DNA from: Alphaproteobacteria bacterium
Lineage (GTDB): Bacteria > Pseudomonadota > Alphaproteobacteria > CAAGCB01 > CAG-977
Reading direction: 5' to 3'
DNA: 64,000 nucleotides
Assembly: GCA_017480385.1 (NCBI GenBank)
Contig: JAFVAT010000024.1
Coordinates: 1 to 64,000 of the forward strand
A program made the position numbers and the translations under genes. This document shows, piece after piece, positions 1-64,000 of the stretch (its first letter is position 1; the number at the start of each line of letters is the position of its first letter). A model generated the notes under the pieces. That model saw only the letters and a list, made by a program, of their open reading frames with translations, did not search any database and had not been told where the DNA came from.

Positions 1-17
1 GTAGTCCGAGCGACCGG
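1..17 (+). repeat. 17-bp direct repeat, copy 1
   Basis: This GC-rich string, beginning GTAGTCCGAGCG, is repeated exactly at 125-141. The left copy is cut by the window edge, so the true repeat may be longer. It resembles a short dispersed intergenic repeat. Nothing indicates a coding or attachment-site role. Confidence 0.6.
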
Positions 18-59
18 CCTGACCGGTGAGCAACGCGAGCAATCGTAGTCGCCTTTTTT
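10..59 (+). terminator. Possible intrinsic terminator of an upstream transcript
   Basis: GCGAC (10-14) can pair with GTCGC (48-52), and a run of T follows at 54-59. The enclosed loop is long and contains further small self-complementary pieces (CCGG...CCGG). It is a weak candidate that would end a transcript entering from the left. Confidence 0.3.
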
Positions 60-124
60 ATTCTTAAATACTTGGATTTGAACCGCAGACCCTCTCGGTG
101 AGCGCAGCGAACGTCGCACAGGAC

Positions 125-141
125 GTAGTCCGAGCGACCGG
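125..141 (+). repeat. 17-bp direct repeat, copy 2
   Basis: Exact second copy of the string at 1-17. It is followed directly by a short GC-rich hairpin (GGCAC...GTGC). Confidence 0.6.
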
Positions 142-338
142 GCACTTCCCGTGCGGGGATCTGTAAGGCGGCGCACGATTTTAGACTTTTCCGATTTTCT
201 TTTTAGACAAGTGCAACGTCACAGGCCTAACGTCCTCCGGACAGAGGGGGCAGCGCCTCCATAAAGTATTATTAGCTTGCTTTTAAGGCTGTTCCTCTTT
301 ATTTTGTGGGCAATGATCATTATGGCGAAAGTAGAACA

Positions 339-1313
339 ATGAGTGCTAAAACCAAAATTATTATAGATACAGATCCCGGCATTGATGATGCCATTGCTTT
401 ATTTATGGCTATGGCGGATCCAAATCTAGAAATCGTCGGCATGACAGCGGTAAACGGCAATGTGAGTGTGGACAAGGCCGAGTATAATATTCGTCGTATT
501 TGTGATTTCGCCTGGCATACGAATATTCCCGTTTACAAGGGCTGCGACAGGCCTTTGAAGCGGTCCGTCCTGAATGCGGAATGGGTCCATGGGGCTGACG
601 GGCTGGCCGGATTGGATTTCGGCACACCGGCTTATCAAGGGGAAAAAGAAGAAAACGCCGTTGACTTTATTATCAAAACACTGATGAAGTCTCCTGAAAA
701 GGAAGTCAGCATTATTGCGATCGGCCCCTTAACGAATATAGCCACTGTTTTCTTAAAAGAGCCCAGAACGATTTCCCGAATACGCGAGCTGATCATTATG
801 GGCGGCGCTTTTTGTGAAGACGGCCCCAGAGGCAATTCCACTCCTTATGCCGAATTTAATATGCTGGCGGACCCGCATGCCGCACAAATTGTTTTTGATA
901 CGGCTGAGCGCGTGACGGTTGTTCCTATGGAAGTCGGCATGCAGGCGGAAGCTGACAAAGAATTTCTTGAAAAAATGCGCGATTTAAACACACGCTGTGC
1001 CGAAATCAGCGCCGACATGCTGGATATTACCGCAAAAACACTGTCTGATCATCTGGCACAAAAGTCTAAAACGGGAACGGCGCCCGAAAAAGGAACTTCT
1101 TTATACGATCCCTGTGCGGTCGGCTGCCTGATCCGTCCCGCATTATTTTCGGGAAAATACGGTACAGTTCAGGTCAATACGAATGCCAGTGATGAAAAAT
1201 TCGGCATGACAACTTTTGAAGAAGGCAACAAACGCAACTGTCTGGTCACACATAAAGTGGACAAGGAATCTTTCAAAGAAATGCTGCTGGCCCATTTGGC
1301 AAACCTGCCATGA
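339..1313 (+). CDS. Inosine/uridine-preferring nucleoside hydrolase
   Basis: Hydrolyses the N-glycosidic bond of ribonucleosides to free base and ribose, a salvage step in the cytoplasm. The N-terminus has the family's calcium/ribose-binding Asp cluster (DTDPGIDDA, just after residue 8), and 'IAIGPLTNIA' and the 'IIMGGAF' region are also typical. The 324-residue length is normal. I chose ATG 339 over an in-frame GTG at 306 because the family starts a few residues before the Asp cluster; the extra 11 residues look like leader. The stop overlaps the dusA start by 4 bp, so the two are probably co-transcribed. The exact substrate (purine, pyrimidine or both) cannot be read from the sequence. Confidence 0.9.
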   Translation: MSAKTKIIIDTDPGIDDAIALFMAMADPNLEIVGMTAVNGNVSVDKAEYNIRRICDFAWHTNIPVYKGCDRPLKRSVLNAEWVHGADGLAGLDFGTPAYQGEKEENAVDFIIKTLMKSPEKEVSIIAIGPLTNIATVFLKEPRTISRIRELIIMGGAFCEDGPRGNSTPYAEFNMLADPHAAQIVFDTAERVTVVPMEVGMQAEADKEFLEKMRDLNTRCAEISADMLDITAKTLSDHLAQKSKTGTAPEKGTSLYDPCAVGCLIRPALFSGKYGTVQVNTNASDEKFGMTTFEEGNKRNCLVTHKVDKESFKEMLLAHLANLP

Positions 1314-2299
1314 CCCTGCCCGCCTTCCGTTTGTCCGTTGCGCCGATGATGGATTGGACGGACAAACATTTCCGTTATTTTATCCGCCGGCTTTCCCGCC
1401 GCGTACAGCTTTATTCCGAAATGATCACAGCGCAGGCAGTTGTTTTCGGTGACGCGGAACGACTGCTGTCTTTTCATGCAGACGAACACCCGATTGTTTT
1501 GCAATTGGGCGGAGCAGATCCCGAATTGCTGGCCAAAGCCTGTCAAACCGCAAAAAAATTCGGCTATGACGAAATTAATCTGAATGCCGGCTGTCCGTCA
1601 GAACGAGTAGCTTCAGGAAATTTCGGCGCATCGCTGAGAAAAGACCCTCAGCTGATTGCCGATTGTTTAAAAGCGATGAAAGAAAATTCGGACGTGCCGG
1701 TTACATTGAAAACACGGATTGCCCTTCAGGAAGAAACACCGGATTCAGACGGTTATGACAATCTGTGCCGCTGCACGGAATTAGCGGAAAAAGCCGGCTG
1801 TCAGACTTTCATTATTCATGCGCGCAAGGCCCGATTAACGGGCTTTACACCGAAACAAAACCGGGAACGCCCGCCCTTAAATTACGATCTGGTTTACCGC
1901 TTTAAAAAAGATTTTCCCCAGCTGACCGTTTCGATTAACGGCAATATCATGTCTTTGGAGCAGGCGCAGGACCACTTGGAACACGTTGACGGCGCCATGA
2001 TCGGACGAGCCGTCTATGCTGACCCGTACTTGCTGGCCGGTGCTGATTGTCAAATTTTTCAGGATAAAACCGCCGTTGTTTCCCGTGCTGAAGCGGTTCG
2101 GTCAATGCTGCCCTATTTGGAACGGGAAATGGCAAAAGGGACGCGACCCCATTTGATCGCACGGCATTGGCTTGGGTTATTTAAGGGACAACCGGGAGCG
2201 GCTCTGTGGCGCAGGACATTAACGCAAACACTGTTTTTAGAAAATTGTCACTTTAAAACTGTTGCAGAAGCTCTCAATAACGTTATATCTTCTTTATAA
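1310..2299 (+). CDS. dusA: tRNA-dihydrouridine synthase A
   Basis: FMN/NADPH enzyme that reduces specific uridines in the tRNA D-loop to dihydrouridine. The start 'LSVAPMMDWTD' and 'LYSEMIT' are characteristic of DusA rather than DusB/C. The active-site Cys is Cys95, in 'NAGCPSERV', followed by 'GNFGASL'. The HARKA-type FMN-binding segment and the C-terminal helical RNA-binding domain ('PHLIARHWLGLFKGQPGA') are present. Length is 329 aa, as usual. The ATG overlaps the upstream nucleoside hydrolase stop (ATGA), implying translational coupling. plsY follows after 24 bp. Confidence 0.95.
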   Translation: MTLPAFRLSVAPMMDWTDKHFRYFIRRLSRRVQLYSEMITAQAVVFGDAERLLSFHADEHPIVLQLGGADPELLAKACQTAKKFGYDEINLNAGCPSERVASGNFGASLRKDPQLIADCLKAMKENSDVPVTLKTRIALQEETPDSDGYDNLCRCTELAEKAGCQTFIIHARKARLTGFTPKQNRERPPLNYDLVYRFKKDFPQLTVSINGNIMSLEQAQDHLEHVDGAMIGRAVYADPYLLAGADCQIFQDKTAVVSRAEAVRSMLPYLEREMAKGTRPHLIARHWLGLFKGQPGAALWRRTLTQTLFLENCHFKTVAEALNNVISSL

Positions 2300-2323
2300 T
2301 TTCAATTATCGGGGATTGCTGTC

Positions 2324-2944
2324 ATGAGCGATACGACTCTTTTGATTTTATCAGGCGTTTTAGGATACCTGTTAGGCTCCGTTCCTTTTGGGATCGTTTT
2401 TACTCGATTGGCAGGACTGGGCGATATCCGCCAAATCGGATCCGGCAATATCGGCGCTACCAATGTTCTCAGAACGGGACGCAAGGATTTAGCGCTGATG
2501 ACGCTTCTATGCGATTCGGGGAAAGCGGCTTTGGCAGCAGAGATCGCCTACTTCTGCGTTGACAGCGAAGGAATCGGCGATACGGCGGCTCTGATCGCCG
2601 GAACGGCCGGCGTCCTGGGACATAATTTCCCTGTCTGGTTAAAATTTAAAGGCGGCAAAGGTGTCGCGGCCACTTTAGGCATGCTGCTGGCAACCTGTTG
2701 GCAAGTCGGATTTCTTGCCTGCGTAACGTGGCTGGTTATGGCTTTGCTTTTCCGCTACTCTTCATTATCGGCACTGACGGCGTTGATATTGGCCCCCGTT
2801 TACGCCTATTTCTTTGCGACGCCTGAATATGTCTGCTTTTACGCCTTTCTGGCCCTGCTTTCCGTTATTCGGCACCGGGCAAACATCTCCCGATTGATCC
2901 ACGGGGAAGAAAGTAAGATCAAACTTAAGAAAAAAGCGGGTTAA
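2324..2944 (+). CDS. plsY: Glycerol-3-phosphate acyltransferase PlsY
   Basis: Integral inner-membrane enzyme that transfers an acyl group from acyl-phosphate to sn-glycerol-3-phosphate, the first step of phospholipid synthesis in the PlsX/PlsY route. At 206 aa it has several hydrophobic helices. The conserved cytoplasmic loop motifs are visible: 'GSGNIGATNVLR' near residue 45 and 'KFKGGKGVA' near residue 108. It sits 4 bp upstream of dprA, a plsY-dprA-topA arrangement seen in many alphaproteobacteria. Confidence 0.96.
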   Translation: MSDTTLLILSGVLGYLLGSVPFGIVFTRLAGLGDIRQIGSGNIGATNVLRTGRKDLALMTLLCDSGKAALAAEIAYFCVDSEGIGDTAALIAGTAGVLGHNFPVWLKFKGGKGVAATLGMLLATCWQVGFLACVTWLVMALLFRYSSLSALTALILAPVYAYFFATPEYVCFYAFLALLSVIRHRANISRLIHGEESKIKLKKKAG

Positions 2945-2948
2945 GTCA

Positions 2949-4076
2949 TTGGATCAAGAAGAAAAAATCAATCGACTGCGTTTATTCAGGTCCGAAAATG
3001 TCGGCGCCGTAACGTTTCGTGTCCTGCTGGAGCATTTTAAAACAGCGGAAAATGCCTTAAATGCTCTGCCCGAACGAGCACGCAACGGCGGAAGAAACAA
3101 ACCGCTGAGAATTTATACCCGCGATCAGGCGGAAAAAGAATTCGAGGACATTCAAAAAGCCGGCGCGGAATTTCTTTTTTCGGGAGAAGACGCTTATCCC
3201 GAAATTCTGGCACAAATGCCGGACGCACCGCCGGTATTGTCTGTTATCGGCAATAAGTCGTTGTTAAAAAAGCCGCATATCGCCGTTGTCGGCACGCGCA
3301 ATGCTTCGGCAAACGGAAAAAATATGGCGCGGCACATGGCCTCTGAATTAGTAAGCGCCGGCTACAGTGTTGTTTCCGGATTGGCATTAGGCATTGATGG
3401 CGCGGCTCATGACGGAGCGTTGTATTCCGCCAATGAAAGGGCTTCTACCACAGCAGTTTTGGGGACCGGAATTAACGTTGTTTATCCCGAACAGAACCGT
3501 CGGATTTATAATCAGATTTGCGAAAAAGGCGTTATTATTTCCGAATACGTCCTGAATACCAAGCCGCAGCCGTCCAATTTTCCGCAAAGGAATCGCATCA
3601 TTTCCGGACTTTCGTTAGGTCTGGTTGTCATAGAAGCGGCTCTGCGTTCCGGTTCTTTAATTACGGCTAACAAGGCTTTGGAACAGGGCAAAGACGTTTT
3701 TGCCGTACCGTCCTCGCCGTTAGACCCGCGCGCGGCGGGTGTCAACCACTTGATTAAAAACGGGGCTCCGTTAGTCGAATCGGCTCAGGATATAATCGAT
3801 CATCTTAATTCTTTTATTCCTTTTACGCTCAGCGAAACACCGCGGGAACCCAGCCGGCTGCAAGAACAGATTAAGCGGTCTGATCAAGAACCGACTGACG
3901 CGGACAGAAACGAACTTTTGTCCTTATTGGACGAGGCGCCGGTTGAAATAGACATACTTATCCGAGAAACGGGCTTGCCAGCCAGCGTAATTTCAGTTTT
4001 ATTAGTGGAACTGGAGCTGGCGGGGCAAATTGAACGCCTGCCGGGAAATAAAGTTATTCATATCACTTCTTTATAA
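2949..4076 (+). CDS. dprA: DNA-processing protein DprA/Smf
   Basis: Binds incoming single-stranded DNA and loads RecA during natural transformation; it is also widespread in species not known to be competent. The Rossmann-like core shows 'VVGTRNAS', 'VSGLALGIDGAAH' and 'PQRNRIISGLS'. A C-terminal winged-helix (about residues 310-370, 'LLDEAPVEIDILIRETGLP') follows. Length is 375 aa. The start is TTG at 2949, only 4 bp after plsY, with no strong SD. No competence gene lies nearby, so its role in DNA uptake here is only inferred from the family. Confidence 0.93.
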   Translation: MDQEEKINRLRLFRSENVGAVTFRVLLEHFKTAENALNALPERARNGGRNKPLRIYTRDQAEKEFEDIQKAGAEFLFSGEDAYPEILAQMPDAPPVLSVIGNKSLLKKPHIAVVGTRNASANGKNMARHMASELVSAGYSVVSGLALGIDGAAHDGALYSANERASTTAVLGTGINVVYPEQNRRIYNQICEKGVIISEYVLNTKPQPSNFPQRNRIISGLSLGLVVIEAALRSGSLITANKALEQGKDVFAVPSSPLDPRAAGVNHLIKNGAPLVESAQDIIDHLNSFIPFTLSETPREPSRLQEQIKRSDQEPTDADRNELLSLLDEAPVEIDILIRETGLPASVISVLLVELELAGQIERLPGNKVIHITSL

Positions 4077-4088
4077 GGGGCTGCAATT

Positions 4089-6719
4089 ATGGACGTGGTT
4101 ATTGTCGAATCTCCTGCAAAAGCAAAAACAATCAATAAATATCTGGGAAACGGATTCGAGGTCATCGCCAGCTTCGGTCATATTCGGGATCTGCCGGCCA
4201 AAAACGGTTCCGTTCGTCCCGAAGAAGATTTTGCCATGGATTGGGCGATTGAGCCAAAAGACGAAAAGCACATTAAAGCCATTGCCTCTGCCGCGTCCAA
4301 AGCGGATACCGTCTATCTGGCAACCGACCCTGATAGAGAGGGAGAAGCCATCGCCTGGCACGTCGTACAGGAATTAAACCGCCGAGGCAAACTGAAAAAT
4401 AAAACCTTAAAACGTGTTGTTTTTAATGAAATCACGAAAACAGCAGTTTCCAACGCGATGAAAAATCCGCGGGAAATCGATATGCCGCTGGTTGATGCGT
4501 ATTTGGCCAGACGCGCATTGGATTATTTGGTGGGCTTTACGATTTCTCCGGTTTTGTGGCGCAAACTGCCGGGCAGCCGTTCCGCCGGACGCGTACAGTC
4601 CGTCGCCTTGCGTCTGGTCTGTGAACGTGAAAACGAAATTGAAGAATTTAAAGCGCAGGAATACTGGACGATTGATGCCGATCTATTAACAAAGCATGCC
4701 GATTTGTTCACGGCTCACCTGTCTGTTTTAGACGGCAAAAAGTTGGGCAAATTCACTCTTTCAAACGAAATTGAAGCAAAAGCGGCGCAAAAGAAAATTG
4801 AAAATGCCGTTTTTGATGTGGGCGTAATTGAACGCAAAACGGTCAAACGCTCCCCTGCTCCCGCTTTCACGACCTCCACTCTGCAGCAGGAAGCTGCACG
4901 CAAGCTGTTCTTTTCCGCTAAAAAAACGATGCAGCTGGCACAACAGCTTTATGAAGGAGTTGACATCGGCGGAGAAACCGTCGGTTTAATCACTTATATG
5001 AGAACGGACGGCATTCAAATGGCGCAGGAGGCCATTAACGAAGCCCGTGCCGTCATTGCTTCCGATTTCGGTCCCCGCTATCTGCCGGAAAAACCGCGTT
5101 ATTATAAAAACAATGTCAAAAACGCGCAGGAAGCACATGAAGCGATCCGCCCGACCTCCCTCAATCGCAGACCGGATCAAATAGCGCGCTATCTGAATAA
5201 GGATATGCGAGCGCTGTATGAATTGATTTACAAGAGGGCGCTGGCCTCGCAAATGCAGAATGCGGAAATCGACAAAATGGCGGTTGACTGCCCGTCCCGT
5301 GATGCTCAAATTGTCCTGCGCGCGACGGGACAAACGATTGCCTTTGACGGTTTTCTGAAGGTCTATCGGGAGGATTTAGACGACGGAGACGAAGAAAACA
5401 GCGCAATCCTGCCCACCATGACAACGGGCGAACATTTGGAACAAAAAGCCGTTCGTCCCGAACAGCACTTCACCCAGCCGCCGCCGCGCTATTCGGAAGC
5501 CAGCCTTGTCAAAAAGCTGGAGGAATTGGGCATCGGGCGTCCGTCAACATATGCCTCCATTCTGTCTGTTTTACAGGAAAGAAAGTACGTTCGCTTAGAA
5601 AAGCGCCGCTTTATTCCCGAAGACCGAGGCCGAATTGTCACAGCTTTTATGGAAAATTTCTTTACCAGATATGTGCAATACGATTTCACTGCCGATTTGG
5701 AAAATTCTTTGGACGATATTTCCGCAGATAAATTGAACTGGAAAGATTTGCTGCGCACGTTTTGGAAAGATTTTGATTCAACGGTGAAAACTGTAGACCC
5801 GTTAACAATTACGGATATCCTCAACCGGTTGGAGGAAAGTCTGTCCGAACACCTGTTTGCCGCACCGGAGGACCGCATCTGCCCCGAATGCGGAAAAGAA
5901 AAAGACGGTCGTCTCAGCTTGAAAATCGGCAAGTTTGGCGCTTTTATCGGCTGTTCCAACTATCCCGAATGCCGCTATACGCGACCGTTCGGCGGCCAGA
6001 CAACGGAAGAAAGCGCGCCGGAAGAACCTGATCTGAAAGAATTGGGAAATGATCCTGAAACGGGCAACCCCGTTATCCTGCGCAAGGGACCTTACGGCTG
6101 GTATGTCCAATTGAGCAAGGACGCTCCAAAGCCCAAAAAAGGTGAAAAAAAGGAAAAAGCATCAGCTGCGAAACGCACTTCCTTGCCGCGCAGCATGAAC
6201 CCGACGGAAATGACGCTGGATCAGGCTTTGGCATTATTGGCTCTGCCGCGCACGCTGGGGGTTTCGCCCGAAACGAATCAAGAAATCCAGGCTGGAATCG
6301 GGCGGTTCGGCCCTTACTTAAAAATAGGATCGACATACAAATCTTTGACCGCGTCAGATAATGTTTTAACGATCGACCTGCCACGTGCTTTAGAAGTGCT
6401 GTCCAACGTTAAGGAAAAAACGCCGCCGCAGGAAATCGGCACCCACCCGGAAGACGGCAAGCCGATTATCGCCAGCTCCGGTCGTTTCGGCCCCTACATC
6501 AAGCATGGCAGTGTCATTGCCTCAATTCCGAAAGCGATTCGTAATGAAAATCGCCTGCCCACTCTTGAAGAAGCCGTTGCTTTGCTGGCAGCCAAGGCGG
6601 GAAAGAACCCCAAAACTGCAGCCAAAGCAAAGAAACCTGCGGCAAAGAAGGCGCCGGTGAAAAAGACTGCGGCCAAAAAGACCGCAGCAAAGAAAACGAC
6701 GAAAGCGAAAAAATCATGA
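4089..6719 (+). CDS. topA: DNA topoisomerase I
   Basis: Type IA topoisomerase that relaxes negative supercoils. The Toprim domain begins at residue 1 ('VIVESPAKAKTI') and contains the DxDxE-type motif 'ATDPDREGE'. The catalytic tyrosine is Tyr303 in 'ITYMRTDG'. After the core comes a four-Cys zinc ribbon ('CPECGK...CSNYPEC', about residues 599-627), then two or more zinc-less C-terminal repeats ('GRFGPYLK', 'GRFGPYIK'), and a Lys/Ala-rich tail (about 845-876) typical of alphaproteobacterial TopA. Length is 876 aa. It overlaps rnr by 4 bp (ATGA), so the two are translationally coupled. Confidence 0.97.
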   Translation: MDVVIVESPAKAKTINKYLGNGFEVIASFGHIRDLPAKNGSVRPEEDFAMDWAIEPKDEKHIKAIASAASKADTVYLATDPDREGEAIAWHVVQELNRRGKLKNKTLKRVVFNEITKTAVSNAMKNPREIDMPLVDAYLARRALDYLVGFTISPVLWRKLPGSRSAGRVQSVALRLVCERENEIEEFKAQEYWTIDADLLTKHADLFTAHLSVLDGKKLGKFTLSNEIEAKAAQKKIENAVFDVGVIERKTVKRSPAPAFTTSTLQQEAARKLFFSAKKTMQLAQQLYEGVDIGGETVGLITYMRTDGIQMAQEAINEARAVIASDFGPRYLPEKPRYYKNNVKNAQEAHEAIRPTSLNRRPDQIARYLNKDMRALYELIYKRALASQMQNAEIDKMAVDCPSRDAQIVLRATGQTIAFDGFLKVYREDLDDGDEENSAILPTMTTGEHLEQKAVRPEQHFTQPPPRYSEASLVKKLEELGIGRPSTYASILSVLQERKYVRLEKRRFIPEDRGRIVTAFMENFFTRYVQYDFTADLENSLDDISADKLNWKDLLRTFWKDFDSTVKTVDPLTITDILNRLEESLSEHLFAAPEDRICPECGKEKDGRLSLKIGKFGAFIGCSNYPECRYTRPFGGQTTEESAPEEPDLKELGNDPETGNPVILRKGPYGWYVQLSKDAPKPKKGEKKEKASAAKRTSLPRSMNPTEMTLDQALALLALPRTLGVSPETNQEIQAGIGRFGPYLKIGSTYKSLTASDNVLTIDLPRALEVLSNVKEKTPPQEIGTHPEDGKPIIASSGRFGPYIKHGSVIASIPKAIRNENRLPTLEEAVALLAAKAGKNPKTAAKAKKPAAKKAPVKKTAAKKTAAKKTTKAKKS

Positions 6720-8962
6720 CGAAAGCCAAAGCCCCCTTTCCCGGTATGGAAGAAATTGTCGCCTATTTAAACGACAATCCCGGCAAAGTCGGGAAAAGAG
6801 AGCTAGCTCGTGCGTTCCATATCAAAGGTGATGACCGCGTTCAACTGAAAAACATGCTCAAGGAACTGAAGCGGTCCGGCAAAATGGAAAAAGCTTCCGG
6901 CAAAAAATTGATTTTAGCAGACGGTCTGCCAGAAACATGTCCCTGTCTGATTACGGGAACGGATTCGGACGGAGAACTGATTGCCCGCCCTTTGAATTGG
7001 AACAAGCAAACTTCCTGTCCGCAAATTCTGATTACGGATCCGGGACGGCTGCGGCCCGCCCCTCAGGAAGGCGATATGGTTTTGTTAAAGCTGACGCCTA
7101 AGGGCAAGCGTTTTTTTCACGGGGCTGTCCTACGCCGGTTGTCCGAACAGCCTAACCGCATTGTCGGCGTATTCGATACAACGTCCGGCAAAGGCGGGCG
7201 CATTTTATCCGTTGACCGCCGGCTGCACCAAAACTATATCGTTGACCGCGCCCATACGGGCAAAGCCAAGAACGGCGATGTGGTCATTGCCAAAGTCCCG
7301 CAAAACGCCTTTGACGGAACGGAAAAGTATGCCAAAATTATCCAAGTCATCGGTCCGGCAGATGCTCCTCATGCGGCCAGCCTGATCGCTTTGCACCTGC
7401 ATGCAATTCCCGTTGACTTCACGGAAAAAGCTCTGAGACAGGCGCAGAAAACCAAGCTGCCCGACATGAAAAAACGCACCGATCTGCGCGATATTCCCTT
7501 GGTCACAATTGACGGTGAAGATGCCCGTGATTTTGATGATGCCGTTTTTGCCGAACCGGACGAAGACAAAAAAAACAAGGACGGTTTTCATATCATTGCG
7601 GCAATCGCCGATGTCGCTTACTTCGTACGTCCTCACTCGGATTTAGACGACTGCGCGCGGGAACGCGGCAATTCGGTTTACTTTCCCGACCGCTGCATTC
7701 CGATGCTGCCCGAAAAACTGTCGGCTGATCTCTGTTCTTTAAAACCAAATGCTGACAGGCCTTGTCTGGCGGCGCATCTTTGGATTAACAAAAACGGCCG
7801 GCTGATCCGATATAAATTCGTCCGTGCGATGATGCGGTCTGCGGCGCGGCTGAATTATCATGAAGTTCAGAACGTTTTTGACGGCGGCCTGTCCAAAATG
7901 AATCAAGAGCTACGTTCCCATTTGCTGAATTTAAAAAAAGCCTATGAGATTTTAGCTCTGGCGCGGAAACAACGCGGCGCATTGGAACTGGACGTGATTG
8001 AACGCGAAATAGAATTGGACGACAAGGGGCAGGTAAAATCCATTTTGCCCCGCGAACGTCTGGACAGTCATAAAGCGGTTGAAGAATTTATGATTTTGGC
8101 CAACGTTGCGGCAGCCGAGGCATTAGAAGAATATGATGTTCCGGCGATGTACCGTGTCCACGAACCGCCAAGCGCGGAAAAAGCCGCCGCTTTGCAAACA
8201 TTTTTGAGCACAATCGGAATTAAGGCCGGCAAAGCAGGCAAATTGAACAGCACTGATTTAAATAAAATTCTGGACAAAGTACGAAACACGCCGCGCGCGG
8301 CTATGATCAGCGAACTGATTTTGCGTTCACAGAGTCAGGCGCGGTACAGCCCTGAAAATTCAGGACATTTCGGACTGGCTTTGGAAAAGTATGTGCATTT
8401 TACCTCTCCGATCAGGCGGTATGCCGATCTTCTGGTGCACCGCGGGTTAATTTCCGCCTTGCGTTTGGGCAATGACGGATTGATTGACGAAGACGGCAAT
8501 TTAACAGCCGATTTAGAGGATCTGGGCGACCATATTTCCGCAACGGAACGCCGTGCCACAGCAGCCGAACGTGATGCGGAAGAACGATACCTGTCCGCTT
8601 ATTTGAAGGACCGCATCGGTGAAAAATTCAGCGGAACAATCAACGGAGTCAACCGGTTCGGATTATTTGTCACGCTTGACGATATCGGCGCGGAAGGCTT
8701 AATCCCCATTTCCACTTTGCCGAATGATTATTATATTTATGAAGAAGAACGCCGCCGTTTATTCGGTTCTTCAACCGGCAATACGTATGAATTGGGAGAG
8801 CATATTTTTATGACCCTGGCAGAAGCGGCGCCCGTCACCGGCGGTTTGTTGTTTCATATCCTGGATTCGGGAGCGGTCAAACGTCGTTCTGCGGCCCAAA
8901 AAAAGAAAAAAGCGCCGCGCAAAACACGCGAAACAGATAAGCGCAAGGCAAAAAGGAAATAG
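6716..8962 (+). CDS. rnr: Ribonuclease R
   Basis: Processive 3'-to-5' exoribonuclease that degrades structured RNA. Its order is an N-terminal winged-helix-like segment, cold-shock OB folds, a catalytic RNB domain with the Asp cluster 'DGEDARDFDDAVF' (about residues 263-275), an S1 domain ('GTINGVNRFGLFVTL', near 640) and a basic Lys/Arg-rich tail. The 'HFTSPIRRYADLLVHR' motif is intact. Length is 748 aa. It starts inside the topA stop codon and is followed 1 bp later by the S41 protease gene. Confidence 0.96.
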   Translation: MTKAKAPFPGMEEIVAYLNDNPGKVGKRELARAFHIKGDDRVQLKNMLKELKRSGKMEKASGKKLILADGLPETCPCLITGTDSDGELIARPLNWNKQTSCPQILITDPGRLRPAPQEGDMVLLKLTPKGKRFFHGAVLRRLSEQPNRIVGVFDTTSGKGGRILSVDRRLHQNYIVDRAHTGKAKNGDVVIAKVPQNAFDGTEKYAKIIQVIGPADAPHAASLIALHLHAIPVDFTEKALRQAQKTKLPDMKKRTDLRDIPLVTIDGEDARDFDDAVFAEPDEDKKNKDGFHIIAAIADVAYFVRPHSDLDDCARERGNSVYFPDRCIPMLPEKLSADLCSLKPNADRPCLAAHLWINKNGRLIRYKFVRAMMRSAARLNYHEVQNVFDGGLSKMNQELRSHLLNLKKAYEILALARKQRGALELDVIEREIELDDKGQVKSILPRERLDSHKAVEEFMILANVAAAEALEEYDVPAMYRVHEPPSAEKAAALQTFLSTIGIKAGKAGKLNSTDLNKILDKVRNTPRAAMISELILRSQSQARYSPENSGHFGLALEKYVHFTSPIRRYADLLVHRGLISALRLGNDGLIDEDGNLTADLEDLGDHISATERRATAAERDAEERYLSAYLKDRIGEKFSGTINGVNRFGLFVTLDDIGAEGLIPISTLPNDYYIYEEERRRLFGSSTGNTYELGEHIFMTLAEAAPVTGGLLFHILDSGAVKRRSAAQKKKKAPRKTRETDKRKAKRK

Positions 8963-8963
8963 A

Positions 8964-10493
8964 ATGCGCCGTATTTTGTTTGGTTTGACCCTGTTTTGCT
9001 TTTTTGCCTTGTCTTTTCCTCTTAAAGCGCAGGAAATTCCTGTCTGGTGGGAGCCCGTTCTGGGATATGCTCAACTGCCGATCGGACGCATGTTCGATAC
9101 GCTTCATGCTGCTTGCAAAATCATTACGGAGAAATCGTTAACTCCCGTTTCCGCTAATACTTTTGCTTTTTCCGCCGTTAAAAGCCTGTCCACAATCGAC
9201 CAGAAAATCAGTGCGCTCATGGACGGAAAACGAGTACTGATTCTGGCCGACGGGAAAATATTAAAAAGCTTCCGCGCGCCGGAAGACAACGACTGCGCAA
9301 ATTGGTCGCGGCTGGTTTTAGCGGCGGCGGTTGAAGTGCGTCCCTATTCCCCAAAAGCGCAAAAAGCCGATGCGGAGGAATTGTTCAATATTTTAATTAA
9401 TGCTGCCTTAGGAAATATAGATTCATATTCTCACTATGCTGGCGCTGATCCGGCGGAACTGGAACCTTTAAACAAACCCGCCGGCTTGGGAATCAGTTAC
9501 CGACGCATCGGACGGTACTTGGATATCACGGAAATTTTGCCTGACGGAGCCGCCTCCCGCACCGATTTGGCCGTCGGTGACAGGATTTCGGCGATCAACG
9601 GCAAAACAATTGCCGACCTGTCCCGCGTGCAGATTTTAAATCTTTTGCGCGGCGAAGAGGGAACAGAAGTCGTTTTGGACCTGCGCAAAGACGGCAAAGC
9701 GCAAACACGCACAATCACCCGCGCTCCGGCTTCAGCCTCTTCTGTAACGTATTTCTTTGATGATAAAGACAAGCTGATGACGATTAAAATTTCCGCCTTT
9801 ACGGAAAAAACGCTCATCGGCCTAAACGCAACGTTAAACAAAGCGCAGAAGATGAATGCCGCCGGCTTGATTATCGATCTGCGCGCCAATACCGGCGGTT
9901 TGCTGAAACAGGCTGTTTTAGCTGCCGACATGTTTTTGCCGCAGGATTTGTTAATCATTAAAACAAAGGGCCGTCACCCGGATACGCAGCACCAGTATAC
10001 TTCCACCTCCAAAGACCGACGTCCCGTTTATCCTATCGCTGTCCTGATTGACAGGCAAACCGCGTCCAGCGCGGAATTTTTCGCCGGCATTTTGCAGGAA
10101 TACCGTCATGCTGTTGTCATCGGCACGCCTTCTTACGGCAAAAGTGTCATTCAGGCAAATGATACCCTGCCCGACGGCGGAGAAATTTACCTGACTTGGG
10201 CGCAGTATTATCTGCCCTCCGGCTATTCGCCGCAGGGATATGGCATTTATCCGAATCTTTGCACTTCAGGAAAAACATTATTGGATATCGATCATCTGCC
10301 GGCTCCGAAAACCAATATGCAGCCATGGCGAAAAGGAACGGAACAGGAAAAGAAAAAAGGGTTATCCCTTTGCCCGCCGCAATCCCGCAAAGATAACCCC
10401 TTAGATACTGAAGCCGCCCGCATGCTTTTGCTGGATCAGGAACGTTATGAACGCGCTTTAACCTATTTTTCGCTTGACTCAACGGAAAAATAG
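8964..10493 (+). CDS. Exported S41 carboxy-terminal processing protease
   Basis: Periplasmic serine protease of the CtpA/Prc family, which trims C-termini of envelope proteins. There is a signal peptide (residues 1-22, cut after 'LKAQ'). A PDZ domain follows at about 165-250 ('[16 protein letters not shown]'), then the S41 catalytic domain. By spacing the catalytic dyad is Ser368 ('TASSAE') and Lys393 ('SYGKSV'). '[13 protein letters not shown]' is the usual oxyanion segment. The C-terminal ~90 residues are not recognisable. Length is 509 aa. It is tightly coupled to rnr. The substrate is unknown. Confidence 0.9.
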
Positions 10494-10543
10494 CGTATTT
10501 TTGCTGTATCGTTTTTTTGATTTTTTTGATTGGATGGTTTGTC

Positions 10544-10711
10544 ATGGCAAAACCCGCAACAGTACAGATTAAGCTGGAAAGCACAGAAGGAACGGGATAC
10601 TTTTATACAACAAAGAAAAATCCCCGTACAAAAACGGAAAAGCTTCAGTTAAAAAAGTATGATCCGAAAGCGCGCAAGCACGTCATTTTCAAAGAAACAA
10701 AGATGCGCTGA
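10544..10711 (+). CDS. rpmG: 50S ribosomal protein L33
   Basis: A 55-residue protein of the large subunit near the E site. '[20 protein letters not shown]', 'TTKKNPR' and the basic C-terminus '[15 protein letters not shown]' are diagnostic. It lacks the Cys pairs of zinc-binding L33. An in-frame upstream start at 10517 would add nine hydrophobic residues foreign to the family, so ATG 10544 is used. A strong intrinsic terminator follows 24 bp after the stop. Confidence 0.95.
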
Positions 10712-10734
10712 TTCGCTGTGTTTTGAACAGAATT

Positions 10735-10763
10735 AAAGCCCGCTTGATTGTCGGGCTTTTTTA
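10735..10763 (+). terminator. Intrinsic terminator of rpmG
   Basis: Perfect 8-bp stem (AAAGCCCG at 10735-10742 with CGGGCTTT at 10752-10759), a 9-nt loop and a T-run. It separates the rpmG transcript from the ankyrin gene. Confidence 0.85.
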
Positions 10764-10776
10764 TTCGGTCTTTTTA

Positions 10777-11283
10777 ATGAAACTCTTTTCCTTTTTACTG
10801 GTATTTTTTCTTTTCAGCCTGTCGGCGGCGGCTGAAACAGACGGCTTTACCCCTTTGATAAAAGTCGTGACAAATGAAAAGGCGTCCCCTTATGCAGTCG
10901 AATCCTTAATCCAAAAAGGAGGCGATGTTAACGCAACAGATGATCAGGGCCGCAGCGTTTTAATGCTGGCTGCCATGCATCACCCTTCCGTGCTCATACC
11001 TTTCCTTTTAGTTTCCAACGGCGCCTATATTAATGCCAAAACACCGGATACGGGACAAACGGCTTTATTTTTTGCCGTCCAATATAACTCAAATCCCGAA
11101 GTGGCCGCCGCTTTACTGAATTATGGTGCCGATCAGGACGTTAAAGACGTTTTCGGCAAAACGGCTTATGACTATGCCGACCGGAATCCTAAACTGAAGG
11201 GCTCTCTTGTTCTGGGACTGTTTCATGAACATCATGAAGAGGATACAAGCGAAGATTCTTCGGATTCCGCCATATCGCGATAG
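10777..11283 (+). CDS. Exported ankyrin-repeat protein
   Basis: A 168-aa protein with an N-terminal signal peptide ('KLFSFLLVFFLFSLSAAAE') and about three ankyrin repeats ('DDQGRSVLMLAAM', 'DTGQTALFFAVQYNS...LLNYGAD', 'DVFGKTAYDYA'). The tail is acidic and His-rich. Ankyrin repeats bind proteins; the partner is unknown, but the signal peptide places it in the periplasm or outside. I chose ATG 10777 because the TTG at 10723 would start inside the rpmG terminator. The SD is weak. The 3' end overlaps the oppositely oriented TerS-like gene by 52 bp. Confidence 0.75.
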   Translation: MKLFSFLLVFFLFSLSAAAETDGFTPLIKVVTNEKASPYAVESLIQKGGDVNATDDQGRSVLMLAAMHHPSVLIPFLLVSNGAYINAKTPDTGQTALFFAVQYNSNPEVAAALLNYGADQDVKDVFGKTAYDYADRNPKLKGSLVLGLFHEHHEEDTSEDSSDSAISR

Positions 11284-11540
11284 GATACGATTTGGACGGA
11301 AACGCCCTTTGAATCCGTTTCTTTGATAGATCCCATCAGTTTGGCCATTAATTCGCACGCTTTTAAAACCGTCGCGGATTGATATTCCATCGCTCCCGTC
11401 GGCGCACCGCTCTTATCTAAAACAGGCATTGGTTTGCGGGATACTTCTATGACTTCCCTAACTGTCGCAATCAGATAATCGCTCATTTCCTGCGCATTAA
11501 AAGTTTCCGTTTTTTTCTTAATGATTTTTCTTGTCGGCAT
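11232..11540 (-). CDS. Phage terminase small subunit-like protein (TerS-like)
   Basis: A 102-aa protein. The middle ('PVLDKSGAPTGAMEYQSATV') and the following helix ('LKACELMAKLMG') match the pattern I know from phage small terminases, where 'G-x-Y...ALELLGKHLG' precedes a beta segment like the 'GVSVQIV' seen here. The N-terminal DNA-binding helix-turn-helix of full TerS proteins is short or absent. The SD is adequate (AAAGGAAAGA). Its promoter shares an exact 12-bp box with the terL promoter 8 kb away, which supports a linked role in DNA packaging. The assignment rests on pattern memory, not a search; it could also be an unrelated small protein. Confidence 0.5.
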   Translation of the reverse strand: MPTRKIIKKKTETFNAQEMSDYLIATVREVIEVSRKPMPVLDKSGAPTGAMEYQSATVLKACELMAKLMGSIKETDSKGVSVQIVSYRDMAESEESSLVSSS

Positions 11541-11559
11541 TTATCTTTCCTTTCAAATA

Positions 11560-11592
11560 ATCACATTATGTAATAATTTAATAAAAAATCAA
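11560..11592 (-). promoter_or_regulatory. Promoter of the TerS-like gene with 12-bp box shared with terL
   Basis: Reading on the minus strand: -35 TTGATT (11592-11587), an 18-bp AT-rich spacer, then -10 TAATGT (11568-11563). The -10 lies inside the box ACATAATGTGAT (11571-11560), identical to that in the terL promoter. The inner ACAT-A-ATGT is an inverted repeat and could be an operator. Confidence 0.55.
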
Positions 11593-11674
11593 GCGTTTTG
11601 TGATTTTTCAATATTGCTGTGGCATCTTATCCGGTTCCGGCCTATAATTCTGCCGTTTTAACAGGAGGGAAAAA

Positions 11675-12442
11675 ATGCTGTCCTATCAACATCTTTATCA
11701 TGCCGGCAATTTGGCAGATGTGCACAAACATGCCGCGTTGTGTGTGGTTTTAAGGCATTTAACCCAAAAGGAAAAACCGCTGACTTATCTGGAAACACAC
11801 GCAGGCCGAGGCATTTACGATTTAAGTTCGACAGAATCCTTAAAAACGGGGGAAGCCGCACAAGGGTATCAAAAACTGGCCCGAAACAAAAAGCTGAACA
11901 ATCACCCTTATTTTGATTTGCAGCGCCGCATTCAAAATGAAGTCGGACAGAATCTTTATGCCGGCTCTCCTTTCATTGCAGAGGCTTTATTAAGGCCGAC
12001 GGACACGCTGCATCTTATGGAGCTTCACCCGCAGGAATATCAGGCGTTATACAGGCTGATGCGCTATCCGAACACGCATCTGCATCACCGTGACGGATAC
12101 GAAGGCGGATTGGCGCTCTGCCCGCCTCAGCCGCGTCGGGGAATCTTGGTCATTGATCCGAGCTATGAGGTCAAAACAGAATATAATAAAGCGGCTGATT
12201 TCATCTTAAAAGTGCACAAAAAATGGACGGAAGGCGTTTTGTTCTTATGGTATCCCGTTTTAAAGGAGGCATATCATCTGCTTCCGGTGACCAAATTAAA
12301 AGAAGCCTGCCTGCCTAAATTTTATCACAGCGAAATCCGCTTTCCCCTTGTGCGCGAAGGCATGCTGGGCAGCGGGCTTATCCTTGTCAACGCGCCGTAT
12401 CAATGTGAAAACGAATTAGATCAGATTGCCGAATGGTTTTAA
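11675..12442 (+). CDS. rlmJ: 23S rRNA (adenine2030-N6)-methyltransferase RlmJ
   Basis: SAM-dependent methyltransferase that modifies A2030 of 23S rRNA. The start 'MLSYQHLYHAGNLADVHKH' and the SAM-binding 'YLETHAGRGIYDL' are diagnostic. 'GILVIDPSYE' holds the catalytic DPPY-like motif in the form DPSY. Length is 255 aa. A strong SD (AGGAGG) precedes ATG 11675, and a consensus -10 TATAAT lies at 11643-11648, though no good -35 was found. It is transcribed divergently from the TerS-like gene. Confidence 0.93.
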   Translation: MLSYQHLYHAGNLADVHKHAALCVVLRHLTQKEKPLTYLETHAGRGIYDLSSTESLKTGEAAQGYQKLARNKKLNNHPYFDLQRRIQNEVGQNLYAGSPFIAEALLRPTDTLHLMELHPQEYQALYRLMRYPNTHLHHRDGYEGGLALCPPQPRRGILVIDPSYEVKTEYNKAADFILKVHKKWTEGVLFLWYPVLKEAYHLLPVTKLKEACLPKFYHSEIRFPLVREGMLGSGLILVNAPYQCENELDQIAEWF

Positions 12443-12616
12443 CGACCTGTTTTTCCAAAACTTCCTCCGGCCTCTCAAGCCTGTTTTAATGCAGGGCTTA
12501 AATCAAACGGGTCCGACAAAAGGATTTTTTCTTTAACCGCCGAAATACGTATCCTTTTTATTATCCTTTATCCCCTAAAACACAGCTTACTTTTTTCGGA
12601 TTAAAGCCGCATGGTT

Positions 12617-12648
12617 GATCCTGTTTGTTTTTGATTAAAAACAGGATC
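12617..12648 (+). promoter_or_regulatory. Perfect inverted repeat covering the ribosome binding site of the efflux operon
   Basis: GATCCTGTTT (12617-12626) is perfectly complementary to AAACAGGATC (12639-12648), with a 12-nt loop. The right arm contains the SD core AGGA (12643-12646) for the adaptor gene at 12653. As RNA it would hide the ribosome binding site; as DNA it could be a repressor operator. Confidence 0.6.
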
Positions 12649-12652
12649 GGAT

Positions 12653-13825
12653 ATGGATAAGAATATCGAAAAAAAATCATCAAGCTTTCATATGGCCGCA
12701 TACACGCTGTTGATTCTTTTAGTCATCGGATTAGGATACCGGCTTTATTTATCACAAAAAGAAAAGTCCGCCCTCCCCGGCGCTGATGCAGCAGCGGCCC
12801 CAGTCGCAGTCGTTATTGATGTTCTGCCGATCGCGCCAAAGGACGTAATGCTTTCAAAGCATTATATCGGCTATGTCACGCCGGTTCATTCCGTTTCCGT
12901 TCTGCCGTTTATCAGCGGTTTTGTCGAAAACGTCTGTGTTCAAAACGGCCAGCACGTTCAAGCCGGACAGTTATTGGCCGTTTTGGAACAAGGCGAATAT
13001 AAAGCCAGTTTGAATTTATCGCGAGCCGCCGTTATGCAGGCGACAGCAAATTATGAAAATGCGGCCTCTTACTATCAGCGTATACAGGCCGCGGGAGAAA
13101 AGGCCGTTGCTCAGGCGGACAGAGATAAGGCTCAGGCTGAATTTTTATCGGCGAAAGCGGCTTTGGCACAGGCGCAGGCACAATTAAGCGCTGCGGAGGT
13201 CAATTATAATTATACGCTGATCCGCGCTCCGATTTCCGGCCTGATCGGAACGGTTCAGCCGACAAAGGGCGATTACGTTTCCCCTGCCGGAACACCCTTA
13301 ATGACGATTTTGCAGGTTTCGCCCATTCAGGTTGTTTTTTCCATTACGGACAAAGACTATATTCAAAACGTCATCGCCAACGGATTAAATGATTTGCTGG
13401 CTGACAACACAATCCGACTTCAGCTGGCGAACGGCGAATTTTATCCTGTTCAGGGCGTCTATCAGTATGCGGAAAACGCGTTAGATCGGTCAACCAATTC
13501 GGTAGCCGTTTACGTCAGCTTTGATAATCCGGACAATATTCTGATTCCGAATGCGTATGTCACCGTTTATTTGGAACAGGAATTTAAAAACGTTGTGGCT
13601 CTTCCTCAAAACAAAATATCCCTGACCCCCGAAGGCAGCTTCGCAACAATCGCGGACAGGCAGGGAATCCGTCAGCAGAAAATAGAAATTATCGATTCAC
13701 AGGGCGCAGATTACATCGTTAAAAATACTTTTGCGCCGCAAACGTATCTGGTTGCCGGGAAACCGCCGGCTTTAAAAGAAAACGAACCCTTCAGACTCAA
13801 CATTTTATCCGATCAGGCAGAGTAA
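12653..13825 (+). CDS. RND efflux periplasmic adaptor (membrane fusion protein)
   Basis: Links an inner-membrane RND pump to the outer-membrane channel. There is an N-terminal membrane anchor (about residues 14-33). A lipoyl half-motif ('SVLPFISGFVENVCVQNGQHVQAGQLLAVL') comes next, then an alpha-helical coiled-coil rich in Ala and Gln (about 115-185) and the second lipoyl half ('IRAPISGLIG'), followed by beta-barrel and membrane-proximal domains. Length is 390 aa, usual for AcrA/MexA-type adaptors. It is the first gene of a three-gene operon and no regulator gene is adjacent. Substrate range cannot be predicted. Confidence 0.93.
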   Translation: MDKNIEKKSSSFHMAAYTLLILLVIGLGYRLYLSQKEKSALPGADAAAAPVAVVIDVLPIAPKDVMLSKHYIGYVTPVHSVSVLPFISGFVENVCVQNGQHVQAGQLLAVLEQGEYKASLNLSRAAVMQATANYENAASYYQRIQAAGEKAVAQADRDKAQAEFLSAKAALAQAQAQLSAAEVNYNYTLIRAPISGLIGTVQPTKGDYVSPAGTPLMTILQVSPIQVVFSITDKDYIQNVIANGLNDLLADNTIRLQLANGEFYPVQGVYQYAENALDRSTNSVAVYVSFDNPDNILIPNAYVTVYLEQEFKNVVALPQNKISLTPEGSFATIADRQGIRQQKIEIIDSQGADYIVKNTFAPQTYLVAGKPPALKENEPFRLNILSDQAE

Positions 13826-13831
13826 CCGGCC

Positions 13832-16800
13832 ATGTTTTCCTCTTTTTTCATTCACCGTCCCCGCTTTGCGGGCGTCATTTCAATCGTTATGATTATTTTA
13901 GGGCTGCTGGCGATTGCTGTCCTGCCGGTTTCTCAGTATCCCGAAATCACGCCGCCACAGATTGTCGTTCAGACAAATTACCCCGGCGCAAACGCCAAAG
14001 TGTTGGTCGATACGGTCGCCGTGCCGATTGAAAACCAGATCAACGGCGTTGAAAATATGCTGTATATGTCCTCAACGTCCACCGATACGGGACAATACAC
14101 GCTGACAATCACGTTTAACATCGGCACGGATCCCGATATTGCTCAGGTCAAAGTCGAAAATCGGCTGCAGCAGGTGACTTCCCAACTGCCCGCTATCGTC
14201 AACGCAGAAGGGCTGACCGTTAAAACGCAGACGGCCAATATGTTGGCGATGCTGGCGTTAAGGTCGCCGAAACATTCCTATTCCGATTTGTATTTAAGCA
14301 ACTTCGCCTATCAGAACATTAAAAACGTTTTGGCGCGTATCGAAGGCGTCGGCGACGTGACGATCTATTCCCCGAAATACAGCATGCGCCTGTGGGTCAA
14401 TACGGAAAAAACGGCGGCGCTGGGGCTGACAAACGCGGATATTATCCAAGCCGTCAAATCACAAAACACGCAGGCTTCGATCGGGGAAATCGCTTCGGCG
14501 CCGACGCCCGATGGCGCGACCGTGATGTTGTCGCTGACTGCGAAGGGATTGCTTGATTCGGTCAAAGATTTTGAAGAAATTATTATCGCTGCCTCGCCCG
14601 TCGGCGGCATCGTGCGCTTGAAAGACGTCGCCCGCGTCGAACTTGGCGCGGAAACCTACACGATGAACGCGACTTACGACAATTCGCCGGCTGTCATCAT
14701 TATGCTCAGCCAAACGCCAAATTCCAATTCACTGACGATTATGAAAGACGTGGAAAAGGAAATGGCCGTTTTGAAAGAAAGCTTTCCCGACGATATAAAT
14801 TTTGAAATCGCTTACGATTCAACCAAATTCGTCAAGGCGAGCATCGAAAGCATTATTGAAACGCTGGTCATTACGTTTTCTCTGGTCGTTTTGGTCACGT
14901 TTGTTTTCCTGCAAAAAGTCAAAACGACTTTAATTCCGCTGATTACAATTCCGGTGTCTTTGATCGCCACGTTTGCCGTGATTTATCTGCTGGGCTTTGA
15001 CATCAACATTTTGACCTTATTTGCAATGATCTTAGCGATCGGACTGGTCGTTGACGATGCGATTATTGTTGTCGAACGCGTAGAGTACTTAATGGCGAAC
15101 GAAGGGCTTAATTCCTTTGATGCCTCTGTTAAAGCAATGCAGCAGATCGGCAGCGCGGTTATTGCGACGACTTTCGTTTTGCTGGCTATTTTTGTGCCGG
15201 TCGGGTTAATGGCCGGCATTACGGGCAAAATTTATCAGCAATTCGCCGTGACTGTCGCGACTTCCGTTGTGTTTTCAGCGTTTAACGCGCTGACGCTCAG
15301 CCCTGCTCTGTGTGCAATTTTCCTGAAAAACGACAAGCGGGAGGACGCGAAAGGATTTTTCAAATACTTCAATCATTTTATCGATTACTGCAAAGAAAAA
15401 TATACCGCCGTTGTCGGTGTGCTGGCGGCAGGGCCAATCCTAACAACGCTGATCTTAATTGCGGCAATGGCTATTGCGGTGTTCGGTTTTGACAAAACAG
15501 CGACCTCTTTTTTGCCCGAAGAAGATCAGGGACTGATTTTGGCAAACTTCCAACTGCCCAACACAACGACCGTCAAAACAACGCAGGAGTTTCTGGATAA
15601 AATCGGCAAAACTGTTTTGAAAACCAAAGGCGTAAAGTACTTCATCGGCGTAGCGGGCTACAGCATGCTCAGCGCGGTCGGAGAAAACACCGCATTCGGC
15701 GTGGTCGGACTGGAAGACTGGTCAAAAAGAACAACGAAAGACCTCTCTCTTAATTCCCTGATTGAACAGCTGACAAAAGACTTTGCCGGCAATACAGAGG
15801 CTGAGATTGAATTTTTCGCTCTGCCGTCCATTCCGGGCGTCGGCAAAAGCAGCGGACTGTCGTTGGAACTGCTGGCAACGGACGGTGCGAAAACGCCGCA
15901 AGATCTTTATCGGACTATGGGGCAATTTTTAGGCAAGCTGAACGGATTGCCGGAACTGACCTATGCTTTTTCCACATTTGATGTCAATTCGCCCAGCATT
16001 TATCTGGATATCGACCGCACAAAGCTGGAAGCGCTCAAAGTGCCGGTCAGTACCTTGTTTTCAACACTGCAAAGCTCTTTAGGCTCCTCATACATTAACA
16101 ACATCACGCTGAATGGTCAGGTCAACCGCGTGATTTTACAGGCGGACGCACCTTTCCGCAAAAGCCTGAAAAATCTGGAGGATATGTACGTTCAGTCCTC
16201 CGACGGACAACTGATTCAAGTCAAAAGCTTTGCAACCGTCCGCACCGTCATGGCTCCGAAAATCATTTACCGCTATAACCAATATACGGAAGCCTCGATT
16301 ATCGCCCAAGCCGCAGAAGGCGTCAGCTCCGGCAGCGCAATTGATGCCGTTGTGCAATCGGCCAAAACTGACCTGCCCAAAGGATATGGCATCGCGTGGA
16401 CAGGGTTAAGCTTACAGGAAATTGAAGCGGCAGGCTTGGCGGTATTCCTGATTGTGCTGGCGTTGATCTTCTGCTATCTGTTTTTGGTCGCTTTGTATGA
16501 AAGCTGGATGCTGGCTTTTGCCGTGATGTTTTCCACTGTTTTTGCCGTATTGGGGGCTTTGGCCGGACTGCACTTTATGGGACAATCTTTGAGCATTTAC
16601 GCACAGCTGGGATTGGTCATGCTGATCGGTCTTGCGGCCAAAAACGCGATTTTGATTGTCGAGTTCACCAAAGACCACCGCGAAAAGGGCGCGAGCATTC
16701 AGGAGGCGTCCGAAAAAGGCGCCGCCGAACGTTTCCGCGCCGTTTTGATGACCGCTCTGACGTTCATTCTGGGCGTATTCCCGATGATTATCGCCACCGG

Positions 16801-16987
16801 TGCGGGCGCGGCAAGCCAGATTGCGATCGGCACTAGCGTCTTTTTCGGCATGATTGCGGCGACTTTTATCGGGATATTTTTTATTCCGGCACTATTTGCC
16901 CTGTTTGAAACGATCAAGGAAAAGGCGTCTGTTCAGCCGATACCGGAAACGCCGAACGTTTGCTCAAGGGAGAACCGCCATGAATAG
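13832..16987 (+). CDS. RND multidrug efflux pump, HAE1 (AcrB/MexB) type
   Basis: Proton-driven inner-membrane transporter. Features in order: TM1 ('[20 protein letters not shown]'), a large periplasmic pore domain, TM helices 2-6 with the proton-relay Asp pair in TM4 ('[12 protein letters not shown]'), a second periplasmic domain and TM 7-12 ('[20 protein letters not shown]'). Length is 1051 aa, close to AcrB. The start is 6 bp after the adaptor stop, and its end overlaps the outer-membrane factor by 8 bp. It forms a tripartite pump with its neighbours. Confidence 0.96.
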
Positions 16988-18365
16988 AACAGCGCTTTTT
17001 CTCAGTCTGACCGCGCTGTGCGGGTGCACAATGGGACCGGATTACAAACGTCCCGATACCGTATCGGACACCCAAATCAAAGCATCGTTGAATATCGCAA
17101 ACGAAGCCGTGACTATTGACCGCGAATGGCATAAAGCGTTCGGCGACGATCGTTTAAACGATCTGATCGACTTAGCCCTGCTGGACAGCCCCGATGTCGG
17201 TTCAGCCGTAGAAAAACTGCGTCAAAGCCGGATTGCTTTGGAAATTCAAGGCGTTCAATATTATCCGACCCTTGATGCTTCCGGCGGTTACACAAAGCTA
17301 AAGCCGTCCAAAAATCTGACCAATTCCTACAAAGAAAGCTATTATCAGGCAGGGCTTGACGCCGCGTGGGAACTCGACCTCTGGGGAGCTGGCCGCCGAT
17401 TGACAGAAAACGCCCGCGCCGCAGCTGAAGCCGCCGCCGCAAACCTTGATGACGTGCGGATTTCATTAAAGGCCGAAGTGATTAACAATTATATCAGCCT
17501 GCGTCAGGCTCAGGAACAGCTGCGCCTGCTGTACCGCACATTAAGGCTTCAAAACAAAATCGCCGCTTTGACCACGGATAAGGCACAGTCGGGATTGGTC
17601 AATCAAACAGACTTAGCCCGCGCACAATATGCCGTCGATTCAATCAAGGCGCAAATTCCAGCTTTAAAAATCGCTGCGGCCGCATATAAAAACAATTTAA
17701 CGTTACTGACCGGAAAACTGCCGGAACAGCTGAACGACCTGCTGAGCGACACAGGAAGCAACATTGTCCGGGAAGCCTACATCTATAATCCCTCCGTTCT
17801 GACACAAATCCCCGCGGACGCATTGCGATCCCGTCCCGATGTGCGCGCCGCGGAACAAAAACTGATTGCGCAGAACGCTCTGATCGGCAAAGCGATCGCC
17901 GACCTGTTCCCCTCCGTTTCCCTGACCGGCTTTTTCGGAGTGCAGGCCGACCATTTTAATAAACTTGCCCACCATAACAGCACGATGTTTTCTTTAACAC
18001 CGGGCATAAACATGCCTTTATTCCATTGGGGAGCTTTATTTAAACAAGTCGATCTGGAAAAATCGGCGACGAAAGAAGCCGCCTATGCCTATCAAAAAGC
18101 CGTCCTGAACGCCGCCGCGGAAGTCAAGAACGCCATTATTTCGGTATCGGAACAATTTGCGCAAAATCAAACAAACGGGCAGGCTCTGACCAAAATGCGC
18201 AACATTTCCGCTTTGACGCTGGCACAGTACGATTCCGGATTACTGCCGCTGGACGATACGTTGAAAGTCTTTCAGGATCTGCTGAATGCCAAAACAGCCC
18301 TTATTCAAGGCAACGGCGCATTTTATCTAGCGGTCGTCGGATTTTATAAAGCGATCGGGTACTAG
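16980..18365 (+). CDS. Outer-membrane efflux lipoprotein (NodT/OprM family)
   Basis: TolC-like channel of the tripartite pump. Its signal peptide ends in a lipobox ('ALCGC'), so the mature protein is acylated at that Cys; '[10 protein letters not shown]' right after it is the classic NodT/OprM start. Two OEP repeats with long Ala-rich helices follow. Length is 461 aa. I chose ATG 16980 because it has a good SD (AAGGGAG) and begins the signal peptide; the longer frame from 16854 lies wholly inside the pump gene. Its stop overlaps the convergent terL stop by 4 bp, leaving no room for a terminator. Confidence 0.95.
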
Positions 18366-19672
18366 CCCAGCGGATCATAGTCCCGATACGCCGCCTGCGT
18401 TTGGGAAAACGGGCGTTCCTGCTTGTTCCTTTTTTCTTTGATGCCGCAGGCCAGATAGCGGAACGCATCCGCCGCATGGCTGGTCCAATCGTGTAAAGGT
18501 TTCGGCTGAAAGTCTTTGCGCTGATCGTCCCAGGCGCGCTGATACTGCCGTAATGCCTCCAACCCTTTGGCGCATTTTTCCTTATCAAAGCGGCAGCGGG
18601 GCAACAACAAACGCACAGCCGCAATCCCGCTGTCAACGCTTACCCGCGGCAGAACGCGCCCGCGCACGCCCAGTCCCGCCAGCAAATCAAGCCGGCTTTT
18701 CCCGCTGGACAATTCGTGCACGCCGATATCGTGCGGAAAAATATTGTCGTCCGTATAAACATAAGGCTTGCTTTTTAATTCCCGCACATAGTGATCCAAG
18801 CCCACGCCACTAGCCTCATAATAGTCGATGACGAACACTTCCGCGCCGTTTGTTTGAAAAAACCAGATTGCCGTGCTGTCTCCGATCCCCAAATCCCAAG
18901 CCGTTGTCACGGGCAAAGCGGGATCATACGGCACTGAACCGATCCGCCCGTTGTTTTCCAATTCATTCAACAAAGCGCCGTAATAGCTTCCTTTCAGCGC
19001 CGCGTCGAAAGAACAGTAAAACTCCTGCTGAATGACGCTTTCGTCCATACCGGCGCGGCGTTCCGCTTCAACGGCGGATTGAGGAATGGCGCGCGTTTCC
19101 GAAACGACCAGTTTTTGCGCAAACCACCCCTCGGCCGCTTCGGCGGTTTCAAACAAAGTCAGGCCGTGATTGCGTCCTCTGGGGGTGTAGATGAACAACG
19201 CCCACCCGTCGTTTTCCGCCAAAATCGGACGTATGAAGTCCCACGCCGCCGGATCGGCGATCGAATATTCCGAAAACACGACCCCGACGGGGTTCGCCCC
19301 GACCAAAGAATTATAGCCGTCCGATCCGACACACTGCCAAATCGACCCGTTCAAAAGCTCGATTTTCATTTCCTGCGCGTTCGCCGACTTGCGCAAAGCC
19401 TTCGGAAACACCTGATCGATCACGCGCCTGCCCTGCTTGTCGATCGCGTCCCAGACGACTTTGCGCGCCTGCGTCTGCAAAGGCAACATATGCCAATAAA
19501 CGCCGACCCTTTGCATCGCCGCGACCGCCGTCCAATTCAGCGAAAGACTGTCCTTGCCCGCGCGCCTGTGCCAAACCGCCACCGCCCGTTTTCCGCCGTT
19601 TTCCAAATAATTCCACAATTTCATCTGATACTTGCGGGGCTTCCATTTATAAGGAATCTTGATATTGACCAT
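18362..19672 (-). CDS. Phage-type terminase large subunit (TerL), solitary
   Basis: ATP-driven DNA packaging motor with nuclease. P-loop 'WHRRAGKD' (residues 34-41). Walker B 'VGVVFSEY' (129-136), with catalytic Glu135 preceded by Ser rather than Asp. Coupling motif 'TPRGRNHG' (163-170). The RNase H-like nuclease has likely metal-binding Asp260 ('AWDLG'), Asp315 ('FPHDIG') and Asp402 ('HAADAFRY'), and 'QQEFYCSF' is also typical. Length is 436 aa. All key residues look intact, so it is not a decayed remnant. The SD is GGAGA. No head, portal or tail gene adjoins it; neighbours are the efflux operon and a structured RNA. A domesticated gene-transfer-agent role is an inference. Confidence 0.9.
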   Translation of the reverse strand: MVNIKIPYKWKPRKYQMKLWNYLENGGKRAVAVWHRRAGKDSLSLNWTAVAAMQRVGVYWHMLPLQTQARKVVWDAIDKQGRRVIDQVFPKALRKSANAQEMKIELLNGSIWQCVGSDGYNSLVGANPVGVVFSEYSIADPAAWDFIRPILAENDGWALFIYTPRGRNHGLTLFETAEAAEGWFAQKLVVSETRAIPQSAVEAERRAGMDESVIQQEFYCSFDAALKGSYYGALLNELENNGRIGSVPYDPALPVTTAWDLGIGDSTAIWFFQTNGAEVFVIDYYEASGVGLDHYVRELKSKPYVYTDDNIFPHDIGVHELSSGKSRLDLLAGLGVRGRVLPRVSVDSGIAAVRLLLPRCRFDKEKCAKGLEALRQYQRAWDDQRKDFQPKPLHDWTSHAADAFRYLACGIKEKRNKQERPFSQTQAAYRDYDPLG

Positions 19673-19697
19673 AATTTTTTTCTCCGAATCAAAAGGC

Positions 19698-19718
19698 CTT
19701 CAAGACCACGTCTTGAAG
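19698..19718 (-). promoter_or_regulatory. Perfect hairpin in the terL 5' leader
   Basis: CTTCAAGAC (19698-19706) and GTCTTGAAG (19710-19718) form a perfect 9-bp inverted repeat with a 3-nt loop. It lies between the terL promoter and its SD. It may be a translational or transcriptional control element or a protein-binding site. It is not a usual terminator because no T-run follows on the minus strand. Confidence 0.6.
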
Positions 19719-19735
19719 ACCCGAAAGAACACTAC

Positions 19736-19767
19736 ATCACATTATGTTATATTTTTCAAAAAGTCAA
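19736..19767 (-). promoter_or_regulatory. terL promoter with 12-bp box shared with the TerS-like gene
   Basis: On the minus strand: -35 TTGACT (19767-19762), a 17-bp spacer, then -10 TAATGT (19744-19739). The box ACATAATGTGAT (19747-19736) is identical to the one upstream of the TerS-like gene and sits at almost the same distance from the -35. This suggests a common regulator. Confidence 0.6.
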
Positions 19768-19823
19768 GTATTTCCGTGTTTGTTATTTACTTTCATTTTT
19801 GTATCTGTCATTATTTTTTCGGG

Positions 19824-20048
19824 CATACGGCAACGTATGTCAAGTGCCTGAAAAGGGGCGGAGTCCTGAAAAAACTCTTTAAAGTAGTTATATTTTGACC
19901 CTTTGTGCTATTGCATAAAGGGCTTTTGTTCCTGACTTTCACAGCAAGGGTCGGGAGTCTTTGTGCAGTAATGCACAGAGGGTCGTTCTTATAACTACTT
20001 GCGATTTTTTCAGCTCCCGACCGCCTTTCATCAGGCGGTTTTTATTTT
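19824..20048 (+). ncRNA. Candidate structured RNA ending in an intrinsic terminator (leader or sRNA)
   Basis: Elements in order. Hairpin 19824-19839 with GCAA tetraloop. An 11-bp stem strand, 19882-19892. A 10-bp hairpin at 19899-19922 with one G-U. Strand 19950-19957. A 9-bp hairpin at 19959-19980 with GUAA tetraloop. Strand 19990-20000, fully complementary to 19882-19892. Strand 20014-20021, fully complementary to 19950-19957. The last two pairings interleave, so they form a pseudoknot or alternative folds. A terminator (CCGCCT/AGGCGG, 20021-20038, then T-rich to 20048) closes it. GNRA loops and the T-run favour the + strand. It matches no RNA family I recognise, and the promoter was not identified. 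Confidence 0.55.
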
Positions 20049-20064
20049 GCCTAAAGGAGAAATT

Positions 20065-20637
20065 ATGAAAAAGTTTCAAGCAGTTGTCGCCCTTTTCCTG
20101 TTATCGGGATGCGGTACCGTTTTTTCGGGAACGCAACAAAACGTCACCGTCAACACCAACGTTCCGGAAGCGAAGGTTTATGTCAACGGTATGCCGATGT
20201 GTTCGACACCTTGCGCCATTGATTTGAACAGAAGCAATACCAACGTCACGCTTATTTTGAAAAAAGACGGATATGAAGATACGGTATTTGTTCTGAAATC
20301 ACAGTGGAATCCGATTACCATCATCAATCTTTCATCAGTTTACAGCTGGACGACGGATTTTGTTTCCGGAGGCGTATGGAGATATTCTCCCGACTCCGTT
20401 TATGTGGAAATGGACAAGAAGGATATGACAAAGGCCGAAACGGAACAGTCGCGCAAAAAATCGCAAATCCGCCGTTTTGTTCTGTTTAACTTTTCGGCTT
20501 TGAAAAGCGGAAACAAAGAGCATCTGACTTCTTTGTCCGTTTTGACGGGATTAAAAACGGATCGTTTAAGCGAGTTGATGAAAAGCGCGTCCGATGAAAT
20601 CGACGCCGCCGATAAAATCGTTCTGATTGCCGGTTGA
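20065..20637 (+). CDS. PEGA-domain lipoprotein
   Basis: A 190-aa envelope lipoprotein. Its signal peptide ends in the lipobox 'LLSGC', so it is anchored by an acylated Cys. A PEGA-like domain follows: 'NTNVPEAKVYVNGMPMCSTPCAIDL' with a surface beta-sandwich pattern up to 'LKKDGYEDTVFVL'. The remainder (about 100-190) is charged and unrecognised. I chose ATG 20065 because it has the SD AAAGGAG and begins the signal peptide. It lies directly downstream of the candidate structured RNA and its terminator, so expression may need read-through or a terminator/antiterminator decision. Confidence 0.75.
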   Translation: MKKFQAVVALFLLSGCGTVFSGTQQNVTVNTNVPEAKVYVNGMPMCSTPCAIDLNRSNTNVTLILKKDGYEDTVFVLKSQWNPITIINLSSVYSWTTDFVSGGVWRYSPDSVYVEMDKKDMTKAETEQSRKKSQIRRFVLFNFSALKSGNKEHLTSLSVLTGLKTDRLSELMKSASDEIDAADKIVLIAG

Positions 20638-20704
20638 TAAAAACGAACCCGCAGATGAACCTCGGCAAAGTTCGGATATTCACATAAAATTTGACCGCGG
20701 TCTG

Positions 20705-20723
20705 AAAGGGTGATCCCTTTTTT
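20705..20723 (+). terminator. Intrinsic terminator of the PEGA lipoprotein gene
   Basis: Stem AAAGGG/CCCTTT (20705-20710 with 20715-20720), loop TGAT, then further T to 20723. It lies 68 bp after the stop codon. Confidence 0.75.
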
Positions 20724-20809
20724 AAAGTGCATATCTGAAAGCGATTGCCTATTTCCTTTTATTCACGGCAATATTGCTTGAATTGTGGAAGCGGTAACCG
20801 CTTTATCGT

Positions 20810-20847
20810 CCGTAACGGAATGATCACCCGTCACGGTCGTTTTTTTT
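20810..20847 (+). terminator. Second, weaker terminator-like hairpin before the ProX gene end
   Basis: CCGTAACGG (20810-20818) pairs with CCGTCACGG (20828-20836) except at the central position, and eight T follow (20840-20847). It overlaps the 3' end of the minus-strand gene and would stop + strand read-through. Confidence 0.5.
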
Positions 20848-21358
20848 ATTCCGCTTCCGTCACGGGAACGATCATTGGCTCATGACGAACGGAATGCATA
20901 AATTTCATCAGATCGGCGGGCGTGATCGTCGTCGTCGCCGTGTTTGTCAGCGGGTGATAATTGATCAAGTCCTGCATCATCATTTCCTTGTCCAGAACGA
21001 CCTGCACCTGACAGTCTTTGTCGTTAATCACGGCAAACGGCGTTACAGAGCCGCCGTGAACGCCTAACACTTCAAACAACAGCTGTTCATTTGCAAAAGA
21101 CAGCCGCTTGGACCCGATCACAGCCGGCAACGCTTTCAGACTGACGCGCTTAAAAGCGGGAGCGACGATCAGCCACAACTTTCCTTTGGCGTCCTTGCAA
21201 AACAGGTTTTTGCAGTGCATTCCGGCAATGCCTTTCCAGTATTTCTCCCCCTCTTCCGCCGTAAAAACAGCAGGGTGCGGCGTGTTTTTATATTCAATTT
21301 CTAAATCTGTCAAATAAGCCAGCAGCTGCTCCGGCGATGTCGGCATCTGTTCCATCAT
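20846..21358 (-). CDS. ProX/YbaK-type prolyl-tRNA editing deacylase
   Basis: A free-standing trans-editing domain. This family (ProXp-ala/PrdX-like) hydrolyses Ala mis-attached to tRNA-Pro. At 170 aa it covers the whole domain: 'NTPHPAVFTAEE' N-terminal segment, 'KNLFCKDAKGKLWLIVAP' with the conserved Lys region, 'GVHGGSVTPFAVIND' and 'NYHPLTNTATTTI'. The SD (AGAGGAAA) fits the first of two tandem Met codons. It is transcribed divergently from the nitroreductase. Confidence 0.88.
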   Translation of the reverse strand: MMEQMPTSPEQLLAYLTDLEIEYKNTPHPAVFTAEEGEKYWKGIAGMHCKNLFCKDAKGKLWLIVAPAFKRVSLKALPAVIGSKRLSFANEQLLFEVLGVHGGSVTPFAVINDKDCQVQVVLDKEMMMQDLINYHPLTNTATTTITPADLMKFMHSVRHEPMIVPVTEAE

Positions 21359-21489
21359 TGTTTTTTCCTCTTTCGTTTTTCCTCTTTTGTACCGTTTTCA
21401 GGAATAAAATCAACCTTTGTTACAGCTTTCTTTTTAAAACGGTATTTGATACTTTAAGAAAAACACCTCTTTAAACAAGGAAAAGACCT

Positions 21490-22017
21490 ATGAACGAAGT
21501 TTTAAAAGCGATTAAAGAAAGACGCAGCGTCCGCAAATACAAACCGGACATGCTTCCCGATGAAACGATAGATCAAATTATTGATGCGGGCCTTTACGCC
21601 GCCAGCGGCAGAGGAAAACAGGCGCCGATTATCATTGCGGTCACAAACGAAGAACTGCGCGCCAAGCTATCAGCGGCCAACTGCAAAATCGGCGGCTGGC
21701 AGGAGGGCTTCGACCCGTTCTTCGGCGCACCCGTTGTTTTAATCGTTCTGGCCGATAAAAGCGCGCATACTTATGTTTATGACGGCAGCCTGACGATCGG
21801 CAACATGATGCTGGCAGCTCATTCTTTAGGCATCGGCAGCTGCTGGGTTCACCGCGCCAAAGAAGAATTTGAAATGCCGGAATACAAAGAATTGTTAAAA
21901 GAGCTGGGCTTTGACGGAGAATATGAAGGCATCGGCCACTGCGTTCTGGGCTATCCCGACACAACCGCGGGCGAAGCCGCCGAACGCAAGGAAAACAGAG
22001 TTCGTTACGTCCGTTAA
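21490..22017 (+). CDS. Nitroreductase-family flavoprotein
   Basis: FMN-dependent NAD(P)H oxidoreductase of the small (about 175 aa) class. 'IKERRSVRKYKPD' is the FMN phosphate-binding start, 'GLYAASGRGKQAPIIIAV' the flavin site, and 'IGNMMLAAHSLGIGSCWVH' the usual helix. The physiological substrate is unknown. A good SD (AAGGAAAAG) is present. The AmpD-like amidase follows 4 bp after the stop. Confidence 0.9.
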   Translation: MNEVLKAIKERRSVRKYKPDMLPDETIDQIIDAGLYAASGRGKQAPIIIAVTNEELRAKLSAANCKIGGWQEGFDPFFGAPVVLIVLADKSAHTYVYDGSLTIGNMMLAAHSLGIGSCWVHRAKEEFEMPEYKELLKELGFDGEYEGIGHCVLGYPDTTAGEAAERKENRVRYVR

Positions 22018-22021
22018 AAGT

Positions 22022-22690
22022 ATGATACGCCTTTCTTCTCCCAATTTTGATGAACGCAAAGCGCCGGTTGAAATGCTCGTATTGCACTATACGGGTATGA
22101 AATCGGCGCAGGAAGCGCTTGACCGTTTATGTGATCCTGCTGCAAAAGTCAGCGCGCATTATCTGGTTGATGCAAACGGAGAAATTTACTCTCTGGTTGA
22201 CGAAACCAAGCGCGCATGGCATGCGGGCGTTTCTTCGTGGCGGGGAAAAACGGATATCAACAGCCAGTCGATCGGAATCGAGATTGTCAACCCCGGCCAT
22301 GAATTCGGGTATCGCCCTTTTTCCGACGCGCAAATCGCAGCCGTCATAAAGCTGTGTCAGACAATTCAGCAGCGCTGCAGAATTTCGGCAAAAAATGTCT
22401 TGGCTCATTCAGATGTTGCCCCGATGCGAAAATCAGACCCTGGAGAACTGTTCCCGTGGAAAAAGCTGGCCAAAAACGGAATAGGACTGTGGACAGACGG
22501 CCTCGATACGCCTGAAAAAGACAAGAAAGACATGTTGGCGGCCATTGGATACGACATCACCGATGAATCGGCTGCGCTTACAGCTTTTCAAAGACACTTT
22601 TATCCCGAAGCGTTATTGAACCGCGCCTCTGAAACGGATAAACGGCTGGCGGCGGTCTTTAATTTGTTTAACGAAAGCACTGTCAAATGA
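22022..22690 (+). CDS. N-acetylmuramoyl-L-alanine amidase (AmpD/AmiD family)
   Basis: Zinc amidase that cuts the bond between N-acetylmuramic acid and the stem peptide. Metal ligands are visible in 'VLHYTGM' (near residue 24) and 'LAHSDVAPMRKSDPG' (near 130-145), with 'SVGIEIVNPGHE'-like 'SQSIGIEIVNPGHE' between. After the amidase domain a peptidoglycan-binding-like helical segment ('LAAIGYDITDESAALTAFQRHFYP') closes the 222-aa protein. No signal peptide is seen, so it is probably cytoplasmic (AmpD-like recycling). ATG 22022 was chosen because the frame upstream overlaps the nitroreductase. It overlaps the next gene by 4 bp. Confidence 0.88.
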   Translation: MIRLSSPNFDERKAPVEMLVLHYTGMKSAQEALDRLCDPAAKVSAHYLVDANGEIYSLVDETKRAWHAGVSSWRGKTDINSQSIGIEIVNPGHEFGYRPFSDAQIAAVIKLCQTIQQRCRISAKNVLAHSDVAPMRKSDPGELFPWKKLAKNGIGLWTDGLDTPEKDKKDMLAAIGYDITDESAALTAFQRHFYPEALLNRASETDKRLAAVFNLFNESTVK

Positions 22691-23490
22691 CCCCGTACCG
22701 GATCATTTTTTGCGATATTGACGGCACTTTGCTGGATTCAAAGCAACTTGTCCGCCCAAAAACAAAAATGATGATCCGGCGCCTGTCCGGACAGGGCATT
22801 CCTTTTGTGCTGATTTCCGGCAGAATGTCCCCATCTGTTGAACAGATACAACAAAAAATCGGCTTCAAAGCGCCTTATATTGCCTACGGCGGCGCCCTGA
22901 TCCATGATATGGACGGCCAAACCGTCTGGAACAAAGCAATGCCCGTTTGTGAAGCCGTCAAACTGCGCCGACGGATTCATTCCTTGTTCCCCGATATCAT
23001 CTCTTATACGTTCAGCGGAAATTCCTGGATCACGGACAAAGATGACGGCACGGCGGCCCTGTATTTGGAAAAGGAAACGACGGCTCTGCGTCCTTTGGTC
23101 GGACAGCCGGAAGACGTGTTAAAAGAAAATGACTGCGTTCACAAAGTCTTGTGCACCGGCGATCCGGCTGTCATGGACGAACTGCAGAACATTTTGCGCC
23201 GGGAATTTCCCGACTGTGCCATTTTTAAATCTCTGCCCCGATATTTGGAAATTATGTCAGCAAAGGCCTCCAAATCCAAAGCAGCGGATTTTTTGTGTCG
23301 CTCTTTAGGATTAAACGCTGAAAACGTTATTGCATTCGGCGACAATTTTAACGATATTGACTTGCTGGAGTATGCAGGGTTGGGTGTTGCCATGGACAAC
23401 GCACCCGACGCTGTAAAAAATCGCGCCGATTTAACCGCTCCTTCCCATGACGAAGAAGGCGTTCGACAGATTCTGGAGCAGTTTTTTTAA
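22687..23490 (+). CDS. Cof-type HAD phosphatase (first of a tandem pair)
   Basis: HAD superfamily, Cof/YidA subfamily (C2B cap), acting on phosphorylated sugars or cofactors in the cytoplasm. Motif I 'FCDIDGTLLDS' (residues 8-18), motif II 'VLISGRM', Lys in 'SKSKAADFLC' and motif IV 'AFGDNFNDIDLL' are all intact. Length is 267 aa. The start overlaps the amidase stop. The gene 20 bp downstream is a paralogue. Substrate unknown. Confidence 0.9.
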   Translation: MTPYRIIFCDIDGTLLDSKQLVRPKTKMMIRRLSGQGIPFVLISGRMSPSVEQIQQKIGFKAPYIAYGGALIHDMDGQTVWNKAMPVCEAVKLRRRIHSLFPDIISYTFSGNSWITDKDDGTAALYLEKETTALRPLVGQPEDVLKENDCVHKVLCTGDPAVMDELQNILRREFPDCAIFKSLPRYLEIMSAKASKSKAADFLCRSLGLNAENVIAFGDNFNDIDLLEYAGLGVAMDNAPDAVKNRADLTAPSHDEEGVRQILEQFF

Positions 23491-23510
23491 ATAGTTTTTA
23501 AGAGAAAAAA

Positions 23511-24311
23511 ATGCCTTTTCATTTAGTTATTTCCGATATTGACGGAACAATACTTACCTCCCGCCGCTTGCTGACTCAGATAACAATCGAGACAATATCC
23601 CGCCTTTATCATGAAAAGGGCATTCGGTTTGCTTTGGCTTCGGGCCGCGGCTTAGCCGGCATCAAACCGACAGCCGAAGCCTTGGGCATACCTGTCTTTA
23701 TCCTGCCCTGCAACGGCGCGGAAATCTATGACGAAGCCCAAAAGCTGATCAGCCGGAAAACTTTGGTCTATGAAGACGCCCTGCGCATGAAAAAAGCCGT
23801 GCATGCCTTTAATCCGCAGATTGAAACAATCGTTTACGCCGGCACAGATTGGGTTGCGGATCAAATGACCGATATTGTCAAAGGCGAATGTAATGTTATC
23901 CCGACAGCGCCCGTTTTAGGAGACTTTGAAACCGTCGTTCCAAAAGACACTCCGATACTAAAAGTCATCAGCATCGGCACTCCGGAAACCACCTCCGCTT
24001 TAGCTGAATATCTGCGTCCTTTGTTCCCGCAGTACGACTTTTATAAATCCCAAAATTACATCTTGGAATCCACCGCCAAAGGAGCCAACAAAGCCGACGG
24101 TCTGGCCTTTTTATGCCGTCACTGCCAAATTGACGTTTCCAAAACAATCGCGATCGGCGACGGATACAACGATTTGGATATGCTGCACTTTGCCGGTTTG
24201 GGAATCGCCATGGGCAACGCGCACGACGAAGTTAAAGCCAAGGCCGATCAAACAACGCTTTCCAATGATGAAAACGGCGCGGCACGAGCTTTGGAAAAAA
24301 TCTTTTATTGA
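23511..24311 (+). CDS. Cof-type HAD phosphatase (second of a tandem pair)
   Basis: Same subfamily and layout as the preceding gene: motif I 'ISDIDGTILTS', motif II 'ALASGRG', 'GANKADGLAFLC' Lys segment and motif IV 'AIGDGYNDLDML'. Length is 266 aa. The pair looks like an old duplication with diverged substrate specificity. The stop codon overlaps the -35 element of the rnpB promoter. Confidence 0.9.
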   Translation: MPFHLVISDIDGTILTSRRLLTQITIETISRLYHEKGIRFALASGRGLAGIKPTAEALGIPVFILPCNGAEIYDEAQKLISRKTLVYEDALRMKKAVHAFNPQIETIVYAGTDWVADQMTDIVKGECNVIPTAPVLGDFETVVPKDTPILKVISIGTPETTSALAEYLRPLFPQYDFYKSQNYILESTAKGANKADGLAFLCRHCQIDVSKTIAIGDGYNDLDMLHFAGLGIAMGNAHDEVKAKADQTTLSNDENGAARALEKIFY

Positions 24312-24336
24312 CATTATGCGTCCCTGCCTTTACCGT
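24308..24336 (+). promoter_or_regulatory. rnpB promoter
   Basis: -35 TTGACA (24308-24313), a 17-bp spacer and a weak -10 TACCGT (24331-24336). The start it predicts, about 24343, coincides with the 5' end expected from helix P1 of the RNA. The -35 overlaps the end of the upstream HAD gene. Confidence 0.6.
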
Positions 24337-24342
24337 CTGATC

Positions 24343-24720
24343 GGGCGTCGGAGGATCGGGCGGTCGCGGTGCGCTGCAAAATGCGTACTGAGGAAAGTCC
24401 GGGCTTCACGGAAACACGATACCGGATAACGTCCGGCTGGGGCAACCCAAGGGAAAGCGCAGCAGAAAAAATTCCGCCGATGTCTTTATAATTAAAGACA
24501 GGCAAGGTTGAAATGGTGCGGTAAGAGCGCACCGCTTTTTCGGCAACGGAAAAGGCACGGCAAGCCCTATCGGAAGCAAGACCAAGTAAGGTATACGCAA
24601 TTCGTATTGCGGGGCGTTTCCGCCCCCGCCAGAGGTAGGTCGCTACAGACGTTTGGCAACAAACGCCGCAGATGAATGATCGCCGATTACAAAACCCGGC
24701 TTATAGATTTTCCGGCGCCT
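24343..24720 (+). ncRNA. rnpB: RNase P RNA (class A)
   Basis: Catalytic RNA that matures tRNA 5' ends. The conserved core 'GAGGAAAGTCCGGGCTTCAC' lies near 24391-24410. 'AGGGAAAGCGCAGCAGA' comes later. 'GGTAAGAGCGCACCG' follows, and the 3' core has 'AGATGAATGATCGCC' and 'AACCCGGCTTATAG'. Helix P1 forms between GGCGTCGGA (24344-24352) and TCCGGCGCC (24711-24719). A short T-run follows (24722-24726). Length of about 378 nt is typical. Confidence 0.96.
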
Positions 24721-24727
24721 GTTTTTC

Positions 24728-25102
24728 ATCGATTCGCAGTTTAAAATCCTTTGTCTGTCCGGAAAATTCCGTTTGCAGAGTTTATTGCGATTCTACATCT
24801 CCTCTCTTCAATTCAAGAACAAAAAAAGTACATTCCAGAGTCGCTGAATAAAGTGAAAATTTCCGGCGAAGAAAAAAACATTTTTTGGCATGTTCGAAAA
24901 ATTTCTAAATCTATGAAGAAAACCCGCATTAAAGCACAATATATTGATTTAAACACTCTTTTAAATCCATATATTCCCATAAAAACAGTTATTTTATCCC
25001 ATTGATTACCATAAAATCCCATGTTATACCATAAGTATCCAATAGGCAAAATTTGCCTGATACGCAGAAGCGCGCCTGAAACAACGAAAGGAAGAAAAAC
25101 AT
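24728..25102. other. Intergenic region before mraZ
   Basis: About 375 bases between rnpB and mraZ. The stretch 24830-25045 is strongly AT-rich. A frame of 84 codons from TTG 24751 exists but has no SD and no recognisable content. The only clear features are the MraZ boxes and the overlapping promoter-like elements. Confidence 0.5.
24966..25042 (+). promoter_or_regulatory. MraZ operator array and dcw promoter
   Basis: Boxes of the form (T/A/C)CCA(T/A) start at 24966, 24976, 24998, 25008, 25018, 25028 and 25038. The last five are spaced exactly 10 bp apart. On the other strand they read ATGG(G/T/A), like the TGGGN-N5 repeats bound by MraZ, which represses the dcw operon. A promoter fits inside: -35 TTGATT (25002-25007), 17 bp, -10 TATACC (25025-25030). 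Bound MraZ would block it. Confidence 0.7.
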
Positions 25103-25576
25103 ATGGGCAAGGCTCAGAGAAAGCACCTTCTTTTTCTGGACACCACCGTTAACCGGGTGGACGCCAAAGGCCGTGTGTCGATTCCCGCAGATTATCGGGC
25201 TTTATTGGAACAGCAGGAAACAGAATTAGTCGCGTTCAGATCCTTTACAATGCCCTGCATTGAATGCCGAACCTCTGAAATGATGGAAAAAATGGCCGCG
25301 GACATTGACAGCTCTTTTTCTGCTTTTTCCAATGAACAGGACGATCTGACAGGCTTGATTTTTTCTGATGCGAAGGAATTTCCGTTTGATTCCACGGGTC
25401 GTATCGTTTTAACAGAAAAACTGTTAAAACACGCAAGCATCACGGACAAAGCCCTGTTCGTCGGCAAAGGCCGTACGTTCCAGATTTGGAATCCGGACAC
25501 CTATCAGGCCAAAGAAGCCGACATGCGCAAAAACGCTTTGGAAAAACATTTCAACATCAAAAACGGGGAGGCTTAA
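25103..25576 (+). CDS. mraZ: Transcriptional regulator MraZ
   Basis: AbrB-like DNA-binding ring protein that represses the division/cell-wall cluster. Two SpoVT-AbrB-like halves are visible: 'NRVDAKGRVSIPADYRALL' (residues 16-34) and 'FDSTGRIVLTEKLLKHA' (about 94-112), each with the conserved Gly-Arg. Length is 157 aa. SD GAAAGGAAG. First gene of the dcw operon, immediately followed (0 bp) by rsmH; its own boxes lie upstream. Confidence 0.96.
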   Translation: MGKAQRKHLLFLDTTVNRVDAKGRVSIPADYRALLEQQETELVAFRSFTMPCIECRTSEMMEKMAADIDSSFSAFSNEQDDLTGLIFSDAKEFPFDSTGRIVLTEKLLKHASITDKALFVGKGRTFQIWNPDTYQAKEADMRKNALEKHFNIKNGEA

Positions 25577-26500
25577 ATGAACAAACCGCCTCATATTCCC
25601 GTTTTATTAAAGGAAGTTATAGAACAAATCTCGCCCAAGGACGGCGGTATTTATGTTGACGGCACATTCGGCGCGGGCGGTTATTCCCGTGCGGTTCTGC
25701 AATCGGCGGACTGTACGGTTTATGCGATCGACCGGGATCCGGACGCGATTGCAAACGGACAAAGTCTGGCTGAAAAATTCAGCGGCCGTTTAAAGCTGCT
25801 GCACGGCACGTTCGGAAAAATGAAAGAATTGCTTGACCATGAAGGCATCGAACATGTTGACGGCGTTATGCTGGATATCGGCGTTTCTTCGATGCAAATA
25901 GATCAGGCCGAACGGGGATTTTCATTTCAAAAAGACGGCGTGCTTGACATGCGCATGAGCCAAAACGGCTTATCTGCGGCAGACGTCGTCAACAAGTACG
26001 GCGAAAAAGAAATTGCCGATATTATTTATCTTTACGGTGAAGAACGGTATTCACGCCGCATTGCAGCGGCCATTGTTTCCCGGCGCAGGGAAAATGCGTT
26101 CTTGACCACACTTGACCTGGCCCATGTGATTCGGTCAGTCGTCCCGCATAAAAAGGACGACATCGATCCGGCAACACGGACTTTTCAGGCTTTGCGCATT
26201 TACGTCAATGATGAGCTGGAACAACTGCGTTCCGGCTTAACGGAAGCCGAAGCGCTTCTTAACCATGGCGGAAGAATGGCTGTTGTTTCATTTCATTCTT
26301 TAGAAGACAGAATCGTCAAAAACTTTATTGCGGAAAAAAGCGGCAAAATGGCACGTCCGTCACGTTATCTGCCCGATGTCGCAAAAACGGTCGCAACGCT
26401 GAAAGCTTTAACAAAAAAACCGATTACGCCCTCTTCTCAGGAATGTCTTGAAAATCCCAGATCCCGTTCTGCCCGCCTTCGATCCGCAGAACGCATATAG
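25577..26500 (+). CDS. rsmH: 16S rRNA (cytosine1402-N4)-methyltransferase RsmH
   Basis: SAM-dependent methyltransferase (MraW). 'PHIPVLLKEV' start, SAM-binding 'YVDGTFGAGGYSRAVL', 'LDIGVSSMQIDQAERGFSF', 'TFQALRIYVNDEL' and 'VVSFHSLEDRIVKNF' are all diagnostic. The C-terminus ends 'PITPSSQE...NPRSRSARLRSAERI', as in the family. Length is 307 aa. Confidence 0.97.
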   Translation: MNKPPHIPVLLKEVIEQISPKDGGIYVDGTFGAGGYSRAVLQSADCTVYAIDRDPDAIANGQSLAEKFSGRLKLLHGTFGKMKELLDHEGIEHVDGVMLDIGVSSMQIDQAERGFSFQKDGVLDMRMSQNGLSAADVVNKYGEKEIADIIYLYGEERYSRRIAAAIVSRRRENAFLTTLDLAHVIRSVVPHKKDDIDPATRTFQALRIYVNDELEQLRSGLTEAEALLNHGGRMAVVSFHSLEDRIVKNFIAEKSGKMARPSRYLPDVAKTVATLKALTKKPITPSSQECLENPRSRSARLRSAERI

Positions 26501-26509
26501 GAGTTTCAT

Positions 26510-26836
26510 ATGGCACGCATAGCTTTTATTGCTCTCTTCGCCGCAATGGCCACGGGCATGTTCGTGATCAAAAACAAAGTTATTGCCCTGGAAAACGATT
26601 TGGAAAAAATCAATGCTCAGATCAAAGAGGATCAAAACGCCCTGCACGTTTTAAAAGCGGAATGGACGTACCTGAACGATCCGGCGCGGATCCGCGATTT
26701 ATCCGAACGTCACGCTCATATGAAGCCTCTGCGCGGCGAACAGATTATTTCTTTTTCTTCTATTCCTTTGAAAAATAAAACAAAAGGCCAAGAAAACATT
26801 ATTCGCGTTTCTTTTGCCGCTTCAGCCGGAAGGTGA
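26510..26836 (+). CDS. ftsL: Cell division protein FtsL
   Basis: Small bitopic divisome protein (108 aa) that with FtsB/FtsQ activates FtsWI. One TM segment (residues 3-20) is followed by a leucine/isoleucine heptad coiled coil ('VIALENDLEKINAQIKEDQ'), then the alphaproteobacterial FtsL-like 'LKAEWTYLNDPARIRDLSERH'. Position between rsmH and ftsI supports the call. The frame overlaps the ftsI region by a few bases. Confidence 0.88.
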   Translation: MARIAFIALFAAMATGMFVIKNKVIALENDLEKINAQIKEDQNALHVLKAEWTYLNDPARIRDLSERHAHMKPLRGEQIISFSSIPLKNKTKGQENIIRVSFAASAGR

Positions 26837-26841
26837 CCGCC

Positions 26842-28581
26842 ATGTTCCGTTTTTTCAAAAAAAGCGGAATATTTTACACGCTCGGACAGGAAATTCCCCT
26901 GCCCGACCGGATCAGTCTGGCGGATAAAAAAAGCTCCGACAGTCTGGAAAGCGGCAAAAACAGACTGTTATGCACAATGGCGCTGTTTTTCGGCGCTTTT
27001 TGCGTGATCAGCGTCAGGCTGTGTGCTTTAACCGTTTTGAACGCGCCGACAGAAGAACTGATCAAGCCGGAAGAAAGCAAGACATACGCCCTTGAATTAA
27101 AGATGAACCGCGCGGATATCGTTGACCGCAACGGCGTTTTATTGGCTACCAGCCTGCCCTCCGCCGATTTGTATGTCGATGCGGAAAAAATCAAGAATCC
27201 GGAAACAATTGCCGCCGCTTTAGCGCAAACATTGCCGGAATTGGAATACAAATCCTTACTGAAAAAATTAAAAAGCAAAAAGAACTTCGTATACATCAAG
27301 CGCGGGTTAACGCCTAAAGAACAGTACGAGGTCAACCGCTTAGGCTTTCCTCAGCTGAATTTTCAATCTGCCGAAATGCGCATTTATCCGCAGGGATCAT
27401 TAGTATCACACATTATCGGCACGACAGACGTTGACAATCACGGCATTGCCGGCATTGAAAAAACGTTCAACGCCCGTTTGTCCGATCAAAAAGAACCCGT
27501 CCGCCTGTCTTTAGATATCGGCATTCAGGATTCTGTGCGTTCGGCTTTAATTGACAGTATTACCAAATATCAAGCGGAAGGCGCCGCCGCCGTTTTAATG
27601 AATGCGAAAAACGGCGAAATCATTTCTATGGTTTCCCTGCCCGATTACGATCCGAACAATCTGAAAAATGCGAAAAAGAGTCACTTGTTCAACACCGCTT
27701 CTTTGGGCGTGTATGAAGTCGGATCAATTATGAAACTGTTCAATACGGCGATCGGACTTGATTTAAATAAAATTAAAGTCAGTGATAAGATCGACGCCGG
27801 CAAACCGATTATCATGGCGAAACACAGCATTGTTGAACCCGAAGCGAAAAACAGACGCGAATTGACCATTCCTGAAATTCTGATTCATTCCTCAAATGTC
27901 GGTTCTGCTAAAATCGCTTTGGCGATCGGGGCGGAAAAGCAGCAGGAATACCTCCGCCGCTTTGGCTTTTTTGAAGCGGCCCATATTGAACTGCCCGAAA
28001 AAGGAAGACCCCTGCTGCCTGTCAGATGGCGCGAAGTCAACACCGCCACTGTCGGCTATGGATACGGCGTTGCTTTAACGCCGGTACACGTTGCCGCCGC
28101 CGCCGCCGCAATTGTCAACGGAGGCATTTACAATCCGCCGTCTTTGGTTTCCAAACGCGCTTCAGATGAAATAATCGGCCAAAGAGTCATTTCTCAGAAG
28201 ACATCTGACATAATGCGCGGTATGATGCGTCTGGTTGTCACCGAAGGGTCAGGACGCAAAGCGAATGTTCCCGGATACGAAGTTGGCGGAAAAACAGGTT
28301 CCGCACAGAAAATCGTAAACGGTAAATATCTTGAAAACACTTTACGCACATCGTTTATCTCTGCCTTTCCTATGGACAATCCGCAGTACGTTTTAATGGT
28401 CATGCTGGACGCACCGAAAGGAATCAAAGAAACGTACAATTTGAACACTGCCGCTTGGAACGCTGTTCCGACGGCGGAAAAGATTATCGCAGCTGTTGCT
28501 CCGCAGTTGGGGATCACGCCCCGTCCTTACGAAGCAAAACAGGCTGCTCCTTACGTCAAGGCCCTTTTAAACATGCGGTAA
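26842..28581 (+). CDS. ftsI: Peptidoglycan D,D-transpeptidase FtsI (PBP3)
   Basis: Septal transpeptidase. A short cytoplasmic part and one TM (about residues 45-62) are followed by the PBP dimer domain ('RADIVDRNGVLLATSLPSADLY') and the transpeptidase domain. The SxxK motif is Ser295-Ile-Met-Lys298; SxN is 'HSSNVG' and KTG is 'GGKTGSAQ'. Length is 579 aa. A GTG at 26833 is possible, but ATG 26842 has the better SD spacing (GGAAGGTG). Confidence 0.96.
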   Translation: MFRFFKKSGIFYTLGQEIPLPDRISLADKKSSDSLESGKNRLLCTMALFFGAFCVISVRLCALTVLNAPTEELIKPEESKTYALELKMNRADIVDRNGVLLATSLPSADLYVDAEKIKNPETIAAALAQTLPELEYKSLLKKLKSKKNFVYIKRGLTPKEQYEVNRLGFPQLNFQSAEMRIYPQGSLVSHIIGTTDVDNHGIAGIEKTFNARLSDQKEPVRLSLDIGIQDSVRSALIDSITKYQAEGAAAVLMNAKNGEIISMVSLPDYDPNNLKNAKKSHLFNTASLGVYEVGSIMKLFNTAIGLDLNKIKVSDKIDAGKPIIMAKHSIVEPEAKNRRELTIPEILIHSSNVGSAKIALAIGAEKQQEYLRRFGFFEAAHIELPEKGRPLLPVRWREVNTATVGYGYGVALTPVHVAAAAAAIVNGGIYNPPSLVSKRASDEIIGQRVISQKTSDIMRGMMRLVVTEGSGRKANVPGYEVGGKTGSAQKIVNGKYLENTLRTSFISAFPMDNPQYVLMVMLDAPKGIKETYNLNTAAWNAVPTAEKIIAAVAPQLGITPRPYEAKQAAPYVKALLNMR

Positions 28582-28594
28582 CGGAGGTTAGATC

Positions 28595-31429
28595 GTGTTT
28601 TTAAACCAGCTTTTGACAGCCTGCGGGCTGTCCGTTTTTTCTGAGGACATTGAAATCACCGGCATTACAGCCGATTCCAGAAAAGTCGAAAAAGGATTTT
28701 TGTTTGCCGCTCTGCCGGGCGTCAAAGCCGACGGCATCGATTTTTTGCCGCAGGCCGTCGAAAAAGGCGCGGCGGCAGCGATTTTTCCGAAAACGGTCGC
28801 CGTCCCCGATTTGCCGATCATTGGCATCTTTGTTGACGACGTGCGTCTGACGCTGGCCCGAATGGCTGCTGCTTTTTACGCGCCGCAGCCTGAAACGGTC
28901 GTCGCCGTAACAGGAACGAACGGCAAAACCTCTACCGCGAACTTTACGCGCCAGTTATGGGAAAAAGCCGGCAAAAAAGCGGCCTGTATCGGCACGCTGG
29001 GCGTCGTGACGGAAAAAGGAATCGCTTACGGATCTCTGACGACGCCCGATTCCGTAACTCTGCATCAAAAGCTGCAAACTTTAGCCAAACAAAATTACCG
29101 GCATACGGCCATTGAAGCGTCTTCCCACGGACTTGATCAGCACCGCATTGACGGGATTCGTTTAGCGGCGGCGGCGTTCACCAATATCACGCGCGACCAT
29201 TTGGATTACCACAAAACCATGGAAAACTATCTGGACGCCAAGCTGAAATTGTTTGACCGCCCGCTGAGTTCCGGGAAAGTCGTGCTGAACGCCGATATTG
29301 ACGAATATCCGCAAATCAAAGAATACTGCCTGAAACGCGGTCTTAAAATTCTGGATTACGGCAAAAAGGCCGAAGCGATCAAACTGACGGAAGCCCGCCA
29401 TGAAACAGACGGACAGCACTTGGAACTGGAGGTCTTCGGACAAAAGCATTCCGTTCACCTGCCCTTAGCCGGCACGTTTCAGGCGATGAACGCGTTGTGT
29501 GCTTTGGGTTTGGCTTTAGCAACAAAGGCGAATGAAGAAAATGCCGCCGATTACGTTGCCGCTTTATCAACGCTAAAGGGGGCCCCCGGTCGGCTGGAAT
29601 TTGTCGGCAAGCGGCAAAACGGCGCTTCGGTTTATGTCGATTATGCGCATACGCCGGACGCTTTGAAAACAATTTTAAATGCTCTGCGGCCGCATACGGC
29701 AAAGCGGCTGCACGTTGTCTTCGGCTGCGGCGGCGACAGAGATCCGGGCAAGCGTCCTCAAATGGGAGCGATTTGCAATGATTGGGCTGATGTTGTTTAT
29801 GTCACGGACGACAACCCCCGCTCAGAAGAGCCGACACAGATCCGCTCGGCCATTCTGCCCGCCTGCCCGAAAGGCATGAATATCGGCAGCCGCGCTTTGG
29901 CAATCAGAACTGCCGTTGCCGGACTGGAGGAAGGCGATATTCTGGTTATTGCCGGCAAAGGTCACGAAACAGGCCAACTGATTAAAGGCGTCATGCACCC
30001 CTTTGATGATCGGGAGGAAGCCCGCAAAGCCATTTCAGAAGCTGACACACCGCTTTGGACGGCTGATGAAATCGTACGGACAACCGGCGGAAAAGCGGCG
30101 GCTGATTTTGATATTTTCGGCCTTTCGATTGACACCCGCACGCTGAAAAAAAACGACCTGTTCATCGCGTTAAAAGGCGAAAAATCGGACGGCCACGCCC
30201 ATGCGGCAGAAGCTCTGGCCAAAGGAGCGGCAGGCGTTCTTGTTTCCCATATTCCTCAAAACGTTCCCGAAAGCCGCGCGATCGTTGTTGAAAACACCCT
30301 GAAAGCGCTGGAGGACATGGCCAAAACCGCCCGCCGTCGGACTTCGGCAAAGATCATAGGCGTTACGGGCAGTTCGGGCAAGACCAGCACGAAAGAAATG
30401 CTGAAAACGGCTCTTTCTTCCGTCGGCAAAACGCATACGACTTTAGGCAATCTGAACAACAACATCGGCATGCCTTTAACGTTAGCCAGAATGCCTAAGG
30501 AGACGGACTTTGCCGTTATTGAAATGGGCATCAGCCATGCCGGAGAAATGACAGAGCTGACACAGCTGGCCGAACCGGATATAGCTGTCATTACAATGAT
30601 CGGTACGGCACACGGCGAATCTTTTAAAACGCGTGAAGACACCGCTTTGGCCAAAGCCGAGATATTCAAAGGCATGACCGCCGAAGGCATCGTGTTTTTA
30701 AATGCCGATGACGCTCAATATGCTCTTTTGAAAAAGGAAGCGCAGAAGAACGGGGTAAAAGATATCCGCAATTTCGGTGCAACCGCCGACAATGCCGTTG
30801 TTTTGCTGCATATCGGCGAAACAACGGAAGGAACGCAGATCACGGCAAAAGTGAATGATCAAAGCCACACGTACACGCTGCATTTAGCCGGTCGCCACCA
30901 AGCCCAAAACAGCTTGGGCGTCGTCGGCGTTTTAAGCGCTTTGGCTGTCGACATGCCGACGGCCTTGCAGGCTCTGGGACAGCTGCAGCCGATCAAAGGA
31001 CGCGGACAGCGGCTTGAAATCGCCCTGTTTGACGGTTGTTTTACGCTGATCGATGATGCCTATAACGCCAATCCGGAATCCATGCAGGCGGGGATTCGTG
31101 TCTTGGGTTCAATGATGCCTGTAAATGCTGGGCGGCGCATTGCCGTCATCGGCGATATGCTGGAATTGGGAGAGCGGGCCAAAGAACTGCATAAAAAATT
31201 AGCTGCGGATCTGATTGAAAACAAAATCGACAAGGTATATACCGTCGGAGAAAACAGCGCCGCTTTGTTTGACGTTTTGCCCGTTCCGATGCAAGGAATT
31301 AAAAAGCCTTCGTCAGACGAATTGGCCGCCGTTATCCGTCAGGAAATCAAATCCGGAGATATTGTGCTTGTCAAAGGTTCTTTTGGCAGTAAAATGGCAA
31401 AAATCGTTGAAGCCTTAAAAGCTTGTTAA
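28595..31429 (+). CDS. murE/murF: MurE-MurF fusion: UDP-MurNAc-tripeptide synthetase / D-Ala-D-Ala adding enzyme
   Basis: A single 944-aa frame holds two Mur ligases. Residues about 1-475 are MurE: ATP loop 'VTGTNGKTSTANF' (near 105) and the DAP-selecting 'DNPRSE' (near 405). Residues about 485-944 are MurF: 'GVTGSSGKTSTKEM' (near 590) and 'DDAYNANPESM'. Together they add meso-DAP and then D-Ala-D-Ala to the UDP-MurNAc peptide. No stop, frameshift or internal start separates the halves. GTG start with SD GGAGG. The order of fusion follows the pathway. Confidence 0.95.
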   Translation: MFLNQLLTACGLSVFSEDIEITGITADSRKVEKGFLFAALPGVKADGIDFLPQAVEKGAAAAIFPKTVAVPDLPIIGIFVDDVRLTLARMAAAFYAPQPETVVAVTGTNGKTSTANFTRQLWEKAGKKAACIGTLGVVTEKGIAYGSLTTPDSVTLHQKLQTLAKQNYRHTAIEASSHGLDQHRIDGIRLAAAAFTNITRDHLDYHKTMENYLDAKLKLFDRPLSSGKVVLNADIDEYPQIKEYCLKRGLKILDYGKKAEAIKLTEARHETDGQHLELEVFGQKHSVHLPLAGTFQAMNALCALGLALATKANEENAADYVAALSTLKGAPGRLEFVGKRQNGASVYVDYAHTPDALKTILNALRPHTAKRLHVVFGCGGDRDPGKRPQMGAICNDWADVVYVTDDNPRSEEPTQIRSAILPACPKGMNIGSRALAIRTAVAGLEEGDILVIAGKGHETGQLIKGVMHPFDDREEARKAISEADTPLWTADEIVRTTGGKAAADFDIFGLSIDTRTLKKNDLFIALKGEKSDGHAHAAEALAKGAAGVLVSHIPQNVPESRAIVVENTLKALEDMAKTARRRTSAKIIGVTGSSGKTSTKEMLKTALSSVGKTHTTLGNLNNNIGMPLTLARMPKETDFAVIEMGISHAGEMTELTQLAEPDIAVITMIGTAHGESFKTREDTALAKAEIFKGMTAEGIVFLNADDAQYALLKKEAQKNGVKDIRNFGATADNAVVLLHIGETTEGTQITAKVNDQSHTYTLHLAGRHQAQNSLGVVGVLSALAVDMPTALQALGQLQPIKGRGQRLEIALFDGCFTLIDDAYNANPESMQAGIRVLGSMMPVNAGRRIAVIGDMLELGERAKELHKKLAADLIENKIDKVYTVGENSAALFDVLPVPMQGIKKPSSDELAAVIRQEIKSGDIVLVKGSFGSKMAKIVEALKAC

Positions 31430-31452
31430 ATTTATGATCGGAACAAACCGCT

Positions 31453-32541
31453 ATGCTGTATAACCTTCTTTACCCGCTGTCTGACCAATATTCTGTTCTG
31501 AATATTTTCAAATATTTGACGTTCAGAACGGGCGGCGCGATTTTTACCGCGCTGATCATCTGTTTTTTAATCGGTCCGGCCATTATCCATTGGCTGAAAG
31601 ACAAACAGCACGCCTGTCAGCCGATCCGCGAAGACGGCCCCGAATCCCACCTGAAAACCAAGCAGGGCACGCCAACAATGGGCGGATTGATGATTCTGAT
31701 TTCGGTCTGTTTATCCACTTTGCTGTGGGCGGATTGGAAAAATGTGTTTGTTTGGGTTGTCCTAGGAATCACTTTGTCCTTTTCCCTCATCGGTTTTACA
31801 GACGATTACCTGAAAGTATCCAAGAAAAATTCTCAGGGCATGCGCGGCAAATTAAAGCTGCTTTTCGAATTTTTATTTGCTTTTATCGCGGTGTGGTTTG
31901 TTACAAAAGCAACAACGGAACCGACGGCAACAACGTTGGGCTTTCCGTTCTTTAAAAATCTGTCGCTTAATCTGAGCTGCTTCTATATCCCCTTTGCGAT
32001 GTTCGTTATTGTCGGTTCTTCCAATGCCGTTAATCTGACAGACGGACTGGACGGATTGGCTATTATGCCGGCCATGATCGTTTCCGTCGTATTTCTGATT
32101 ATTTCTTATGTCGCCGGTCATGCCGCTTTTGCCGCTTACCTGCAGATTTCTTATATCGCCGGAACAGGAGAACTGGCCGTTTTCTGCGGAGCTCTGATCG
32201 GCGCAGGGCTGGGCTTTTTATGGTTCAACGCACCGCCGGCCAAAATTTTTATGGGCGATACGGGTTCCTTGATGCTGGGCGGCGCACTGGGCACACTCAG
32301 CGTTATTACAAAGCATGAAATTGTGTTGGCCATTGCCGGTGGTCTGTTTGTTTTGGAAACTTTTTCGGTCATCATTCAGGTGGTGTCATTTAAATTGACC
32401 GGTCACCGCGTATTTAAAATGGCGCCGATTCATCACCATTTTGAAAAAATGGGGTGGTCAGAACAAACCGTCGTTGTCCGTTTTTGGATTATTTCGATTA
32501 TTTTGGGATTGATTGCGTTATCAACTTTAAAAATCAGATAA
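31453..32541 (+). CDS. mraY: Phospho-N-acetylmuramoyl-pentapeptide-transferase MraY
   Basis: Multi-pass membrane enzyme that makes lipid I from UDP-MurNAc-pentapeptide and undecaprenyl phosphate. Conserved stretches: '[17 protein letters not shown]', 'GFTDDYLKV', '[11 protein letters not shown]', '[13 protein letters not shown]' and '[15 protein letters not shown]'. Length is 362 aa. It is followed after 10 bp by ftsW; murD, normally between them, is absent. Confidence 0.97.
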
Positions 32542-32551
32542 GGATCCGCCG

Positions 32552-33679
32552 ATGAAAACAGCGATCGCACGCACAGACAACAGTATTCTTGGCCGTTGGT
32601 GGTGGAGTGTTGATCATTTCCTGTTAAGCGCGCTGTTTTTATTGCTGGGCATGGGGATATTTCTGTCCTTTTCGGCCACGCCGCCGATTGCCGAACGGCT
32701 CAAACTGGAAACCTATTTTTTAATCAAGCATCAGGTCGTTTTCCTGTTTTTGTCCGTCGTTGTCATGCTGGGCATTTCGATGCAGACGCCGCAAACGATC
32801 AGACGGCTGTCCTGCCTTATTTTAGCGGCAGCCTTTGTTTTGTTGGCCGTTGTTTTGGTGCATGGCTCGGAAATTAAAGGCTCTTCACGCTGGATCAGAA
32901 TTTTCGGCGTTTCGGTACAGCCCTCCGAAATAGCCAAGCCGGCTTTTGCCGTTGTGGCGGCCTGGCTGATTTCTTTGGGCAAGCAGCAGGAACACTTTCA
33001 CGGCTCTCTGATTGCCGGCGGCGTGTATTTGGCGTTAGGCGCACTGCTGATCAGCCAGCCTGATTTCGGCATGACCGTCACGGTCAGCGTGATTTTCGGC
33101 ACCGAACTGTTTTTAAGCGGCCTGCCGATGATCTGGGTGTATTTGCTCGGAGTCGGCGGAGCTGTCGGTAGCGTTTGCGCCTATTTCCTGATTCCGCACG
33201 TGCACTCCCGCGTTGACCGGTTTTTAAATCCGGAAACAGGAGATACGTTTCAGGTGCGCACCGCTATGGAAGCCTTTAAAAACGGCGGTTTTTTCGGACG
33301 TGGCCCCGGAGAGGGACAAATTAAAAACATTCTGCCGGACGCCCATACGGATTTTATCATGGCCGTAGCCGCCGAAGAATACGGTCTGTTGTTTTGTTTA
33401 CTGTTAACCGCCCTGTTTGCAGTAATCGTTCTGCGCGGCTTTTATTTGATCTTTCGGGACAAGAATCTGTTTACTTTACTGGCTGTTTCGGGATTACTGA
33501 TTCAGTTCGGACTGCAGGCGCTGATCAATATCGCTTCATCACTCAGCCTTATTCCGACAAAAGGCATGACCCTGCCGTTCATTTCCTACGGCGGCTCTTC
33601 TTTGGTTTCTCTGGGATTCGGCATGGGTATCGTGCTGGCTCTGACCCGCAGTACAAATACATTAAAGGAAAGCACATGA
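32552..33679 (+). CDS. ftsW: SEDS glycosyltransferase FtsW
   Basis: Septal peptidoglycan polymerase, partner of FtsI. About ten TM helices. Conserved 'GSSRWI' and 'PSEIAKPAFAV' (the SEDS signature), and late 'GRGPGEGQIKNILPDAHTDFIMAVAAEEYG'-type loop (about 250-275) and 'PFISYGGSSL'. Length is 375 aa. Its stop overlaps the murG start (ATGA). Confidence 0.96.
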   Translation: MKTAIARTDNSILGRWWWSVDHFLLSALFLLLGMGIFLSFSATPPIAERLKLETYFLIKHQVVFLFLSVVVMLGISMQTPQTIRRLSCLILAAAFVLLAVVLVHGSEIKGSSRWIRIFGVSVQPSEIAKPAFAVVAAWLISLGKQQEHFHGSLIAGGVYLALGALLISQPDFGMTVTVSVIFGTELFLSGLPMIWVYLLGVGGAVGSVCAYFLIPHVHSRVDRFLNPETGDTFQVRTAMEAFKNGGFFGRGPGEGQIKNILPDAHTDFIMAVAAEEYGLLFCLLLTALFAVIVLRGFYLIFRDKNLFTLLAVSGLLIQFGLQALINIASSLSLIPTKGMTLPFISYGGSSLVSLGFGMGIVLALTRSTNTLKEST

Positions 33680-34773
33680 CATCAACAAACACGCACATTG
33701 TTTTAACAGCCGGCGGCAGCGGAGGACATGTCTTTCCGGCCGAAGCTCTGGCAAAAGAATTAACGCAAAGAAACGTTGAAATCAGCTTTATCACGGACCG
33801 GCGCGGCAATTCTTTTTCCGGCAAGTTTCCTGAAGCAAAGGAATACCGTATTTATGCCGGCGCTTATGCGGGAAAGCCGCTGATAAAAAAATTGTTCGCA
33901 TTGTTTTTAATGGGAAGCGGCCTTATTCAAAGCCTGTTAATTCTGCACAAAATCAAGCCGGCGGCGGTTGTCGGTTTTGGCGGATATGCGGCCTTTCCGG
34001 CAAGCTTTGCGGCGGGCCTGCTGAAAATTCCGCTGATTTTGCATGAACAAAATTCCGTTTTAGGCGGCGCAAACCGCATGCTGGCCAAACGTGCCACTCT
34101 GATTGCGACAACGTTTCCTAGAGTCGAACGCATTCCCGCAGGGATTCCGTCCGCCTACACCGGTGTGCCCGTGCGTCCCGAAATTTCAGCCGTGCGTGAT
34201 ACTCCTTATCAAACGTCAACAAATACCTTCAACCTGCTTATTTTCGGCGGATCACAAGGCGCTTCCATCTTCAGCCACGTCATTCCCGATGCTTTAAAAG
34301 CGCTGCCCGACGACTTAAAAAAACGGCTAAACATTGCCCAGCAATGCCGTGCCGCTGACTTGCCCGATGTCCGAAAGACCTATGAAAACTCGGGACTTTC
34401 ACCTGAGCTGGCCCCATTCTTTTCGGACATGGCCGACCGCTTGACACGGGCCCATTTGGTTATTTGCCGTGCCGGCGCTTCCAGCCTGGCAGAATTATGC
34501 ATTGCGGGCAGACCGTCTCTAATCGTGCCGATTCTGTGCTCTCCTGACGCGCATCAGCTGAAAAACGCCCGCTTTATTGCGGAAAACAACGGCGCAATAT
34601 TATGCGAGGAACCGGACTTTACGCCCGATTACCTGACTGCTGAAATCACCAAAGTGATGAACGATCCGTCTGTTTTGGCCGAGGCCGCCCGACGGGCAAA
34701 AGAGCTTGGCCGGCCAGATGCGGTCAGACGATTCGCCGACGCCGTTTTAAATACAGCAAAAAAGGGAGCTTAA
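33676..34773 (+). CDS. murG: Lipid II synthase MurG (UDP-GlcNAc transferase)
   Basis: Peripheral membrane GT-B glycosyltransferase that adds GlcNAc to lipid I. N-terminal 'LTAGGSGGHVFPAEAL', 'VVGFGGYAAFPASFAA', 'LHEQNSVLGGANRML', and C-terminal UDP-GlcNAc site 'GGSQGAS' and 'ICRAGASSLAELCIAGRPSL'. Length is 365 aa from ATG 33676. The frame continues upstream inside ftsW, but that part reads in another gene's frame. Confidence 0.97.
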   Translation: MTSTNTHIVLTAGGSGGHVFPAEALAKELTQRNVEISFITDRRGNSFSGKFPEAKEYRIYAGAYAGKPLIKKLFALFLMGSGLIQSLLILHKIKPAAVVGFGGYAAFPASFAAGLLKIPLILHEQNSVLGGANRMLAKRATLIATTFPRVERIPAGIPSAYTGVPVRPEISAVRDTPYQTSTNTFNLLIFGGSQGASIFSHVIPDALKALPDDLKKRLNIAQQCRAADLPDVRKTYENSGLSPELAPFFSDMADRLTRAHLVICRAGASSLAELCIAGRPSLIVPILCSPDAHQLKNARFIAENNGAILCEEPDFTPDYLTAEITKVMNDPSVLAEAARRAKELGRPDAVRRFADAVLNTAKKGA

Positions 34774-34775
34774 TC

Positions 34776-36236
34776 ATGACAACGCCTACGAACCTGCCCT
34801 TTCCTATCGGCACGCTCCATTTTATCGGCATCGGCGGCAGCGGCATGAGCTGCATTGCCGAACTGATGCATAACTTGGGCTACAGCGTCCGCGGCTCCGA
34901 TATTGCCGAAAACTCGAACGTCAAGCGTCTGAGAACGTTGGGCGTTCCGATCATGATCGGACATAAGGCCGAAAATATCGAAGGAGCCGACGTCGTTGTT
35001 GTGTCCTCTGCGATTAATTTGGAAAACATTGAAATCAAAGAAGCCCGCCTGCGCCGAATCCCCGTTGTTCGCCGCGCGGAAATGCTGGCGGAACTGATGC
35101 GGCTGAAATGGTCGATTGCCGTCGGCGGCACGCACGGCAAAACCACAACAACGTCCATGATCGGACTGATCATGCAGACCGCCGGATTGGACCCGACTGT
35201 TGCGAACGGCGGCATTATCAATGCTTACGGCACAAATGCTCGACTAGGCAAAGGCGAATGGCTGGTTGCCGAAGCCGACGAATCCGACGGCAGCTTTTTA
35301 AAACTGCCCGCAACGGCTGTTATCGTGACCAATATGGATCCGGAACATCTGAATTATTACGGCACTTATGAAAAAATGAAGGAAGCTTACCGGACTTTTG
35401 TGCAGAACATTCCTTTTTACGGTTTTGCTTGCCTGTGTGTCGACCACCCGGAAGTCCAGCGGCTGATTTCTCAGATTTCAGACAGAAAAATCATCACGTA
35501 TGGCTTTACGCCGCAGGCCGAAGTCACGGCCCAAAACATTCACGCCGTGCCGGGCATGATCACGTTTGATGTTGTCGTAACGGACAGCCTCAGCCCGACG
35601 GGCGAGCCCTTGCGCATAAACGGTTTTTCTTTGCCTGTTTACGGGCGGCACAATGTGCTGAACGCCTTGGCGGCAATCAGTGTCGGACTGCGTTTAGGCA
35701 TATCGGAAGAACACATGAAAAAAGCTTTGTCCGGCTTTGCGGGCGTCCAGCGCCGATTTACGAAAACCGGAGAAACAAACGGCATCACGATCATCGACGA
35801 TTACGGCCACCACCCGATAGAAATTGCCTCTACTTTACGCGCCGCACGGGACGTTGCCCCTAAAAAAGTCATCGCCGTGTTTCAGCCGCACCGTTATACG
35901 CGCGTGGCGGATCTGTTTGAAATGTTCTGCACGGCTTTCAATGATGCGGACAGCGTCATTGTCGCCGACGTTTTTGCCGCCGGAGAACAGGAAATCCCGG
36001 CAGCCAATAAAGAGGCTTTGATTGAAGGCCTGCGCGCGCATGGCCATCGTCACGTTATGGCATTAAACAAACGTGAAGATTTAGCGGATATAATTAAGCA
36101 GGAAGCGGCTCCCGGCGACATAGTGATCTGCTTAGGTGCCGGCAGCATTTCTTCTTGGGCCAAAGCCCTGCCGGAAGAATTGCGGGCGGCTTACAACAAT
36201 TCAAATGAAGGACAGAAAAGTGTTATCACTTCTTAA
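34776..36236 (+). CDS. murC: UDP-N-acetylmuramate--L-alanine ligase MurC
   Basis: Adds the first stem-peptide residue. 'HFIGIGGSGMSCIAELM' Rossmann start, 'VGGTHGKTTTTSMIG' ATP loop (about 113-127), 'EADESDGSF', 'DDYGHHPIEI' and 'FQPHRYTR' are all present. Length is 486 aa. The murB start lies inside its 3' end, a 17-bp overlap. Confidence 0.97.
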   Translation: MTTPTNLPFPIGTLHFIGIGGSGMSCIAELMHNLGYSVRGSDIAENSNVKRLRTLGVPIMIGHKAENIEGADVVVVSSAINLENIEIKEARLRRIPVVRRAEMLAELMRLKWSIAVGGTHGKTTTTSMIGLIMQTAGLDPTVANGGIINAYGTNARLGKGEWLVAEADESDGSFLKLPATAVIVTNMDPEHLNYYGTYEKMKEAYRTFVQNIPFYGFACLCVDHPEVQRLISQISDRKIITYGFTPQAEVTAQNIHAVPGMITFDVVVTDSLSPTGEPLRINGFSLPVYGRHNVLNALAAISVGLRLGISEEHMKKALSGFAGVQRRFTKTGETNGITIIDDYGHHPIEIASTLRAARDVAPKKVIAVFQPHRYTRVADLFEMFCTAFNDADSVIVADVFAAGEQEIPAANKEALIEGLRAHGHRHVMALNKREDLADIIKQEAAPGDIVICLGAGSISSWAKALPEELRAAYNNSNEGQKSVITS

Positions 36237-37176
36237 ACGCATATTTACAGGCGAATCGGGATTAGAACAAATGATGCCTGCCGTTCGCGGACAAGTTGTG
36301 GCCAATGCTCCGCTGAATAAAATGACCTGGCTGGGCGTAGGCGGTCCGGCCGAAATTTTGTTTACGCCGGCGGATATCGATGATTTAGAATATTTTTTAG
36401 CCAACCAGCCCAATGTTCCTTTAACAGTTATTGGCGGCGGCTCCAATTTATTGATCCGGGACGGCGGTATTCCGGGTGTTGTTGTTCATTTAAGCAAAAC
36501 GTTTGATACAATCCGTGTTGAAGAGGATAAAATCATTTGCGGCGCCGGTGCTAAAAATATGGAAATCGCCAGAGTCGCAATGGAAGCAGGTCTTTCCGGA
36601 TTCGAATTTTTATGCGGCATTCCGGGAACATTCGGCGGTTCAATCCGCATGAATGCCGGTGCGCACGGCAGATCGACTTCTGATGTTTTGGAAGAATTAA
36701 CAGCCTTTGACGTTATCGGCAAAAAAATTGTGATGCAGAAAAATGAAGTCCCCTTTGACTACCGCAGCAATTCTTTGCCCGGCAATTGGATTTTCACGGG
36801 GGCCGTATTAAAAGGCACGCCGGAAAATAAAGAAAATATTCAGAAACGTATGGCAGAATACCGTCAAATTCGTGAAAAGGCTCAGCCGATCGGCGCCAGA
36901 ACGGCGGGATCAATTTTTAAAAACCCGATCGGATTAAAAGCCTGGCAACTGATCGAAAAGGCCGGCTGCCGCGGATTAAAGCATGGCGGCGCGATGATTT
37001 CTGAAAAGCATTGCAACTTTTTCATTAATACGGGCAAAGCCACGGCTCAGGATTTTGAAACGCTTGGAGAAACCGTTCAGAAACGCGTTTTTGACACAAG
37101 CGAGATCATGCTGGAATGGGAAGTCCGCCGCATCGGTGTGAAGACCAAGCGTTTCAGCAGCTTTGGAGGTAGATAA
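36220..37176 (+). CDS. murB: UDP-N-acetylenolpyruvoylglucosamine reductase MurB
   Basis: FAD/NADPH reductase completing UDP-MurNAc. 'NKMTWLGVGGPAEILF', 'VIGGGSNLLIRDGG', 'GIPGTFGGSIRMNAGA' and catalytic-Ser region 'RTAGSIFKNP' are typical. I chose GTG 36220 (318 aa) because AAGGA lies 7 bp upstream; ATG 36205 has no SD and would add five residues. The frame from 36136 runs deep into murC. Confidence 0.94.
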   Translation: MLSLLKRIFTGESGLEQMMPAVRGQVVANAPLNKMTWLGVGGPAEILFTPADIDDLEYFLANQPNVPLTVIGGGSNLLIRDGGIPGVVVHLSKTFDTIRVEEDKIICGAGAKNMEIARVAMEAGLSGFEFLCGIPGTFGGSIRMNAGAHGRSTSDVLEELTAFDVIGKKIVMQKNEVPFDYRSNSLPGNWIFTGAVLKGTPENKENIQKRMAEYRQIREKAQPIGARTAGSIFKNPIGLKAWQLIEKAGCRGLKHGGAMISEKHCNFFINTGKATAQDFETLGETVQKRVFDTSEIMLEWEVRRIGVKTKRFSSFGGR

Positions 37177-38109
37177 TTGACTAAAAAAGTAGCGGTACTT
37201 ATGGGCGGCTGTTCTTCTGAACGGGAAGTTTCTCTGGCCAGCGGCAAAAATGTTTTGCAGGCTTTAACCGATGCGGGATATCAAACGTTTGCGATAGATG
37301 TTACCCGTGATTTACGCGCGTTGATTGCCGCTTTGGAAAAACAAAAGCCGGACGTTGTTTTCAACGCACTGCACGGCAAATACGGCGAAGACGGCTGTAT
37401 ACAAGGCATGTTAGACTTTATGGGCCTTCCGTACACGCATTCAGGACGTCTGGCGTCTGCCATGGCGATGAACAAGATCATGGCAAAACGGATTTACCGT
37501 ATGTCCGGCCTGCCCGTTGCCAATGAACGCATTGTGACCAAAGAACAGATTTTAGCCGGTGATATTTTGCCTTACCCCTTTGTTTTAAAACCGATCTCTG
37601 ATGGTTCCTCCGTCGGCGTGTTTATTTTTGACAAAGCTTCGGGCAAAAAGCCGTTTGAAGACGAAGAATACCCCTATGCCGATCAGGATCTGATTTTGGC
37701 CGAGGAATATATTCCCGGTCGGGAATTAACAGCCGCCGTCATGGACGGCAAACCCTTGGGCCTTTTGGAAATCATTGCCTCCAAAGATTTTTATAATTAT
37801 AAAGCAAAATATTCACAGGGCGGCGCAGAACATATCGTGCCGACAGATATTCCCGCCGAAGACCAGGCAGAAATAATGAGGATTGCCGCTGAAGCACATA
37901 AAGCGCTGGGGTGCCGCGGCATATCGCGTTCGGATTTCCGTTATGACGATACCCGACCGGGCCAAAAACCGCGCTGCGTCATTTTAGAAACGAACACACA
38001 GCCGGGCATGACCTCTTTATCTTTGGTACCCGATATTGCGCGCAATGTCGGCTATTCATATCAGGATATCGTCGTCTGGATGGTGGAGAATGCCGCATGC
38101 ACACCGTAA
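37177..38109 (+). CDS. ddl: D-alanine--D-alanine ligase
   Basis: ATP-grasp ligase making the dipeptide used by MurF. 'VLMGGCSSEREVSLASG' start, 'HGKYGEDGCIQGML', 'PFVLKPISDGSSVGVF', 'EEYIPGRELT' and 'ETNTQPGMTSLS' are the family signatures. Length is 310 aa. TTG start 6 bp after a strong SD (GGAGGT), directly following the murB stop. It overlaps ftsQ by 13 bp. Confidence 0.96.
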   Translation: MTKKVAVLMGGCSSEREVSLASGKNVLQALTDAGYQTFAIDVTRDLRALIAALEKQKPDVVFNALHGKYGEDGCIQGMLDFMGLPYTHSGRLASAMAMNKIMAKRIYRMSGLPVANERIVTKEQILAGDILPYPFVLKPISDGSSVGVFIFDKASGKKPFEDEEYPYADQDLILAEEYIPGRELTAAVMDGKPLGLLEIIASKDFYNYKAKYSQGGAEHIVPTDIPAEDQAEIMRIAAEAHKALGCRGISRSDFRYDDTRPGQKPRCVILETNTQPGMTSLSLVPDIARNVGYSYQDIVVWMVENAACTP

Positions 38110-38942
38110 AGCTTCAGGACGTTAAATCATTTGGCCCTTTCGCGACGGCCTTTGCCGTATTGCTGTTGTCGGTTTTGGTCGTGTGGTTTCTGAACAGTGC
38201 TTTTTATGCGGAAAAGAAGGAAAGCTTTCTTTTCTTTCTGCACAATACGGCCTTAACGGCGGATTTGCGGTTAAATGAAGTTTATGTCCGAGGACGGTTC
38301 AAAACATCACAGAAAGAACTGCTTGATACGCTGCATGTGGAACGCGGCATGCCGATCACGGCTGTAGATTTGCAGCGTTCGCGGGAAGCTCTTCAGCGCC
38401 TGCCTTGGGTCAAGACAGTCCATATAGAGCGCCGCCTGCCGCATATTTTATATGTACAGATCAAAGAGCGCATACCAGTTGCCGTTTGGCAGAATAAAGG
38501 CGTTTACCGGCCTGTTGATTCCGACGGCCAGCCGATTGAAACTTTTGTCAAAAAGCTGAATGGCCTTCCGTTGGTTCTGGGCACAGATGCTCCTGAAAAA
38601 ACGCCGGAACTGCTGACCTTTCTGGCCCAGGAACCGGAATTGAACAAACGCGTTAAAGCCGCCGTCCGCAAGGGGCAGCGCCGTTGGGACATTTTATTGG
38701 ACGACATTGAAAAGGGCATTACGGTTCGCCTGCCTGAAAAAGATCCCGCTTCCGCTTGGGGCCGACTAGCAAATCTGGATCGAACGGAGGGGCTGTTGAG
38801 TCGAAAAATTACTTTGGTTGACTTGCGCCAGCCGGACAAATTGATCGTCCGATTAGAAGAACCGCCGACCCAAAAAAGCAAAAAGAAAGCTTTGCCGGCT
38901 TCCGCGCCGCTTCCTGTCGCCGCCGAACTCTCTGTGCCGTAA
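38097..38942 (+). CDS. ftsQ: Cell division protein FtsQ
   Basis: Bitopic divisome scaffold. TM at about residues 14-36, then a POTRA domain ('TADLRLNEVYVRGRF', 'ALQRLPWVKTVHIERRLPHILYVQIKERIPVAVWQ') and the beta domain ('ITLVDLRQPDKLIVRL'). C-terminal Lys/Pro-rich tail. Length is 281 aa. Start ATG inside the ddl 3' end, with SD GGTGGAG. Confidence 0.93.
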   Translation: MHTVKLQDVKSFGPFATAFAVLLLSVLVVWFLNSAFYAEKKESFLFFLHNTALTADLRLNEVYVRGRFKTSQKELLDTLHVERGMPITAVDLQRSREALQRLPWVKTVHIERRLPHILYVQIKERIPVAVWQNKGVYRPVDSDGQPIETFVKKLNGLPLVLGTDAPEKTPELLTFLAQEPELNKRVKAAVRKGQRRWDILLDDIEKGITVRLPEKDPASAWGRLANLDRTEGLLSRKITLVDLRQPDKLIVRLEEPPTQKSKKKALPASAPLPVAAELSVP

Positions 38943-38961
38943 TTCGCAAAAGGAGCAGCTC

Positions 38962-40215
38962 TTGTCTTCTGTTTTAAATGACAACAATCTGATTGCCGCT
39001 TTGGATATCGGAACATCAAAAACAAGCTGTATTTTGGCGTATCCGGTCAATGAAAACAAAGCGGTCATCGTCGGTGCGGGGGCTTTTCAAAACACGGGCG
39101 TCAAAAAAAGCGAAATTATCGCTTTGGCGCCGGCAGTCGATTCCGTCAGACATGCGGTTGCCAATGCGGAAAACTTCATTAAAGAACGCATAAAAACAGT
39201 TGTCGCAACAGCTTGTGTCGGATCGCTGTCTTCCGCTATTTATCAGGACAGTTTGGATTTGGGCGGTTCGGAAATCACACAAAGCGACATTAATCGCTTG
39301 GTTGCCGGTGCTCAAAACAAAATTCCGGCGTCAGAGGACGAAATCCTGCACTGCATTCCGATTGATTACAGCCTGGATTCGCGCCATTCCATTACCGATC
39401 CGCGCGGATTAACGGGAAAGAAACTGTATCTTTCTTTGCATACCGTTATGACGCCGCCCTACCCCGTGCGCGACATGAATTCAGTTTTGGATCAGGCTCA
39501 TCTCTCTTGTTCCAAAAAAGTAGCAGGCCCTTATGCAGCCGGCTTGGCCTGCCTGACACAAGAGGAAAAGAAACAGGGCACGGCCGTCATTGACTTGGGT
39601 GCCGGCACGACGGGGATCGGCGTTTTTTATGAAGATCAGCTTGTCTTTGCCGCGCAGCTGCCGTTCGGCGGGGATCAGATCACCAAAGATCTGGCGGCGG
39701 CATTCAAAACATCTTTGGACAATGCGGAAAGAATCAAGACGTTGAAAGGGTCCTGCCTGCCCTCTGTTGCTTACGAAAGAGAAGAAATAGACATTCCCTT
39801 GATCGGCGAAGATGAAAGCGTTTCAGTTATACGTGTCCCCCGCTCTCAAATTGTGCAGGTCATTACCCCCAAAATCGAAGAAGTATTTAAAAAAGTCAAA
39901 GAACTGCTAGACCAAACGGGCTTTTACGATATCTGCATGAATTTTGTTTTAACGGGCGGCGGAGCTTTGCTACATGGAATCAACGAAAAGGCCGCTTCAA
40001 TCCTACAGCGCAACACCCGCACCGGCCAACCGGTTCGTTTGTTTGACAAGCAGGAAATTATCCCCGTTCATGCCTATCAAAGCTATATGGGCTGCATCGG
40101 GCTTTTGCATTACACAACGCGCATTTTATTAAATACGCCGACGCATCAGCGGGACATTTCAGTGCCCGGAAATAAATTTGTGCGATTTTTTCGCTGGTTT
40201 TTAGATAATTCTTAA
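38962..40215 (+). CDS. ftsA: Cell division protein FtsA
   Basis: Actin-like protein that tethers FtsZ to the membrane. 'IAALDIGTSKTSCILAY' phosphate 1, 'VIDLGAGTTGIGVFYEDQ' phosphate 2, and 'VLTGGGALLHGI' adenosine motif are present. The C-terminal end 'FVRFFRWFLDNS' is an amphipathic membrane-targeting helix. Length is 417 aa. TTG start with SD AGGAG 6 bp upstream. Confidence 0.96.
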   Translation: MSSVLNDNNLIAALDIGTSKTSCILAYPVNENKAVIVGAGAFQNTGVKKSEIIALAPAVDSVRHAVANAENFIKERIKTVVATACVGSLSSAIYQDSLDLGGSEITQSDINRLVAGAQNKIPASEDEILHCIPIDYSLDSRHSITDPRGLTGKKLYLSLHTVMTPPYPVRDMNSVLDQAHLSCSKKVAGPYAAGLACLTQEEKKQGTAVIDLGAGTTGIGVFYEDQLVFAAQLPFGGDQITKDLAAAFKTSLDNAERIKTLKGSCLPSVAYEREEIDIPLIGEDESVSVIRVPRSQIVQVITPKIEEVFKKVKELLDQTGFYDICMNFVLTGGGALLHGINEKAASILQRNTRTGQPVRLFDKQEIIPVHAYQSYMGCIGLLHYTTRILLNTPTHQRDISVPGNKFVRFFRWFLDNS

Positions 40216-40330
40216 AGACTTTCGGGATATAAAAAAAGAGTATTGCTTTGATAATTGTCGGGAAAACGAAGGAAAAGCAAGAGTCTTCGCCGATTCGTCA
40301 AAGTTGTCCCATTTTCTGACGGAGTAGTCC
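40216..40330 (+). promoter_or_regulatory. ftsA-ftsZ spacer with possible hairpin
   Basis: A 115-bp spacer, long for this tightly packed cluster. Two nested complementary pairs occur: AAGACT (40215-40220) with AGTCTT (40282-40287), and TTGCTTT (40243-40249) with AAAGCAA (40274-40280). It may carry an ftsZ promoter or a leader structure, but no clear promoter was identified. Confidence 0.35.
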
Positions 40331-41989
40331 ATGACCTTAGACATCAGTGTTCCAGAACAACAGCCGATCGTTCTTTTAACCCCCAAAATCACCGTTATCG
40401 GAGTCGGCGGGGCCGGCGGTAACGCAATTAACAATATGATCCAGACTCAGCTGGGCGGCGTTAATTTCGTCGTGGCCAACACTGATGCGCAGGCGCTGAA
40501 TTCTTCACTGGCGGAAACCAAGATTCAATTGGGCATAGAAACGACAAAAGGACAAGGCGCAGGGGCCAGACCGGAAGTTGGCCGTGAATCCGCTGAAGAA
40601 GCTCTGGACGATATCGCCTCTGTTTTAGACGGGGCCAACATGGTTTTCATCACTGCGGGCATGGGCGGCGGCACGGGAACGGGAGCGGCTCCGGTTTTTG
40701 CCAAAATGGCCAGAGAGCGCGATATCCTGACCGTCGGCGTCGTCACAAAGCCCTTTACTTTTGAGGGCCGCCATAGAATGGCCATTGCGGAACAAGGCAT
40801 CGAAGAATTAGCTCAGTATGTGGATACGCTGATCGTTATTCCCAATCAGAATTTATTCCTAGTGGCAGATGAAAAAATGACCTTTGCCGAAGCGTTTAAA
40901 CGGGCCGACCAAGTCTTGCAGGGCGGCGTGCGTAGCATTACGGATCTGATTATCACGCCGGGAATTATTAATCTGGACTTTTCAGACGTTCGTGCCGTCA
41001 TGGCGGAAATGGGCCGTGCAATGATGGGAACCGGCATGGCCTCCGGTGAAAACAGAGCTTTGGAGGCGGCGGAAGAAGCCATTGCCAATCCGCTGCTGGA
41101 CGATGCTTCCATGACCGGAGCCAAAGGTATTTTGATCAATATCGCCGGCGGAGCAGATCTGACATTGTTTGAGGTTGATGAAGCAGCGAACAGAATCCGT
41201 CGTGAAGTTGATCCGGAAGCCAATATTATTTTTGGCGCCTCCTTTGATGAAACGCTGGAGGGCTCCATTCGCGTTTCCGTTGTCGCGACGGGCATTTCCA
41301 GACAGCAAGAATCTCAAAATCCGTTTATGGTTCAAACGCCGACAACACCGTCCATTTTCACACAGCCGGCAACACAGTCCAAACCTTTTGCTCCGTCTTT
41401 CAGTGCCCCGAAACATATGGTTGAAACGCCCGCTATTTCTTCTGTATCCGCCGCACATACTGCGCCTGCTTCCGAAGCTGAGGAAGAAACGGAAGATGAC
41501 GTTTTGTCCATAGATGATGACATCATGCCTCCGCCGGCGGCTCCCGTTCACCCGACATTGACGACACAGCCGGTTTCTTTTTCGCCCAAAGCTGTCAGCA
41601 GCACCTTGCCGGCCATGCCCGCGCCAAATGAATTATTTGGATTGGGAGAAACAAGGCAGGCCGCTTCTTTTGAGGCCTTTACCCCCAAGATGACAGTTCC
41701 GGAAAGACTCCAGCCGACAGTATTGGTTAGCGAAACGTCCGTCTCTGCCGCCGTACCGGAAATAAAGCCACAGGAAACTGCTTCCGTGGACCAGGAGGAT
41801 TTGTTTTCCACCCCGGTATCCTCTGTCCCTCCGATTATCCCCCCGGCAGTTAAACCGGCAGAAAAAAGCAGACCGTCCTTATTTCAGTTTGTAACGGGAC
41901 GCAGAACACCAGAAGATAAAAAAGCGGCCTCCTCAGATTCACAATCAGAAGATGAATCAGATATTCCGTCTTTTTTAAGACAGCATTAA
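40331..41989 (+). CDS. ftsZ: Cell division protein FtsZ
   Basis: Tubulin-like GTPase that forms the Z-ring. GTP-binding '[12 protein letters not shown]' (near residue 112), T7-loop region '[11 protein letters not shown]', and an intact C-terminal conserved peptide 'DIPSFLRQH' that binds FtsA. Between them lies a long, Pro/Ser/Thr-rich linker (about residues 325-540), which makes the protein 552 aa, long as in other alphaproteobacteria. A strong terminator follows. Confidence 0.98.
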
Positions 41990-42008
41990 AAGCATCTTCC
42001 TTCCCTCC

Positions 42009-42037
42009 GGCCTCCATTTTATATGGGGGCCTTTTTT
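42009..42037 (+). terminator. Intrinsic terminator of the dcw cluster
   Basis: 9-bp stem GGCCTCCAT/ATGGGGGCC (42009-42017 with 42023-42031, one G-T), 5-nt loop, then six T. Confidence 0.9.
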
Positions 42038-42223
42038 ATATTCCAAAAGCTTCCGCGCTAAGCAAACAGCTCAGGAAAACTGACCGTTCCGCGCAGAAAA
42101 AAGCTCTTTGCTCTAATACAGCGGTTCAGAAAACCGACCGATTATTGCAGATGATTATTCGTTCATAAAACTCATCTTATGTTTGTTTTGTTATAAATTT
42201 TTATCAATAAATCCCTTTTTTAG

Positions 42224-42261
42224 TTGACTTCAGTATATCTTTTTATAACATAAAGTTATAA
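42224..42261 (+). promoter_or_regulatory. Promoter-like region with inverted repeat before the 82-aa gene
   Basis: TTGACT (42224-42229) is a -35 candidate; TAACAT (42246-42251) is a possible -10 at 16 bp. A perfect inverted repeat TTATAAC-N5-GTTATAA (42243-42261) covers it. The string ATAACATAA-GT-AT resembles the box in the terL promoter at 13 of 15 positions, although its distance from the -35 differs by 4 bp. Confidence 0.4.
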
Positions 42262-42280
42262 CCAAAGAAGACGCACACTT

Positions 42281-42529
42281 ATGCCCGATCAAGACAAAAA
42301 AATTTTGATGCTCATTTTAAAAAAAGAAAGCGATTATTCACAAGAAATCTGCAGATTGGCAAATTCGCTTTCTTCTCAGGAATTATTGAACGAACTCTCG
42401 GATTATCGGTCCGGACTCTGTGATCTGAAAAATGATTTTTTATATCCTGCCGCAAACAAACTGTCCGAAAAAAACGAACCGGCGGCTTTGGTTTCAGCAG
42501 ACAGGCATTGGTATTACCGACACACTTAA
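42281..42529 (+). CDS. Hypothetical protein, 82 aa
   Basis: Not recognised. A short, charged, mostly helical protein ('KKILMLILKKESDYSQEICRLA', then 'LLNELSDYRSGLCDLKNDF'). No signal peptide or TM. ATG 42281 has only a weak SD (AAAGAAG). It lies alone after the dcw terminator, behind a promoter-like element with an inverted repeat, and its 3' end meets the convergent 118-aa gene with a 4-bp overlap. Confidence 0.5.
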   Translation: MPDQDKKILMLILKKESDYSQEICRLANSLSSQELLNELSDYRSGLCDLKNDFLYPAANKLSEKNEPAALVSADRHWYYRHT

Positions 42530-42882
42530 GCAGAATGAGGCCAAAGGGCGTCATCATCAAAAACAATTTGATCCTGTGACAACGGCACGCTTTCTATTTT
42601 TGTAACAGGAACCTCATATTGTCGGATAATTTCAGAGGAATCTTCCGGCGTTTCCAAAAACCGTACCCGCTGAGCCTTTTCCAAAACAGCAATAAAGTCT
42701 GCCGCCAAAGAATCCAACAAAACAATTTGCCCCGGTCGACGCAGCAAAAAAAGCTGCCCGTTTTCATCAAACAAAAGGCGCGGATTAAGCTGCTGTCCCT
42801 CATAAGACTTGATCGTAAACCCCAGAACACCGTCCGAATCACGGAACACAAAATAATTTTTATCCTGAATGATCTTTCTCAT
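42526..42882 (-). CDS. Hypothetical protein, 118 aa
   Basis: Not recognised. A mixed alpha/beta soluble protein without signal peptide: beta-rich N-terminal half ('YFVFRDSDGVLGFTIKSY', 'LLFDENGQLFLLRRPGQIVLL') and an acidic C-terminus. Strong SD (GGAAGG) 5 bp before ATG. Convergent with the 82-aa gene and divergent from the membrane protein gene at 43010. Confidence 0.65.
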   Translation of the reverse strand: MRKIIQDKNYFVFRDSDGVLGFTIKSYEGQQLNPRLLFDENGQLFLLRRPGQIVLLDSLAADFIAVLEKAQRVRFLETPEDSSEIIRQYEVPVTKIESVPLSQDQIVFDDDALWPHSA

Positions 42883-43009
42883 GTTTCCTTCCTGCTGTCA
42901 GAAATTTTATGATACTCTTGATATCTTTAAAATTTAGTTACCATTTATAATCCCGTATTTTTTTGCATTCAAAACGGATACACTGAATAATAAAAAGGAG
43001 AGCATGCCG

Positions 43010-43462
43010 ATGTCTTTAAAAGTGCCTTTTGCTTTTGCCGTTTTTTATATTGTTGTTACCTCGCTGCAATTTATTGCCAGCATTGACGGCATTATCCATA
43101 TTTTCGGTTTGCATTGGATTTTTGCCGGATTCGCGGCGGCCTTGCTGATTTTCATTCCGGCAATTGGCCCCATAGCCGGTTTTTACGGAGCCGTCGTTGT
43201 GTGGAAATGGCCCCTGCTGCCGGTTTTGTTTTTATTTTTCTGGCCTTATTTCGTTTATTTCGGATTGCTTTTATTCGGCACGACAAAAGCCTTTATGTTC
43301 TGGAAAAAAACATTTTGGCCGTTTTATGCCGCCAACCGCTTTAAATTCCGTCACGATGATATAGAGCCCGAATTTACAGTAAAAGAAAGCGCTTCAGCCG
43401 ATCAGGAAAAGGCTGAAACGCAGCTGATCAATTATAAGGACGATCATAGCCCTAAATATTAA
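43010..43462 (+). CDS. Small hypothetical integral membrane protein
   Basis: A 150-aa protein with about three hydrophobic helices (residues 5-25, 33-58 and 65-88), a Trp/Phe-rich loop and a charged cytoplasmic tail. Not assigned to a known family. ATG 43010 is preferred to ATG 43004 because SD AAGGAG (42995-43000) is 9 bp away rather than 3. It converges with nusB, 4 bp apart. Confidence 0.65.
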   Translation: MSLKVPFAFAVFYIVVTSLQFIASIDGIIHIFGLHWIFAGFAAALLIFIPAIGPIAGFYGAVVVWKWPLLPVLFLFFWPYFVYFGLLLFGTTKAFMFWKKTFWPFYAANRFKFRHDDIEPEFTVKESASADQEKAETQLINYKDDHSPKY

Positions 43463-43466
43463 AGAG

Positions 43467-43946
43467 CTATTCTTCCCGCAGAATCTTGGCAAACTTGTCC
43501 AACATTCCATTGACCACTTTAATTTCCGGCCCGTCATAAAAGCTTGCGGTCAAATCCAGATACTCCGTTATGACAATCGCAACCGGTGTTTCCGGATATG
43601 CCATTAATTCTGCCGTTCCTGCCTGCAAAATGGCCTTCAGCGTCAGCTCAACGCGTTCTGCCGGCCATTCCTGCGTAAATGAAGTATTGATCATTTCATT
43701 GATCTGTTTTTCATTTTCAACATAAGAATTCAAAATTCCGGCAAACAAAGTCGGTTCCGCCGGCATGACGGGCACAAACGTTTCCGAACCGGTTATTTCG
43801 TCTTCTTCCAAAAGTTCCTGACCGATATTGCCCGCCATAAATTCACGCGCAACGGCATCGATTGTCTTATCGCCAAACGCATACTGATACAGCGCCTGAA
43901 CGGCGGCCAAACGTGATGAACTGCGGTTGGTTCTTATATTAGACAT
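43467..43946 (-). CDS. nusB: Transcription antitermination factor NusB
   Basis: Helical RNA-binding protein that with NusE (S10) binds boxA of rRNA leaders. '[18 protein letters not shown]' at the start and '[21 protein letters not shown]' and '[33 protein letters not shown]' (about 115-150) are the family pattern. Length is 159 aa. It starts within the last codons of nrdR, whose AAGGAGG serves as its SD; the second of two ATGs has the better spacing. Confidence 0.94.
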
Positions 43947-44427
43947 CATTTCCTCCTTTTAACGGACCGGCTTCGGCCACCGCTTCCAAACTGGCAATAA
44001 AAGCTTTAAAATCCTTTGCCTCTCTAAAATCACGATAAACTGACGCGAACCGCACATATGCCACCGGATCCAGACCGGACAAAGCCTCCATTACCATTTC
44101 GCCGATTTGATCGGAAGGAATTTCACTTTCGCCGGAAACCTCCAGCTGACGCTGAATGCTGTTGACAATCAATTCCACCTGTTCCGCGCTGATAGGCCGT
44201 TTCCTGACGGCAATCGTAATTGAACGCTGCAGTTTATCGCGATCAAACGGCATTCTGCTTTTATCTTTTTTGATCACCGTCAATTCCCGCAGCTGAACGC
44301 GTTCAAACGTTGTAAAACGCGATCCGCACGCTGTGCAGAAACGACGGCGGCGAATAGCGGAATTATCTTCACTGGGTCTGGAATCTTTGACCTGCGTTTC
44401 TTCAAATCCGCAAAACGGACAGCGCAT
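43939..44427 (-). CDS. nrdR: Ribonucleotide reductase repressor NrdR
   Basis: Zinc-ribbon plus ATP-cone repressor of nrd genes. Four Cys of the ribbon: 'CPFCG' and 'CTACG' (residues 3-6 and 31-34); ATP-cone from about residue 49 ('[20 protein letters not shown]'). Length is 162 aa. It directly abuts glyA upstream. The ribD/ribE/ribH genes that often sit between nrdR and nusB in alphaproteobacteria are missing. Confidence 0.96.
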
Positions 44428-45714
44428 CTATTCCTCCATTAATCCTTCATAGATCGGAAAGCGGGCGCATAAATCCAATACCGTCGCCTTCGCTTTTTCC
44501 TCGGCAACGGCATTGTCCTCCGGATTAGCGGACAGCCCGTCCAGCACATCGCCGATCAAATTCCCGACAAGCTTAAATTCTTCGATTTTAAAGCCGCGCG
44601 TCGTTCCGGCCGGCGTTCCTAAACGAACCCCGGAAGTCACCGTCGGCTTTTCCGGATCAAACGGAATACCGTTTTTATTGCATGTCATATGAGCCCGTTC
44701 CAAACTCTTTTCCGCCAATTTTCCTGTCAAATGTTTCGGACGCAGATCAACCAGCACCAAATGCGTATCCGTGCCGCCCGACACCAGATTCAACCCGCGC
44801 GCAGTCAAGGTTTCCCCCAACACTTTCGCATTTGCGACAACGTTTTTCGCATATTCTTTAAATTCGGGCTTTAAAGCCTCCCCCAAAGCAACGGCCTTCG
44901 CCGCAATCACGTGCATCAAAGGCCCGCCCTGCAGTCCGGGGAAAACAGCCGAATTGATTTTCTTGGCCAAATCCTCGCGGTTAGTCAGGATCATGCCACC
45001 GCGGGGACCGCGCAAAGTTTTGTGCGTCGTCGTTGTCACGATATCCGCATATTTCAGCGGGTTTTCATGCACGCCGCCGGCAACTAAGCCAGCGAAATGC
45101 GCCATATCGACCATTAAAATCGCACCGACCTCATCGGCGATCGCTCTGAATTTCGCAAAGTCGATCGCGCGGGGATAAGCCGATCCGCCGGCAATAATCA
45201 ATTTAGGCTTATTTTCTTTGGCCAGCCGTTCAACCTGTTCAAAGTCAATCCGTCCGTCATCCTGACGCACGCCATATTGAACCGAATGAAACCACTTGCC
45301 CGACATTGCCGGAGCCGCCCCATGCGTCAAATGGCCACCGGCGTCCAAAGACATGCCCATTAATGTATCCCCCGGCTGCAGCAAAGCCAGCTGTACGGCG
45401 CCGTTTGCCTGCGCGCCGGAATGCGGTTGAACATTGACAAACTCCGCTCCGAACAATTTCTTAGCCCGCTCAATCGCTAAATTTTCTGCGATATCAACGA
45501 ATTCGCACCCGCCATAATAACGGCGGCCCGAATATCCTTCCGCATATTTGTTCGTTAAAATTGTGCCCTGTGCCTCCAAAACAGCCTTGGAAACAATGTT
45601 TTCGGAAGCAATCAGTTCAATCTGGTTTTGCTGACGGCGCAATTCTTTAACGATGCCGGCATACAAATCAGGATCGGCCTGCTTTAAAGATGTTGTAAAA
45701 AACGGATTTGACAT
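44428..45714 (-). CDS. glyA: Serine hydroxymethyltransferase
   Basis: PLP enzyme interconverting serine and glycine and charging tetrahydrofolate with one-carbon units. The PLP lysine lies in '[15 protein letters not shown]'. '[15 protein letters not shown]' and 'QPHSGAQAN' are classic. Length is 428 aa. I chose ATG 45714 (SD AAGGA, 9 bp) over the frame's earlier start at 45735. rpiB lies 14 bp upstream. Confidence 0.96.
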
Positions 45715-45728
45715 CAAAGAATATCCTT

Positions 45729-46169
45729 TCAGCACATATGAGACAATTTTTCAACCCGGCGCGCATGGCGATCGCCTAAAAAGTCCGTATTCAGGAAAAT
45801 TTCAGCACACTCATAAGCGACTTCAACTCCTGTCGTTCTGCCGCCCAAAACCAGCACATTGGCATTATTGTGCTGACGGCACAAACGAGCGCCGAACGCG
45901 TCATGAACCAAAGCGGCGCGAATAAAGGGAAAGCGGTTAGCCGCGATGCTGATCCCGATTCCCGTACCGCACAATAAAATGCCGCGTTCCGCTTGCGCTG
46001 TTTTAATCGCATCTGCCATTAAAGCCGCAATATCTGGATAATCAACGGAATCCGGCGTATGCGTCCCCATATCCAACACTTCATACCCGTCTTTTTTCAG
46101 TTTTTCCGCCAACAAATTTTTTAATTCAAACCCACCGTGGTCCGAAGCGAGCGCAATCTTTTTAGACAT
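45729..46169 (-). CDS. rpiB: Ribose-5-phosphate isomerase B
   Basis: Interconverts ribose-5-P and ribulose-5-P. '[16 protein letters not shown]' start, catalytic Cys in '[12 protein letters not shown]', and '[28 protein letters not shown]'-type segment (about 85-112). Length is 146 aa from ATG 46169, which has SD AAAGGAA; the 14-codon extension upstream is not family-like. Confidence 0.95.
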
Positions 46170-46225
46170 AAGAATTTCCTTTCTTTTATTTTGATGTCTT
46201 AAGTAGCACACTCAAACGCTTTTGG

Positions 46226-46414
46226 CTAGGACTGATTATTTTTTCTGATCACATATTCCAGTTTTTTCTTTGCCATCATTTTCAAAGACAGCATCGGCGT
46301 GTTTTTCGGTGCCATAAAAGACACCTCCGTCCCTGTAGCGGCATAAACGGCGACAACTTTCAGCGTATTGCCGATCGCCGTCATCTGCATCAGAATTTCA
46401 TCGTTCTGATCCAT
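46226..46414 (-). CDS. DUF6898-like small conserved protein
   Basis: A 62-aa protein of a kind often found in alphaproteobacteria near M16 peptidase and threonine synthase genes. Pattern 'GNTLKVVAVYAATGTEVSFMAPKN' and a basic C-terminus ('AKKKLEYVIRK'). Function unknown. SD GGAG. It is 11 bp after the M16 peptidase gene and belongs to the same minus-strand run. Confidence 0.75.
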   Translation of the reverse strand: MDQNDEILMQMTAIGNTLKVVAVYAATGTEVSFMAPKNTPMLSLKMMAKKKLEYVIRKNNQS

Positions 46415-46425
46415 ATTTTTCTCCG

Positions 46426-47685
46426 TTATTTCAAGGCCGCGGCAACAGCCTCATAAGACATCACCCGCGTCACAGGCCCCAAGCTGGCCAAGGTCGGTTC
46501 CTGAGAAAAGATTTTTTGCGCCAGCTTCTGAACGTCTTGCTCCGTTACGGCGGCGATCTTTTCCAAAATCTCTTCTTTTTCCAACAGCCGTCCAAAATTC
46601 AGCAAATGTCCTGCATTTTGTTCAGAACGCGCGGTCGGGTGTTCCAAAGACATTAAAACGCCGGCTTTCAGCTGCGCTTTCGCCCGCGCAAGCTCTGCAG
46701 CCGAGACCGGTTCCTGTCTGATTTTCAGAATCTCGTCACAAACTGCTGGCATTAATTCAGCCGCCTCTTCCTCTCCCGTGCCGGCATAAATGCCGAACAG
46801 CCCGCCTTTTGTCGCCGCGGCATTAAAGGAGTAAACAGAATAAACCAGCCCGCGCTTTTCACGAATCTCCTGAAACAAACGCGAAGACATGCCGCCGCCG
46901 AAAACGGTGGACAAGACATGCGCCGTATAATAGTCGTCATCAAAAATCGATACGCCGGGAAAGCCTAAAACCAAATTCACCTGCTCAATCGGTTTGTTTT
47001 TTCGAATTTCTCCGCCCCGATAAACAGCTTCGAGCGCCGTCAGCCCCTCCCGATCCGTCATAGAGCCAAATGCTTTTTCTATCAATCGTACAAATTCTTC
47101 ATGATTGATTTTCCCGCTGGCCGCCGCAACCATTCTTTTCGGGGTATAATTGGCTTTCATATAGGAATCGAGAGTTTCCCGACTGATTCCCTGAACCGTT
47201 TCCGCCGATCCCAATACAGGGCGTCCGACCGGCTGATCAGGAAAAGCACATTCCTGAAAATAATCAAAAACTATATCGTCCGGCGTATCATTGGATTGAC
47301 TGATTTCCTGTAAAACGACTGTTTTTTCCCGTGCAAATTCTTCCGGATCGAACGTCGAATTTTGCAAAATATCAGCTAAAATATCAACGGCCAAAGGCGT
47401 GTCTTCTTTCAGAACTTTAATATAAAAGGAAGTCGTTTCCCGCGAAGTGCAGGCATTAATATATCCGCCGACATTTTCGATCTCTTCCGCGATCTGCCGA
47501 GCCGTACGCGAAGTAGTTCCCTTAAACGCCATGTGTTCCAATAAATGAGATATTCCATTCATTTCCGCCGGTTCATACATTGCTCCGACGCCGACCCATA
47601 TGCCCAAAGCAACCGTATCCAATTCATCCATACTGTCAGTAACGACCCGCAGGCCATTCGGCAGAACCGTCATTTTTCTAGTCAT
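46426..47685 (-). CDS. M16 family zinc metallopeptidase (processing-peptidase-like)
   Basis: Pitrilysin-family protease related to mitochondrial processing peptidase beta. The inverted zinc motif HxxEH is 'HLLEHMAFKGT' (about residues 47-57) and the distal Glu region 'EFAREKTVVLQEI' follows. C-terminal inactive domain with 'GGGMSSRLFQEIREKRGLVYSV'-type motif (about 275-295). Length is 419 aa, no signal peptide. It overlaps thrC by 8 bp, as in many alphaproteobacteria. Confidence 0.93.
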   Translation of the reverse strand: MTRKMTVLPNGLRVVTDSMDELDTVALGIWVGVGAMYEPAEMNGISHLLEHMAFKGTTSRTARQIAEEIENVGGYINACTSRETTSFYIKVLKEDTPLAVDILADILQNSTFDPEEFAREKTVVLQEISQSNDTPDDIVFDYFQECAFPDQPVGRPVLGSAETVQGISRETLDSYMKANYTPKRMVAAASGKINHEEFVRLIEKAFGSMTDREGLTALEAVYRGGEIRKNKPIEQVNLVLGFPGVSIFDDDYYTAHVLSTVFGGGMSSRLFQEIREKRGLVYSVYSFNAAATKGGLFGIYAGTGEEEAAELMPAVCDEILKIRQEPVSAAELARAKAQLKAGVLMSLEHPTARSEQNAGHLLNFGRLLEKEEILEKIAAVTEQDVQKLAQKIFSQEPTLASLGPVTRVMSYEAVAAALK

Positions 47686-49084
47686 TTAAAGCGCCTTTCT
47701 GTGAAGCTGTTTCTACGAAATATTTAATGGAATCCAATGTATTGGGTAAAACCGTAAAACTTTCCCGCCGCGTCATCAAATCGGACAGTCTGGAAGGCAA
47801 CACAGGCGTAATTCCGGTCGCCTCACGCACGGGAGCGGGAAATTTAGACGGGTGAGCCGTGGCTAAAACAATACTGGGCACTTCTTTTTCACAGAATTTG
47901 GCAGCCGCCGCAAAACCGATCGCCGAATGAGGATCCAGCAGCTCTCCGGCCGCAGCATAAACATCTCTGATTTGAGCCTTTGTTTCTTCATCAGAACACC
48001 GCAGACCGGCAAACAATTCCTGAATCCGATCCAAAACATCGGGCTTCACCTGATACGAATTTTCATATCTGAACATGCCCATTAAACGGGATACTTCTGC
48101 GGCATCACGATTTAACATTTCAAACAACAGACGTTCAAAATTAGACGATACCTGAATATCCATAGACGGACTGATTGACGGCCTGACTTCCCGTTTTTCC
48201 ATTACGCCCGTTTCCAAAAACCGCGGCAAGATATCGTTTTCGTTTGATCCCAAGACCAGTTTTCTGATCGGCAGTCCCATTCTTTTTGCCACATATCCCG
48301 CAAAGATATTCCCGAAATTTCCCGTCGGCACGGCAAAGGACACTTCCCGGTCCGGAGAACCTAAAGCCAAAGCGGCATGAAAATAGTACACGATCTGCGC
48401 CATAATTCTGGCCCAGTTAATCGAGTTTACGGCGGATAAATCGTGCTTTTTCCGAAAAGCTTCGTCTGCAAACAGAGCCTTTACAGCCGCTTGACAATCA
48501 TCAAACGTTCCCTGCAAAGCAATATTGTAAACATTTGAAGCGATTGTCGTAGTCATTTGGCGGCGCTGCACTTCTGACACACGGTTATGCGGGTGCAAAA
48601 TAAAAATGTCCAAATGAGGACACCCCTTGCACGCTTCTATTGCGGCGGATCCCGTGTCGCCCGAAGTCGCCCCTAAAATCGTAATATGACGGTTTGTCCG
48701 CTTTAAAACGGCATCAAACATGCGTCCGACAATCTGCAAGGCGTAATCTTTAAAAGCCAAAGTCGGACCATAAAACAGCTCCAGCACCCACACACCGTCA
48801 CTGATCTGTTTTAATGGCGCCACTGCCGTATGCGAAAAGCCGTGATAAGCCTGTTTAGCCATTTCGGTCAGTTCCATTTTACTCAAACAGCCGTTTGTAA
48901 AGGGGGCCATAATTTCAGCCGCCAATTCGGGATAGGTCAGGGAACGCATCTTCCGCAATTGTTCTTTAGAAAACTGAGGGTAATTTTCAGGAACATACAA
49001 TCCGCCGTCCGGCGCCAATCCTGCCAGCAATACCTCTTCAAAATCTATGGCGGAAGTTTTTCCGCGCGTACTGATATATTTCAC
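47678..49084 (-). CDS. thrC: Threonine synthase
   Basis: PLP enzyme converting O-phosphohomoserine to threonine. 'MKYISTRG' start, PLP-lysine region 'FYGPTLAFKDYALQ' and 'GATSGDTGSAAIEAC'. Length is 468 aa, the long proteobacterial/yeast-like class. GTG start with SD GGAG. Its promoter region, shared with elbB, carries two tandem TTGTA-N6-TACAA elements. Confidence 0.95.
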   Translation of the reverse strand: MKYISTRGKTSAIDFEEVLLAGLAPDGGLYVPENYPQFSKEQLRKMRSLTYPELAAEIMAPFTNGCLSKMELTEMAKQAYHGFSHTAVAPLKQISDGVWVLELFYGPTLAFKDYALQIVGRMFDAVLKRTNRHITILGATSGDTGSAAIEACKGCPHLDIFILHPHNRVSEVQRRQMTTTIASNVYNIALQGTFDDCQAAVKALFADEAFRKKHDLSAVNSINWARIMAQIVYYFHAALALGSPDREVSFAVPTGNFGNIFAGYVAKRMGLPIRKLVLGSNENDILPRFLETGVMEKREVRPSISPSMDIQVSSNFERLLFEMLNRDAAEVSRLMGMFRYENSYQVKPDVLDRIQELFAGLRCSDEETKAQIRDVYAAAGELLDPHSAIGFAAAAKFCEKEVPSIVLATAHPSKFPAPVREATGITPVLPSRLSDLMTRRESFTVLPNTLDSIKYFVETASQKGALND

Positions 49085-49117
49085 AACAATCTCCGTTAAC
49101 TATATTCATTGCGCTTA

Positions 49118-49150
49118 TTGTATATAAGTACAACTTGTATATAATTACAA
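49118..49150. promoter_or_regulatory. Tandem TTGTA-N6-TACAA operators between thrC and elbB
   Basis: Two 16-bp elements (49118-49133 and 49135-49150) differ at one base and are separated by one base. Each is an inverted repeat TTGTA-N6-TACAA. They sit 34 bp from the thrC start and 34 bp from the elbB start, so one dimeric regulator could control both genes. No regulator family was identified; MarR/OhrR-type sites look broadly similar. Confidence 0.55.
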
Positions 49151-49184
49151 TATCAAAGATTTTTATCTTTATAAGGAAAAAGAA

Positions 49185-49841
49185 ATGGATAAGAAAAAAA
49201 TTGCGGTTATATTATCGGGCTGCGGCGTTATGGACGGATCGGAAATTCACGAAGCCGTTACAGCGATGCTGGCCATTGAACAGCACGGCGGCGTTTATCA
49301 TTGCTTTGCGCCTCAGGGAGAGCAAAGAGTCGTCATGAATCACGTCACGAAACAGCCCTCCGGCGAAATCAGACGCATGCCTGTTGAAGCCGCCAGAATC
49401 GCCAGAGGAGACATTTCCCTGTTGGCGTCGTTCAATGTTTCCGATTACGATGCCGTTCTGTTTCCGGGCGGCATGGGCGCCGTTTTGAATCTGTGCGATT
49501 TTGCACATCAAGGCAAAAACTGTTCGGTCCACCCCGATGTGGAACGCGTTGTCAAAGAAATGCATGCCGCGGGAAAGCCGATTGTTGCGCTGTGCATTGC
49601 GCCGGTGCTGATCACGCGGATATTGGGCGATATTACCGTTACAATCGGCAACGATCCGGAAACCTGTTTAGCGATTAAAGCAATGGGAGGGACTCCTGAA
49701 ATCTGCTCTGCGGCCCAAGTTTGCATAGACAAGAAAAACAAAATCATTACAACGCCTTGTTATATGCTGGATAAAAGTCTTAAAGATGTTGCGCAAAGCA
49801 CTTCCAATGCCGTCAAAGATCTCATGGAAATGCTGAAGTAA
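49185..49841 (+). CDS. elbB: Isoprenoid biosynthesis glyoxalase ElbB (DJ-1/PfpI family)
   Basis: A 218-aa DJ-1-like protein. 'VILSGCGVMDGSEIHEAV' start, 'YDAVLFPGGMGAVLNLCDF', nucleophile-elbow Cys in 'PIVALCIAPVLITRIL', and 'GGTPEICSAAQVCID' match ElbB. It is reported to have glyoxalase activity; its link to isoprenoids is historical. SD AAGGA. A bidirectional terminator follows. Confidence 0.92.
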   Translation: MDKKKIAVILSGCGVMDGSEIHEAVTAMLAIEQHGGVYHCFAPQGEQRVVMNHVTKQPSGEIRRMPVEAARIARGDISLLASFNVSDYDAVLFPGGMGAVLNLCDFAHQGKNCSVHPDVERVVKEMHAAGKPIVALCIAPVLITRILGDITVTIGNDPETCLAIKAMGGTPEICSAAQVCIDKKNKIITTPCYMLDKSLKDVAQSTSNAVKDLMEMLK

Positions 49842-49860
49842 TCTTTTTCAAAAAAAATAA

Positions 49861-49900
49861 AAGCCCCGATACGCGCATTTTGTTCTGATCGGGGCTTTTT
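49861..49900. terminator. Bidirectional intrinsic terminator
   Basis: AAGCCCCGAT (49861-49870) pairs perfectly with ATCGGGGCTT (49888-49897), followed by T on the + strand and preceded by an A-rich run that is a T-rich tail on the minus strand. It ends both elbB (+) and the Sel1 gene block (-). Confidence 0.9.
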
Positions 49901-49915
49901 ATTACAAGAGAGCTT

Positions 49916-50971
49916 TTATAAAATTCCCTGCTGATATTGGCGCATCTGTTCCATTTGTTTTTTTTGGGCTTCTTCCTGCTCCCTTTTATTCTGCTTGATT
50001 TTTTCAACCATTTTGACGGCCAGAGCCTGTCCGTCCTTTATTTGATCCGGAGTCATTGACCTCAGCAGTCTTTCCAAATCAGGCGAAACCTGAACCAGAT
50101 CGGGAGCATTCGGAAACAGAGCCGACAACGAAATGACCTGCCATGCATAGGCCTGCGCCGGATCAGGATATTGATATGTATAAACAGAAGCCAGTTTTCT
50201 CTGCGCTTCGGCATACCCCTGTTCTGCCGCTTTTGTCAGCCAAAAAATAGCCTTTTCATTATCCTGCGGCACGCCTTCTCCGTTTGCATACAGCTTGCCC
50301 AGAGCCGCTTCCCCCTGCACCAACCCGGCTTCTGCCGCGATTTGGTAAAGTTCTGCGGCGCGCTTGAAGTTCTGCGGCAAACGACGGCCCGTTTCCACCA
50401 TTTTGCCCAGCATTAACGCTGCTTCGGCATTTCCTTGCTGAGCCCCCAATTCAAGCCATTCCACATTTTCATCGGCCATAGAGGCTTTTGTCGCAGCATC
50501 GCCTGACTGCTGATAAATGACGTTTAACTGCGTCATTGCCTCGTTAGCCCCTTTTGCCGCTGCCATTTCATACCACATACGCGCTTTTTTCAAGTCCTGC
50601 GGTATGCCGCGGCGCCCGAATTGGTAAATCCTGCCCAACATTAACTGAGCCGCCGCATATCCCTGTTCCGCTGATTTTTCCAAAATGGAAACGATTTCTT
50701 TATTCAAATGCTTGCCTTCTGTTCCGGCATCATAGATTTTGGCCAGATAATACTGCGCTTCGGCATTTCCGGCCCCTGCCGCGGCCTTGGCCCACATTTC
50801 AGCCTGATTCAGGTCCTTTTCCACATCATAATAATATTTGCCCAGCATTGCCGCGGCTTCAACGTCCGCATTATTCGCTTTGGCTTTCAGAGCGTCAAGA
50901 TCAAAGTCCTGCGCATTTGCCGAAAAAACAGATAAAGCAAAAATTCCACAAAGAATCCACTTGCGATCCAT
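49916..50971 (-). CDS. Exported Sel1-repeat (TPR-like) protein
   Basis: A 351-aa protein with an N-terminal signal peptide ('ILCGIFALSVFSANAQD') and about seven Sel1 repeats, recognisable by 'A-x-x-x-LGKxY...G-x-x-x-P-Q-D' (for example 'AAAQLMLGRIYQFGRRGIPQD' spread over about 117-137 and 'GEAALGKLYANGEGVPQD'). The tail is a Lys/Glu/Gln-rich helix. Sel1 proteins are periplasmic scaffolds; the partner is unknown. It is 15 bp downstream of the pentapeptide gene, so probably co-transcribed. Confidence 0.85.
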   Translation of the reverse strand: MDRKWILCGIFALSVFSANAQDFDLDALKAKANNADVEAAAMLGKYYYDVEKDLNQAEMWAKAAAGAGNAEAQYYLAKIYDAGTEGKHLNKEIVSILEKSAEQGYAAAQLMLGRIYQFGRRGIPQDLKKARMWYEMAAAKGANEAMTQLNVIYQQSGDAATKASMADENVEWLELGAQQGNAEAALMLGKMVETGRRLPQNFKRAAELYQIAAEAGLVQGEAALGKLYANGEGVPQDNEKAIFWLTKAAEQGYAEAQRKLASVYTYQYPDPAQAYAWQVISLSALFPNAPDLVQVSPDLERLLRSMTPDQIKDGQALAVKMVEKIKQNKREQEEAQKKQMEQMRQYQQGIL

Positions 50972-50986
50972 TACGTTCTTCCCCCA

Positions 50987-53272
50987 TTATTTTTCAGGCC
51001 GGGCAACAAGCTCATCAGAAAAAGGAATATTTTCCGTTGTTACCGTCCATAAATGCGATCCGTCGCGAAACACCCTGACCGTAGACGGCTTCCACCACGG
51101 CGGCGTTACCGAATCCGGCAGTTCAAAGGGCTTAAACGGCCCCATTTCTTTTGGCAGACGGGTAAAACCGTCAATCACGGCCTGATCAAACCGCATAAAA
51201 GCCAGATCCGTTTCAGCCCCTCTCAAATTCGCTCCGCCTAAATGAGAGCCTGCCAAGCTAACATTCCTCAAATCACCGTTGGACAAATCCGCCGTTCTCA
51301 GATCCGTTCCGCTTAAATCGACATCATGACCCAAATCGCGTTTTATTTGCGGATCGGTCAGAATATACAAAGCCATTTGCACTGTCGGCGGCAAAGGCGT
51401 GTATGGACGGAACAAGTCGGCCTGAGGATCCCAATGACGATTGCGTTTAACAAACGCCGCCAGAATATCGACCTGAGAAGTTTCAAGCTTTTTATCTTTT
51501 TTGGCAATACAGCCAATCGTACACAGCGCCCATATCTGATTGTCCTGCTTTTCATTCGGATCACTCAGCATCGTCATCGCGCGTACTGCTAAATTCTGAT
51601 TGGACGCGCGTCCCAGCAGCCGGTCCTCACAAATCCGTTTGGAACAAAGATAGCGGTCAGCCTTTGCAGCGGGCTCGATCCGGTTCTGATCCAGCTCGGC
51701 ATCGTAAGAATCGGGACCATAGGCTCCGTATTCTTGTAATTCCCGAGATATTTGCGTTTCCTTATCAACCTTTGTCTGCATCAGCTGTTCAATTGAAAAA
51801 CCGGACAAAGCCGTTAAATCCGTATCACCGAAATCCGCTTTGTACAAAGAAGCGCTTTGAAAAGAAACATCTTTTCCGAAAACAGCCGAACGAAAATCCG
51901 CATATGACAGCTGCGCACGATCAAAAGAAGTCCTTTCAAAAAAGGCCTTATAAAAATAACCGTGTTCCAGCAGGGACGATTTTAACACACTGTCTTTACA
52001 GGAAATGTTTTCAAAATTTGCTTTCGGAGCCTGTATCTGATCGAACAAAACATTATCGAATCCGGCCTTTGTAAAGTCGGCGCGCGGCGCGGACAGCCTG
52101 TAAGCACGCACATCTTTCCACCCCGTATTCTGCAGCACGGCGTCAGGAAAGGAGGCGCCGGACAGCGTCACGTCCCGAAACTGCGTATTTTGCAGATCTG
52201 CCGCATCGAAATTGGCCCGCACCGCATTGACCCGGTGAAAATGGGTATATTTCAGCCGCGCTTTTTCAAACAAAGCATAAGATAGGGAAACGTCTCGGAA
52301 CAAAACGTTATCCAATAAAGCGCGGTTAAAAACGGCATTGGACAGATCCATTTGATCAAAAGTGGCTTCATGAAAATAAGAATTTGAAAAATCAGAATTC
52401 TTCAGATTTCCCTGTACAAAATCCGTTCGTTCAAAGTTAATGCCGCCCAAATCCAGCGCCGGACATTCTTTAGTTTCAAAATCCGTTTCCAGATATTCTG
52501 CGGCCATCTGTACGGGCGGACGGACAGGGACATCGTTATTGACCGGCGTATAATAAACAATCGGCCACGGGTGACATTTTTGCAAATGCTTGGCCACCGC
52601 TTGTTTCATATCGCAGCTGTTTTTCCCATCAGTCAGCTGCCGGTTGGAAGAAAGCCAATACAATGTCGGTAGAACCGTTTGAGCGTCCATATTGCAGTTT
52701 TTCAGCTCGCCCAAGATCCATCCGGTCCACTCAGCCTGCTCCTGCGGTCTTTTCAGACGATTGTCCGCCGGCGGTTTCAGGCGCTGATATTTAATCACGA
52801 CAGACCGTTCTTTGGCGGCTTTTTTAATGTCCCGAGCCGGATTGGTCATCGGGAAAATACGCAGCCGGTCCGGCATAACACTCGGCGGCGTTTTCCACTT
52901 AAAGAAACTTTTCTTTTTCTTCCGATCCGTTTCCGGCGGCAAAATCAAAACACGCGCCGGCTCAACAATTTGATCCGCCGCCTGATCCAAAGGAATGCCA
53001 CCTTTTTCATACAACGAAACGCCGACAACTGTCGAAATCCCGTGCTTTTCCTGATACGGTTCCTTTTCGGAAACAGACCTGATATTCATGCCCTCCGGAA
53101 CGCCTTTGGGCAGAATTGTCGGAACGGCCTCCTGCACCGACGTGATTTCATCGTAATTTTGAACCGGCAGAAAAAAAACAATGACATTCTTCGGTTCAAC
53201 CGCAGCAATCACGGCAGAAGCAAAAAAAAGAGAAAAAATAATGCCAAAAGAAAACTTAAACCTTGTGCACAT
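50987..53272 (-). CDS. Large exported pentapeptide-repeat protein
   Basis: A 761-aa protein with a signal peptide ('FGIIFSLFFASAVIAA'). An unassigned N-terminal region (about 30-260) is followed by a long pentapeptide A(D/N)LxX-type solenoid (about 280-490: 'LKNSDFSNSYFHEATFD', 'ADLQNTQFRDVTLSGASF') and a linker with several Cys and Pro. A second short solenoid follows ('DLSGTDLRTADLSNGDLRN', about 680-700). Pentapeptide repeats fold as a right-handed beta-helix. Its size and export set it apart from Qnr-type gyrase protectors. Function unknown. Confidence 0.85.
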   Translation of the reverse strand: MCTRFKFSFGIIFSLFFASAVIAAVEPKNVIVFFLPVQNYDEITSVQEAVPTILPKGVPEGMNIRSVSEKEPYQEKHGISTVVGVSLYEKGGIPLDQAADQIVEPARVLILPPETDRKKKKSFFKWKTPPSVMPDRLRIFPMTNPARDIKKAAKERSVVIKYQRLKPPADNRLKRPQEQAEWTGWILGELKNCNMDAQTVLPTLYWLSSNRQLTDGKNSCDMKQAVAKHLQKCHPWPIVYYTPVNNDVPVRPPVQMAAEYLETDFETKECPALDLGGINFERTDFVQGNLKNSDFSNSYFHEATFDQMDLSNAVFNRALLDNVLFRDVSLSYALFEKARLKYTHFHRVNAVRANFDAADLQNTQFRDVTLSGASFPDAVLQNTGWKDVRAYRLSAPRADFTKAGFDNVLFDQIQAPKANFENISCKDSVLKSSLLEHGYFYKAFFERTSFDRAQLSYADFRSAVFGKDVSFQSASLYKADFGDTDLTALSGFSIEQLMQTKVDKETQISRELQEYGAYGPDSYDAELDQNRIEPAAKADRYLCSKRICEDRLLGRASNQNLAVRAMTMLSDPNEKQDNQIWALCTIGCIAKKDKKLETSQVDILAAFVKRNRHWDPQADLFRPYTPLPPTVQMALYILTDPQIKRDLGHDVDLSGTDLRTADLSNGDLRNVSLAGSHLGGANLRGAETDLAFMRFDQAVIDGFTRLPKEMGPFKPFELPDSVTPPWWKPSTVRVFRDGSHLWTVTTENIPFSDELVARPEK

Positions 53273-53762
53273 TGCGTTCCACCGTGGGAAAGCCGCGCCG
53301 CAGCCAACGGGAAATGCCGAAGTTTAAAACATGAACGTCAACAAAGCCCTTTTGTTTTAAAGCCGTATATGCTTTATACACTTCATTTTCATCACGCAGC
53401 CCGATAATCACTATCGGCGTTTCTTTAAATCCGGCCAAACGGTCCGCCGTTTCATTAATGCGGTTCATAAAAGCTTCAAACGGAAGATTAACTGCGCCGT
53501 CAACATGACCGAACATGCCGTAAAAGTCTACAGAGGAGCGCAGATCGATCATCAGCATGTCCTTTTTTTCGGATATTTGCTTTTCCAAAGCTTCCGGTTC
53601 GATATAGGCCACGCCTTTGCCGCGCATCAGGCGCCGGACATACGGATATCCGTACATTGCCAATAAATAAACGATGATGAGTGCGCCAAAAACATAACCG
53701 AATTTATAAAAAAGAAAAACAGCAAGCGGAGCAATCAAAATCAGAACAGCGTTTCCATTCAT
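53256..53762 (-). CDS. Membrane-anchored rhodanese-like protein, probably inactive
   Basis: A 168-aa protein with one or two N-terminal hydrophobic segments (about residues 4-38) and a cytosolic or periplasmic rhodanese fold ('MLMIDLRSSVDFYGMFGHVDGAVNLP', spread over 73-98). Where active rhodaneses carry the catalytic Cys loop (CxxGxRS), this one reads 'IIGLRDENE', so the nucleophile is missing. It probably binds rather than transfers sulfur. It overlaps the start of the pentapeptide gene by 17 bp, forming a three-gene block with it and the Sel1 gene. Confidence 0.8.
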   Translation of the reverse strand: MNGNAVLILIAPLAVFLFYKFGYVFGALIIVYLLAMYGYPYVRRLMRGKGVAYIEPEALEKQISEKKDMLMIDLRSSVDFYGMFGHVDGAVNLPFEAFMNRINETADRLAGFKETPIVIIGLRDENEVYKAYTALKQKGFVDVHVLNFGISRWLRRGFPTVERNVHKV

Positions 53763-53854
53763 TTCTTTTCTCGCAAAAAAATTACGTTTGTTGTAAGTAT
53801 AGTGTTATCTTGAATCTATAACAACAAATTGTTTTTTTGGAAAAGGATAAAATT

Positions 53855-55210
53855 ATGACACAACAGCCGATTGCCGTTATCGGCGCGGGGCTGGCCGGGT
53901 GCGAAGCCGCTTGGCAGATTGCGCAGGCCGGGCTTCCCGTGGTTTTAAAGGAGATGCGGCCAAATAAAATGACTCCGGCTCATAAAACGGATGGTCCGGC
54001 GGAACTGGTTTGTTCGAATTCCCTGCGGTCCGACGATGCCGTGCATAACGCCGTCGGCCTGCTGCACGAAGAAATGCGGCGGTGCGGTTCATTGATTATG
54101 GCGGCGGCACGGGATTCTGCTGTGCCGGCGGGCGGGGCCTTGGCTGTTGACCGCATCGCTTTTTCCAAAATCATAGAGGAAAAACTGACGGCTCACCCTC
54201 TTGTGACGATCGTCCGCGAAGAACTGACCGATCTGCCGAAAGAACAGGACGGCTCCTGCATTATTGCAACAGGCCCTCTGACTTCGCCGGAACTGGCCGA
54301 TAAAATTCAGGCTTTGGCCGGCGGAGAGGAACTTCTGCACTTTTTTGACGCCATTGCGCCGATTGTTTCTGCAGATTCGGTTGACATGGACAAGGCATGG
54401 AAACAGTCCCGTTACGATCGCGGAAATGGTGATGATTACATCAACTGCCCGATGAATAAAGAAGAATATGACGCGTTCATTGACGCTTTATTGAGCGGCG
54501 AAAAAGTCGCTTTTAAAGACTGGGAAAAAAACACGCCCTATTTTGAAGGCTGCCTGCCGATTGAAGTCATGGCGGAACGAGGGCGGGAAACGTTGGCATT
54601 CGGCCCGATGAAGCCTGTCGGACTGACCGACCCGCATACGGGGAAGCGCCCCTATGCCGTTGTGCAGCTGCGCAAAGAAAACAGGCAGGGAACGTTATTG
54701 AATTTAGTCGGTTTTCAAACAAAGCTGACTTACGGCGAACAAAAACGTATTTTCAAAACGATTCCAGGACTGGAAAATGCCGAGTTTGTCCGCTTAGGCG
54801 GAATCCACCGCAACACGTTCATCTGCTCGCCCAAAGTATTAGATGAAACATTAAGACTAAAAGCGCGCCCGAATATTCGCTTTGCCGGCCAGATCACGGG
54901 CTGCGAAGGCTATGTCGAAAGCGCTTCGGTCGGACTGACAGCAGGCATTTTTGCCGCAAAGGAGGCCTTGGGACAAGAAATTGTTCTGCCGCCCGAAACG
55001 ACAGCCTTAGGGGCGATGCTGCGCCATATCACCATTAATGCGAACGAGGAATGCTTCCAGCCGATGAACATTAATTTCGGGCTGTTCCCGCCGCCTCCCC
55101 TGCCCGAAGGCAAACGCAAGCTAAAAGGGCTTGACCGCAAGCGGGCGCAAAGCGAACGGGCTTTGCATGATTTGGATTTATGGATAAGCGGGGCAAAACT
55201 GCATGGCTGA
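53855..55210 (+). CDS. trmFO: Methylenetetrahydrofolate-tRNA-(uracil54-C5)-methyltransferase TrmFO
   Basis: FAD/folate-dependent enzyme making ribothymidine at position 54 of tRNA. FAD site '[16 protein letters not shown]', '[13 protein letters not shown]', '[15 protein letters not shown]', '[16 protein letters not shown]' and '[15 protein letters not shown]' are diagnostic. Length is 451 aa. ATG 53855 has SD AAGGA and begins at the family start; the frame opens six codons earlier. It overlaps hpnC by 8 bp. Confidence 0.96.
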
Positions 55211-56087
55211 AAAAATTAAACGCACCAAAGACGCAAACGGCGAAAATTTTCCTGTCGGCTCCCGCTTAATTCCGGCGAAGCTGCGTCCGCATGTCATGGC
55301 TTTTTATGACTTTGCCCGTACGGCGGACGACATTGCCGATTCAACGCAAATCAATACGGCGGAAAAACTGGAAAGACTGAATAATCTGGAAAAGGTTCTT
55401 TTAGGCGAAACCGAAGCGAATGATGAAACGCGCTGTGCCGCCGCCTTAAAAAAGAGTTTGGAAGAAACTAAAGTAACGAATCAGCATGCGTTGGACCTGT
55501 TGAAGGCGTTCCGTCAGGATTCCGAAGGACACACTTACCATTCGTGGGAAGACATTATGGCCTATTGCCGTTGGTCAGCGGGTAGCGTCGGGCGGTATAT
55601 GTTGGACCTGCACGAAGAAAACCCGACCGCTTACTGGCCGTCGGACGCATTATGCGCCGCTTTGCAGATGAACAACCATTTGCAGGACTGCAAAGAAGAT
55701 TTTCAGGAAAAGCACCGTATTTATCTGCCGCTTGACTGGTTCAAAGAAGAGCAAATCACTTATGAAGCTTTGGGCGACAAAGAGGCCTGTTCCGCGTTAA
55801 AGGCCGTTTTTGCCCGCGTCACGGACGGAATTGAAAGCTTGTTGGTTGAAGGATCATCATTGCCTTTGGTCACGGTCAACCGCGGCCTGCGCATGGAGGT
55901 TTGTCTGATTTTCCGTTTAGCGCAACGGCTGGTGAAACGGTTAAAGAAAAGCGATCCCCTGAAACATAAGGTCAAATTAACCAAATCGGATTGGATTATA
56001 GCCGCGATTTTAGGCGTCTGCGGCGGATTAAGAAGAAAGAAAATATCATGCATCAGGAAAAAAGATCTGAAACCTCCCAAGAAATAA
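55203..56087 (+). CDS. hpnC: Hydroxysqualene synthase HpnC
   Basis: Trans-prenyltransferase of the squalene/phytoene synthase family. HpnC turns presqualene diphosphate into hydroxysqualene. Asp-rich motifs '[11 protein letters not shown]' (near 36-46) and '[13 protein letters not shown]' (near 158-170), and 'LPLDWF', fit HpnC. Length is 294 aa. It overlaps hpnD by 40 bp, and hpnE follows: the three-enzyme bacterial squalene pathway. Confidence 0.9.
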
Positions 56088-56929
56088 CGGATCAGGTTGT
56101 TGAAATCGTCAAGCGGTCGGGTTCTTCGTTTTATTTGGCAATGAAACTGCTGCCGAAAGAAAAACGCGATGCGATGTTTGCGATTTACGCTTTTTGCCGT
56201 GAAATCGACGACATTGCCGATGAACCCGCGCCATTAGAGAAAAAAAAGAAAAACCTGAAGATTTGGCGCGACGACATTGACCGGGTCTATCGGGGCGAAG
56301 AGCCGGAATTAATCGTTGCCAAAGCTCTGATCGGGCCGGTAAAAGTCTTTTCTTTGCCTAAAGAAGAGTTTTTAGTTTTGATCGACGGCATGGAAATGGA
56401 TATTCCCGACGGCATGCGGGCGCCGACGATGACGGAGCTGCAGCTTTATTGCCGCCGTGTTGCAGGCGCTGTCGGCATGCTGTCAATTTGCGTTTTCGGC
56501 GACTTTTCCCCGACAGCACAGAGATTCGCAATCACGCTGGGCGAGGCTTTGCAGCTGACGAACATTCTCCGCGACATGGACGAAGATATGGAGCTTGGCC
56601 GTCTTTATATGCCTGCAGAATGTTTAACAAAAGCCGGCATTGAAATCACGGATAACACCCCGTTAAGCGAGGTATTGAACAGTCCGAACCTGAAAATCGC
56701 CCGTGAAGCATTGGCCGAGCAGGTGGCTCTGCGTTTTACCGAAGCCGAAGCCGCATTATCACAGCTGAACGGCAAACAAATGAAGCCGGCTGTCATCATG
56801 AAGTGCGTTTACAAGAAAATTTTCGACATCATGAAACAGCGCGGCTGGGACGTTTTATCGCCCCGCGCGAAACCATCCAAAGCATTTAAGATTTTTACCG
56901 CCCTGCGCGTACAGCTGCTCGGAAAATAA
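56048..56929 (+). CDS. hpnD: Presqualene diphosphate synthase HpnD
   Basis: Condenses two farnesyl diphosphates to presqualene diphosphate. Motifs 'CREIDDIADEP' and 'LTNILRDMDEDMELGRLYMP' are the two Asp-rich metal sites, and 'CRRVAGAVGMLSICVFG' is typical. Length is 293 aa. ATG 56048 gives the family start; the frame opens earlier at 55991 inside hpnC. It is followed by hpnE after 2 bp. Confidence 0.92.
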   Translation: MHQEKRSETSQEITDQVVEIVKRSGSSFYLAMKLLPKEKRDAMFAIYAFCREIDDIADEPAPLEKKKKNLKIWRDDIDRVYRGEEPELIVAKALIGPVKVFSLPKEEFLVLIDGMEMDIPDGMRAPTMTELQLYCRRVAGAVGMLSICVFGDFSPTAQRFAITLGEALQLTNILRDMDEDMELGRLYMPAECLTKAGIEITDNTPLSEVLNSPNLKIAREALAEQVALRFTEAEAALSQLNGKQMKPAVIMKCVYKKIFDIMKQRGWDVLSPRAKPSKAFKIFTALRVQLLGK

Positions 56930-56931
56930 GC

Positions 56932-58038
56932 ATGACCGTTTATATTATCGGAACGGGAATTTCGGGTCTTTCTGCCGCTTACACATTAACGCAGGCCGGT
57001 GTGCCGGCTGCTTTATACGAAGCGGCGGCGCATACCGGCGGACGGTGTCATTCTTTTTTCGATAAAAAACTAAACGCTTTGATTGATAACGGCACGCATC
57101 TGATGTTGGGCGCAAACACGGCCCTGCTGGAGATGTTGGCGCATTGCCCGACTGAAACGCCGTTAAAAAATATCGGCGGGCAATTTACTTTCTATAAAAA
57201 AGACGGAGCTTCCTTTCAAATCAATACGGCGCGGCCTTTGTCGCTTTTGCCGCATGTAAAAACGCTGTATCCCCTGTTGTGTGAATCCGTCATGAATACG
57301 CCTGTTTTTCAGGCCGATATGATGATGATGCTGAAAACGGCCCTGAAATGTTTCGGGAAAAAAAACGGACAAATCTATCTGGCTTATCCGTCTTTGACAG
57401 ACAGCGTTATCCGGCCTGTCGCCGCCTTTTTGAAAAGCAGGAACGTTCCCTTTCATTTCGGCAAACGTTTAAATAAAATCGAACCGCAAAAGCTGCTTTT
57501 TTCAGATCAAACAGAACTTCCGTTAACCGACAGGGATCACATTATCCTTGCCGTCGATCCGACAAATGCGGCCCGTTTGACCGACTGCGTGCAAAGCCTG
57601 CCCTGCCAGCCGATTGCCAACATTCATTTTAAAACGGACCTTTCTCTGCCGAACAATCTGCCCGTCATCGGATTGATCGGCCTGACGGGTCATTGGGTCT
57701 TTTTCAAAAACGGCGTGTTGTCCGTCACGATCAGCGCGGCTGAAAAAATCCTGCAGCGCCATTCGGCAGACGAGCTTGCCGCCCGCGTTTGGCAGGAACT
57801 GCAGGCCCTTTTAAAAACAAACACTCCTCTTCCCCTTTACCGCACACTCATCGAACACCGCGCCACTTTATTGCAGACCAGAGAAATCAATAAAAACCGT
57901 CCCTTTGCGACTGGTTTTGCCTCCGTCGTCCTTGCCGGAGATTTTACCGCCACCGGTCTGCCTTGTACGATCGAAGGCGGCGTTCGTTCCGGCATCACCG
58001 CTGCTCAAGCCGTTTTGAAAAAAATCACCGAAAGTTAG
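56932..58038 (+). CDS. hpnE: Hydroxysqualene dehydroxylase HpnE
   Basis: FAD-dependent amine-oxidase-like enzyme that reduces hydroxysqualene to squalene. N-terminal 'YIIGTGISGLSAAYTL' Rossmann site, 'GGRCHSF', 'NGTHLMLGANTALL' and C-terminal 'VVLAGDFTATGLPCTIEGGVRSG' (FAD) are present. Length is 368 aa, a little short for the family. No squalene-hopene cyclase lies in the window, so the product beyond squalene is inferred. Confidence 0.9.
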   Translation: MTVYIIGTGISGLSAAYTLTQAGVPAALYEAAAHTGGRCHSFFDKKLNALIDNGTHLMLGANTALLEMLAHCPTETPLKNIGGQFTFYKKDGASFQINTARPLSLLPHVKTLYPLLCESVMNTPVFQADMMMMLKTALKCFGKKNGQIYLAYPSLTDSVIRPVAAFLKSRNVPFHFGKRLNKIEPQKLLFSDQTELPLTDRDHIILAVDPTNAARLTDCVQSLPCQPIANIHFKTDLSLPNNLPVIGLIGLTGHWVFFKNGVLSVTISAAEKILQRHSADELAARVWQELQALLKTNTPLPLYRTLIEHRATLLQTREINKNRPFATGFASVVLAGDFTATGLPCTIEGGVRSGITAAQAVLKKITES

Positions 58039-58100
58039 CTTTACATCTTGAAAAAAACAAAGGACAATACTTTAAAAGCTAAACAGGAAAGGAAAAAATC

Positions 58101-58694
58101 GTGTTTGAATTACCTAAACTGCCCTTTGGATTAGACGAACTGGAACCGTATATTTCTAAAAAAACGTTAGAATTTCATTACGGAAAACATCATCAGACTT
58201 ATGTCACGAACTTGAATAATTTAATCAAAGAAACCGATCTGGCCAACGCTGATTTAGAAACAATCATCAAAGAAACCGCCGGAAAAGCAGATAAGTCAGC
58301 CATTTTTAACAATGCGGCGCAGGTCTGGAATCATACTTTTTTCTGGAACAGCTTAACGCCTGCCGGCGGCGGCGCTTTGCCGGACGGCACTTTTAAGGAA
58401 GCCGTCCTACACACTTTTATCAGCGAAGAAAAATTCAAAGAAGACCTTAAAACAGCTGCCGTTTCACAATTCGGCTCCGGTTGGGCTTGGGTTGTCGCGG
58501 ATCAGGGCGAAGTCAAAATCATCAAAACATCAAATGCGGACGCACCGATCGCACACGGATTAAAGCCATTGCTGACAATTGATGTTTGGGAACACGCCTA
58601 TTATCTGGATTTCCAAAATCGGCGACCGGATTACGCTCAAACCATCATTGACAAACTGATGAACTGGCATTTTGCCGCACTGAATTTTCAATAA
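58101..58694 (+). CDS. sodB: Superoxide dismutase (Fe/Mn type)
   Basis: Detoxifies superoxide in the cytoplasm. Metal ligands are visible: His in 'LEFHYGKHHQTYV' (near residue 27), His in 'VWNHTFFW' (near 77), Asp and His in 'IDVWEHAYYLDFQN' (near 160-164). 'GSGWAWVV' and 'AAQVWNHTFFWNS' favour the iron type. Length is 197 aa. GTG start with SD AGGAAAGGA. Confidence 0.94.
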   Translation: MFELPKLPFGLDELEPYISKKTLEFHYGKHHQTYVTNLNNLIKETDLANADLETIIKETAGKADKSAIFNNAAQVWNHTFFWNSLTPAGGGALPDGTFKEAVLHTFISEEKFKEDLKTAAVSQFGSGWAWVVADQGEVKIIKTSNADAPIAHGLKPLLTIDVWEHAYYLDFQNRRPDYAQTIIDKLMNWHFAALNFQ

Positions 58695-58717
58695 GAACAA
58701 AATCTTTTTATAAAAGA

Positions 58718-58746
58718 AGCCTCCTCTGTTTAGCAGGAGGCTCTTT
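58718..58746 (+). terminator. Intrinsic terminator after sodB
   Basis: AGCCTCCT (58718-58725) pairs with AGGAGGCT (58735-58742). The downstream tract (CTTTAC) is T-poor, so termination may be partial. Confidence 0.55.
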
Positions 58747-58832
58747 ACATCGCGGAGATCAACGCAATAGATACCATGCCTGAATGCGGCTTACCCGGCA
58801 GCTCCCCCTCCGCAAACAAGCGAAACTGAGAG

Positions 58833-60392
58833 CTAATCCTCTTCATCTATATGGCGAATCCGGACAAACATCGGATTCGGATTTTCTGCTTCATATCTTT
58901 TCTGCACCAAATTCTCTTCCGCTTTCTTTTTGGCTTCGGCCAAATCCTCCTCCAAACAATAGGCATGCAGCTGTTTTAACCGGATATAAACCTGACGCTT
59001 GATTTTATTCCATAGGCCCGAAACCGGCTTCAGCTGTTCCTCTTCAGAATGAATATGCCAATCGACCAAAGAAAAAAGCGCCTTGATCGCATTCATTACC
59101 ATATGCAGCAGCCTTGATTTAAACGAAATATAAATCGGCGGCGCATCTTGCTGTCCTGTCGGAGCACCGATCGGACCGCCCATTTCACGCAATTCTTCCG
59201 GCGAAGGATTGTCATGGCTTAATTCTAAAATGCGCGCCAAAGACGCCAAAGTCTGCCCCTGCAGCAAAACGGAAACAATAACCAGGAAGAAAATCACATT
59301 AAACAAATACTGTGCACCATCTATGCCGTTCATCAAAGGATATGTCGCCAAAATAATCGGAACGGCCCCCTTTAAGCCCGCCCAACTGACAAACAGCTTT
59401 TCGCTGCGGGTATATTCGCTTTTTGCCAGACAAAGAAAGACGACCAAAGGCCTTGCAATCATGACCAGACACACCGTTGCGCTTAAAGCGGTTCCAAACA
59501 CGGCGCCTAATTCTTTGGGATTAACAAACAGCCCCAAAGTCAGGAACATCAATATTTGCATCACCCATGACAACGCCGACTGAAACTGAATGAACGGATT
59601 TTTATAGGGATATGACGCGTTGCCCAAAACTATGCCCGCGATATAAACAGCCAAATAGCCGCTGCCGCCGACCAACTGGGTCACCGAAAAGACCAAACAT
59701 ACGACGCTGACGCCGAAAACTGGATACAACCCCTGATAAACAAAGGAAAATTTTTTCAACAATCCTAAAGCGCATACGCCCATGCCATATCCCAAAATAA
59801 CGCCCAGACTCATCTGCAAAAACAGCATGCCCACTAAATCAATCACGGAAAACTGATCGCCTGCCGTTAAAAATACAATGGCCCCTACAGATAAAATCAC
59901 CGCCATGGGGTCGTTGCTGCCCGATTCATATTCCAAAATCGATTTCAGTTTAGGATTATTCAGATATAAGCCGTTTGTTCTTAAAATATTAAACACCGCC
60001 GGCGCATCTGTTGAAGACAAAATAACGCTCAGCAGCAGCGCCATGGGAAAAGAAAGCTGCAGAACATAGCGGGACAGAACAAACATAAAAGCAGCCGTCA
60101 AGGCCACTCCGACAGTCGCCAGCAAAGTCCCCCGCCCCAAAACACTTTTAATCGAAGCCCAGCCGGATTCCAGCCCGCCGGAAAACAAAATAAACGCCAG
60201 AGCAAACGATCCGATATAATTGCTCAACTTTGCAGAATAGAACTGAATGCCCGCCCCGTCAGACCCGGCAATCATGCCAACCGCCAAGAAAACCAGTAGC
60301 GAAGGAATCCCCAATTTGCTGGAAATTCTGTTTGCAAAAATGCACATTAACAACAGCAGCCCGCCCAGAGCCATTAAAATTTCCAACTTCAT
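58833..60392 (-). CDS. Potassium/proton antiporter, CvrA/NhaP2 type
   Basis: CPA1 cation-proton antiporter of the inner membrane. About 12-13 TM helices in the first 390 residues; conserved 'FILFSGGLESGW' and 'ILSSTDAPAVFNILR' (catalytic Asp region) and 'ESGSNDPMAVIL' (ND motif). The last ~130 residues form a charged cytoplasmic tail, shorter than and not obviously the RCK/TrkA-C domains of NhaP2. Length is 519 aa. Whether K+ or Na+ is exchanged is not certain. Confidence 0.85.
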   Translation of the reverse strand: MKLEILMALGGLLLLMCIFANRISSKLGIPSLLVFLAVGMIAGSDGAGIQFYSAKLSNYIGSFALAFILFSGGLESGWASIKSVLGRGTLLATVGVALTAAFMFVLSRYVLQLSFPMALLLSVILSSTDAPAVFNILRTNGLYLNNPKLKSILEYESGSNDPMAVILSVGAIVFLTAGDQFSVIDLVGMLFLQMSLGVILGYGMGVCALGLLKKFSFVYQGLYPVFGVSVVCLVFSVTQLVGGSGYLAVYIAGIVLGNASYPYKNPFIQFQSALSWVMQILMFLTLGLFVNPKELGAVFGTALSATVCLVMIARPLVVFLCLAKSEYTRSEKLFVSWAGLKGAVPIILATYPLMNGIDGAQYLFNVIFFLVIVSVLLQGQTLASLARILELSHDNPSPEELREMGGPIGAPTGQQDAPPIYISFKSRLLHMVMNAIKALFSLVDWHIHSEEEQLKPVSGLWNKIKRQVYIRLKQLHAYCLEEDLAEAKKKAEENLVQKRYEAENPNPMFVRIRHIDEED

Positions 60393-60763
60393 CTTATTCT
60401 TCCCGCTGTTTCCGATAGTTTACAGTTCTTCTTTTCAGTGTATATGATTCGATTGATTAAACAACTGCAATTATTAAATGATAAATAAAATTCTTCGGCG
60501 CGTTTCTTTCCTGACTGTTTTTGAAATATAAAGTTCTCATGCCAAAGGTTGATCCATGACCTTCAAAAAAAACAGGAAAATATTTCTTCCCCGGGCGTAT
60601 TTTTTCGGCTTTTCGGCCTCAAGATTTTCAATGCCGCAATAAAAACAAATGCTTAACAGGAAGTTAATGTAACAAAACGTAACAAAGCTTGATTTGAAAA
60701 AGCAGGAATCGGTTGTTAAAACTATAGAATAGAAAACGGCTCTATCAAAGAAAGGGTTTGACC
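60393..60763. other. Divergent promoter region between the antiporter and lpxC
   Basis: 371 bp, AT-rich. It contains a direct repeat GTAACAAA at 10-bp spacing (60668-60675 and 60678-60685). Several weak promoter-like boxes occur (for example TATAGA near 60723) but none is paired at a proper distance. No gene is convincing. Confidence 0.4.
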
Positions 60764-61696
60764 ATGGAAAAATATCAGCAGAAGACAATCAAACATGAAA
60801 TTTCATGTGTTGGCATCGGTCTGCATACGGGAAACAAGATTTCCATGACCTTAAAACCGGCTGATGTCAATACCGGCATTGTGTTCCACAGAACTGATCC
60901 TGCAGGAAAGGACGCTTATATTCCCGCGCATCACGATTATGTCGTTGACACGCGCATGTGCACCTGCATTGGCAAAAAAGACGGCGTAAAAGTCGCGACA
61001 ATCGAGCATTTGATGGCAGCCATTCATGCTATGGGCATCAACAATATGCTGATCGACATTGACGGACCGGAAACTCCCGTTATGGACGGCAGCTCGGTTC
61101 CTTTTGTTTTCCTGTTGGAATGTGCCGGAACAAAAATCCAAAACGCGCCGCTAAAAGCCATTCGGATTTTAAAGCCGGTCAGTGTTAAAAACGGAGATAA
61201 GGAAGTTTCTTTGCAGCCGGCCCAAAAGGGATTGAAAATGCATTTTGAAATCGACTTTGCCGCTTCAGTTATCGGTCATCAGGAAGCCGATCTGGATCTG
61301 ACGGCAGCCAATTTTAAAAATATGTTCAGCCGTGCGCGCACGTTCGGCTTTTTGCAGGATATCGAAATGCTTCGTTCAATCGGATTGGCCCGCGGCGGTT
61401 CCTTGGACAATGCCATTTTGGTCAATGACAACACGATTATGAACAAAGACGGGCTGCGCTATTCCAATGAATTTGTCCGCCATAAAATGCTGGACGCCGT
61501 CGGAGATTTGTATATGTCCGGTCATACTTTAATCGGTGAATTTTCCGGCAGCCGTTCCGGTCATACGGACACCAACGCTTTATTAACGGCCCTGTTCGCT
61601 GATGCGGATAATTATGAAATCGTGGATATGGCTTCTTATTATGCTTCATTGGCTGAAGAATCGGCGGAAGATGAAGATTTAATGGAATGCGCCTAA
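60764..61696 (+). CDS. lpxC: UDP-3-O-acyl-N-acetylglucosamine deacetylase LpxC
   Basis: Zinc deacetylase, committed step of lipid A synthesis. 'HEISCVGIGLHTG' start, zinc-ligand regions 'ATIEHLMAA' (His near 78) and 'RHKMLDAVGDLYMSG' (His and Asp near 238-242), and C-terminal 'GHTDTNALLTAL'. Length is 310 aa. ATG 60764 is preferred to TTG 60758, with SD AAAGGG. It is away from the dcw cluster, where it often sits after ftsZ. Confidence 0.96.
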   Translation: MEKYQQKTIKHEISCVGIGLHTGNKISMTLKPADVNTGIVFHRTDPAGKDAYIPAHHDYVVDTRMCTCIGKKDGVKVATIEHLMAAIHAMGINNMLIDIDGPETPVMDGSSVPFVFLLECAGTKIQNAPLKAIRILKPVSVKNGDKEVSLQPAQKGLKMHFEIDFAASVIGHQEADLDLTAANFKNMFSRARTFGFLQDIEMLRSIGLARGGSLDNAILVNDNTIMNKDGLRYSNEFVRHKMLDAVGDLYMSGHTLIGEFSGSRSGHTDTNALLTALFADADNYEIVDMASYYASLAEESAEDEDLMECA

Positions 61697-61713
61697 ATTT
61701 ATATTCCTTTTGT

Positions 61714-61743
61714 AAAAAGCTTCGGTAACCGGAGCTTTTTTTA
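61714..61743 (+). terminator. Intrinsic terminator of lpxC
   Basis: AAAAGCTTCGG/CCGGAGCTTTT hairpin (61715-61725 with 61729-61739, one G-T pair, TAA loop) followed by a T-run. Confidence 0.85.
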
Positions 61744-61804
61744 TTTATCCCCTTTCAAACAGCATCTCGTCTTTTTTCAACAAAATTTTGTAAATATCAA
61801 TTAT

Positions 61805-61820
61805 CCCCTCCCCCCCCCCC
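61805..61820 (+). repeat. Homopolymeric C tract (C4-T-C11)
   Basis: Four C, one T, then eleven C. Long homopolymers are rare elsewhere in the window. It lies about 510 bp upstream of a restriction-modification gene and could be a slippage-prone (phase-variable) site, or an assembly artefact. Confidence 0.7.
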
Positions 61821-61930
61821 TTGGCAATCTTCAAGCGGATCAACATATTTAAATTTCTATTTCAAGCTTAAAAAAACATATTCTATTGTATTATTTTTTC
61901 AGATGCAAAAACATCGTGTTTCTGCGTTTA

Positions 61931-62060
61931 GAGCCTGAAAAAGACAGGTTCGGAGCCGTCAGAAGCTCTTACTGTGAGCGGTGTTTGATATGAACGCCAT
62001 ATAACCTTTTTGCATATGGCACAGAGGGATTATATCCCCGATTTTTATTATGGATCGGGG
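61931..62060. other. Candidate structured RNA or regulatory region
   Basis: Five consecutive inverted repeats: GAGCCTG/CAGGTTC (61931-61937 with 61945-61951), GGTGTT/AACGCC (61980-61985 with 61993-61998), GCCATAT/ATATGGC (61996-62002 with 62014-62020), GGGAT/ATCCC (62026-62030 with 62034-62038) and CCCCGAT/ATCGGGG (62036-62042 with 62054-62060). Neighbouring pairs share strands, so alternative folds are possible. Strand and function are unknown. Confidence 0.4.
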
Positions 62061-62329
62061 AGGATTTGATGTATGTTTAGAAGCCCCGAAGTTTTCTTTT
62101 GATTACTCAAAATCAATCTGAAACGAGATACGTTATTTTTCCCGTATCCGTCAACAGCGGATTTGAGGGCAGACGGAAGCCTTGTATAAAATGATATGGC
62201 AGGATACGCGTTTTATAATACGCTCCGGCTCTGCGAGGCACAATCGGGTGAAAAGCCTGTTTTTGCCTTCCCGCTTGTTTTTATCGCCTTGTCCCTCTAA
62301 AATAAGTTGTTCTTTTGTTTAAGGCGGGT

Positions 62330-63808
62330 ATGGCAATGATTACAGGCGTGATTAAAAACAAAGTCGATAAAATCTGGACGGACATCTTTGCGGGCGGAAT
62401 TACCAATCCGATTACGGTGATCGAGCAGCTGACATATTTGATGTTTATTCACGATTTGGACGTAAAAGAGCTGGAAACGGAGCGGCTTGAAAATCTGACG
62501 CACGAAAAGATGGACAGGATTTTTCCGCTAACACCTGCGGGGCAAGCGTTAAGGTGGCACAATTTCAAAGACAAGAACGCCGCCGAGATTTACGAAACGA
62601 TCAAAGACCGCCTTTTTCCCTTTATCAAGAACGAGCTTGGCAAAGACGGTCAATCGGCGTTTTCGCGCTATATGAGCGACGCGATATTTTTATTCCCGAC
62701 GCCGCAAATCGTTGAAAAAGTCGTTACGGGATTGGAAGATTTATATCAATGCGACCTGACGGGAATGGACGTTCAAGGCGACCTGTATGAATATATGCTG
62801 GACAAGCTGGCGACTTCGGGCAGAAATGGGCAATTCAGAACGCCCGCGCAAATTCGCGAGATGATGGTGCGCCTGATCGAACCGACGCCCGATTCAAAGA
62901 TTTGCGATCCGGCTTGCGGCACGGCGGGCTTTTTGATTTCAAGCGCGGAGTTTATCCGCTCCAACTATGAAACCGTGATGACGGAAGAACAATGGAGCCG
63001 TTTTTCGGGCGATATGTTCAGCGGGTTCGACACGGATCCGACGATGTTGCGGATTTCTTCAATGAATTTGATGCTTCATTCGATCATAACGCCGACGATC
63101 GAATACAAAGACAGCGTTTCCAAAACGAACGGCATTGCGGAAGAATACGACATCATTCTGGCAAATCCGCCGTTTTCGGGCAACATTGACAAAGAAGGCG
63201 TCAGCGACGATTTAAAGCGGGTTTGCAATACGACAAAGACGGAATTGCTGTTTGTCGCCCTGTTTTTGCGAATGTTGAAAAAAGGAGGACGTTGCGCCTG
63301 CATCGTTCCGGACGGCGTTTTGTTCGGCACGACGAACGCGCATCAGGCGTTGCGCAAGGAATTGATCGAAAATCATCATTTGCAAGCCGTTATTTCGATG
63401 CCGTCTGGCGTGTTCAAGCCGTATTCGGGCGTTTCGACCGCCGTTCTGGTCTTTACCAAGACGGGAGCCGGAGGAACGGACAAGGTTTGGTTTTATGATA
63501 TGAAAGCGGACGGGTTCAGTTTGGACGACAAGCGCAATCCTGTAACAAACAACGACATTCCCGACATAATAAAACGATTTCACGCGCTTGACGCGGAAAA
63601 AGACCGCAAACGCACGGATCAAAGCTTTTTCGTGGATAAAACGGATATCGCGCGGAACAACTACGACCTGTCAATCAACCGGTATAAAGAAGTCGTGTAT
63701 GAAAAAATCGACTATGAAAAACCGGACGTGATTTTGAACCGCATAGACGCTTTAATCACCGACATCGCGGCAGAAACGAAAAAAGTCAGAGAAATGCTGA
63801 AGGGATAA
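62330..63808 (+). CDS. hsdM: Type I restriction-modification DNA methyltransferase (HsdM)
   Basis: N6-adenine methyltransferase subunit of a type I R-M system. N-terminal HsdM_N helical domain ('NKVDKIWTDIFAGGITNP', 'HEKMDRIFPLTP') then the N6_Mtase domain: motif I 'DPACGTAGFL' (near residue 195) and catalytic NPPF ('ILANPPFSGN', near 278). 'GRNGQFRTPAQIREMM' matches well. Length is 492 aa. Starts at TTG 62315, ATG 62330 and ATG 62336 are possible; 62330 is used. hsdS and hsdR are not in the window. Confidence 0.94.
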   Translation: MAMITGVIKNKVDKIWTDIFAGGITNPITVIEQLTYLMFIHDLDVKELETERLENLTHEKMDRIFPLTPAGQALRWHNFKDKNAAEIYETIKDRLFPFIKNELGKDGQSAFSRYMSDAIFLFPTPQIVEKVVTGLEDLYQCDLTGMDVQGDLYEYMLDKLATSGRNGQFRTPAQIREMMVRLIEPTPDSKICDPACGTAGFLISSAEFIRSNYETVMTEEQWSRFSGDMFSGFDTDPTMLRISSMNLMLHSIITPTIEYKDSVSKTNGIAEEYDIILANPPFSGNIDKEGVSDDLKRVCNTTKTELLFVALFLRMLKKGGRCACIVPDGVLFGTTNAHQALRKELIENHHLQAVISMPSGVFKPYSGVSTAVLVFTKTGAGGTDKVWFYDMKADGFSLDDKRNPVTNNDIPDIIKRFHALDAEKDRKRTDQSFFVDKTDIARNNYDLSINRYKEVVYEKIDYEKPDVILNRIDALITDIAAETKKVREMLKG

Positions 63809-63813
63809 GAAAG

Positions 63814-64000
63814 ATGCAATTAGAATTAGCTTCTATTGAAATAATTAATTTCAAGTCTATTGACCATATAGAAATCCCTGTAAAAAAATACGGAAAAAGC
63901 TATACAACTGTCCTTGTCGGTTTAAATGGAGCCGGAAAATCAAATATTCTCGAAGCATTAAACTTCTTTAATAAAAACACTTTATCAAAAAATAAAGCCG
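63814..64000 (+). CDS. AAA ATPase (RecF/OLD-like), 5' part only
   Basis: Starts 5 bp after hsdM and runs off the window. The visible 62 residues give 'LASIEIINFKSIDHIEIPV' and Walker A 'VGLNGAGKSNILEALNFF', the hallmark of RecF/SMC-like ATPases of the OLD/AAA_15/AAA_21 type that occur in defence systems. SD AAGAAAG is modest. The DNA is markedly more AT-rich than hsdM, suggesting a separate origin. Which system it belongs to cannot be decided here. Confidence 0.8.
   Translation, partial: MQLELASIEIINFKSIDHIEIPVKKYGKSYTTVLVGLNGAGKSNILEALNFFNKNTLSKNKA

Follow-up and report, generated by a model that had tools for sequence, protein, structure and literature searches.

The leader RNA and its architecture

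The window (the whole stretch of 64,000 nucleotides analysed here) carries a strongly structured RNA immediately ahead of a gene for a PEGA-domain lipoprotein, and the question raised by this locus is what such an RNA does at that position. The initial annotation described a pseudoknotted RNA of no known family, acting either through riboswitch-like terminator control or as a stand-alone small RNA. The reading developed below, which we regard as probable, is that the region is a gene-proximal leader that encodes an antisense RNA directed at the gene it precedes, that it shares the design of the C4 RNA of phages P1 and P7, and that it forms one extended family with sRNA-Xcc1 (Rfam RF02221).

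The RNA at 19824-20048 folds with a free energy of -102.2 kcal/mol, compared with -56.2 ± 4.1 kcal/mol for shuffled sequences (z = -11.2; none of 200 shuffles as good). The structural elements first reported are borne out: the three hairpins are present (P0, H1 and H3 in Table 1), the 11-bp long-range stem (P2a/P2b) is complementary at every position, the second stem, described as 8 bp, extends to nine (M/E), and these two helices interleave as a pseudoknot. Overlooked at that stage were a 9-bp helix (P1a/P1b) that stacks on the 11-bp stem, the match to the gene start, the paralogues in the same genome and a second copy of the RNA in the window.

Folded in isolation, the 77-nt core reaches -35.6 kcal/mol (z = -6.2), its minimum free energy (MFE) structure comprising the closing stem M-E, one hairpin, and a second hairpin with P2b in its loop, while P1b lies largely in the linker. 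The closing stem recurs in the MFE fold of the core in 50 of 54 copies, both address segments being about 70% unpaired. The base following E is a purine in all 46 aligned copies, and the next base is C in 45 of these.

Table 1. Positions of the leader elements, the downstream gene and the second RNA copy within the 64,000-nt window.
Feature	Positions	Strand	Remarks
P0, 5' hairpin, GCAA loop	19824..19839	+	hairpin of variable sequence at the equivalent place in other copies
Pa hairpin region, GUGCCU-GAAA-AGGGGC	19844..19859	+	one mismatch in the window copy; helix 1 of the 46-copy alignment
P1a, first half of decoy (b1-like)	19866..19874	+	9/9 complementary to 20005-20013; helix 2 of alignment
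P2a, second half of decoy (a1-like), hypervariable address	19882..19892	+	11/11 complementary to 19990-20000; helix 3 of alignment
H1 hairpin	19899..19922	+	
H2 hairpin, UUCCUGAC..GGUCGGGAG	19930..19957	+	competes with the M-E stem; helix 6 of alignment
M strand, GGUCGGGAG, starts GGU	19949..19957	+	5' side of the closing stem; 9/9 complementary to 20014-20022
Core, C4-like / sRNA-Xcc1-like, 77 nt	19949..20025	+	
H3 hairpin, GUAA loop	19959..19980	+	
P2b, antisense address (a'-like)	19990..20000	+	in hairpin loop of the isolated core
P1b, second antisense segment (b'-like)	20005..20013	+	mostly in linker of the isolated core
E strand, CUCCCGACC	20014..20022	+	3' side of the closing stem; shares ACC with the 5' arm of the terminator
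GCC, RCC motif after the closing stem	20023..20025	+	possible RNase P contact
Intrinsic terminator, ACCGCC-TTTCATCA-GGCGGT plus T-run	20020..20048	+	helix 9 of alignment, 97.5% paired
PEGA-domain lipoprotein gene	20065..20637	+	PF08308, 2.3e-9; ATG at 20065; putatively under leader control
A', lipoprotein start region, ATGAAAAAGTTTCAAGCAGTTGTCGCC including the start codon	20065..20091	+	candidate second antisense target (a2/b2-like)
Second RNA copy in the window	61922..62090 (approx.)	+	R2 E 1.3e-22

Covariation of the long-range helices

The initial annotation had named covariance analysis as the check on these stems, and the stems covary across dozens of copies. Helices P1 and P2 differ in sequence in almost every copy while their pairing stays perfect. 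In an alignment-free test, the 5' and 3' strands of the same copy form duplexes with a mean of -21.3 kcal/mol, against -9.9 kcal/mol with the strands of other copies, and in 55 copies the cognate strand is the best or second-best partner among the 62. In the 46-copy alignment, 89.1% of cells pair (76.9% in shuffles), double changes number 396 (134 ± 10 in shuffles), and the covariation score is 0.413 (0.202 shuffled), with none of 500 shuffles reaching the observed pairing, double changes or score; the signal is destroyed when partners are slid by one column. All eight aligned pairs of P2 covary, and Pa is paired in 95.3% of cells with double changes in four of its six pairs.

Within the main subclass the M-E stem hardly varies and therefore shows little covariation of its own. 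Between subclasses it changes as a pair, as read by eye: GGUCGGGAG/CUCCCGACC in the window is replaced by GGUCGGGGAG/CUCCCCGACC in another subclass, by GGCAGGAAG/CUUCCUGCC in G005_C8 and by CGGGCGGAUG/CAUCCGCCCG in G011_C25. These paired changes, the decoy comparison at canonical sRNA-Xcc1 loci (below) and the presence of the closing stem in 50 of the 54 core folds support M-E. Elsewhere in the RNA, a GUAUGUYCAGA..AAAGG element is strongly conserved in the class-2 H3 of most copies (alignment A3, columns 197-214/255-270) and is lost in the subclass to which the window copy belongs.

Copies, distribution and gene context

The leader belongs to a largely unrecognised family with many copies. Searches with blastn recover two paralogues in the genome of the window and further copies in three genus mates, and a covariance model, R1, built from those seven copies detects the RNA in 11 of 12 genomes of the host's family, mostly with 4-14 matches each, many of them full length (E 1e-79 to 1e-8). 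A pattern scan of contigs representing one genome per species returned 46 stretches, almost all from uncultured ruminant or gut Alphaproteobacteria; exact-pattern scans of a viral contig collection gave no match, so among those contigs the RNA is no widespread phage element. The model R2, which combines 46 copies with an explicit structure, has matches in 33 of 385 Alphaproteobacteria genomes spread over many families, and blastn with one relative from this set matches 249 plasmid records, most of them from alphaproteobacterial, conjugative plasmids. In the alphaproteobacterial plasmid loci L249-L256, among them Rhizobium etli CIAT 652 plasmid pB (L249) and Paracoccus aminophilus pAMI8 (L250), a version of about 200 nt precedes small HTH, DUF2285 and hypothetical genes; the conjugative-plasmid version is unannotated in most of the approximately 250 records.

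A start codon on the same strand occurs within a few dozen bases 3' of nearly every copy. The genes that follow include restriction-modification (R-M) genes (type III, EcoRI-type, C5 and N6 methyltransferases, type ISP/IIG enzymes), an SNF2 helicase of defence type, GmrSD-like and Mrr-like nucleases, glycosyltransferases, SHOCT proteins, PEGA lipoproteins, autotransporters and PilS-like pilins. The second copy in the window precedes a type I R-M operon (hsdM at about 62330-63808, then an ATPase-like ORF and an hsdS-like ORF), and its 3' end is replaced after CCCCGA by a junction to AGTTTTCTTTTGATTACTC.

Two genus mates hold an intact pair of RNA and lipoprotein gene at a locus with rbfA and a HAD gene. 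In the genome of the window, a decayed RNA (L038:3861-4095, minus strand; G000:C38) and a decayed lipoprotein remnant lie beside rbfA and the HAD gene, and the intact pair stands beside terL, which indicates that RNA and lipoprotein gene travel together. The neighbouring terL, which the initial annotation had noted beside the RNA, adjoins a copy in two genomes only, and since copies elsewhere have no neighbouring terL, it does not seem to be part of the element. The terL-like ORF itself (18362-19672, minus strand; 436 aa) has no Pfam match at E 0.01 and no other phage genes beside it within the part read.

A third-subclass RNA with a small regulator-like ORF forms three tandem 465-bp units at L259 (G004:C30:7000-8100), an arrangement reminiscent of a Xylella island in which five sRNA-Xcc1 copies are reported in tandem. 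At L079 (G006:C3), the alpha tmRNA gene, a usual insertion site of islands, is directly adjoined by a copy that precedes a type ISP R-M gene; a search of the window for tRNA and tmRNA genes returned none. The sequence GATATGGTTTTAAAGCG occurs near contig ends in L132 (G006:C19), L120 (G002:C6), L161 (G002:C23) and G007:C40, and in the first three it is fused to RNA copies at CTCYCCGA; one of these contigs carries a serine recombinase ORF several hundred bp further on. Site-specific recombination at the E strand of the core is a possible source of these junctions. A serine recombinase as a constant partner of the RNA was considered and rejected, as the junction is found at four contigs only and recombinase homologues do not track the copies. 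The RNase P RNA gene at 24348-24719 (plus strand; RF00010, 292 bits) is a coincidental neighbour.

Complementarity to the start of the downstream gene

Two partners are available to the antisense strand of the leader: the decoy P1a/P2a, to which it is perfectly complementary, and the region around the lipoprotein start codon, where the match is less complete. Its 19981-20013 segment forms a predicted duplex of -19.8 kcal/mol with A' (rank 2 of 56 copies), and 19993-20012 matches 20066-20085 of the gene start at 80% complementarity. In the orthologue from G005, the start-region duplex reaches -24.5 kcal/mol (rank 0). Over the rumen family, own start regions pair at -13.3 kcal/mol against -12.2 ± 0.37 kcal/mol in within-genome permutations (P 0.003), an effect weaker than at canonical sRNA-Xcc1 loci, the match being clear in part of the rumen copies only.

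Relation to sRNA-Xcc1

At gathering cut-offs, no Rfam family is matched by the leader, and when gathering and permissive thresholds are applied to the window and related loci, RF02221 appears in the relatives and no other family does. The statement that the RNA belongs to no known family thus holds at Rfam cut-offs but not in substance, as the RNA is a distant, extended relative of RF02221 with C4 architecture. The window copy scores 24.6 bits against RF02221 at 19949-20030 (E 0.053-0.068), short of the cut-off of 53, and its core has the closing stem, two hairpins and variable loop of that family. All copies of the rumen family remain below the cut-off, with up to 23 subthreshold matches per genome. 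Intermediates recognised by both models exist: in L240, an RF02221 match of 56.2 bits lies inside an R2 match (E 4.5e-7), and the plasmid copies have R2 E values of 1e-6 to 1e-14, several scoring 31-35 bits against RF02221. As the window copy is below the cut-off and R2 recognises none of 31 canonical RF02221 loci, it is the intermediates and the shared architecture that argue for common descent.

Canonical loci were examined in 30 cases drawn from 398 Pseudomonadota genomes, together with a Neisseria prophage. In most of the 30, and in the prophage, an upstream decoy half is complementary to the variable loop of the sRNA and to its linker, in the manner of P1a/P2a, so that by sequence the 87-nt sRNA-Xcc1 is the 3' half of a longer element (own -28.2 versus swapped -23.6 kcal/mol); the many unambiguous examples include L279, L283, L289, L298, L300 and L305. 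At many of the loci, the decoy sequence recurs at the ribosome-binding region of the gene that follows (own -21.4 versus swapped -16.9 kcal/mol). Locus L285, for instance, has CTCAAAAG..AATCTAAAC upstream and CTCAAAAGGAAATCTAAACTATG at the gene start, and similar repeats occur in L297, L298, L296, L283, L287 and L292, near-identical in L285, L297 and L298, among others. The canonical downstream genes checked encode Bro-N, KilA-N, P22_AR_N and Rha antirepressors and SymE toxins, and some have no Pfam match.

Proposed mechanism and alternatives

We propose that the transcript would be trimmed at GGU-19949, as RNase P trims C4, which would remove the decoy and free the antisense strand. Once free, the core may prevent its own gene from being translated, and likewise any incoming copy that carries the same address. 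The terminator could serve as a second gate, because the M-E closing stem and the terminator compete for ACC (20020-20022); alternatively, H2 may sequester M. Because addresses differ from copy to copy within a genome, the regulators should not cross-talk. The proposal of a pseudoknotted RNA with terminator control is supported by the covarying helices and by the gene that directly follows nearly every copy; the riboswitch and the stand-alone small RNA offered with it miss the likeliest mode, an antisense strand aimed at the following gene.

The competition for M and E is also what a ligand- or protein-sensing, riboswitch-like attenuator would use: M pairs with the 5' arm of H2 or with E, E overlaps the terminator, and the choice between H2 and the M-E pseudoknot would decide whether the terminator forms or, in some copies, a hairpin sequestering the Shine-Dalgarno (SD) sequence, the complementarity to the gene start then being incidental. 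Several copies lacking the U-run place an SD-like GGGGA opposite CUCCCC (G002_C2_172802, G006_C129, G011_C32), and the GUAUGUYCAGA conserved in H3 of most copies also speaks for this reading. We nevertheless hold an attenuator to be unlikely: perfect, hypervariable P1/P2 addresses that differ within one genome are not riboswitch-like, the canonical relatives repeat the address at the ribosome-binding site, the regulated genes have no metabolic theme or common metabolic gene set, and no known aptamer in Rfam is matched. A stand-alone, terminated small RNA acting in trans on unrelated targets, with the downstream gene under its own control, would accord with the strong terminator and with the report of sRNA-Xcc1 as an 88-nt sRNA (PMC2996969), yet it is very improbable, since a gene starts within a few dozen nucleotides of nearly every copy, leaving little room in the window for another promoter, and since RNA and lipoprotein gene move jointly between loci. 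Least credible of all is a mobile structured DNA site of attC-like or MITE-like type in place of a functional RNA, which would account for the scattered copies, the attC-like hypervariability of the stems, the relatives in integron and plasmid context and the 3' ends that have recombined at CTCYCCGA, in one case close to a serine recombinase, but not for the strand-specific terminator, the fixed orientation to the gene, the promoter-like sequence ahead of 25 of 62 copies where 2.6 are expected, and the gene start regions fitted to the same strand.

The antisense-leader reading explains why each copy has a hypervariable helix of its own, and it predicts the target of every copy directly from sequence alone. 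More tentatively, and with the balance slightly against so broad a claim, sRNA-Xcc1 and the rumen family might constitute one Pseudomonadota-wide class of self-encoded antisense leaders (decoy, antisense core, target site), serving as exchangeable, copy-specific "immunity addresses" on R-M, surface, toxin and antirepressor cassettes, whereby a resident cassette would silence an incoming identical one. In that case, what is widely annotated as RF02221 would be one half of an extended control element encoded in cis, and regulation of a kind so far familiar chiefly from phage P1 would also operate on R-M systems, autotransporters, integron cassettes and conjugative plasmids.

Comparison with known systems

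Terminator-type riboswitches and attenuators resemble the leader in having mutually exclusive helices by an intrinsic terminator directly ahead of a gene, whereas the family of the window has hypervariable, copy-specific long-range helices.

sRNA-Xcc1 was reported as an sRNA by RACE and Northern analysis (PMC2996969), occurs in seven copies in Xylella (PMC12189769), and precedes symE in the Xanthomonas cassette with the widest distribution (PMC12444791). It shares with the leader the M-E closing stem, a structured hairpin, a variable-loop hairpin, the linker and the 3' strand, as well as its multicopy occurrence and its position ahead of a gene. It differs in that Rfam models the 87-nt 3' half (M to E) only, as a free sRNA gene, whereas the window copy includes a 5' half of 125 nt, its H3 is simplified and lacks the AAUACAA element, and it carries an intrinsic terminator and precedes a lipoprotein gene.

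In the C4 system, RNase P cleaves a longer precursor at the closing stem to give an RNA of about 77 nt, in which loop a' acts as the address and b' covers the ribosome-binding site; a multicopy, processed set of C4 RNAs with GGW 5' ends is described in Acinetobacter baumannii (PMC5320573), and a c4-a1b1 motif is listed in PMC2864571. The leader resembles C4 in its core of about 77 nt with three stems, in the placement of a' in a hairpin loop with b' beside it, in its GGW start, and in a candidate target at the ribosome-binding site of the putatively co-transcribed downstream gene. C4 has an upstream duplicate of its target, a1/b1. The window copy likewise carries one, namely P1a/P2a, and its address is complementary to the start of the co-oriented gene that follows. 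It differs from C4 in the extra hairpins P0, Pa, H1 and H2 and in the intrinsic terminator, which, between the antisense strand and the gene, is to our knowledge not part of the P1 system. The cargo differs as well: restriction and surface genes in the lineage of the window, where the gene following the leader encodes a PEGA lipoprotein and not an antirepressor; antirepressors, the kind of gene controlled by C4, follow canonical RF02221 relatives. The C4 models RF01695 and RF02944 (c4-2) match neither the window nor the copies, and the kinship suggested is one of architecture only: the RNA appears to work like C4 and is not filed as C4. RNase P requires an RCC motif on pseudoknot substrates (PMC12710915), and this motif is nearly perfect in the rumen copies and present in less than half of the canonical RF02221 members. 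The GGU start, the GCC tail and the 77-nt length of the window core would fit C4-like processing by RNase P.
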